A stretch of DNA of 35,182 nt from Alphaproteobacteria bacterium MarineAlpha6_Bin4 (GTDB lineage: Bacteria; Pseudomonadota; Alphaproteobacteria; GCA-002720895). Both the position numbers and the translations under genes were made by a program. Below, one piece after another: positions 1-35,182 of the stretch. The first letter of the stretch is position 1; each line of letters starts with the position of its first letter. The stretch spans positions 1 to 35,182 of the forward strand of contig PTKO01000009.1 in the NCBI GenBank assembly GCA_002937775.1. The letters run 5' to 3'. The notes under the pieces are model-generated. The model searched no databases. It was not told the DNA's origin and saw only the letters and a program-made list of their open reading frames with translations.

Positions 1-24
1 TATTTGCGTCTAAAACTTCAGTGT

Positions 25-30
25 TATAAT
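25..30 (+). promoter_or_regulatory. Possible -10 element before the deacetylase operon
   Basis: TATAAT in the 130-base stretch before the first gene, with only a weak TTTGCG-like -35 at 3-8 (16-base spacing). In such AT-rich sequence TATAAT occurs often by chance. Nothing else is evident in 1-130 apart from a 22-codon hydrophobic reading frame (51-119) that I do not call. Confidence 0.25.
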
Positions 31-130
31 TTATAAATATAATTATAAAGATGAATAAAATAATTTTTTTCATAATTAATTTAACAATAAATATTTTATT
101 AAAAGTATTTTCAAGATAAATTTATTTATT

Positions 131-1057
131 ATGTCAACAGCTATTGTAACACATAAAGATTGTATTCTTCATGATACTGGTATGAATCATCCTGAAAGTA
201 AAGAAAGATTAATTGCTATTAATAATACCCTTAAACGATTTAAATCAAACAAAATAAAATGGTTTCAAGGTGAAAAGATAAATTTAGAACACTTTCTCAG
301 TGTCCATTCTGAAAATTATATAAATGATATAAAAAAAAAGTCTCCTAAAGAAGAATCTGTAAGGATTGATGCAGATACTATTTTAAGCAAATATAGTCTT
401 GAGGCAGCATTAAAAGCAACTGGTTCAGTTTGTAAAGCAGTTGATCTTATTTTTAAAGGTAGTTTTAAGAATGCGTTTTGTCCAATAAGACCACCAGGAC
501 ATCATGCAGAACCACAAAGAGCTATGGGCTTTTGTTTTTTTAATAATGTTGCAATTGCAGCATATTACTCAAAGTTAAAATATAAAGTTAAAAGATGTGC
601 GGTTATTGATTTTGATGTTCATCATGGAAACGGAACTCAAAAAATGTTTTGGGATGATCCAAATATGTTTTATGCTTCAACTCACCAAGAAGGTATTTTT
701 CCAGGAACAGGTTTTAAAGAAGAAACAGGAATAAATAATAATATAGTAAACGTTCCTTTACCAGCTGGAACCAATAGCTTATTATTTAAGAAGTCTTATG
801 ATGAAATAATTTTTCCTAAGCTAGAAAAATTTTCCCCAGATATAGTTTTTATTTCAGCTGGTTTTGATGCCCATAAGAATGATCCTTTAGCTGATTTTAG
901 ATTAAACACAGAAGATTTTTTTTGGATAACTAAAAAATTAAATGATTTTTCGACTAAAAATTGCAAAGGTAAATTGATTTCATGTTTAGAAGGAGGTTAT
1001 AATATTAAAGCATTATCAGAAAGTTGTTTAGAACATGTGAAGGGGTTAATTTTATGA
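131..1057 (+). CDS. Histone deacetylase-family (AcuC/HDAC-like) deacetylase
   Basis: This 308-residue protein is a zinc-dependent deacetylase of the arginase/deacetylase fold, probably acting on acetyl-lysine or acetylated small amines such as polyamines. The family signatures appear in order: RPPGHHAE at residues 120-127, with the active-site His pair H124/H125; GFCFFNNVAIAA near 133-144; DFDVHHGNGTQ at 160-170, with likely zinc ligands D162 and H164; SAGFDAH at 242-248, with zinc ligand D246; and EGGYN near 287-291, with the catalytic Tyr at 290. The length is normal for bacterial members. There is no signal peptide, so it should be cytoplasmic. It shares an ATGA stop/start with xseB and probably leads the xseB-ispA-dxs operon. 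The fold and catalytic class are clear; the substrate cannot be told from sequence. Confidence 0.9.
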   Translation: MSTAIVTHKDCILHDTGMNHPESKERLIAINNTLKRFKSNKIKWFQGEKINLEHFLSVHSENYINDIKKKSPKEESVRIDADTILSKYSLEAALKATGSVCKAVDLIFKGSFKNAFCPIRPPGHHAEPQRAMGFCFFNNVAIAAYYSKLKYKVKRCAVIDFDVHHGNGTQKMFWDDPNMFYASTHQEGIFPGTGFKEETGINNNIVNVPLPAGTNSLLFKKSYDEIIFPKLEKFSPDIVFISAGFDAHKNDPLADFRLNTEDFFWITKKLNDFSTKNCKGKLISCLEGGYNIKALSESCLEHVKGLIL

Positions 1058-1293
1058 GTAAAGAAAAAAATAATAATATTGATCAAATGTCATTTGAGAA
1101 AGCTTTAGAGGAACTAGAGTCAATTACTGAAAATTTTGAGGATGGTGAATCAACCCTAGAAAATGCAGTTAATTTATATAATAGAGGCGTATTACTAAAA
1201 AATCATTGTGAAAAAAAATTAAATGAAGCAAAAAAAAAGATCGACCAAGTAAAAAACCATAAAGAAAGTTCAACTATAGAAAAAAATGAATGA
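1054..1293 (+). CDS. xseB: Exodeoxyribonuclease VII small subunit
   Basis: This 79-residue helical protein is the small subunit of exonuclease VII, which degrades single-stranded DNA together with XseA; xseA is not in the window. The core around FEKALEELESITENFEDGESTLENA followed by YNRGVLLKNHCEKKLNEA is typical of the family (written here in two parts that adjoin in the protein). I chose the ATG at 1054, which overlaps the deacetylase stop as ATGA and follows an AAGGGG-type ribosome site. A TTG at 1024 would add ten residues encoded inside the upstream gene. The 3' end overlaps ispA by 8 bases. The xseB-ispA-dxs order is widely conserved in proteobacteria and supports the call. Confidence 0.93.
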   Translation: MSKEKNNNIDQMSFEKALEELESITENFEDGESTLENAVNLYNRGVLLKNHCEKKLNEAKKKIDQVKNHKESSTIEKNE

Positions 1294-2173
1294 TTTAAAA
1301 GCAAACTTAAGAAGCGCGCAAAAAGAAGTAGATAAAACCATAAAATCTCTTTTACCTTTTGGCAAAGGAATAGAAAAAAAACTTTTTGAAGCAATCAATT
1401 ATTCAATTTTATCTAGCGGTAAAAGATTAAGACCTTTTTTAGTAATTCAATCTTCTAAATTATTTGATGTTAGTGAAAAAAGTGCGCTAAGAGTTGCTTC
1501 ATCGATAGAAATGATTCACTCATATTCCTTGATACATGACGATTTACCATCAATGGACAATGATGATTTAAGAAGAGGTTTGCTTACTACACATAAAAAA
1601 TATAATGAAGCTACAGCAATTCTAGCAGGAGATTCACTATTAACTTTATCATTTCAAGTTTTATCTGACACTCTAACACATAGCGACCCAAGAATTAGAT
1701 GTGATCTAATTAATGAACTAGCAAAAGCAGCTGGGGCATACGGAATGGTCGGAGGACAAATGATGGATCTTGAAGCAGAAAATAAAAAATTAAGTATAGG
1801 TGCTATTACAAGAATTCAAATGTTAAAAACAGGAGCATTAATCGCATATGCTTGTAATTCCGGCGCAATAATGGGTAGAGCTGAAAAAAAAGAAAAATTT
1901 TCATTACAAGGTTATGCACATGACATTGGTTTAGCTTATCAAATTAGAGACGATCTTTTGGATGTTACAAGTACAGAAAAGGAATTGGGAAAAAAGGTTA
2001 ACAAGGATAAAAAAGCAGGCAAAAAGAATTTTGTTTCAATTTTAGGTAAAGAAAGGGCAAAAAAACAATTAGAATTTCTTGGCAACCAAGCAATCAAACA
2101 TTTAGAAGTTTTTGATGATAAAGCAAATTTGCTTAGAGAAGTCGCTAGATTTATTGTAGAAAGAGATAGATAA
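1286..2173 (+). CDS. ispA: Farnesyl/geranyl diphosphate synthase
   Basis: This is a 295-residue trans-isoprenyl diphosphate synthase that condenses IPP with DMAPP or GPP, most likely to farnesyl diphosphate. GKRLRP (45-50) binds the diphosphate. The first aspartate-rich motif is DDLPSMD at 85-91, followed by DDLRRG. The second is the DDLLD motif at 222-226. HSYSLIHDD and GGQMMDLEAE are further family landmarks. The length fits IspA. It overlaps xseB by 8 bases and precedes dxs by 21 bases, so a shared transcript is likely. Chain length (C15 or C20) is not fixed by what I can see; the neighbours favour the usual IspA role. Confidence 0.93.
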   Translation: MNDLKANLRSAQKEVDKTIKSLLPFGKGIEKKLFEAINYSILSSGKRLRPFLVIQSSKLFDVSEKSALRVASSIEMIHSYSLIHDDLPSMDNDDLRRGLLTTHKKYNEATAILAGDSLLTLSFQVLSDTLTHSDPRIRCDLINELAKAAGAYGMVGGQMMDLEAENKKLSIGAITRIQMLKTGALIAYACNSGAIMGRAEKKEKFSLQGYAHDIGLAYQIRDDLLDVTSTEKELGKKVNKDKKAGKKNFVSILGKERAKKQLEFLGNQAIKHLEVFDDKANLLREVARFIVERDR

Positions 2174-2194
2174 GTATAATATAATAAATTCCTT

Positions 2195-4117
2195 ATGGAG
2201 AACAATAAAACACCACTATTGGACAAAATAAATTTTCCAAAAGATTTAAGGAAATTGTCTAAAGATAAATTAGAAGATGTAGCTAAAGAACTAAGGAACG
2301 AAACAGTTGAAGCTGTTTCAGAGACTGGTGGACATCTAGGAGCAAGTCTTGGTGTAATAGAATTAACAGTAGCAATTCATTATGTATTTAATACACCAAA
2401 TGACAGACTTATTTGGGATGTTGGGCATCAAGCATACCCACATAAAATTCTAACTGGTAGAAGAGATAAGATAAAGACATTAAGACAAAAAAATGGACTT
2501 TATGGTTTTACAAAAAGAACAGAAAGCGAATACGATCCTTTTGGTGCCGCCCACGCATCTACTGCTATGTCATCTGGTTTAGGGATGGCAATTGGTAGAG
2601 ATTTATTAAAAAAAAAGAATAATGTAGTTTGTGTAGTTGGAGATGGAGCTATGAGTGGAGGAATGGCATATGAAGCAATGAATAATGCTGGTTCAGAGAA
2701 ATCTAAGCTAGTAGTCATACTTAACGATAACGATATGTCAATCGCACCTCCAGTTGGAGCTTTAAGTAATTATTTGTCTAGAATAATTTCATCAGGAACC
2801 TATCAATCATTTAAAAATCTTGGCGGCAAAATTGTTTCCAAAACTTTTCCCGAAAGAATTGGAAAAGCTGCAAAAAAAGCCGAAGAATTTGCTAGAGGAA
2901 TTGTTACTGGAGGAACTCTTTTTGAAGAACTAGGTTTTTTTTATGTTGGACCAATTGATGGACATAACTTGAAGAGCTTAGTTCCTGTTTTAGAAAATGC
3001 TAAAAAATATAAAAATGGACCAATACTAATTCACTGTGTTACAAAAAAAGGGAAGGGTTATGAGCCCGCAGAAAAATCAGACGATAAATACCATGGTGTA
3101 AATAAATTTAATGTCGCAACCGGTGTTCAACAAAAATCAGAGTCCAAAGCACCTTCGTACACCAAGGTTTATGCAAATAGTTTAATCAATGAAGCAAAAA
3201 AAGATAAAAAAGTTGTTGCGATTACAGCCGCAATGCCATCAGGGACAGGTCTAGATATTTTCGGCAAAGAATTTCCAAGCAGGTGTTTTGATGTTGGTAT
3301 AGCAGAACAACACGCAGTTACTTTTGCTGCTGGGCTAGCAACTGAGGGTTTTAAGCCATTTGCTACAATCTATTCAACTTTTTTGCAAAGAGCTTATGAC
3401 CAAGTTGTTCACGACGTTGCTATACAAAAATTACCAGTACGTTTTGCTATGGACAGGGCAGGACAAGTAGGAGCTGATGGTGCTACTCATGCAGGGTCAT
3501 TTGACATAGCTTACCTTGGCTGTTTACCTGGATTTGTTTTAATGGCACCTTCAGATGAAGCAGAATTAGTACATATGGTTGCAACTGCCTGCCAAATTAA
3601 TGATAGACCATCAGCATTTAGATATCCAAGAGGTGATGGAATAGGAGTACAAATTCCAAATGAAGGGACTCCATTAGAAATAGGTAAAGGAAGAATTGTA
3701 AATGAGGGAAATAAAATTGCAATATTATCTTATGGCGCAAGACTCTATGAATGTATAAAAGCTGCAGATATATTAAATGCAAAAGGACTATCCACAACTG
3801 TTGCCGATGCTAGATTTTGTAAACCTCTTGATACAAAATTGATTAAACAGCTAGCTTTGGAGCACGAAACATTAATAACAGTAGAGGAGGGCTCGATTGG
3901 AGGTTTTGCTTCACATGTAACTAAATTCTTAAGTGGCGAATCTTTATTAGATAGTGGATTAAAATTTAGATCTTTATTTTTTCCTGATGTTTTTTTACCT
4001 CATGGAAAACCTGAAGATCAATATGAAGAGGCAAATCTTTTGGCAAAAGACATAGTTTATTGTGCACTTCAAACTTTAGGAAATAATTACTCAAAAGAAG
4101 AAATTGATTTAGCTTAG
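2195..4117 (+). CDS. dxs: 1-deoxy-D-xylulose-5-phosphate synthase
   Basis: This 640-residue thiamine diphosphate enzyme condenses pyruvate and glyceraldehyde 3-phosphate to DXP, the entry to the MEP isoprenoid pathway and also the precursor of the thiazole made by ThiG in this window. The N-terminal domain has GGHLGASLG (45-53, with H47) and the ThDP/Mg motif from GDGAMSGG (149-156) to the asparagine near 178 (LNDNDMS). IDGHN follows near 254-258. The transketolase-like middle domain carries AEQHAVT with catalytic E371, then [15 protein letters not shown] near 420-434. The C-terminal domain is complete and ends near the usual length. No clear ribosome site precedes the ATG. It is the last gene of the xseB-ispA-dxs run and converges on aroC. 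Confidence 0.97.
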
Positions 4118-4160
4118 AACTTAAATTCTATATCAAGCCACTTTAACTAATTAAAAATAA

Positions 4161-5243
4161 TTAAGATTGAAAAATTTTATTTCTCAAAAAATGGTCTGCT
4201 AGTACGCAAGCTAACATTGCCTCACCTATAGGCACAGCTCTAATACCAACGCACGGATCGTGCCTGCCACCAACAGAAATAGTTGTTTTTTTCAATTTTT
4301 TAGTTACTGTATTTTTTTTTTTTAATATTGAACTGGTTGGTTTAACAACAAATCTAGCAACTATATTTTGACCAGATGATATTCCGCCTAAAATACCACC
4401 AGCATGATTAGACTCAAATTTAACCTTACCTTTATTTAATGTCATTTCATCAGAACTTTCATCGCCAGGCATAAAAGCAGATGCAAATCCACTGCCGATT
4501 TCCACACCTTTAACAGCATTAATACTCATTAAAGCTTTAGCTATTTCTGCATCTAATTTATCATAAACTGGTTCACCAAGACCAACTGGAACGCCTTTAG
4601 CTTCCAACTCTATTATTGCACCAACAGAAGAACCACTCTTTCTAATTTGTGTTAAATAATTTTCCCAAATTTTTAACATTTTTTTATCTGGACACCAAAA
4701 ATGATTTTTTTTTGCAAAATTCCAGTCCCAATTATCCCTATTTATATGAAGAGATCCCATTTGTATTAAAGCTCCTCTTATTAAAAAATTACTTCCTAAA
4801 TTTGCTGATAAAATTTTTCTAGCAATAGCTCCAGCAACAACTCTCATCGCAGTTTCTCTTGCTGACGATCTTCCGCCTCCACGGTAATCCCTAATACCAT
4901 ATTTTTTTTCATATGTGTAATCAGCATGGCCAGGCCTAAATTTATTTTTTAATTTAGCATAATCTTTTGATTTTTGATCTTCATTATGAATTATGAAAGA
5001 TATAGGAGCTCCAGTTGTATAATTATTAAAAACACCTGATAAGATTTTAACTCTATCCTTTTCTTTTCTTTGTGTAACAAATTTGCTACTTCCTGGTCTT
5101 CTTTGGTTTAAAAAAAATTGAATTTCTTTTTCATCTATACGAATTTTTGAGGGCACGCCATCAACTGTACACCCAATTGCTGGGCCATGGCTTTCTCCCC
5201 AAGTACTAAACTTAAATATTTTTCCAAAACTATTTCCAGGCAT
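4161..5243 (-). CDS. aroC: Chorismate synthase
   Basis: This 360-residue enzyme converts EPSP to chorismate using reduced FMN, the last common step of the shikimate pathway. Signatures are [10 protein letters not shown] at 16-25, including the conserved H19; RPGHADYTY at 103-111, with the second conserved His at 106; [11 protein letters not shown] at 121-131; and near the C terminus [19 protein letters not shown]. Its length is standard. It starts 2 bases after the fabI stop, so the two are almost certainly co-transcribed. The fabI-aroC pairing is common in alphaproteobacteria. AroQ at 30161-30598 supplies an earlier step of the same pathway. Confidence 0.97.
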
Positions 5244-5245
5244 TT

Positions 5246-6058
5246 TTATTTTTCTTCAAAAATATCAGGAGAATTAGTATCTTTCATTCCTATAATATTA
5301 TATCCAGAATCTACATGGTGAATTTCACCAGTTACTCCAGATGAAAGATCACTTAAAAGGTAAATTGCTGAACCAGATATATCATCAACTGTAATATTTC
5401 TTTTTAGCGGTGAATTATTTTCGTTCCATTTTAAAATATAATTAAAATCACCAATTGCCGAAGCTGCTAAAGTTTTTATCGGACCAGGGGATAAAGCATT
5501 TACTCTAATTTTTTTTTCTCCTAAATCTTTTGCTAAATACTTTATACTTGCTTCCAAAGCAGATTTTGCAATACCCATAACATTATAATGAGGCATATAT
5601 TTTTCCGATCCAAAATAAGATAAAGTTAACATAGAGCCTCCATTAGGCATTATTTTTTCAGCTTCTCTTGCAATTGCTGTAAATGAATAGCAAGAAATAT
5701 CCATTGTTTTTTTAAAATTATCTTTAGATGTATTTAAATATTTTCCTTTAAGCTCTTCTCTATTAGAAAATGCAATAGCATGAACAACAAAATCAATTTT
5801 TTTCCATTTTTTTTTCAGTTCATTGAAAACATTCTGTATATCTTTTTCATTTTCGACATTGCATTCCAAAACAATTGAAGAATTTATTTGTTTTGCAAGT
5901 GGAATAATTCTTTTTTCCAACGCCTCACCCTGATAAGTTAATGCTATTTCAGCTCCTTCTTCATTAAGTTTTTTTGCAATTGCCCATGCTATTGATCTGT
6001 CATTAGCAATACCCATCACCAAACCTTTTTTATTATTCATTAGGGAATTTTTTATCAT
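5246..6058 (-). CDS. fabI: Enoyl-[acyl-carrier-protein] reductase (NADH)
   Basis: This is a 270-residue short-chain dehydrogenase-like enoyl-ACP reductase, the last step of each fatty-acid elongation cycle. The FabI form of the nucleotide motif is present ([20 protein letters not shown], 12-31). So is the FabI catalytic arrangement: Y148 in SYFG, then Y158 and K165 with the Y-x6-K spacing that separates FabI from ordinary SDRs. [14 protein letters not shown] and the C-terminal [11 protein letters not shown] agree. The start is uncertain: the first ATG (6058) or an in-frame ATG at 6040 (Met7) would both give a normal N terminus, and neither has a ribosome site. It lies between hemA and aroC, all on one strand. 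Confidence 0.95.
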
Positions 6059-6115
6059 TTTTTTTATATAAATAATAAATAATAATTTTTTTCTTTTATT
6101 TAAGTTTATTTTTTT

Positions 6116-7327
6116 TTAAGCAGCTTTTCTTAGTTTTAATTTTTTCCAAGTTAATTCAAGAGCTTTTATAAGTTCGTCAATCATTTGATCAGTATGTAAA
6201 GGACAAGGTGTGATTCTTAATCTTTCTTCACCTCTTGGTACAGTAGGGTAATTGATTGGCTGTAAATAAACTTTATGTTTTTCCAGCAATTCATCTGAAG
6301 CTTTTTTACATAATCTGCTATCACCTATTATTATTGGAATTATGTGACTTTTTGTTTTTAAAAAAGGTATGTTTGCTGCTAATAATTTTTCTTTAATTAA
6401 CAAACATTTTTCATTTAGTTTATTTCTTAATTGTTGATTGTCTTTAACATATCTTATACTTGCAATAGCACCGCAAGCAATAGCTGGCGGCAAAGATGTT
6501 GTAAATATAAATCCAGGGGAAAAACTTCTAATAAAATCAACAATAGTTTTTGTTGATGATATATAGCCACCCATTAAACCAAAAGCTTTTGCTAAAGTAC
6601 CGTTAATAATATCAATTTCATCCATTATATTTTGTTCTTGAGCAACACCACCTCCATGATGTCCATATAAACCAACTGCGTGAACTTCATCAAGATAAGT
6701 TAATGCATTATATTTTTTTGCTAATTTCACATAAGACTCTATTGGAGTAAAGTCTCCATCCATTGAATACACCGACTCAAACACAATTATTTTTGGTCTG
6801 TTAATATCAACTTTGTTTAAAAGATTTTCTAAATGATCAGTGTCATTATGTTTAAAAATATACTTTTCAGCTTTACTATTTCTAATACCATTTATCATTG
6901 AAGCGTGATTTTTTTCATCTGAAAAAAAAGCACAATTTTCTAATTTAGATCCTAAAATATTTAAGGCTGAATCATTTGCTACATAACCAGAGGTGAATAC
7001 TAAAGAAGACTCTTTTTCATGTATTTCACTTATTTCATTTTCTAAAGCAATATGATAATTACTAGTTCCAGATATGTTTCTTGTTCCACCAGAACCTGCG
7101 CCAACCTCTTTCATTGCTCTTTCAATTGCTTCTAAAACAAACGGATGTTGTCCCATCCCCAAATAATCGTTGCTACACCAAACAATTATGTTCTCTTTTT
7201 TCAAATAATTTCTAAATTTTGCATTTGGAAAAGAACCTGAAATTCTAGCTATATTTCTAAAAATTCTATATTCCCCGGATTTTTTTAAATTATTTATTGA
7301 ATCTGAAAAGTATTTTTTATAGTCCAT
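6116..7327 (-). CDS. hemA: 5-aminolevulinate synthase
   Basis: This 403-residue PLP enzyme of the alpha-oxoamine synthase family condenses glycine and succinyl-CoA to 5-aminolevulinate (Shemin pathway), the usual alphaproteobacterial route to heme. Features include WCSNDYLGMGQHP near 50-62, GAGSGGTRNISGTSNYH (77-92), FTSGYVAND (111-119), LDEVHAVGLYG (212-222) and the PLP lysine K247 in NGTLAKAFG. The close relatives BioF and Kbl were considered; the N-terminal GEYRIFRNIARISGSFPNA segment and the C-terminal ITPCPLHTD region fit ALAS better. The gene diverges from thiO across 64 bases and sits 57 bases upstream of fabI on the same strand. Confidence 0.94.
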   Translation of the reverse strand: MDYKKYFSDSINNLKKSGEYRIFRNIARISGSFPNAKFRNYLKKENIIVWCSNDYLGMGQHPFVLEAIERAMKEVGAGSGGTRNISGTSNYHIALENEISEIHEKESSLVFTSGYVANDSALNILGSKLENCAFFSDEKNHASMINGIRNSKAEKYIFKHNDTDHLENLLNKVDINRPKIIVFESVYSMDGDFTPIESYVKLAKKYNALTYLDEVHAVGLYGHHGGGVAQEQNIMDEIDIINGTLAKAFGLMGGYISSTKTIVDFIRSFSPGFIFTTSLPPAIACGAIASIRYVKDNQQLRNKLNEKCLLIKEKLLAANIPFLKTKSHIIPIIIGDSRLCKKASDELLEKHKVYLQPINYPTVPRGEERLRITPCPLHTDQMIDELIKALELTWKKLKLRKAA

Positions 7328-7391
7328 TATAATTAAAAAATATATAATTAATTGTTCATTTAATAATGTAACATAACTTTAATATACGACA

Positions 7392-8507
7392 ATGGTTTTA
7401 ATTATAGGCGGAGGAATTATAGGGCTATCAATTGCTTGGAGATTAACTGGCATTGGGAAAAAAGTTTTAATTATTGATAAAAGTAATTTTGGCAAAGAAG
7501 CTAGCTGGGCCGCTGCTGGAATGCTATCTGGAAGATTAGATTTAAAACCATCAGAAAAAAGTTTGTTACCAATTTTCGAAAAAAGTCACTATGCATGGCC
7601 TAAATTTGCTAAAGAATTAGAAAATAAATCTGGAAAAAGTATAGGTTACAGAAAAGAAGGAACTTTGATGGTAGCATGTGATATAAATGAAGAAAATAAA
7701 TTAAAAAAAAATTATAATTTTCTTAAAAAAAATGGAATAAATGTTTTTTGGCTTTCTGGTAATAAAATAAGACAAAAAGAGCCGTATGTTTCAAGTAATG
7801 TTTTATCAGGAATTTTTTCACCTGGAGATCATCACGTAAATAATCGATACACAATTGATGCATTAATAACAATATTAAAAAAAAATAAAAATAATTGCAT
7901 TTTTAAAGAAAATACAGAAGTTACAAAAATTATCACAGAGAAGAATAAAGTAGTTGGAGTTAAAACCAAGAATGAAATAATAAAAACTAAAGAAATAATA
8001 GTTTGTTCAGGAGCTTGGACAAATAAAATAAAAAATATACAAATCAAAGAAGTTCCTATAAGACCTGTAAAAGGACAAATGATTTGTTTAAAAATACCTA
8101 AAGGAAACACTGTTTTGAAACATATCTTATGGAGAGAGAATGTTTATTTAGTGCCACGAGATAATTATGATTTAATTATTGGCGCAACTGAAGAAGAAAT
8201 GGGATTTGATAAAAGTTTGACCGCTGGGGGTATTTATAATTTATTAAAAATTGGAAGAGAAATTCTTCCTGTAATTGAAGATTTATCTATTATTGAATCA
8301 TGGTCTGGTTTAAGACCTACAACAAGAGATGAAGCTCCTATAATAGGGCCTTCAAAAAAAATAAAAGGTTTAATATATGCAACTGGACATCATAGAAATG
8401 GCATACTTTTAGCTCCTTTTACTTCAAGTGTAATAAAGAATTATTATTTAAATGGAAAGATAGAAAACGATTGCGATAAATTAAAACCTGGGAGGTTTGT
8501 CGTTTAA
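7392..8507 (+). CDS. thiO: Glycine oxidase / FAD-dependent oxidoreductase of thiazole synthesis
   Basis: This 371-residue DAO-family flavoprotein oxidises glycine to iminoacetate (dehydroglycine), the imine used by ThiG. The FAD-binding GGGIIGLSIAWRL motif starts at residue 6, followed by the FAD-ribose acidic end (IIDKS) and EASWAAAGMLSG near 37-48. GLRPTTRDEAPIIGP and ATGHHRNGILLAP near the C terminus are the family's second FAD signature. It is followed after 3 bases by thiS and then thiG, which is what fixes the function as ThiO instead of another amino-acid oxidase. The 64-base gap to the divergent hemA is too short for a complete thiamine riboswitch. Confidence 0.93.
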   Translation: MVLIIGGGIIGLSIAWRLTGIGKKVLIIDKSNFGKEASWAAAGMLSGRLDLKPSEKSLLPIFEKSHYAWPKFAKELENKSGKSIGYRKEGTLMVACDINEENKLKKNYNFLKKNGINVFWLSGNKIRQKEPYVSSNVLSGIFSPGDHHVNNRYTIDALITILKKNKNNCIFKENTEVTKIITEKNKVVGVKTKNEIIKTKEIIVCSGAWTNKIKNIQIKEVPIRPVKGQMICLKIPKGNTVLKHILWRENVYLVPRDNYDLIIGATEEEMGFDKSLTAGGIYNLLKIGREILPVIEDLSIIESWSGLRPTTRDEAPIIGPSKKIKGLIYATGHHRNGILLAPFTSSVIKNYYLNGKIENDCDKLKPGRFVV

Positions 8508-8510
8508 CAA

Positions 8511-8717
8511 ATGAAAAAAAAATTGTTAATAAATGGAAAAAATACTTTTGTTATTTCTGAAACTTTATTAAATGTACTTAGCGAAATTAATTTAATAGAT
8601 AATGAAAATATGGCTATTGCCGTTAATGAACAAGTTGTGCAAAAAAATAATTGGAAAAATTATAAAATAAGATCTGGTGATACAATAGAGATAGTTAAAC
8701 CATTAAAGGGTGGTTAA
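8511..8717 (+). CDS. thiS: Sulfur carrier protein ThiS
   Basis: This 68-residue ubiquitin-like protein carries sulfur as a C-terminal thiocarboxylate to the thiazole synthase. It ends in the diagnostic Gly-Gly (LKGG at 65-68), and the preceding [11 protein letters not shown] matches the beta-grasp C-terminal strand. The start follows the thiO stop by 3 bases, with a GGGAGG ribosome-like site at 8490-8495. It is adjacent to thiG. No thiF-type adenylyltransferase is present here, so activation must depend on a gene elsewhere. Confidence 0.93.
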
Positions 8718-8721
8718 ATTT

Positions 8722-9504
8722 ATGTCTGAGTTTCTTAAAATTGCAAATAAAAAATTTAAATCAAGATTATTTATGGGTACTTCGAGATATCCGAATCAAC
8801 AAATTATGTTAGACTCGCTTGAAGCTGGAAAAACAGAAGTTGTCACAGTAGCAATTAGAAGAATTAGTTTAAAAAAATATAACGAAAACATAATTGATAT
8901 TTTAAAAAAAAAATATTTTATACTACCTAATACCGCAGGGTGCTATACAGTTAAAGAAGCTGTTTTAACCGCAGAACTAGCAAGAGAAGCTCTTAAAACA
9001 AACTTTGTAAAATTAGAAGTAATTGGAAATGAAGATGATTTATTGCCTGATATTGAAAATCTTTTACCTGCGGCTAGAGAATTAGTAAAAAAGAAATTTA
9101 ATGTTTTGCCTTATTGTAATGATGACCCTGTTGTTTGTAAAAAATTAGAAGATATAGGTTGTTCAGCAGTAATGCCGCTCGCTGCCCCAATTGGATCGGG
9201 ATTAGGTATACAAAATAAAAATAATATTGAATTTATAGTTAGACAGTCAAATGTTCCTGTAATAATAGATGCCGGAGTAGGGACAGCATCTGATGTTGCA
9301 ATTGCAATGGAACTAGGCTGCGATGGAGTTTTGTTAAATACCGCAGTAGCAGAAGCAGAAGAACCTACGTTAATGGCAAAAGCAATGGCAGAAGCTATAA
9401 ACGCAGGAAGAAATGCTTTTTTAGCTGGTAGAATGCCTAAAAGATTATTTGCAAAAAGATCAACAACAAATAAAGGCAGAATTAATATTGTAAAAAAAAA
9501 TTAA
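8722..9504 (+). CDS. thiG: Thiazole synthase
   Basis: This 260-residue TIM-barrel enzyme makes the thiazole phosphate of thiamine from DXP, dehydroglycine and ThiS-thiocarboxylate. Seen here: MGTSRYPNQ near 18-26, [14 protein letters not shown] near 68-81, VKLEVIGNE with the Schiff-base lysine K97, and [31 protein letters not shown] towards the C terminus. I chose the ATG at 8722, which lies 11 bases after an AAAGGG site. A GTG at 8710 in the same frame would add four residues and overlap the thiS end. Its stop overlaps the convergent pyrE stop within a shared TTAA. Confidence 0.96.
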
Positions 9505-10130
9505 GAATCTTTAAAAAGAAATTTTTCTATCTCTAATATTTCTTCTTTTTTAAAATTTTTTTTCTTTTTTAAATTATTAATAACAGCCTTCCAATTAGTT
9601 AAAAAATGAAGTTTAAGATTATTTTTTCTAAAAATTTCGTCTGAATAAATACCATAATTAAAAATTACAAAAATATCTTTTATATTTCCTCCAGCTTTTT
9701 TTATTGCATTACAAAAATTAATTTTACTTTTTCCATCTGTAGATAAATCTTCAACTAATAATACTTTTGATTTTTTTTTAATTTCACCCTCTATTTGAGA
9801 TAATTTGCCAAATCCTTTTGGTTTTTTTCTTATATATATCATAGGTTTATTTAATTTCTCTGATAATAAAGACGCATATGGTATACCGGCCGTTTCACCG
9901 CCTGCTATAAAATCTATTTTTTTTAAGTTAACCTCTTTTTTTAATAACTTGCATGCCATATCTATTATCATTCTTCTTTCTTTTAAATGACTTATAATTT
10001 TTCTACAATCAACATATACAGGACTAAATTTTCCTGATGTAAGCTTAAAATGTTTTTTTATGTCAATATTTATTGCTTTAATTTCTAAAAGAATTTTTGC
10101 TGTTTTATTTTTGAAATTTTCTAAATTCAT
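9501..10130 (-). CDS. pyrE: Orotate phosphoribosyltransferase
   Basis: This 209-residue type I phosphoribosyltransferase converts orotate and PRPP to OMP in pyrimidine synthesis. [17 protein letters not shown] at 28-44 is the orotate-side N-terminal segment of [23 protein letters not shown] (73-91) and [15 protein letters not shown] (101-115) are the PRT core and flexible loop. [11 protein letters not shown] (126-136) is the PRPP-binding motif, with the acidic pair E127/D128. The fit is to the alphaproteobacterial OPRT branch. It stands alone, converging on thiG with overlapping stops and diverging from fhs across only 30 bases. Confidence 0.9.
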
Positions 10131-10160
10131 ATATTATATATATTAACTTAAATTTTAAAT

Positions 10161-11852
10161 ATGGCAGAAAATAAAAAATATAAAAGCGATATTGAAATAG
10201 CTAGAGAAGCAAATCTTAATAATATTGTAGATATTGCTGAAAAAAAATTAAATATTTCAGAAAAATTTCTTGAACAATATGGACATTATAAGGCGAAATT
10301 GGGTTTTGATTATATAAAGACACTAGAAAAGAATAAAAATGGAAAATTAATATTAGTAACTGCAATTACCCCAACTCCTGCAGGCGAGGGTAAAACAACA
10401 ACGACTTTGGGTTTAGGAGATGCTTTGAGAAAAATAGGTAAAAATTCTTCCGTTTGTATTAGAGAACCAAGTTTAGGACCGTGTTTTGGAATGAAAGGAG
10501 GAGCTGCTGGTGGAGGCAAAGCACAAGCAGTCCCTATGGAAGATTTAAACTTACATTTTACAGGTGATTTTCATGCAATTAGTACAGCTCACAATTTATT
10601 ATCAGCAGCAATTGACAATCATATTAATTGGAGAAAGGACCCAATAATAGATGCTAGAAGAGTTAATTGGAAAAGAACTATGGATATGAATGATAGAGCT
10701 TTGAGACAAATAATTTGTAGTATTGGTGGCCCAGGAAATGGCTTTCCTAGAGAAGATGGTTTTAATATTACACCTGCTTCAGAAATTATGGCTATTTTTA
10801 CATTAGCTGATGACTTAAAGGATTTAGAACGAAGACTAGGTAACATACTTGTTGGTTATACTAGTGATAAAGAGCCTGTTCTTGCAAAAGACTTAAATGT
10901 AATAGGGTCTATGTTAGTTTTATTGAAGGATGCTATCAAACCAAATATTATTCAAAGTCTAGAGAATAATCCAGTTTTTGTTCACGGCGGTCCTTTTGGA
11001 AATATTGCTCACGGTTGTAATACAATTATTGCTACAAAAACTGCATTAAAAATATCAGATTACGTTGTAACTGAAGCAGGATTTGGGGCTGATTTAGGAG
11101 CTGAAAAATTTTTAGATATTAAATGTAGAAAAGCAAACCTAGCACCAGATGCAACAGTATTAGTCGCAACTATTAGAGCGTTAAAAATGCATGGAGGGGT
11201 GGATAAAGATAATCTAAACAAGGAAAATGTTGAAGCTGTAAAGAAAGGATCTGACAACTTACTTAAACATATTGAAAATTTAAAAAAATATGGTGTTCCC
11301 GTAGTTGTTGGAATAAACGCTTTTGTTTCTGACACAGATGCAGAAATGGATGTTGTTAGAAAAGTTTGTGAAAAAGTAGGAATTAAAGCTGTTACAAGTA
11401 AACACTGGGAATTTGGAGGTGACGGAGCTATTGATTTGGCAAATGAAGTCGTAGAAACATTGGATAAGACTAAATCAAATTTTAAAACTTTATATGATGA
11501 TAATTTATCATTAGAAGAAAAAATTAAAATAGTTTCTAACGAAATTTACGGAGCTAAAGAGCTAGAAATTAGCACAACTGCTAAAAAACAACTTGAAGAT
11601 CTTAAAGGAACTAATTACGAGAAATTCCCGGTATGTATTGCAAAAACACAATATAGTTTTACAGCTGATCCAGAAAATGGCGGGTTACCACAGGAGCATA
11701 ATTTACCTGTTAGAGAAATACGAGTTTCTGCAGGAGCAGAATTTGTTGTTGTTATTTGTGGAGATATTATGCTGATGCCTGGATTGCCAAAAAAACCTGC
11801 GGCTGAATCAATTTATATTGATGAAAAAGGTTTAATTCAGGGATTATTTTAA
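10161..11852 (+). CDS. fhs: Formate--tetrahydrofolate ligase
   Basis: This 563-residue ATP-dependent ligase makes 10-formyl-THF from formate and THF, allowing formate to enter one-carbon metabolism. The family P-loop [13 protein letters not shown] is at 70-82, followed by [22 protein letters not shown] (101-122, which wraps formyl phosphate and folate; key residues R101, P103, K112 and the Gly run), then [12 protein letters not shown] near 136-147. [14 protein letters not shown] and [13 protein letters not shown] follow mid-protein, and [13 protein letters not shown] is near the C terminus. The length is standard and the gene intact. Its TAA overlaps the ATG of the next gene by one base, implying co-transcription. 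Confidence 0.97.
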
Positions 11853-12490
11853 TGACAGACAACAATAAAGATTTTGATGAAAATAAAATTCAATATGAAA
11901 ATGTTTTTTCACTTCCTATTGTTCAATACCAAACCGTAAATACTGAAAAATTAAATGAAGAATTAAAAGAAATAATATTAAGAAAAGAAAAAGAAACACC
12001 AACCACTAATAAAAGCAATCAAGGCGGCTGGCAATCAGAAGGAGACTTTTTTCGTTGGGGAGGCGAAAGTATTGAAAAAGTATATAATTTATTTTTAAAG
12101 TTAATTGAGTCTTCAACTAAAAGGTTAGATTTTGTTGAAACCGTTCCAATGGATTTTCACATTTATGGGTGGGCTAATGTTAATAGGAAAGGACATTCTA
12201 ATATTGCACATATCCATCCCATGTCGACTTGGTCCGGAACTTATTATGTAGATTCCGGAGATGATCTTAATGAAGACAAATGCGGTTTGTTTGAGGCTTT
12301 TAATCCAAATTTATCACATTTAACCTCATTTTTCCCTGGATTATTACCTGGCGAACATTTAATTAAACCTAAAACAGGATTGATGAATTTATTTCCTAGT
12401 TATTTAAGACATGGTGTTAGAACATATTATGGTGAAAAACCAAGAATATGTGTGGCTATTAATGCTAGTATGAGAATAAAAGCACCATAA
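11852..12490 (+). CDS. 2-oxoglutarate/Fe(II)-dependent oxygenase-like protein
   Basis: This 212-residue protein resembles the small double-stranded beta-helix oxygenases of the 2OG-FeII_Oxy_5 type. The likely active-site segment is HIHPMSTWSGTYYVDSGDD at 120-138, with metal-ligand candidates H120 or H122 and an acidic residue after it. FPSYLRHGVR (181-190) supplies H187, and KPRICVAINA (196-205) supplies R198 for the 2-oxoglutarate carboxylate. It starts inside the fhs stop (TAATG), so it is made from the same message, though no metabolic link to folate is obvious. Substrate unknown. Related genes occur in marine phage and SAR11-type genomes; that is recollection, not tested here. Confidence 0.72.
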   Translation: MTDNNKDFDENKIQYENVFSLPIVQYQTVNTEKLNEELKEIILRKEKETPTTNKSNQGGWQSEGDFFRWGGESIEKVYNLFLKLIESSTKRLDFVETVPMDFHIYGWANVNRKGHSNIAHIHPMSTWSGTYYVDSGDDLNEDKCGLFEAFNPNLSHLTSFFPGLLPGEHLIKPKTGLMNLFPSYLRHGVRTYYGEKPRICVAINASMRIKAP

Positions 12491-12495
12491 AATTT

Positions 12496-13602
12496 CTAAA
12501 AATTTTTATATAATTTATTTAAATCATTAACAGTATTATCAATATGAAAGTTTTTTTTTATAAGATTCCTTCCTTCTTTTCCCATAGCTAATCTAATTTT
12601 TTTATTTTCTAACATTTTCTTCATTGCAAAAAACAACTCATCTGAATTTTTTGGTTTTACAAGAATACCATTTTTTCCATTTACAACTACATCTCTACAA
12701 CCTGTAACATCCGTTGTTATTATTGGTTTTCCAAAAGCTGAAGCTTCTAACAAACCTTTGGGTAAACCTTCTCTATATGATGGAAGAATAGCAACGTGAG
12801 TTTTTTTGTATAATTCATGCATATTATCAACGTGTCCCAAATATTTAAAAAAACCTAATGCTTCCCAAGATTTAACTTTATCATAAGATATAGACGAGGG
12901 ATTTTCTGTGTCGATTTTTCCAGCAATTAATAATTCGAACTTTTTAGAAATTTTTCTCAATTTTATTGAAGCATCAATTAATTCCAAAATACCTTTGTCT
13001 TTTAATATTCTAGAAGCAAATAAAAAAATTATTTTTCCTTTAGGTTCTTTCAAGCAATTATATTTTTTTAAGTCTATGCCCGAAGTTGTATTGAAATGTA
13101 ACTTACTTTTTTTTATCCAGATTTTTTTTCTAAAAAAAATATAATCATCTTTATTTTGTACTAGAACTTTAGAGTTTTTAAAAATTAACGTTAGCCTTAG
13201 AAGATTAATGATTAAAAATTTTAGTAGTAAATTACCGGAAATAAATACACTACCTAAGCCTATAATGGAGTTGAAAGTTTTTTTTACCCCTGCAATTTTT
13301 GCTGAAATATTTCCATGAACTATTTGTCTTAACCCAAAATTATGAACAATATCAGGATTTACTTTCTTAAAGATTTTAATTAATTTAAATATTGTTCTAA
13401 AAGATTTCCTAAAATTTAGACTGCCACGTTCAATTTTAATATGTACGACGTCAATATTCTTTTTTTCAATTAATTTTTTATAATGAGTAACATTGGTAAC
13501 CAATGTTATTTTGTAACCTTTTTTTTGGATTTTTTTTGCGATCTCTATTCGATGGTTTAAAAAAGCCCAATCTTCTGATATAAAATAAATAACTTTCTTC
13601 AT
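12496..13602 (-). CDS. Glycosyltransferase family 4 (GT-B fold)
   Basis: This 368-residue protein looks like a GT4 retaining glycosyltransferase. The N-terminal half starts MKKVIYFISEDWAFLNHRIEIA, shown here only for its start (the first strand with F13/L15/H17), and contains DIVHNFGLRQIVHG. The C-terminal Rossmann half begins at IIFLFASRILKDKGILELIDA, with the donor-binding region after it. SYREGLPKGLLEASAFGKPII has the two glutamates of the EX7E motif (E of REG and E of LEA), and TDVTGCRDVV follows. No other sugar-polymer gene is adjacent, so the acceptor is unknown; cell-surface polysaccharide or lipid-linked sugar work is the usual role. It may be an independently acquired gene in an otherwise conserved region. 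Confidence 0.8.
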   Translation of the reverse strand: MKKVIYFISEDWAFLNHRIEIAKKIQKKGYKITLVTNVTHYKKLIEKKNIDVVHIKIERGSLNFRKSFRTIFKLIKIFKKVNPDIVHNFGLRQIVHGNISAKIAGVKKTFNSIIGLGSVFISGNLLLKFLIINLLRLTLIFKNSKVLVQNKDDYIFFRKKIWIKKSKLHFNTTSGIDLKKYNCLKEPKGKIIFLFASRILKDKGILELIDASIKLRKISKKFELLIAGKIDTENPSSISYDKVKSWEALGFFKYLGHVDNMHELYKKTHVAILPSYREGLPKGLLEASAFGKPIITTDVTGCRDVVVNGKNGILVKPKNSDELFFAMKKMLENKKIRLAMGKEGRNLIKKNFHIDNTVNDLNKLYKNF

Positions 13603-13656
13603 TTTAAGAATGCTATTTATTTGATAATTAAATATTAAAAAATCAAACTATTTTAT

Positions 13657-13929
13657 TTATTTATCTTCATCGGTAAGAGGCACGTCAACTAAATTAGGCA
13701 AAACAGGAATTGATATTTCTTCTGCAAATTCAATTGTTTCAATTTCTGCCTTTATTATTTCACCTTCTTCAATATAAGCTTTACTTGCACCAATGAAATT
13801 ATCTTTTTGCATCCATCTTGTACCTGGAAATTCTAATTCTTCGTATTGTTTTGATATTGCCAATTGTCCAATAGATAGAATGAAAAAGAAAAGAATAGCG
13901 TATATAGGATATATTAGTTTATTTTTCAT
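13657..13929 (-). CDS. Small secreted or membrane-anchored protein, ECF-promoter associated
   Basis: I do not recognise this 90-residue protein. Residues 1-26 form a hydrophobic segment ending AIS, which reads as a signal peptide or single N-terminal anchor. The rest is acidic (many Glu, ending LTDEDK) with GTRWMQKDNFIGASKAYIEEGE in its middle (the W/Q and GAS residues are the most distinctive). It has no cysteines after the leader and no enzyme motif. It is the last gene on this strand after the sigma/anti-sigma pair. The promoter pattern GCAAT-N16-CGTT ends only 9 bases before its ATG, so its mRNA would be leaderless or nearly so. Its role is inferred only as an output or sensor part of that ECF system. 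Confidence 0.6.
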   Translation of the reverse strand: MKNKLIYPIYAILFFFILSIGQLAISKQYEELEFPGTRWMQKDNFIGASKAYIEEGEIIKAEIETIEFAEEISIPVLPNLVDVPLTDEDK

Positions 13930-13938
13930 ATTATTAAT

Positions 13939-13963
13939 AACGCAATACCTTAAATTTTATTGC
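13939..13963 (-). promoter_or_regulatory. Predicted ECF-sigma promoter before the small secreted protein gene
   Basis: On the minus strand the element reads GCAAT, 16 bases, CGTT. The -35-like part is at 13959-13963 and the -10-like part at 13939-13942. It shares TTGCAATAAAA and the exact spacing with the element before the sigma factor gene (15009-15033). The architecture matches known ECF promoters such as EcfG-type GGAAC-N16/17-CGTT. A start site about 8 bases beyond CGTT falls almost on the ATG at 13929. Confidence 0.6.
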
Positions 13964-13972
13964 AAAAAATAA

Positions 13973-14383
13973 CTATTTTTTTTTATTTAAAATTAGAAAT
14001 ATGATTAGAATTAAAAGAAAAATTATTAAAAAATTAAAATAATTTGAAGTATTTTGTGACAAAAGGGCAGTATTAGGTGAAATAAAGAGCCAACTACCTG
14101 TAATAAAAGCAGTAAAACCCGCTGCTATTTTGTAAAAATTATTGTTAAATTTATCTTTTTTAATTTTATTAACATTAGAAATCTTTTGATACAATTCTTT
14201 AGGCATTTTAATTTTTTTATTTTCTTCAGCTTCTTGTTTAAGAATAGATTTAAATTTCTTTAGACTATCAACTCTTAAATTTACATCTTTGTTATTATTT
14301 ATTAAATATTTTATTTTTTTTCTTTCAGATTCAGAAAGATCATTATTTATAAACCTAACTAATTTACTATCATCAATTATCAT
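13973..14383 (-). CDS. Putative membrane anti-sigma factor
   Basis: This 136-residue protein overlaps the end of the ECF sigma gene by 11 bases, the usual arrangement for a cognate anti-sigma factor. Residues 4-50 (DSKLVRFINNDLSESERKKI and the helix after it) match the N-terminal helical 'L-x-x-Y/F-x-x-G/N-E/D-L' domain of RsiW-like anti-sigma factors. It lacks the HxxxCxxC zinc motif and has no cysteine at all. Two hydrophobic segments follow, about 84-103 and 115-133, separated by a short polar loop near SPNTALLSQNTSN, so the protein is probably membrane-bound with its N terminus in the cytoplasm. The function is inferred from context plus fold resemblance. Confidence 0.72.
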   Translation of the reverse strand: MIIDDSKLVRFINNDLSESERKKIKYLINNNKDVNLRVDSLKKFKSILKQEAEENKKIKMPKELYQKISNVNKIKKDKFNNNFYKIAAGFTAFITGSWLFISPNTALLSQNTSNYFNFLIIFLLILIIFLILNKKK

Positions 14384-14975
14384 TATTAATTTCCTTATAT
14401 TCTAGAACGTTATTTTTATTTAATTCTTGCCTTATTTTTTTTAAGTTTCTATTTATTCTACTACCTATAGTCCCTTGAGAGATTTTAAGTTTTTTGGCTA
14501 CTTCAGAATATTTATAATTTTCAATCATTATTAAAGTAAAAATTTCTCTATCTTCTTGAGATAGTATATTGTCCATTATTTTTAAAATTTCTTTAGCGTC
14601 CATATTTGATGCAAATGGATCTGTTAAAACATCTTCAGTATTGCTAAGCTTTTGAGATTTATATTCATCAAAACTAATTATTTCTTTATTATCAATATAT
14701 TTGTTTTCAGAAATTATCTCTGGAGTTCTTTTTTTTTTTCTATATTTATCTATATATATATTTGTAACGATTAATTTTAAATATCCCAAAATATTAGTAC
14801 CTACTTTATAATTGCTTCTTCCTTTATCATAAGAATTAAAGAATCTTAAATATGCCTGAGAAACTAAATCTTCTGCATCGTGATGATTTGGTGTAAATTT
14901 AAATTTAGTATAATTTAACAGTTCTCCGTAGCATTTTTTTGCTTCTTCTCTAATTAAATCTATTTTTTTTCTCAC
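14373..14975 (-). CDS. ECF-family RNA polymerase sigma factor
   Basis: This 200-residue sigma-70-family protein has only regions 2 and 4. Region 2 spans about 13-82: HHDAEDLVSQAYLRFF at 31-46, then NILGYLKLIVTNIYIDKYRK near 61-80, the -10 recognition helix. Region 4 spans about 128-186: LSQEDREIFTLIMIEN, then a helix-turn-helix YSEVAKKLKISQGTIGSRI (156-174). The start is a GTG at 14975; an in-frame stop lies five codons upstream and no ATG is available, although GGGGAG is unusually close (2 bases). The next gene is a membrane anti-sigma factor, overlapping by 11 bases. A matching ECF-type promoter upstream suggests autoregulation. The ECF subgroup is not assigned. Confidence 0.92.
   Translation of the reverse strand: MRKKIDLIREEAKKCYGELLNYTKFKFTPNHHDAEDLVSQAYLRFFNSYDKGRSNYKVGTNILGYLKLIVTNIYIDKYRKKKRTPEIISENKYIDNKEIISFDEYKSQKLSNTEDVLTDPFASNMDAKEILKIMDNILSQEDREIFTLIMIENYKYSEVAKKLKISQGTIGSRINRNLKKIRQELNKNNVLEYKEINNDN
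14406..14430 (-). promoter_or_regulatory. Weak ECF-like promoter copy before the anti-sigma gene
   Basis: Inside the 3' end of the sigma gene the minus strand reads GCAAG, 16 bases, CGTT. This differs from the two strong copies only at the last base of the -35 part. The CGTT is 22 bases before the anti-sigma ATG (14383), a natural promoter distance. It could give extra anti-sigma transcript, but may be chance. Confidence 0.3.
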
Positions 14976-15008
14976 ATCTCCCCACTTTTATTATAAACTA
15001 ATTAATAA

Positions 15009-15033
15009 AACGAATATTTGTTACTTTTATTGC
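15009..15033 (-). promoter_or_regulatory. Predicted autoregulatory ECF promoter of the sigma factor gene
   Basis: On the minus strand, GCAAT (15029-15033), 16 bases, CGTT (15009-15012). The element lies in the 65-base gap between the protease gene and the sigma gene and would start transcription near 15001, giving a leader of about 25 bases before the GTG. It shares TTGCAATAAAA and the spacing with the element at 13939-13963. ECF sigma genes are commonly autoregulated, which fits. Confidence 0.6.
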
Positions 15034-15040
15034 AATTTAT

Positions 15041-16264
15041 TTAATCACATTTCAAAGGAATAGTGTTTTTTTTCACTTCATTAATAATTTGCTCTTTGGT
15101 TTTTTTCTTTGATTTATCAAAACTAAGATATTCAATATTATGTTCATCTAAAAAGCTTTTAATTGTATAAATAGAGGTTGCCATATACAAACCTTCTGAT
15201 GATGTACTATAACGCAACAAGTCTAGAATTTTTTTTTTTAGCGAATCTTTTCCGTAGACAGTACCTACCATTAGACCATTCTCATTAATAACAGGGCTAC
15301 CGCTTGAACCTGGATACAAATTACTAATTGGTTGTATAATAATTTTTCTTCTATCATTTTTCCTAGTTTTTAATGATTTAATCACACCTTCAGTTTCATC
15401 ATATTTATTTAGAATTGTTTGTCTAGGATACCCAAATATATAAATTTTTTCATCTTCAAGTATTCTTTTAGCCAAATTTACAGGAATAAATGTATTTCTT
15501 TTAATCTCATCACTTTCAAGAATTGCAAGATCATCTTCTTCATCTATTTCATAAAGGCGTAAGCTTAAGTTGTCTTTATATATATTGGATCTAATTTTTT
15601 TACAATTCTTTGCAAAATGAGCTGATGTTAAAACAAATAAATTGTTTTTTTTTCCAATCCAAACTCCAGTTCCATACTTAGATGATTTTCCTATTTCAAT
15701 ATTTTTGTTATTATTTTTATTAGCAATTGCATTTGCTAACATATCGTTTAGTTTTAACCACTCTTCAAATTCACTTGGTTCTTCTATAGGCAGACTTTCT
15801 TTTTCTTGAAATTGTTTTATTGCTGTAAAAGTTTCAATTCCAGGTATATCGTCTCTCTTAATAGGATAACCTAAATCAAACAATTTTTCTTGAACACTTT
15901 TTACGATTAATTCATTCTCAATTTCTAAAGTAGAATTTTTTTGAGCACACATTTCAGAGCCTTTATCAGAACAATATTTGTACCAAAATTTTGCTTTATT
16001 TAATCTTTGTTCTTTAGTTAAATTTTTTTCTGCTAATCCTTTTTCTAGCATCCTTCCTATTTCAAGCATGCACATAAAATGTTCTTTATTACATTTACCA
16101 CCAGAAGTGCATTCATTTGTACATTCGTTGTACCTTTGGTAGGCTTCGGCATATTCTTTATTGTCGAAATGCTCTTTTGCAGTTTCATAATCAATAGAAG
16201 TTAATTTTTTATTAAAAAAAAATATTAGTAAAATAGGGAATAAAAATTTTAATAAGAATTTCAC
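15041..16264 (-). CDS. Secreted trypsin-like serine protease with repeat and PG-binding-like domains
   Basis: This 407-residue protein starts with a signal peptide (about 1-23). Residues 25-110 look like Sel1/TPR helical repeats and contain several cysteines (C48, C52, C58, C65, C98, C106), so disulfides are likely after export. Residues 122-160 resemble a peptidoglycan-binding repeat (VQEKLFDLGYPIKRDDIPGI, then TAIKQFQ). Residues 196-345 are a chymotrypsin-fold protease with the triad H216 (TSAHF), D245 (EDDLAIL) and S321 (PGSSGSPVI). It lies directly upstream of the ECF sigma and anti-sigma genes on the same strand. Context suggests it may sense envelope damage or cleave the membrane anti-sigma factor, by analogy with DegS, but there is no PDZ domain, so this is speculation. 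Confidence 0.85.
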   Translation of the reverse strand: MKFLLKFLFPILLIFFFNKKLTSIDYETAKEHFDNKEYAEAYQRYNECTNECTSGGKCNKEHFMCMLEIGRMLEKGLAEKNLTKEQRLNKAKFWYKYCSDKGSEMCAQKNSTLEIENELIVKSVQEKLFDLGYPIKRDDIPGIETFTAIKQFQEKESLPIEEPSEFEEWLKLNDMLANAIANKNNNKNIEIGKSSKYGTGVWIGKKNNLFVLTSAHFAKNCKKIRSNIYKDNLSLRLYEIDEEDDLAILESDEIKRNTFIPVNLAKRILEDEKIYIFGYPRQTILNKYDETEGVIKSLKTRKNDRRKIIIQPISNLYPGSSGSPVINENGLMVGTVYGKDSLKKKILDLLRYSTSSEGLYMATSIYTIKSFLDEHNIEYLSFDKSKKKTKEQIINEVKKNTIPLKCD

Positions 16265-16324
16265 AGTTAAATAATTAATATCAAATATATTTTATACATT
16301 AAATAATAATTTTTGTTTAAATTT

Positions 16325-16349
16325 GGAACAAATTTATCTAATTTTCGTT
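16325..16349 (+). promoter_or_regulatory. Predicted ECF promoter facing a hairpin RNA candidate
   Basis: On the plus strand, GGAAC (16325-16329), 16 bases, CGTT (16346-16349). This is an exact match to the GGAAC-N16-CGTT form described for alphaproteobacterial EcfG promoters, and a close relative of the two GCAAT-N16-CGTT sites at 13939 and 15009. It points away from the protease gene. No protein gene starts downstream on this strand; transcription from about 16357 would run through the hairpin at 16375-16422 and then antisense to the 3' end of the iron-binding protein gene. Confidence 0.5.
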
Positions 16350-16356
16350 AATTTTA

Positions 16357-16425
16357 TATAGATTTCTATAAATCAAGTAAGGAGTCACTCAATCTCCCTC
16401 AATTAATTTTGGCTCCTTACTTAAA
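16357..16425 (+). ncRNA. Candidate small RNA or structured element with an exposed CUCCCUC loop
   Basis: Downstream of the predicted ECF promoter, the sequence contains a small hairpin, GATTT/AAATC at 16361-16374. It is followed by a long one: AAGTAAGGAG at 16375-16384 pairs perfectly with CTCCTTACTT at 16413-16422, extended by one G-U and one G-C pair. The 24-base loop carries TCTCCCTC, an anti-Shine-Dalgarno-like stretch of the kind seen in regulatory loops of several alphaproteobacterial small RNAs. The 3' flank is A-rich on this strand with no U-run, so an ordinary intrinsic terminator is not evident on either strand. It could instead be a 3' structure of the iron-binding protein mRNA. 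The 5' and 3' limits are estimates. Confidence 0.35.
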
Positions 16426-16434
16426 AAATAGATT

Positions 16435-17478
16435 TTATCGCCACCCGTGTTTTGAGGATAATTTTATACTTTTATTAATTTCTTTTCCAATTTCTTCTAA
16501 ATTTAAATCATACGCTTTAAATTCCCCAAATTTAGTAACAATTTTTGATGGTTTAACGTCATTTCTAATAGAATATTCGTTTATTTTTTTTGTATAAATC
16601 TCTTGCCCTATTTTTGAAGATAAAAATTCTAAGAATAAAACAGCATTCTTATAATTTTTTGTATATTTTATTATTCCAGCACCGCTTAAATTGATATGAG
16701 CACCAAAAGTGTTTTGATTTGGCCAAAATACAGCAACTTTTTTTGCTGCTTTTCTATCTTTCTCATTTTTACTTACAAGCATATTTGCTAAATAATAAGT
16801 ATTTGCTACTGTAATATCGCATTGCCCTGATGCAATTGCTCTAATTTGGTCTCTATCACCTCCAGAGGGTTTTCTAGAAAAATTTTTAACTAATTCCCTG
16901 ATCCATTTTTCAGTTTTTTTTTCACCTAAATTTAAAATCATATAAGAAATTAATGATTGATTATAAACATTATTAGAAGATCTCATACATATCTTGCTTT
17001 TCCAAATTTCATCAGAAAGACTTTCGTAATTATTTAATTTATTTACATTTACTCTTTCATTAGAATATATTATTGGTCGAGATCTTACAGATAATCCAAA
17101 CCAATCATTTTCTTTACTTCTGAATTTTAAAGGTATATTTTTTTCAAGTATTTCTGAATCTACTTTTCTAAATAAATTATTTTTTTTTGCTCTTGTTAGT
17201 CTTGCTACATCTGTGGTAAGTAGAATATCAGCCTTAGTATTTACTCCTTCTAATTTTAATCTTTCAATAAATGCGTCTTCTTTGCCAGTTATAATGTTAA
17301 TTTTTATTTCTTTATTATTTTTTTTAAATTCATTAATTAATGGTTCTATTAAAAAGCTTTTTCTTCCAGAATATATATTAAGTTCATTAGTTGTTTTTGA
17401 TTCTAGAACTAATGAATTAAATAAAATTAGAAAAGTTATAACTATAAAACTAAAAAAACAAATCTTATTTATATTCAT
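16435..17478 (-). CDS. Fe(3+) ABC transporter substrate-binding protein (FutA/FbpA family)
   Basis: This is a 347-residue periplasmic ferric-iron-binding protein. Residues 1-28 form a signal peptide. LNIYSGRKSFLIEPLINEF (33-51) is the usual first strand of the family. SGGDRDQIRAIASGQCDITV (206-224 region) leads to VANTYYLANM, with the tandem tyrosines Y228/Y229 that bind iron. FGAHINLSGAGII and FLEFLSSKIGQEI near the C terminus are also typical. The promoter region holds a perfect Fur box, which strongly supports an iron role. No permease or ATPase gene is adjacent, unlike the usual three-gene transporter operon, so its partners must be encoded elsewhere. Confidence 0.9.
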   Translation of the reverse strand: MNINKICFFSFIVITFLILFNSLVLESKTTNELNIYSGRKSFLIEPLINEFKKNNKEIKINIITGKEDAFIERLKLEGVNTKADILLTTDVARLTRAKKNNLFRKVDSEILEKNIPLKFRSKENDWFGLSVRSRPIIYSNERVNVNKLNNYESLSDEIWKSKICMRSSNNVYNQSLISYMILNLGEKKTEKWIRELVKNFSRKPSGGDRDQIRAIASGQCDITVANTYYLANMLVSKNEKDRKAAKKVAVFWPNQNTFGAHINLSGAGIIKYTKNYKNAVLFLEFLSSKIGQEIYTKKINEYSIRNDVKPSKIVTKFGEFKAYDLNLEEIGKEINKSIKLSSKHGWR

Positions 17479-17497
17479 TTTAATATTTGAATTTATT

Positions 17498-17516
17498 GAT
17501 AATGATAATCATTATC
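17498..17516. promoter_or_regulatory. Fur box
   Basis: The bases GATAATGATAATCATTATC are identical to the classical 19-bp Fur consensus. The palindrome extends by one base on each side. It lies 20 bases before the ATG of the iron-binding protein gene and just downstream of that gene's likely -10 (TATAAT on the minus strand, 17520-17525), so it would cover the start of transcription, an ideal place for iron-dependent repression. It also sits 24 bases upstream of a plus-strand TATAAT (17541-17546) that could serve the decarboxylase gene. Confidence 0.9.
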
Positions 17517-17519
17517 ATT

Positions 17520-17525
17520 ATTATA
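17520..17525 (-). promoter_or_regulatory. Likely -10 element of the iron-binding protein gene
   Basis: On the minus strand this reads TATAAT, immediately upstream of the Fur box. No convincing -35 is visible at the ideal spacing, so the call rests on the -10 match and its position. Confidence 0.4.
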
Positions 17526-17585
17526 AGATATTATTTGGTTTATAATTTTTTTCAATTACTTTTAATAACCAATTAGAAAAATTTA

Positions 17586-19052
17586 ATGTTAAAAAATAAA
17601 ATACAAAACATGTCTTTCATTGACCCAAATGGAAGTAATATTAAAGAAGTAAAAGCATTTATTTTAAAAGTTATAAATATACTTCTAAAAAAGATTTCTA
17701 ATGCTGAGAAACACCCCCCATTACCTAAAAAATTACAAAATATTGATAAATTTAATCTTAATGATTTGCCTATTGCTGAATCTAAAATTTTAGATCATAT
17801 AAAAGCAATTATTAAAAATTCAATGAATGCTTCCAATCCATTTTATCTTGGCCATATGGATTCTTTGCCAACAACGATGTCAATAGTAGGCGACATAATT
17901 TGTTCAACTATTAATAACAACATGCTGAGTAAAGATACAGCGCCAATAATTACTGAAATTGAAAAAAAAATTACAAATAATTTAGCAAAAAAATTTAATT
18001 TAGGACAAAATTCAGGCGGAGTTATGTTATCAGGTGGGTCATTATCAAATATACAAGCAATAGCTATAGCAAGAAATAGAATATTAGGAACTTTTGACAA
18101 AGGTCTTACAGGTTTAAAACGCAAACCATACATTTTTGCATCTGAAGAAGCTCATACATCAATACAAAAAGCAGCTATGGTTTTAGGATTAGGCGTTAAC
18201 TCAGTTGTTCCTATTGAAACAAATAAAGAAGGTACGATGAAAGTGTCTGTTCTAGACAAATCAATAAAAGAAAAAATAAAAGATAATGGTTTTCCGTTTT
18301 GTATAATTGCTACTGCTGGTACTACTATAACAGGAGGCATTGATGACTTACAAGAAATATCAAAAATAGCTAATAAATATAAATTGTGGATGCACACCGA
18401 TGCTGTTTATGGCGGCGCTTTAATTTTTTCAAATCAATTTAAAAGTAAATTAAAAGGTATTGAAAATTCAGACTCAATAGCATTTAATCCACAAAAGTGG
18501 CTTTACATAACTAAAACCTGTTCAGTTTTGTTGTTAAAAAACAAAAAATATTTTTATTCCGATTTTTTTACTCCGTTACCATACGTTTTAAAAGAAAATC
18601 AAGAATATCATCAAGGTGAAATAACATTGCAAGGAACAAGATATCCAGACGCTTTAAAACTTTGGCTTTCACTTCAACACCTAGGTAATTTTAGTTATTC
18701 TGAAATCATTAAGAATTCATATAAGTATACTAGTTTGTTTAAAAAGAAATTATTAGAGATAAAAAATATTAAAATTTCATGTGAGCCACAAATGAATATC
18801 ATTTGTTTTAGATATCAAAAAGCAAATAGTACTTTAAAAGAAAATAACGAAATAAATTTGTCTTTACAAAAATTTTTATTAAAAAAACATAATATTTTTT
18901 TTTCATTTATTAAATTTAAGTCTTATAATTTTTTAAGAGCAGTTTTACTTAATCCTTTTTTCAATTCGAAACATATAAAAAAGATTTGCTCGTCTATAAG
19001 AGAATTTACTAATGAAAAAAAGATTATAAAATTAAAAAAATTAAATGATTAA
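17586..19052 (+). CDS. PLP-dependent group II amino-acid decarboxylase
   Basis: This is a 488-residue fold-type I PLP enzyme of the aromatic-amino-acid/glutamate/diaminobutyrate decarboxylase family. FYLGHMDSLPTTMSIVGD lies at 86-103. GGSLSNIQAIAIARN (150-164) is the phosphate-binding segment, SEEAHTSIQKAA (186-197) has the ring-stacking H190, and HTDAVYGG (270-277) has D272, which pairs with the pyridine nitrogen. FNPQKWLYI (300-308) has the Schiff-base K304. The substrate is not evident. The first ATG (17586) has no clear ribosome site; an in-frame ATG lies at residue 9. The gene diverges from the iron-binding protein gene across the Fur box, so iron control is possible. It overlaps the next gene by 8 bases. 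Confidence 0.86.
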   Translation: MLKNKIQNMSFIDPNGSNIKEVKAFILKVINILLKKISNAEKHPPLPKKLQNIDKFNLNDLPIAESKILDHIKAIIKNSMNASNPFYLGHMDSLPTTMSIVGDIICSTINNNMLSKDTAPIITEIEKKITNNLAKKFNLGQNSGGVMLSGGSLSNIQAIAIARNRILGTFDKGLTGLKRKPYIFASEEAHTSIQKAAMVLGLGVNSVVPIETNKEGTMKVSVLDKSIKEKIKDNGFPFCIIATAGTTITGGIDDLQEISKIANKYKLWMHTDAVYGGALIFSNQFKSKLKGIENSDSIAFNPQKWLYITKTCSVLLLKNKKYFYSDFFTPLPYVLKENQEYHQGEITLQGTRYPDALKLWLSLQHLGNFSYSEIIKNSYKYTSLFKKKLLEIKNIKISCEPQMNIICFRYQKANSTLKENNEINLSLQKFLLKKHNIFFSFIKFKSYNFLRAVLLNPFFNSKHIKKICSSIREFTNEKKIIKLKKLND

Positions 19053-19257
19053 ATCTATATTTATTTTACTATTACTTTTTTTTATAGTTTTTTTATTAAT
19101 TAAGTTTTTTAGAAATCCTAATTTAAAATTTAAAAATTTTTTTATCTTATTTGTAATAATCTTAGTTATATATTTTATTTATACTGGAAAATTTACATAT
19201 TTGGTTCCTTTTATAAGAAATATTCTTCCAAATTTATTAAAAATTTTAGGTATTTAA
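19045..19257 (+). CDS. Small two-helix membrane protein, possibly the anchor of a DnaJ-like protein without its J domain
   Basis: This 70-residue protein has two strongly hydrophobic segments (about 4-22 and 32-47) joined by the basic linker FFRNPNLKFKNF, and ends in a second hydrophobic stretch after TGKFTYLVPF. The pattern 'membrane helix, linker, helix, TG(R/K)-x6-P' resembles the N-terminal region of alphaproteobacterial membrane DnaJ-like (TIM14-type) proteins. There is no J domain: the frame stops and phosphohexomutase begins 15 bases later. It overlaps the decarboxylase gene by 8 bases. The relation to DnaJ-like anchors is inference from pattern memory. Confidence 0.6.
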   Translation: MIKSIFILLLLFFIVFLLIKFFRNPNLKFKNFFILFVIILVIYFIYTGKFTYLVPFIRNILPNLLKILGI

Positions 19258-19272
19258 TATTTAATTATTTTA

Positions 19273-20655
19273 ATGGAAAGTCATACTTTTAATAATACGA
19301 TATTAAGAGAATACGATATTAGAGGAATAATAAAAAAAGATCTTAATTTAATAGATGCTTTATATTTAGGTAAATCTTTTGCAACTTTTCTAAAAAAAAA
19401 CGGACTTAAAAATGTTGTAATTGGTTACGATGGAAGAATTAGCTCAACTAAAATTAATAATGAGTTAATAAAAGGTTTGTTATCTAAAGGGATTTTTGTT
19501 TATCAAGTAGGATTAGTTCCAACACCTTTGCTTTATTATTCTATGTATTATAAAAAATTAGACAGTGGAATAATGATTACTGGTTCGCATAATCCACCAA
19601 ATTATAATGGTTTTAAAATGTTGCTAAAAAACAAGAGTATTGTAGGAAAAGATATTTTAGATATAGCTAAAATTTCATCAAAAGGAGATTTTTGTAAAAA
19701 TAAAAAAGGAGTATTAAAAAAGATAAGCTTAAAAAAAGAATATTTATCTTTATTAGTTAAATTATCTAATATAAAAAGAGATATTAAAATTGCATGGGAT
19801 CCAGGTAATGGAGCTAGCGGTGATATTATTTCTAGTTTAACTAAGAAACTGAAAGGTAAGCACTATCTTATAAACGAAAAGATTGATGGAACATTTCCAT
19901 CTCATCATCCTGATCCAACTGTAGCAAAAAATTTAAAACAATTAATAAAACTAATAAAAAAAAAAAAATGCGATTTTGGTTTTGCCTTTGATGGCGACGG
20001 CGACAGATTAGGTGTTGTTGATAATAAAGGCAAAATGATATTTGCAGATAAAGTTGTTGCTTTTTTAGCAAAAGATGTACTTTCAAAAAAACCAAGTTCA
20101 AAAATTATTATAGATATAAAATCTAGTCAAATTGTTTTTAATGAAATAAAAAAATTAAAAGGGAAGCCTATTTTCTGGAAAACAGGTCATTCACTAATAA
20201 AAAAAAAAATGAAAGAAATAAAAGCTATTTTTGCCGGTGAAATGAGCGGACATATTTTTTTTGCTGACGAATATTTTGGTTTTGATGACGCTATTTATGC
20301 TTCAATTAGATTTTTAAATCTATATTGCGATTCTAATAATAGATTATCTGAAATTTTTGATAAAATGGAAAATTCTTTCAGCACCCCAGAATTAAGATTC
20401 GAAAGTACAGAAACAGAAAAATTTAAAATAGTAGAAAAATTAAAAAGTATTTTAAGAAAAGAAAAGAAAAGATTTATTGGGATAGACGGTGTAAGACACA
20501 CCATTAAAGAAGGCTGGTGGCTTGTAAGAGCTTCTAATACTCAAAATATTATAGTTGCTAGATGCGAAGCGTATAGTAATGAAAATCTCATAAAAGTAAA
20601 ATTAAATTTAAAAAAATATTTAAAAAAATCTTCTTTTGATGTTCCAAAATTTTGA
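19273..20655 (+). CDS. Phosphomannomutase/phosphoglucomutase (AlgC-like)
   Basis: This 460-residue alpha-D-phosphohexomutase interconverts mannose or glucose 1- and 6-phosphates for surface sugars. EYDIRGI near 13-19 opens the protein. The phosphoserine loop is TGSHNPPNYNGFKM (103-116, S105), the metal loop FDGDGDRLG (239-247, D240/D242/D244), and the sugar-binding loop GEMSGHIFF (322-330). The C-terminal phosphate-binding part includes WWLVRASNTQN. The dual specificity is that of the family and not proven. It sits 15 bases downstream of the small membrane protein gene. Confidence 0.9.
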   Translation: MESHTFNNTILREYDIRGIIKKDLNLIDALYLGKSFATFLKKNGLKNVVIGYDGRISSTKINNELIKGLLSKGIFVYQVGLVPTPLLYYSMYYKKLDSGIMITGSHNPPNYNGFKMLLKNKSIVGKDILDIAKISSKGDFCKNKKGVLKKISLKKEYLSLLVKLSNIKRDIKIAWDPGNGASGDIISSLTKKLKGKHYLINEKIDGTFPSHHPDPTVAKNLKQLIKLIKKKKCDFGFAFDGDGDRLGVVDNKGKMIFADKVVAFLAKDVLSKKPSSKIIIDIKSSQIVFNEIKKLKGKPIFWKTGHSLIKKKMKEIKAIFAGEMSGHIFFADEYFGFDDAIYASIRFLNLYCDSNNRLSEIFDKMENSFSTPELRFESTETEKFKIVEKLKSILRKEKKRFIGIDGVRHTIKEGWWLVRASNTQNIIVARCEAYSNENLIKVKLNLKKYLKKSSFDVPKF

Positions 20656-20697
20656 TTATCATTTTCTATAATTATAAAATATATATAGTTTATTTTT

Positions 20698-21027
20698 ATG
20701 GCAAAAAATTTAATAGAAGATAACCAATATAACCATGAGGTTTTAAAAGAAACTAAACCTAAAAAAAAAATAAAAAAGCCAGCACTGTATAAGGTTGTTA
20801 TGTTAAATGATGATTTTACTCCTATGGACTTTGTTGTTTACTTACTAAAAGTTTTTTTTAAAAAAGAACATCAAGAAGCTTCTAAAATAATGTTAGAAGT
20901 ACATAACAAAGGCGCGGGAATATGCGGCATTTATGCTTATGAGATTGCAGAAACAAAAATATTAAAGGTTATTAATACTGCTAGAAAGAATGGATTTCCA
21001 TTATTGTGTACTTTGGAGAAAGTTTAA
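20698..21027 (+). CDS. clpS: ATP-dependent Clp protease adaptor ClpS
   Basis: This 109-residue N-recognin hands proteins with Leu, Phe, Tyr or Trp at the N terminus to ClpAP. The core is complete: YKVVMLNDDFTPMDFVVYLL, in which the NDD and M residues line the N-degron pocket; VHNKGAGICGIYAYEIAETK; and the C-terminal GFPLLCTLEK. It has a lysine-rich N-terminal tail of about 30 residues. clpA follows after 4 bases. With Aat at 27765-28412, the window holds both ends of the N-degron pathway. Confidence 0.96.
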   Translation: MAKNLIEDNQYNHEVLKETKPKKKIKKPALYKVVMLNDDFTPMDFVVYLLKVFFKKEHQEASKIMLEVHNKGAGICGIYAYEIAETKILKVINTARKNGFPLLCTLEKV

Positions 21028-21031
21028 TAAT

Positions 21032-23341
21032 ATGATATCTGATAATCTAGAGAAAACTATTAAAAGAGCCATTTCATATGCCAATGATAGACAACAAGAG
21101 TATGTAACCTTAGAACATTTATTATTGGCTTTAATAGAAGATAAAGACGCATTAGAAGTTCTAAATGCTTGTAATGTAGATTTAAATAACCTAAAGATTA
21201 GTTTAATTAAATATTTAGATAGTGAATTAAAAAATATCACATCAGCTTCTTCACAAGAAGCAGAACCATCTGCAAGTTTTCAAAGAGTTTTGCAAAGAAC
21301 AGCTACAAATGTTTATTCTAATACAGGGAAAAAAATTGATGGCGCTAATGTTTTAGTTTCTATTTTTTCAGAAAGAGAGTCTCACGCAGTTTATTTTTTG
21401 CAAAAACAAGATATGTCAAGATTAGATGCTTTGAATTTTATTTCTCATGGTATTGAAAAAGAAGATGATAACAAAATGGCAAAAGACGACGACATAGAAG
21501 ATTTGGAGTCTCAAAGACAAGATGAAACAAATAGTGACTTTATTTATCCAAACACATATCAGGCAAATGATACAAAAAGAAAAGACGATTTTACAATCAA
21601 TCTTATAGAAAAAGCAAAAAGTAAAAAAATAGATAAATTAATAGGTAGAAATAATGAAATAGAAAGAACCATACAGGTTTTATCTAGAAGACTAAAAAAT
21701 AATCCGCTATATGTAGGAGACTCTGGTGTAGGAAAAACGGCGATAGTTGAAGGTTTAGCTCTTAAAATTTTTAATAATGAAGTTCCTAAATTCCTAGAGA
21801 AAGCAGTTATACATCAATTGGACTTAGGAAGTTTAATAGCTGGCACAAAATATAGAGGGGATTTCGAAGAAAGATTAAAAAAAGTTATAAAAAATATTAG
21901 TGCATCTAAAAATAATATTTTATTTATTGATGAAATACATACAATTGTTGGTGCAGGGGCTACAACTGGAGGATCAATTGATGCATCTAATATATTGAAG
22001 CCATTTTTGTCAAATGGACAAATAAGATGTATAGGTTCAACTACATATAAAGAATATAGAAATTATTTTGATAAGGACAAAGCTTTTTCAAGAAGATTTC
22101 AAAAAATTGATGTTTCTGAGCCTTCAATAAAAGAATGTTTTGAGATATTAAAAGGTATTAAAAAATATTATGAAAGTTTTCATGGACTAAAATATACTGA
22201 TCAGGCTTTAAGCTTAGCTATTGATTTATCTAATAAATATGTAACTGAAAAAAAATTACCTGATAAAGCAATTGATATTATTGATGAAGCAGGGGCGTAT
22301 AAAAAAAATTTTGATTTTAAGAATAATATTGTAGATACATCAGATATATTTAATACTATTTCAAGAATTGCAAAAATTCCTCTTAAAAGTATCAGTGATA
22401 AAAATAATTTATTAGCAAAAAATTTAGATAAAGACATAAAAAAATTAATATACGGACAAGATAAAGCTGTAGATAATTTAGCAAGAGCCATAAAAGTATC
22501 TCAAGCTGGATTATCTGAGCCTGAAAAACCAGTTGGTTGTTTTCTTTTTACGGGACCTACCGGTGTTGGTAAAACAGAATTAGCAAAACAGTTATCTAAT
22601 TGTTTGAAATCAAAGTTTATTAGATTAGATATGTCTGAGTATTCTGAAAAGCATAGTGTTGCAAGATTAATAGGCTCCCCTCCTGGTTATGTTGGTTATG
22701 ATCAAGGCGGTCTTTTAACAGAAGCAGTTGATCAAAATCCTCAATCTGTTGTTTTGTTTGATGAAATCGAAAAGGCACATCAAGATCTTTTTAATATTTT
22801 ACTTCAAGTTATGGACTATGGAAAATTAACAGATAATAATGGCAAATCAATTAATTTTAAAAATACAATTATAATTTTAACTACAAATATTGGTGCAGAA
22901 AATTTAACAAAAAACAAGTTAGGTTTTGGTGCAAATAATGAGAAATCAGGAAATGAAGATGAAATAAAGTTCTTTTTTAAACCAGAGTTTAGAAATAGAT
23001 TAGATGCAATTATACCATTTGATACTTTATTAACTGAGACAGTACATAAAATTGTCGATAAATTTATAAAAGAACTTGTTAATAGATTAAAAGAAAAAAA
23101 TATTTCAATAGAAATTTCAAAAAGTGTAAAAAATTTTATAGTTAAAAATGGTTATAGCGAAGTTTATGGAGCAAGACCTATTGCTCGTTTAATACAATTA
23201 AAAATTAAGGAGCCGATAGCTGATTATTTACTATCTAGAAGCAATTCTAAACTAAAAACTTTAATAAAAATTGATTTAGATAATAAAAACAAATTAAAAT
23301 TTAATTTTATTACTAAGAAAAAAAAAGAAAAAATAATTTAA
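21032..23341 (+). CDS. clpA: ATP-dependent Clp protease ATP-binding subunit ClpA
   Basis: This 769-residue AAA+ unfoldase feeds substrates to ClpP. The N domain (about 1-140) binds ClpS. The first AAA module has Walker A GDSGVGKT (229-236) and Walker B LFIDE (297-301). The second has GPTGVGKT (508-515) and LFDE (575-578), followed by the KLGFGANN loop (LGF about 630-632), a likely ClpP-binding tripeptide. There is no middle coiled coil, which separates it from ClpB/ClpC. I chose the ATG at 21032, 4 bases after clpS and preceded by GGAGAAAG. An earlier ATG at 20990 would lie inside clpS and add 14 unrelated residues. Confidence 0.96.
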   Translation: MISDNLEKTIKRAISYANDRQQEYVTLEHLLLALIEDKDALEVLNACNVDLNNLKISLIKYLDSELKNITSASSQEAEPSASFQRVLQRTATNVYSNTGKKIDGANVLVSIFSERESHAVYFLQKQDMSRLDALNFISHGIEKEDDNKMAKDDDIEDLESQRQDETNSDFIYPNTYQANDTKRKDDFTINLIEKAKSKKIDKLIGRNNEIERTIQVLSRRLKNNPLYVGDSGVGKTAIVEGLALKIFNNEVPKFLEKAVIHQLDLGSLIAGTKYRGDFEERLKKVIKNISASKNNILFIDEIHTIVGAGATTGGSIDASNILKPFLSNGQIRCIGSTTYKEYRNYFDKDKAFSRRFQKIDVSEPSIKECFEILKGIKKYYESFHGLKYTDQALSLAIDLSNKYVTEKKLPDKAIDIIDEAGAYKKNFDFKNNIVDTSDIFNTISRIAKIPLKSISDKNNLLAKNLDKDIKKLIYGQDKAVDNLARAIKVSQAGLSEPEKPVGCFLFTGPTGVGKTELAKQLSNCLKSKFIRLDMSEYSEKHSVARLIGSPPGYVGYDQGGLLTEAVDQNPQSVVLFDEIEKAHQDLFNILLQVMDYGKLTDNNGKSINFKNTIIILTTNIGAENLTKNKLGFGANNEKSGNEDEIKFFFKPEFRNRLDAIIPFDTLLTETVHKIVDKFIKELVNRLKEKNISIEISKSVKNFIVKNGYSEVYGARPIARLIQLKIKEPIADYLLSRSNSKLKTLIKIDLDNKNKLKFNFITKKKKEKII

Positions 23342-23350
23342 TCAAACAAA

Positions 23351-26300
23351 TTAACTACATCCAGTAGTTCCACCACATGTGTCACATTTCAAGCAGGTGC
23401 CATTCTTTACTAAAGTGAAATTACCACACTCACTGCAAGCATCACCTTCATAACCTTTTAATTTCGCTTTTTTTATAAGTTCATCTACATTTTTTTTTGA
23501 GTTAATGTTATTTTGATTTGGAATCTTTTTAGCATCTTCTTGGTTTTCTTGATTTTGAATATCCTCCATACCACCAGAAAGAACATAAAAATTGCTTCTA
23601 ACATAACCTGTGCTTGCATATCTTGAAATTGAGTCATTTGCAGCAGATGCCTTCAATTCTTCAATTCTTTCTTTGTTATTTTCATTAGTAGAAATTTTTT
23701 GATTAGGATCGAAATGGGCAAGTTCTTCTTTATTCAAATAAGAAATAGCTAATTCTCTAAAAACATAATCTAATATAGAGCTAGCTAACTTAATTGAATC
23801 ATTACCTTGCACAGTTCCAGATGGTTCAAATTTAGTTCCAACATACGCTTCTACAAATTCTTCTAAAGGAACTCCGTATTGAAGACCTATAGATATTGCA
23901 ATTGCAAAATTATTCATCAAACTTCTAAAAGCCGCTCCTTCTTTGTGCATATCTAAAAATATTTCTCCGATAGAGCCATCATCATACTCACCAGTTCTTA
24001 AATAAACTTTATGTCCAGCAACAATTGCTTTTTGTGTATATCCTTTTCTTCTATCTGGCATCTTATTTCTTTTTGTTCTAACAATTTCTCTAACATAATC
24101 TTCAGCAATTTTTTTTGCTACATGTATAGTTTTTTCTTTAGTAGAATCATTTTCATTAAGACTTTCTTCTTCTACTAAAGCAGAACTTAATGGCTGAGAT
24201 AATTTTGATCCATCTCTATAAAGAGCGTTTGCTTTCAATCCTAATTTCCATGATTGTATATAGGATTTTTTACATTCTCCTATTGTTGCTTTATTTGGCA
24301 TATTTATAGTTTTTGAGATTGCGCCGGATATAAAAGGTTGCGCTGACGCCATCATTTTAATATGACTATCAGTTGACAAGAAACGCTTTCCAATTTTTCC
24401 ACAAGGGTTAGCACAATCAAAAATTTTCAAATGATCTTCTTTTAAATGAGGCGCATTTTCAACCGTCATTGATCCACAACAATAAGTGTTTGCAGCATCT
24501 ATTTCTTCCTCAGAAAAACCTAAATGTTCAAGCATGTTAAAAGAAGGATCGTCCAAATTTTCTGGTTTTAATTTTAAGTTGTTTATACAAAAATCTTCTC
24601 CTATAACAAATTTATTAAAAGCAAATTTTATATCAAAAGCGTTTTTCAAATTTTCCTCAATTTTTTTTATAATTTCATTATTAAAGCCTTTTTCTTTAAG
24701 AGAATTATGATTTATTGTTTTGCAATTTTGTAAGGTACCATTTCCTACAACATATTTAGTAATTTCATTTATTTGAAATTGACTATATCCAAGGTTTTTT
24801 AATGAAATAGGAATTAGCCTATTAATAATTTTAAAATATCCACCCCCAGCAAGCTTTTTATATTTAACAGTAGAAAAATCAGGTTCAATACCAGTTGTAT
24901 CACAATCCATTACTAAACCAATTGTACCGGTAGGAGCTATAACAGTTGTTTGAGCATTTCTAAAACCATATTTTTTTCCATTTTTTAGAGCATCATCCCA
25001 TGAATTCCTCGCTGCCATTACTAAATCTTTATCAGGGCAATCGTTTTCCTCTATTGGAACTGGAAAAATAGATAAATTATCGTAATTATTCTTTTCACCA
25101 CAAGCAGCTTTTCTATGATTATTAATTACTCTAAGCATATCTCTTTTATTTTTTTTAAATTCATCAAAAGGGCCAAGTTGTTTTGCAATTTGAGAAGATA
25201 CGTTATAAGATTCCCCAGTCATTAAAGCAGTTATAGATGCACAAATTGCTCTTCCTTCATTGCTATCATAACTATGTCCTTGTAGCATTAATAATCCGCC
25301 TATATTCGCATACCCAAGACCCAAGGTTCTAAATTGATAAGATAGCTCAGCAATTTTTTTTGAAGGAAATTGAGCCATCATTACTGAAATTTCCAAAACA
25401 ATTGTAAAAAGTTTAACTGCATGTTTAAAATTATCTATTTGAAATTTACAGTCATCATCTAAAAACTCTATTAGGTTTATCGAAGCAAGATTACAAGCTG
25501 TATTATCTAGAAACATATATTCTGAGCAAGGATTAGAAGCATTTATTTTTCCACTTTGAGGGCATGTGTGCCATTCGTTTATTGTAGTGTCATATTGTAT
25601 GCCGGGATCAGCACATGCCCAAGCAGCATAGCCAATTTTTTCCCAAAGATCTTTAGCATTAACAGATTTATGTATTTTTCCATCTGTTCTTCTTATAAGA
25701 TTCCATTCTTTGTTATCAATTACAGAATTTAAGAAATCATTATTTACTCTTACAGAATTATTCGAGTTCTGACCTGAGACTGTAAGGTAAGCTTCTGAAT
25801 CCCAATCAGTGTCATAAGTATTAAATTCAATAGATTTAAATCCTTGCTTAGCAAATTCTAAAATTCTTTGAATGTAATTTTCTGGAACCATAGATTTTTT
25901 TGCATCGATTATTTTTCCTTTTAAAATAGAATTACTTTTAGGATCAAATCTTTTTTTGTCGTCTATTTCATTATTCCAACAGGATTCCATTATTTCTTTT
26001 AAGTGCTTTTGACAGATTTTTGAACCCACCACTAAAGATGCTACTTTTTGTTCTTCTTTTACCTTCCAATTAATAAAATCCTCAATATCTGGGTGATCAA
26101 CATCGACAACAACCATTTTTGCAGCTCTTCTAGTTGTTCCTCCTGATTTTATTGCTCCAGCAGATCTATCACCAATTCTTAAAAAACTCATTAGCCCAGA
26201 GGATTTTCCTCCACCTGATAGATTCTCTCCATCTCCTCTTAAATTAGAGAAATTACTCCCTGTTCCTGAACCATATTTAAATAATCTTGCTTCTTTTACC

Positions 26301-26953
26301 CATAAATCCATTATTCCTCCTTCGTTTACAAGATCGTCACTTACGCTTTGTATAAAACATGCATGAGGTTGAGGGTGTTCATAGGCTGTTTCTGATAAGT
26401 TTATTTTGCCAGATTGATTATCAACATAAAAATGTCCTTGAGGAGGGCCATCAATTCCATAGGCCCAATTTAATCCTGTATTAAACCATTGTGGTGAATT
26501 AGGCGCGGCCATTTGTTGACATAAAATAAACCTTGTTTCATCGTAAAAATTTCTTGCATCTGTTTCCGTATCAAAATATTTACCTTTCCAACCCCAGTAT
26601 GTCCAGGTTCCAGCGATTCTATCAAAAACTTGTTTAGAAGAAATTTCGCCACCAAATCTATCTTTTTCAGGAATTTTTTTAAATTTGTCTTCATCAGGTG
26701 TGTTTTTTAACAACCAAGTCGGCACATTTTTTTCTGGAACTTTTTTTAAATATTTAGGAACCCCTTTTTTTCTGAAATATTTTTGAGCTAAAATATCAGT
26801 TGCAACTTGAGACCACTTGACTGGAACCTCAACATCATTTAATTCAAAAATTGTTTCACCATTAGGGTTTTTAATTTCAGACCTAACTTTTTTAAAGGTT
26901 AATCCTTTGTAGGGAGATTCACCCTTTTTTGTAAACTTTCTGTCAATTTTCAT
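23351..26953 (-). CDS. nrdJ: Vitamin B12-dependent (class II) ribonucleoside-diphosphate reductase
   Basis: This 1200-residue adenosylcobalamin-dependent reductase makes deoxyribonucleotides in one polypeptide, without an NrdB partner. [11 protein letters not shown] (150-160) and [12 protein letters not shown] (197-208, with C199) are at the N-terminal side of the active site. [12 protein letters not shown] (228-239) and [12 protein letters not shown] (271-282) are typical of the long NrdJ form. NPCSEY (474-479) has the catalytic C476 and E478. [19 protein letters not shown] is the late barrel signature. The last 30 residues carry several CxxC pairs, probably binding zinc and relaying electrons. 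It converges on clpA with 9 bases between stops. Two NrdR-like boxes lie upstream. Confidence 0.97.
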
Positions 26954-26975
26954 AAATTATATCAACACACGGTAA

Positions 26976-26991
26976 CTACTATATATAGTAT
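26976..26991. promoter_or_regulatory. Candidate NrdR box 1 upstream of nrdJ
   Basis: CTACTATATATAGTAT matches 13 of 16 positions of the NrdR consensus ACACWATATATWGTGT. It contains a perfect 14-base palindrome (TACTATATATAGTA, 26977-26990). It lies 23-38 bases before the nrdJ ATG. NrdR is the usual repressor of ribonucleotide reductase genes. Confidence 0.45.
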
Positions 26992-27008
26992 ATAATAATT
27001 AAGCTATA

Positions 27009-27024
27009 CAACTATATCTTGATA
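27009..27024. promoter_or_regulatory. Candidate NrdR box 2 upstream of nrdJ
   Basis: CAACTATATCTTGATA is a weaker match to the NrdR consensus (about 9-10 of 16). Its centre is 33 bases from that of box 1, close to three helical turns, which is the usual spacing of paired NrdR boxes. Alone it would not be called. Confidence 0.28.
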
Positions 27025-27092
27025 CTTATAGCATAATTTTCAAGAAAAAAAATATTTTTTTTATTTTTTTTGCTATTTTTAATTATAAGAGT

Positions 27093-27452
27093 ATGAAAAA
27101 TTTTTTTTTGCAAATATATTCTTACTTAAATGGAGAATTTATAGGAAAAGACCAATTAGGTAACAAATATTACAAATCTAATATAAGCCATGGTACAAAA
27201 AAGGATAAAAGATGGGTTTTATATAAGAAAAATGAAGACCCAACTAATATAGACCCAAGTTGGCATGCATGGCTACATCATATTATTGATAAAGTACCAG
27301 ATAAAAAAAAAGAATATTATTGGCAAAAAAAAATTACCCCTAATCTAACTGGTAGCAATAATGCATACTTACCTGAGGGGCATTCTTTAAATAAAAAAAA
27401 GAAACAACAAAAAAAAAATTATGAACCGTGGGTACCACATAAAAAAAAATAA
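27093..27452 (+). CDS. NADH:ubiquinone oxidoreductase 17.2 kDa-type subunit (NDUFA12 family)
   Basis: This 119-residue homologue of the mitochondrial complex I accessory subunit NDUFA12 is found in alphaproteobacteria. The family pattern is clear: FIGKDQLGNKYYK near 16-28, KRWVLYKKNEDPTNIDPSWHAW (RW..Y and P.WH.WLHH are the key residues), LHHIIDKVP, then WQKKITPNLTGSNNAYLPEGH and a C-terminal YEPWVP. Its place next to a DUF2155 gene and aat is conserved in alphaproteobacteria. It probably associates with respiratory complex I at the inner membrane; no nuo genes are in the window. Its end overlaps the next gene by 32 bases. Confidence 0.9.
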   Translation: MKNFFLQIYSYLNGEFIGKDQLGNKYYKSNISHGTKKDKRWVLYKKNEDPTNIDPSWHAWLHHIIDKVPDKKKEYYWQKKITPNLTGSNNAYLPEGHSLNKKKKQQKKNYEPWVPHKKK

Positions 27453-27813
27453 TAAATTATTTATATTTTTTTGTACTTTTTTTTTATTATTCTCAAATAA
27501 TGTTAATTCTATAACTATCCTAGGAGCATTAAATAAAGTAAGTGGTAAAATATCTAAAATAAAAATTGAAGACAATAGTGAAATTTTTTTTGGTACCTTA
27601 AAGATTGTTGTAAAAACTTGTAAAAAATCCTTACCTGAAGATCCGCCAGAAGATTCTGCTTTTATTAAAATATGGGATAGAAAATTTGAAAAAGAAGAAG
27701 AAGAAATTTTTAGTGGCTGGATGTTTTCATCTAGTCCATCAATATCAACAATAGATCATGCTGTTTATGATGTTTGGGTCATAGATTGTATGATATCATA
27801 TATTGAAGATTGA
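27421..27813 (+). CDS. DUF2155 domain-containing secreted protein
   Basis: This 130-residue protein has a signal peptide (roughly 1-30, [19 protein letters not shown]) and then a DUF2155 domain. The domain runs from [14 protein letters not shown], through [24 protein letters not shown] (the C and the PP-E residues), to [17 protein letters not shown] and YDVWVIDC. The two conserved cysteines (in VKTCKK and VIDC) could form a disulfide in the periplasm. The function is unknown. The ATG overlaps the NDUFA12 gene by 32 bases and no later start would keep the whole signal peptide. Its last 49 bases overlap the aat 3' end on the other strand. Confidence 0.85.
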
Positions 27814-28412
27814 GAAATTTTTTTCTTAAAATCTGCATTTTTTTTTAGAGATTTTCCTAACATACTTAAATATTTATCTCTTGATATTTCTATTGCTCCA
27901 AATCCTTCCAAATGAGGATTGACAAACTGGGTATCTAAAAGAGTAAAGCCTCTTATCTTTAAATTAGCAACCAAATATACTAAGCAGATTTTACTTGAAT
28001 TAGAAACAGTGCTAAACATACTTTCACCAAAAAAAGCTGAGCCTAATGATACACCATAAAGACCTCCAACTAATTTATTTTTTGACCAAGCTTCAAGAGA
28101 ATGGGCGTGCCCAATTTTATGCAAGTTAGAATATAATTTTATTATTTCTTTATTAATCCACGTAGTCGGCCTTCCTTTTGTTTTTTTTGCACAATTAGCA
28201 ATGACTTTATTAAAATTTGTATTTATGGTGATTTTAAATTTTTTTTTTTTAATCTCTTTTTTTAAACTTTTTGATATTTTCAAATCATTTAATGGAATAA
28301 CACCTCTTTTTTTTGGATTTATCCAATATATATTTGGATCATCAATACTCTCAGACATTGGAAATATTCCTAGAGAGTAACCTTTTAAGATTGTTTGTTC
28401 GTTAATGCTCAT
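27765..28412 (-). CDS. aat: Leucyl/phenylalanyl-tRNA--protein transferase
   Basis: This 215-residue enzyme transfers Leu or Phe from aminoacyl-tRNA to proteins starting with Lys or Arg, creating ClpS-recognised N-degrons. Typical segments are [10 protein letters not shown] (12-21), [38 protein letters not shown] (the HAHS.E.W part is most diagnostic), [21 protein letters not shown], and [16 protein letters not shown] (D and H conserved). The start overlaps the accC stop by one base (TAATG). The C-terminal tail after YLSMLGKSL extends into sequence antisense to the DUF2155 gene. ClpS and ClpA, the downstream partners, are at 20698-23341. Confidence 0.95.
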
Positions 28413-29755
28413 TAATAGTTAACTGATAAGAATTTATCTAGCCAATTTATATGATAATTACCTTTAATATAATCTTTGCTATTTAAAATTTTTAAATGCA
28501 AAGGTATATTAGTTTTTACTCCATTAATTACATATTCTATTAAGCATCTTTTAAGTCTTAAAATGGCCTCATTCCTGTTTCTTGAATATATTATTATTTT
28601 TGAAATTAAATTATCATATTGATGTGGAACTATACAACCAGCATATAACGCAGAATCTATTCTTACACCTGGTCCACCAGGAGAGTGATATTCTTCTATT
28701 CTACCAGGTGACGGTATAAAACTAAGAGGGTCTTCGGCATTTATTCTACATTGTATTGAATGACCAGAAAATTGAATATCTTTTTGTCTAAAACTTATTT
28801 TTTGACCAGCAGCAATTTTAATCTGTTGTTTTACTAAATCTACCCCAGTTATTCTTTCAGTTATTGTGTGTTCTATTTGAACCCTAGTATTCATTTCCAT
28901 AAAATAAAATTTTTTATTTTTATATAACAATTCAACAGTTCCAAGGCTTTCATAGCCAATCTTTTTAATTGTTTTAACTACCAAATCACAAATTTTTTTT
29001 CTTTGCGTCTCTGTTAATGAAGGAGAGGGGGTTTCCTCGATTATTTTTTGCTTATTTCTTTGTATCGAACAATCTCTCTCACCCAAATGTACAATATTTC
29101 CTTTTTTATCTGCAACGATTTGAATTTCAATATGTCTAGGATTATCAAAGAATTTTTCTAAATAAACATTATCATTTCCAAATGAATTTTTAACTTCTTG
29201 TTTTACTAATACATAATTCGATACTAATTCTTTTTGATTTTTTATTACTCTTATTCCTTTACCGCCTCCACCTGAACCAGCCTTTAATATAACTGGGTAC
29301 CCAATCTTTTTTGCAATATTCTTTGCTTCTTCAATAGAATTTAAATAACCATCAGACCCAGGTATTACAGGAAATTTATTTTTTTTCATTAATTTTTTTG
29401 CATTTATTTTATCTCCATATATTTTTATTTGTTCGCTAGTTGGGCCAATAAAAGTTATTTTATGTTGTTTTACCATAGAGGCGAACTCAGAGTTTTCTGA
29501 GAAAAAACCTGCTCCTGGATGAATAGCATCAGAATTTGTAATTTCTGCAGCAGATAATATTGCAAAGGAGTTTAAATAACTATTTTTTATTGAGGATTTT
29601 CCAATACATACCGCTTCATCCGCAAGCCTAACATGCATAGAGTCTCTGTCTATTAGCGAATGAACAGCAACAGTCTTAATTCCAAGATCTCTACAGGTTC
29701 TAACAATTCTTAAAGCAATTTCCCCTCTATTTGCTATTAAAATTTTTTTAAACAT
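28412..29755 (-). CDS. accC: Acetyl-CoA carboxylase, biotin carboxylase subunit
   Basis: This 447-residue ATP-grasp enzyme carboxylates biotin on AccB, the first half-reaction of acetyl-CoA carboxylase. [14 protein letters not shown] opens the protein, with the biotin carboxylase N domain. The glycine-rich ATP loop [14 protein letters not shown] is at 158-171, [19 protein letters not shown] follows near 223-241, and [15 protein letters not shown] (286-300) carries the metal and bicarbonate ligands. [10 protein letters not shown] (79-88) replaces the common HPGYGFLSEN. The length equals the E. coli protein. It follows accB by 9 bases and shares a TAATG with aat. Confidence 0.96.
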
Positions 29756-29764
29756 TTATTTAAA

Positions 29765-30157
29765 TTACTTAATTACAACTAATGGTTGTCCAAATTCCAC
29801 AGGCTCAGAATCATTGACTAGAATTTTTTCAATTTTTCCCGCTTTTTGACATTTTATAGGATTAAATGTTTTCATCGCCTCAATTATCATTAAAGTGTCA
29901 CCTTTTTTAACACTTTGTCCCTGTTTAATAAAAGCATTTGCTTTTGGTTCAGGGGACAAATACACAGTTCCTACCATAGGAGATGTTATTGCATTCTCAT
30001 GTTTAATTTGAACTCTTTTACTTTCAGATTTTTGTAAATTAATTAGGCCATCGTCATTTTTTTTAACAAAATCATTTTTTTTCAAAACTTCAGTAAGTTC
30101 TTTTACAGCTTTTAGTAAATTTTTTAATAATTTTTTATCGCTTAAATCGTTTGCCAT
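29765..30157 (-). CDS. accB: Biotin carboxyl carrier protein of acetyl-CoA carboxylase
   Basis: This 130-residue carrier has a charged helical N-terminal part (1-45), a short linker and a biotinyl domain from about 55 to 130. The biotin attachment site is EAMKTFN with K96; the common form is EAMKMMN, and the third residue after Lys varies in alphaproteobacteria. SPMVGTVYLSPEPKANAF is the BCCP signature with the protruding thumb. It starts 3 bases after the aroQ stop and precedes accC by 9 bases, so the three are one operon. Confidence 0.95.
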   Translation of the reverse strand: MANDLSDKKLLKNLLKAVKELTEVLKKNDFVKKNDDGLINLQKSESKRVQIKHENAITSPMVGTVYLSPEPKANAFIKQGQSVKKGDTLMIIEAMKTFNPIKCQKAGKIEKILVNDSEPVEFGQPLVVIK

Positions 30158-30160
30158 TTT

Positions 30161-30598
30161 TTATTTTAATAAATTTTTCATTGCTTTAGCTGCTAAAATA
30201 TAACTATAAGAACCAAATCCAAAAATAACACCATTAGCAACTTCTGATATATAAGATTTTTTTCTAAACTCTTCTCTTTTGTGAATATTTGATAAATGAA
30301 TTTCTATTATTGGAATCTTAATAGCTTTTAAAGCGTCAAAAATACCAATAGATGTATGTGTGTAAGCACCAGCATTTATTAATAAACCACTGTAATCATC
30401 TTGCATGCAATCTTGTATCCAATCTATTATCTTAGACTCTTCATTGCTTTGTTTAAAAATAAACTCTAAAGTATTGTTTTTTCCGAATTTTATTAAATTA
30501 GATTCAATTTCTTTTAGCGAAGTTTTTCCATATATTTCCACTTCTCTTTTACCAAGTAAATTTAAATTTGGGCCGTTAATTACTAAAACTTTCTTCAT
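30161..30598 (-). CDS. aroQ: 3-dehydroquinate dehydratase, type II
   Basis: This 145-residue dodecameric-type dehydratase carries out the third step of the shikimate pathway. VINGPNLNLLGKREVEIYG (6-24) contains the catalytic Y23 and the mobile-loop R18. INAGAYTHTSIGIFDAL (74-90) has N75 and the general-acid H81. EIHLSNIHKREEFR (99-112) has H101 and R112. The GFGSYSYILAAKA ending is typical. It leads the aroQ-accB-accC-aat run, with a 56-base gap from the M48 protease gene that may hold a promoter. Confidence 0.96.
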   Translation of the reverse strand: MKKVLVINGPNLNLLGKREVEIYGKTSLKEIESNLIKFGKNNTLEFIFKQSNEESKIIDWIQDCMQDDYSGLLINAGAYTHTSIGIFDALKAIKIPIIEIHLSNIHKREEFRKKSYISEVANGVIFGFGSYSYILAAKAMKNLLK

Positions 30599-30654
30599 TT
30601 TAAAAAATAAATACTATAAATAAAAAAAATTAATCTTACCACATTAGTTAATTA

Positions 30655-32001
30655 TCATTTTCTTTTTTTTGAATTAATTTTTTTTTCTAATTCAATTAAA
30701 TTATTCCATAATGTTGTATTTTTTTTTACTATTTTTTTTGCCCTTTCAATAAAACTAATTGCCATATTATCATCGCCTTTTAAATATGAAGAGTAGGCAG
30801 AAGCATATCTAGATTTACCCATTTCTGAATTTTTTCCATGTGCAACAGATAATAAATACCATAGCTTATTATTTTCTGAATCTTTTTGTTTTGCTTTAGA
30901 AAGTAATTCTATTGATTTGATCGTTGTTTTTTTTGTATCTAAATCAATTAAAGTATGGGCTAATTCTATTTGCACCAAAGGATCATTAGGTAACAATTTA
31001 TTAACAATTAAGTAATTATTTAACGACTCCTTTAATAAGCCATTTTCACGTAACATTTGTGCCTTTAACTCATAAAAATAAGGGTTTGATGGGTATTTAT
31101 CAATTAATTGATTTATCAATGAATTTCCTTTATCCAAATTAAATAATTTATAATTAGCTATAGCAAGCGCATATTTTTTTTGATCATCATTAAATCTTGT
31201 TTCATTTTTTATTGAATCGATAACACTTTCTGGTTCAGTAAAACCTATTAATTTTGCTTGTATAAATTTATATTTTTCTTCCGTAGTTAATTCATTTGGT
31301 CTGATGTTATTTAATTTTTTTACCTTATTTATATTCTCACAATCTTCATTTATGGCTGCGTTTTTTGCATCTCTTATTCTTTCTCTTGTTAGAGGGTGAG
31401 ATTGGGTGTAAGCGGTTTTTTGATAGTAAACTTGCATTTCTTCTAAAAGTTCAAGAAAACTTATAATACCACATAGTGATTTTCCACTTTTTTTTAAAAA
31501 GGAAAACCCTGCTTGATCAGCGGAACCTTCTTGCACTCTAGAGAAACTTAAAAAAGATCTTCTAGAAGCTGTTAGAGCTCCTCCGCCGATTGCAGCGGCT
31601 GCATTTGGATCTTTAGTTAAAGCTTGAACTGCTCCTCCCAAAATAACACCGACTAAAGTTATTGCCCTAGCTTTTCCAAGATTTTCATAAATTTTTACAT
31701 GGTGTCTTCCTGTTATGTGTCCAATTTCATGTGCAATAACTCCTTCAAGGGCATTTACGTTATTTGATTTCTTTATTAAACCAGAAAAAATAAATATTTT
31801 TTGGCCTGGAGTTACAAAAGCATTTAATTGATCATCGTTTATTATAAAAATTTTTAATTTTTCTGAATCTTGTTCAGCGGCAATTGCTATCGGTCTAACA
31901 ATTTCTTTAATTAAATTCTCAATCTCTGAATCTCTAATAAATGCAGATAGATTTGATGAAATAGATAATAAAAAAAATAATAATATTAAAAACTTTTTCA
32001 T
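30655..32001 (-). CDS. M48-family periplasmic metalloprotease with C-terminal TPR repeats (BepA-like)
   Basis: This 448-residue protein has a signal peptide (1-20, cleavage likely after SNLSA) and an M48 peptidase domain with the zinc motif HEIGHITGRHH (HEXXH at 91-95). The third ligand is probably E158 in VQEGSADQAG. Hydrophobic, glycine-rich stretches around 113-146 flank the active site, as in BepA/YfgC. From about 245 to the end there are helical TPR-like repeats (for example YELKAQMLRENGLLKESLNNYL, with alternating A/L/G positions). BepA-type enzymes control outer-membrane protein and LPS-transport assembly; that role is inferred. The gene diverges from the aminotransferase gene across 33 bases. 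Confidence 0.9.
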   Translation of the reverse strand: MKKFLILLFFLLSISSNLSAFIRDSEIENLIKEIVRPIAIAAEQDSEKLKIFIINDDQLNAFVTPGQKIFIFSGLIKKSNNVNALEGVIAHEIGHITGRHHVKIYENLGKARAITLVGVILGGAVQALTKDPNAAAAIGGGALTASRRSFLSFSRVQEGSADQAGFSFLKKSGKSLCGIISFLELLEEMQVYYQKTAYTQSHPLTRERIRDAKNAAINEDCENINKVKKLNNIRPNELTTEEKYKFIQAKLIGFTEPESVIDSIKNETRFNDDQKKYALAIANYKLFNLDKGNSLINQLIDKYPSNPYFYELKAQMLRENGLLKESLNNYLIVNKLLPNDPLVQIELAHTLIDLDTKKTTIKSIELLSKAKQKDSENNKLWYLLSVAHGKNSEMGKSRYASAYSSYLKGDDNMAISFIERAKKIVKKNTTLWNNLIELEKKINSKKRK

Positions 32002-32034
32002 ATAGATTAATATTATATTTCTTTTTTATTTTTT

Positions 32035-33180
32035 ATGATTAAATTTTTATCAAAAAGAGGGCAAGTTTCTAACTTCATAGTAATGGATTTATTTGAAGAG
32101 GCTAGAAATTTAAGCAATCAAGGAAATAAAATAATACATTTTGAGGCTGGGCAACCAACAGCTAAGTTGCCTAATATCGCATTTAAACAAGCATTAAATA
32201 AAATTAAAAAAACAAATGTTAGTTACACAAATCCTTTAGGTTTAGAATTATTAAAAAAAAAGATAAGTAATTTTTATTTAAAAAATTACAAATCTAAAAT
32301 TGATTATAACAGAATAATTATAACATTTGGCTCTTCAGGGGCATTTATATTAGCTTTTCTAAGTGCTTTTGACAAAGGTGATACAATAGGAGTTACCGTC
32401 CCCAATTATCCAGCGTATAAAAATATGATTCAAGCATTTGACTTAAAAATGAAGCCAATTTTTTGTAATTCAAAAAAAAATTTTGAATATAATTTTAAAA
32501 ATATTTGTAAATATAAGAATATAGATGGATTGCTAATATCAAATCCTTTAAATCCTACTGGCGCAGTTATAAATAAAGAAGAAATAAACAAAATATCTGT
32601 TTTTTGTAAAAAAAATAATATTAGAATTATTGCAGATGAAATTTATCATGGAATAGATTTTACAAAAAAATCAGATACGTTTTTTAATCATAATAAAGAT
32701 TCTATAATCATAAATAGTTTCTCCAAATATTTTCTTTTAACAGGCTGGAGAATTGGATGGATGGTTTGTCCTGATAATTTATATTCATCTATTAAAAATC
32801 TTGCTCCAAATTTATTTGTTGCTCCACCTACCATATCTCAATATGTTGCATTATCCTCTTTGAATTATGGAAACTTCTTAAACAAGATAGTTAAAACATA
32901 TAAAAAAAATATGGAATTGTTATACACCGAATTACCAAAAATTGGCTTTCGCCCAGTTCTTAAACCAGAAGGTAGCTTTTATTTATATGCTGATATATCA
33001 AAAATATCTAATGATAGTGAGAAACTTTGCAAAAATTTATTAAAAAAATATGGTTTAGTACTAACACCAGGCATTGATTTTGACTCAAAAGAAGGCAAGA
33101 AGTATGTTCGTTTTTGTTATTCGTACCCAGAAAAAGAAATTATTAAAGGTATCAAAAAATTAAATTCAATTTTTAATTGA
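32035..33180 (+). CDS. PLP-dependent aminotransferase, class I/II
   Basis: This 381-residue fold-type I aminotransferase has the opening FIVMDLFEEARNL then IIHFEAGQPT (the VMD and GQP residues) that is typical of a group of aspartate-aminotransferase-like proteins in alphaproteobacteria. YTNPLGLELLKKKI (64-77) follows. SNPLNPTGAV (169-178) and DEIYHGI (201-207, D201) bind the cofactor, and NSFSKYFLLTGWRIGW (227-242) has the Schiff-base K231 and R239. A substrate-carboxylate arginine is likely in YVRFCYS near the end. The exact amino acid is not evident. It overlaps the transglycosylase gene tail-to-tail by 15 bases. Confidence 0.88.
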   Translation: MIKFLSKRGQVSNFIVMDLFEEARNLSNQGNKIIHFEAGQPTAKLPNIAFKQALNKIKKTNVSYTNPLGLELLKKKISNFYLKNYKSKIDYNRIIITFGSSGAFILAFLSAFDKGDTIGVTVPNYPAYKNMIQAFDLKMKPIFCNSKKNFEYNFKNICKYKNIDGLLISNPLNPTGAVINKEEINKISVFCKKNNIRIIADEIYHGIDFTKKSDTFFNHNKDSIIINSFSKYFLLTGWRIGWMVCPDNLYSSIKNLAPNLFVAPPTISQYVALSSLNYGNFLNKIVKTYKKNMELLYTELPKIGFRPVLKPEGSFYLYADISKISNDSEKLCKNLLKKYGLVLTPGIDFDSKEGKKYVRFCYSYPEKEIIKGIKKLNSIFN

Positions 33181-35182
33181 AAATATACTCATATTTTTAC
33201 TATTTTGATTTTTTTGTCTATAAACTTGTAAATTAGACAAAACAATTTTCACATATAATCTAGTTTCCCTTATTGGTATTTTTTCAATCCAACTGATAGT
33301 ATCTACATTATCTTTTCTTGGATCTCCATATTTTTTTACCCATCTCTTTACTCTTCTAGGACCGGCGTTATATCCAATAAGTGCCAATAGGTATGAATCA
33401 TAATTGTTTGCTAGTGAATACAAATAATAAGAACCAAGATTTACATTATATTGAGCGTCACTAGTTAATCTTTTTTTTGAGTAGCTTAGTTTTAATTGCT
33501 TTGACACTTTACTTGCAGTTGCAGGCATAACTTGCATTAAACCTCTAGCGCCAACTCTACTTATTGCTTTAATATCAAATGCGCTTTCTTGCTTTATAAC
33601 TGCGTAAACTAACTCTTTTTCAACATCTTTATAAATTTTATAATCTTTTAAAGAAGGGTATGAATAATGATATAAAAAAATATTTTTCTTTTCAGCATAT
33701 TTTGCAGCTTTTATTGCTAAATCTGGCCTATTAAAATCTTTAGATAACTTTGCGATTATTTGAAGTTGACCAGGACTTTGACTATTATAAATAATATTAG
33801 AAATAAAAATTTTTGCATTTTTTCTTGTTCCATTAGCTAATATTAATTCTGTAGCTTTATAAATATCACTTTCATAAAAGTTTATATCCTCTTTGCTAAA
33901 TAAATTTTTTCCGTACAACTCTTCATTAGTGATCAGAGGTTTGTTTTTATTAATTTTTTCAAAACTTAGTTGCCCATAAAATTCAGTCACAAATATCGAA
34001 GAATTTTTATACCACAAGTTACTTAGCTCAATATTTTTAATTTTTTCATATGATCTTGCAACCCAGAATGCTGATTTCGCTTTTTCACCATTATGGTCTG
34101 TATTTTCATATGAATTTAAAAAATGATTAATATAAACTTCTGGTTCTAAATTTAAAAATTCATAAGCTATCCATCCTGCGTACCATTCTGATTCTGAAAT
34201 CAAATCTTTAGATTTAGAACTAAAATCTTTAATCAAGTTATAGGCTTTTTTATATTCCTTATTTTCTATTAATTTTCTTACTATTATAGAAATTTCATAC
34301 CACCATTTTTTTTCATATTTAATATTGTTAGGAAGAGGGTTTATTAAATCATAAGCAGTTTTATATAATCTGCTTTTTCGTCTCCATCTTAATCTTTCAT
34401 ATACTAAGCCTTGATCACTTAATAAATTTTCATCAATTTTTGATATTGCTTGATCCACATTGCCGGCTCTTCGTCTTAAAATAATTTTAGCATTATATAA
34501 ATTTTTTTTATTTTTACTAACTAGAGGCAACATTCTTCTTGCTTCATAGGTTCTTCCAATCCATGTTAACCTATCAATTCTTTTATCATGATCTTTTGTA
34601 CTTAAAATTTTTTTATACCTTTTATAAAAATCCTTACTTTGTCTTTTAGTAAAATTTCTATTTATCCAGGTTTTTTTTGCAATTTTTCTAACATTTTCTA
34701 TTCCATTTTCTTTCCTTAAAGCATCCACATAATTTACAGCACCTTTAGTTGTTAGAGGGGGATTTTTTTCAAAATAACTTATTATTTTTTTATTATTAAA
34801 ATTACTATCAATAAACATTTCAATTTTTTTCCTGAAAAGTTTTCTTTCAGGCCAATTTTGATTTTTATTTATAAAAGATCTTGTTTGTGTGAAATGATTT
34901 GGATCATTATTTTGATATAAAAAATGCCATAAAACAATTTTTTTTAAAACTTCATCATTTTTTGCTAATTTATTTGCCTGTTTCCAATCTTTTTTTTTTA
35001 TAGCATTAAATACAATTTTTGATTCTTTATATTTTTCAAGATTTAATTTAGATTTATCTGATCTAGCTTTTGTTAATATTGAGTTAACAATATTAACTTT
35101 TTGTTTAATTTCTAAAACCTGTTTTTTTGTTAAACTATTTAACTCTAGGCAATAAAAAAAAAAAAAAAAATATGGATGATAA
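33166..35182 (-). CDS. Lytic murein transglycosylase (Slt70-like), 5' end beyond the window
   Basis: This is a peptidoglycan-cleaving Slt-family enzyme. The C-terminal catalytic domain has YAVIKQESAFDIKAISRVGA, with the catalytic Glu encoded at 33586-33588, then GLMQVMPATA, NLGSYYLYSL and ALIGYNAGPRRVKRW. A long helical superhelix precedes it. An ATG at 34818 is not the true start: the frame stays open to the window edge, and the extra 121 codons encode typical Slt sequence such as DWKQANKLA and NWPERKLFRKKIEM. Beside the edge the frame reads a run of Phe (from a 17-base A/T tract) like a signal-peptide core, so the start codon probably lies just outside. At least 671 residues. Confidence 0.92.
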   Translation of the reverse strand, partial: YHPYFFFFFYCLELNSLTKKQVLEIKQKVNIVNSILTKARSDKSKLNLEKYKESKIVFNAIKKKDWKQANKLAKNDEVLKKIVLWHFLYQNNDPNHFTQTRSFINKNQNWPERKLFRKKIEMFIDSNFNNKKIISYFEKNPPLTTKGAVNYVDALRKENGIENVRKIAKKTWINRNFTKRQSKDFYKRYKKILSTKDHDKRIDRLTWIGRTYEARRMLPLVSKNKKNLYNAKIILRRRAGNVDQAISKIDENLLSDQGLVYERLRWRRKSRLYKTAYDLINPLPNNIKYEKKWWYEISIIVRKLIENKEYKKAYNLIKDFSSKSKDLISESEWYAGWIAYEFLNLEPEVYINHFLNSYENTDHNGEKAKSAFWVARSYEKIKNIELSNLWYKNSSIFVTEFYGQLSFEKINKNKPLITNEELYGKNLFSKEDINFYESDIYKATELILANGTRKNAKIFISNIIYNSQSPGQLQIIAKLSKDFNRPDLAIKAAKYAEKKNIFLYHYSYPSLKDYKIYKDVEKELVYAVIKQESAFDIKAISRVGARGLMQVMPATASKVSKQLKLSYSKKRLTSDAQYNVNLGSYYLYSLANNYDSYLLALIGYNAGPRRVKRWVKKYGDPRKDNVDTISWIEKIPIRETRLYVKIVLSNLQVYRQKNQNSKNMSIFSIKN
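35154..35170. repeat. 17-base homopolymer (A on plus strand)
   Basis: An uninterrupted run of 17 A on the plus strand (T on the minus, coding strand) lies inside the open frame of the transglycosylase, at the presumed signal peptide. It is the longest homopolymer I noticed. It may be length-variable or a read/assembly length error. Confidence 0.85.

Follow-up and report, generated by a model that had tools for sequence, protein, structure and literature searches.

Within the window, a 35,182-nucleotide stretch of a contig from Alphaproteobacteria bacterium MarineAlpha6_Bin4, four adjacent open reading frames lie on the minus strand. They code for a trypsin-like protease (16264..15041, 407 amino acids), a sigma factor (14975..14373, 200 amino acids), a predicted anti-sigma factor (14383..13973, 136 amino acids) and a small protein (13929..13657, 90 amino acids). 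Orthologues of all four keep this order in three further genomes of the same genus (L009, L010 and L011), arguing that the reading frames are real and do not arise by chance; in a second genus (L020) the orthologues of the inhibitor and the small protein also adjoin. The first-pass annotation had placed four genes here, with the sigma and anti-sigma reading frames overlapping, and had proposed a dedicated ECF envelope-signalling module that should recur in related genomes. The reading frames were confirmed at their places, the overlap amounts to 11 nt, and the conserved gene order supports the module: the genes co-occur in four of six genomes, the two exceptions being incomplete assemblies. 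The incomplete G005 assembly, from another genus, retains whatever part of the module its contig reaches; this contig stops within the inhibitor gene, and the protease is missing from the assembly. A conserved region of promoter plus hairpin on the plus strand (16325-16422) had been overlooked. An antisense reading frame at 16409-16597 (plus strand) has no counterpart among the reading frames listed for the relatives and was therefore taken as chance.

The sigma protein matches Sigma70_r2 (E 2.2e-7) and Sigma70 r4_2 (E 2.1e-9) in Pfam, both above cut-off and with no match to region 3 in the same search, and it reaches 72.9 bits against the sigma70-ECF model TIGR02937 (cut-off 42.9). With regions 2 and 4 only and a length of about 200 amino acids it is, judged by its sequence, an ECF sigma factor, as first annotated. 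Its best match in NCBIfam, SigH_actino, scores 80 bits, far under the cut-off of 251.55. A search of the window's genome found no second ECF factor.

The 136-residue neighbour is predicted to be a membrane anti-sigma factor, an assignment made by position and weak fold evidence. Structure prediction (mean pLDDT 62.9) gives helices at residues 5-15, 18-30, 32-54, 62-101 and 112-134, so that an N-terminal three-helix-plus-one domain is followed by two C-terminal membrane helices (type A tail). This plan is compatible with the class I anti-sigma domain, a three-helix bundle with a fourth helix gripping sigma2/sigma4 (PMC7406223). Seven of the nine Foldseek matches to the model are to the anti-sigma factor RslA, all of them weak (E at least 3.3), the top one being RslA 3hug (E 3.3, prob 0.12), and no anti-sigma sequence model matched in Pfam, NCBIfam or among PDB sequences. 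As had been noted from the window, the zinc motif Hx3Cx2C is absent; the N-terminal domain is without cysteine in every genome. The description of the inhibitor as a cysteine-free two-helix protein fits the window and L010, whereas L009, L011 and G005 have a single membrane helix and, behind it, a two-cysteine periplasmic tail.

The ECF-type promoter motif G[GC]AA(T)AA-N14-CGTT stands upstream of two genes of the locus, the sigma gene (4/4 genomes) and the small-protein gene (5/5). In the window, the promoter of the sigma/anti-sigma operon is GCAATAAAAGTAACAAATATTCGTT (15009..15033, minus strand), for which shuffles give an expectation of 0.00 matches, and that of the small-protein gene is GCAATAAAATTTAAGGTATTGCGTT (13939..13963, minus strand). 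A third ECF-type promoter, GGAACAAATTTATCTAATTTTCGTT (16325..16349, plus strand), lies upstream of the protease gene on the opposite strand and points away from it, with an equivalent in all four genomes. Of the 13 places where the motif would be expected, all 13 thus have it, and its spacing is fixed. From this placement we infer that the motif is read by the sigma factor of the locus, which would autoregulate its own operon. In six genomes the strict motif gave 12 matches, 11 at the locus and one inside hisB, against 8 in total for the reversed-pattern control; elsewhere in these genomes it is no commoner than chance, and no further regulon members emerged. For the protease gene itself, no such motif was found. 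Thus, the locus probably comprises three transcription units and not one self-contained set, as had been proposed.

The small acidic protein, whose 90-residue reading frame is conserved with the module, contains the motifs P-x-TRW...D-x-IGxSK and FA(E)xI-x-IPxLPxL...PLTxEDK and is predicted to be exported or membrane-anchored. It has no family match in Pfam or NCBIfam and no relatives outside the order in a class sample of 385 genomes. In the five genomes the ATG follows the CGTT element at 9, 9, 9, 9 and 10 nt (9 nt in the window), and the mRNA should therefore be nearly leaderless. Since its gene has the same kind of promoter as the sigma gene, the small protein is a probable output of the sigma factor.

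The periplasmic serine protease (15041..16264, minus strand) is made up of a signal/anchor helix, a helical N-terminal part, a PG_binding_1-like domain at about residues 121-159 (22.1 bits, slightly below the Pfam cut-off of 23) and a Trypsin_2 domain at 198-334 (Pfam, E 3.4e-15). Its catalytic triad (H216, D245, S321) is invariant in four genomes, in agreement with the earlier description as a secreted trypsin-like protease; in two genomes His replaces Gly two residues ahead of the catalytic Ser. A Pfam search found no PDZ domain, and the match to the HtrA model degP_htrA_DO of NCBIfam (31.4 bits) falls short of the cut-off of 416.2. The predicted structure is poor (pLDDT 42.8). No relatives were found outside the genus in the sample of 385 alphaproteobacterial genomes. 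The protease is presumed to be the site-1 protease and sensor. Of the two signals suggested originally, proteolysis stands as the probable route; binding of the small protein does not, given that the gene of the latter has a sigma-type promoter.

A link between protease and inhibitor is also indicated by their sequence types. In protease residues 113-407, 43 sites favour the split of window plus L010 from L009 plus L011, versus 2 and 1 for the alternatives, and at the DNA level the same signal reappears at the anti-sigma tail (15:4:4, with this split listed first here and below). The flanking segments contradict it, the counts being 0:1:3 for protease residues 1-112, 0:2:0 for the small protein, 5:6:7 for the iron-binding-protein gene (SBP), 8:16:9 for GT and 2:10:2 for fhs. 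This shared split suggests that the second and catalytic domains of the protease and the membrane/periplasmic tail of the inhibitor may be enzyme and substrate. Alternatively, the protease might serve quality control, unrelated to the circuit or downstream of it, and the inhibitor might be freed by a ligand, the small protein or another protease. Some ECF operons are known to have periplasmic quality-control proteases next to them, e.g. MucD in algU-mucABCD, the protease gene does not have the promoter motif, and feedback of the small protein on the inhibitor is conceivable. However, the adjacency of the protease is conserved in four genomes, and the coupling of its types to those of the tail, contrary to what all flanking segments show, suggests direct contact; we therefore regard this alternative as rather doubtful.

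The third promoter faces a predicted sigma-dependent small RNA (16361..16422, plus strand), which consists of a small 5-bp hairpin and a main hairpin of 10-13 bp. The loop of the latter, TCTCCCTCAA (16393..16402, plus strand), reads UCUCCCUCAA and is invariant at 10/10 positions. Folding z values on the plus strand are -5.4, -5.1, -3.8 and -4.6 in the only four genomes that carry the hairpin, all of them incomplete assemblies. Three compensatory pairs occur in the four sequences, with none broken and 100% of cells paired, although this covariation exceeds shuffles only moderately (15/500). Strong matches of the hairpin model (R1) are confined to the locus, without convincing paralogues; Rfam gave no match, and a scan of the plus strand found no convincing intrinsic terminator 3' of the hairpin. 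Could the hairpin simply be the terminator of the SBP gene, or an element in the leader of the protease mRNA, with no small RNA at all? It lies directly 3' of the SBP stop codon, its stems fold on both strands, and the minus-strand loop shows GAGGGAG, which in L009 and L011 stands 5 nt ahead of the ATG of a tiny reading frame (e.g. MTPYLIL). Nevertheless, the window has GTG and L010 has CTG at this start, and the four wobble cells are all G-U on the plus strand and mismatched (A-C) on the minus strand, which also has no clear U-run and was not flagged by the terminator scan. Neither does a terminator require an invariant 10-nt loop, and the presence in 4/4 genomes of an ECF-type promoter directed at the hairpin would be left unexplained. 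We consider this origin of the hairpin unlikely.

The invariant loop is complementary to the ribosome-binding site of the sigma gene (14977..14983, minus strand), which is GGGGAGA in the window and GAGGGAGA in the three relatives. Pairing with the sigma leader is calculated at -16.0 to -17.4 kcal/mol, and this site ranks first among the 24, 12, 10 and 13 local gene starts of the four genomes, to which the ranking was confined; the next-best local start reaches -5.3 to -10.8 kcal/mol. Shuffled leaders equalled the pairing energy of the sigma site in 13, 13, 0 and 3 of 2000 trials. Across the genomes, few genuine starts follow GAGGGAG, and among the sites examined that of the sigma gene alone recurs between genomes. 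Most of the other fetched sites are out of frame or intragenic; a small membrane protein and a duplicated amidohydrolase in G001 do have genuine GAGGGAG starts and were not seen in other genomes. Hence the prediction, made from complementarity and conservation, of a sigma-dependent small RNA that would damp its own sigma factor.

Such an RNA could also act broadly on mRNAs with G-rich leaders, the pairing with the sigma mRNA being minor or without feedback. GsrN of Caulobacter behaves in this way: it depends on an EcfG-type sigma factor, has a C-rich loop and is encoded close to the sigma locus in most Caulobacteraceae, and it showed no feedback on SigT even though nepR-sigT mRNA was recovered together with it (PMC5869019). 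The RNA predicted here resembles GsrN in its exposed C-rich loop, its position near the sigma locus and the presumed use of a similar alphaproteobacterial ECF-type promoter; it differs in being a single large-loop hairpin whose predicted target is the sigma ribosome-binding site. The target energies were ranked among local gene starts, which leaves room for a broader action. Against it stand the rarity of other GAGGGAG starts, none of which recurs between genomes among those examined, and the sigma-leader match kept in 4/4 genomes, and we hold a mainly GsrN-like role to be unlikely as well.

Taken together, we lean slightly towards the view that the protease, the sigma factor, the inhibitor, the small protein and the small RNA form a compact self-limiting ECF sigma circuit for envelope stress. 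The periplasmic protease would sense trouble in the envelope or cell wall and, once triggered, cleave the anti-sigma factor in its outer or membrane part, a step in line with the coupled types. The freed sigma factor would then read promoters of the form G[GC]AATAA-N14-CGTT and drive its own operon including the anti-sigma gene, the nearly leaderless mRNA of the small exported protein as the protein output, and the opposite-strand small RNA. The open loop UCUCCCUCAA of the latter would pair with the sigma ribosome-binding site and lower translation, while the small-protein mRNA would escape, because it has no leader for pairing. The outcome would be a pulse-like alarm in which the small protein is made and the system shuts itself down. 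The sequences thus suggest an alarm that is self-activating as well as self-damping, all inside one 3-kb locus. A stricter version, in which the locus is the whole direct regulon, the small RNA blocks translation of its sigma factor in a one-step loop and protease and tail are swapped as matched types, is offered tentatively and could well prove wrong. That the coupled types merely reflect one old recombination block of protease, sigma gene and inhibitor tail is improbable: the coupled segments lie within 2 kb and the protease's split is also mildly over-represented in the sigma gene (7:1:3), but the N-terminal 75 residues of the inhibitor, between them, show the opposite (0:1:3, with the DNA signal at baseline at 14100-14399), and the cysteine-tail type must be older than the genus since G005, of another genus, also has it. 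The shared promoter motif, the near absence of a leader from the small-protein mRNA, the feedback RNA predicted here and the coupling of protease types to inhibitor-tail types go beyond the first-pass annotation.

In the algU-mucABCD cluster of Pseudomonas an ECF sigma factor, a membrane anti-sigma factor and an HtrA-like serine protease are encoded together. Here, in contrast, the protease gene lies upstream and probably has its own transcription, neither MucB nor MucC was found among the four genes, and the small exported protein and the RNA are extra. The system is likewise similar to RpoE-RseA-DegS-RseP of E. coli (sigma-E), which combines an ECF sigma factor, a membrane anti-sigma factor without zinc motif, a periplasmic trypsin-fold protease and a sigma-dependent arm of small RNAs (MicA, RybB and MicL; PMC8103513). 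Unlike in sigma-E, no PDZ domain was found in the protease, which adjoins the sigma gene and has a peptidoglycan-binding-like domain; the regulon appears limited to the locus; and the best local target of the RNA is the sigma mRNA itself, whereas the sigma-E RNAs act chiefly on envelope mRNAs. From the EcfG general stress response (PhyR-NepR-EcfG) it is set apart by an inhibitor with membrane helices and no family match in place of a small soluble NepR-like one. The StsR RNA of the RpoE-RpoHII-StsR system of Rhodobacter sphaeroides lowers an ECF sigma mRNA in a negative loop (PMC8307010), as predicted here; however, StsR synthesis depends on RpoHI/RpoHII and so lies a step further away, while the loop predicted here would be direct.

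If the RNA is real, the locus would provide direct RNA feedback from a sigma factor onto itself. Such a loop would be simpler than that of StsR and would have an outcome not seen with GsrN, and the system is compact enough to be rebuilt in a laboratory strain. Since SAR11-type bacteria have been described with RpoD and RpoH only (PMC13198564), a small-genome marine lineage of SAR11-like build that keeps one ECF factor offers a view of minimal envelope signalling.

The four minus-strand open reading frames proposed by the first-pass annotation, for a protease (16264..15041), a sigma factor (14975..14373), an anti-sigma factor (14383..13973) and a small protein (13929..13657), are present at the stated positions. 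The observation as a whole was confirmed; its interpretation was supported in part and was extended. The protease comprises 407 aa and contains a Trypsin_2 domain (E 3.4e-15); a peptidoglycan-binding-like domain scores slightly below the curated cut-off. The ECF assignment of the sigma factor (200 aa) was borne out by profile match, and its open reading frame shares 11 nt with that of the 136-aa membrane protein. The small protein is acidic, with 90 aa and a hydrophobic stretch at the N-terminus. Neither it nor the 136-aa protein matches a family in Pfam, NCBIfam or PHROGs. Five proteins with a sigma region 2 were detected in the window genome; since the open frames of the other four run to about 300 aa or more, the module sigma factor is the only ECF factor found there. 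SAR11 has been described with only two sigma factors (PMC13198564).

The assignment of the 136-aa protein as an anti-sigma factor draws mainly on its position, the gene overlap and its topology. It is not recognised by sequence models. The order of its predicted helices (residues 5-15, 18-30, 32-54, 62-101 and then 112-134; mean pLDDT 62.9) is compatible with the class I anti-sigma plan (PMC7406223), and seven of nine Foldseek matches are chains of the anti-sigma factor RslA, all of them weak with E-values of 3.3 or worse.

All four genes recur in the same order at three loci from other genomes of the genus to which the window belongs, L009 (AG-464-G09), L010 (SP2998) and L011 (SP38), of which L010 and L011 carry the label Pelagibacteraceae. 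The flanking genes, encoding a glycosyltransferase on one side and an iron-type binding protein on the other, are also the same. In G005, from another genus, the inhibitor and small-protein genes adjoin the same glycosyltransferase gene, where the contig stops. In G003 the search found none of the module parts sought, nor any close counterpart of the glycosyltransferase, reflecting either loss or missing sequence; the order to which the window genome belongs is represented by six genomes in the collection, each incomplete (54-89%). Outside the genus, 385 genomes sampled across the class yielded neither relatives of the small protein nor close relatives of the protease. In G001, listed at 6% contamination, near-identical amidohydrolase gene copies (L107 and L108) lie on two different contigs, C20 and C18, and are possibly an assembly or contamination artefact. 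Also encoded in the window, about 7 kb apart, are the two components of the bacterial N-end-rule pathway, the ClpS adaptor (20698-21027) and leucyl/phenylalanyl-tRNA protein transferase (27768-28412). A perfect Fur-box-like palindrome, GATAATGATTATCATTATC (17498-17516, minus strand), precedes the binding-protein gene (17478..16435) and is kept in L009, L010 and L011; the gene beside the module is therefore probably iron-regulated.

Alphaproteobacterial ECF factors use GGAAC-N16-CGTT promoters. A similar element, GCAATAAAA-N12-CGTT, is located upstream of both the sigma and the small-protein gene in the window (0.00 expected in shuffles). Across all genomes it takes the form G[GC]AA(T)AA-N14-CGTT with a variable spacer, and it precedes the sigma gene in four of four genomes and the small-protein gene in five of five. 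In the latter case CGTT lies 9, 9, 9, 9 and 10 nt from the ATG, so the small-protein mRNA should be almost leaderless. The element is absent upstream of the protease gene on its own strand. A third copy, on the plus strand between the binding-protein and protease genes (16325-16349; 4/4 genomes), is directed into a conserved hairpin (16361-16422). A strict motif search of six whole genomes returned 12 matches, 11 at the module locus and one within hisB. At 16290-16349 the plus-strand promoter stands back to back with a conserved AT-rich region that appears to be the promoter of the protease gene itself, and use of either could impede the other.

All 15 proposed pairs of the hairpin are standard in the four genomes (60/60 cells). 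Three pairs of the main stem are changed on both sides among just four sequences, which was matched by 15 of 500 shuffles, and the plus-strand folding z-scores are -5.4, -5.1, -3.8 and -4.6. All four wobble cells are G-U when read on the plus strand and would be A-C mismatches on the other, which points to the plus strand as the RNA. The loop, UCUCCCUCAA, is invariant with variable flanks. The hairpin matches no Rfam family, and strong matches to its covariance model occur at the module locus only. On the minus strand, the loop (16386-16400 in the window; also in L009 and L011) reads GAGGGAG, after which comes a very short reading frame (MAPYLIL in L009, MTPYLIL in L011). The corresponding start codons of the window and L010 are GTG and CTG, respectively; the frame is probably incidental to the loop.

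In L009, L010 and L011, the sigma gene has GAGGGAGA as its ribosome-binding site, and the loop is complementary to it; in the window this site is GGGGAGA, with additional pairing into the start region. Among local gene starts, to which the energy ranking applies, the sigma leader ranked first in all four genomes (of 24, 12, 10 and 13), with -16.0 to -17.4 kcal/mol compared to -5.3 to -10.8 for the next-best start; the genome-wide check covered the exact pattern only. Shuffled leaders matched that energy in 0-13 of 2000 trials. Such pairing would make the RNA a negative feedback on the sigma factor, which the small-protein mRNA would escape because it lacks a leader.

The anti-sigma factor had been described as two-helical and cysteine-free. 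This holds for the C-terminal part in the window and L010, which has two membrane helices; in L009, L011 and G005, the last from another genus, that part consists of a single helix and a tail bearing two cysteines. From residue 113 on, the protease has 43 sites supporting the same split (window and L010 against L009 and L011) versus 2 and 1 for the other two. The neighbouring segments do not follow this split: in the same order, the counts are 5:6:7 for the binding protein, 0:1:3 for protease residues 1-112, 7:1:3 for the sigma factor, 0:1:3 for inhibitor residues 1-75, 0:2:0 for the small protein, 8:16:9 for the glycosyltransferase and 2:10:2 for the flanking fhs. At the DNA level, the signal is strong at 15000-16049, drops to a low level across the N-terminal part of the inhibitor gene and is strong again at 13950-14099. 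Two separate segments thus share a history unlike that of the DNA between and around them, which is the pattern expected for an enzyme and its substrate and, from comparison of four genomes, a strong hint of such a pair. Alternatively, the coupled types may have arisen as one block with later exchange. The protease of the cysteine-tail type (L009 6698-7936, L011 6730-7938) reads HSSGSP where the other type has GSSGSP; having His instead of Gly at the second position ahead of the catalytic Ser may reduce or gate its activity.

The protein half of the module can be likened to RpoE-RseA-DegS, although its protease has no PDZ match and scores below the cut-off of the HtrA model. The RNA half recalls GsrN, an ECF-dependent RNA that carries a C-rich loop but showed no feedback on its own sigma factor (PMC5869019), and StsR, which reduces rpoE mRNA but is produced by RpoH factors (PMC8307010); a literature search found no precedent for a direct RNA loop from an ECF factor to itself. 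In the circuit that we propose, the protease would monitor the envelope and cleave the outer part of the inhibitor, and the sigma factor would recognise all three promoters. The RNA made by it would in turn shut off the sigma mRNA, lowering sigma translation, and the small protein, whose conserved C-terminal motif might, as a guess, bind a partner, would be the output.
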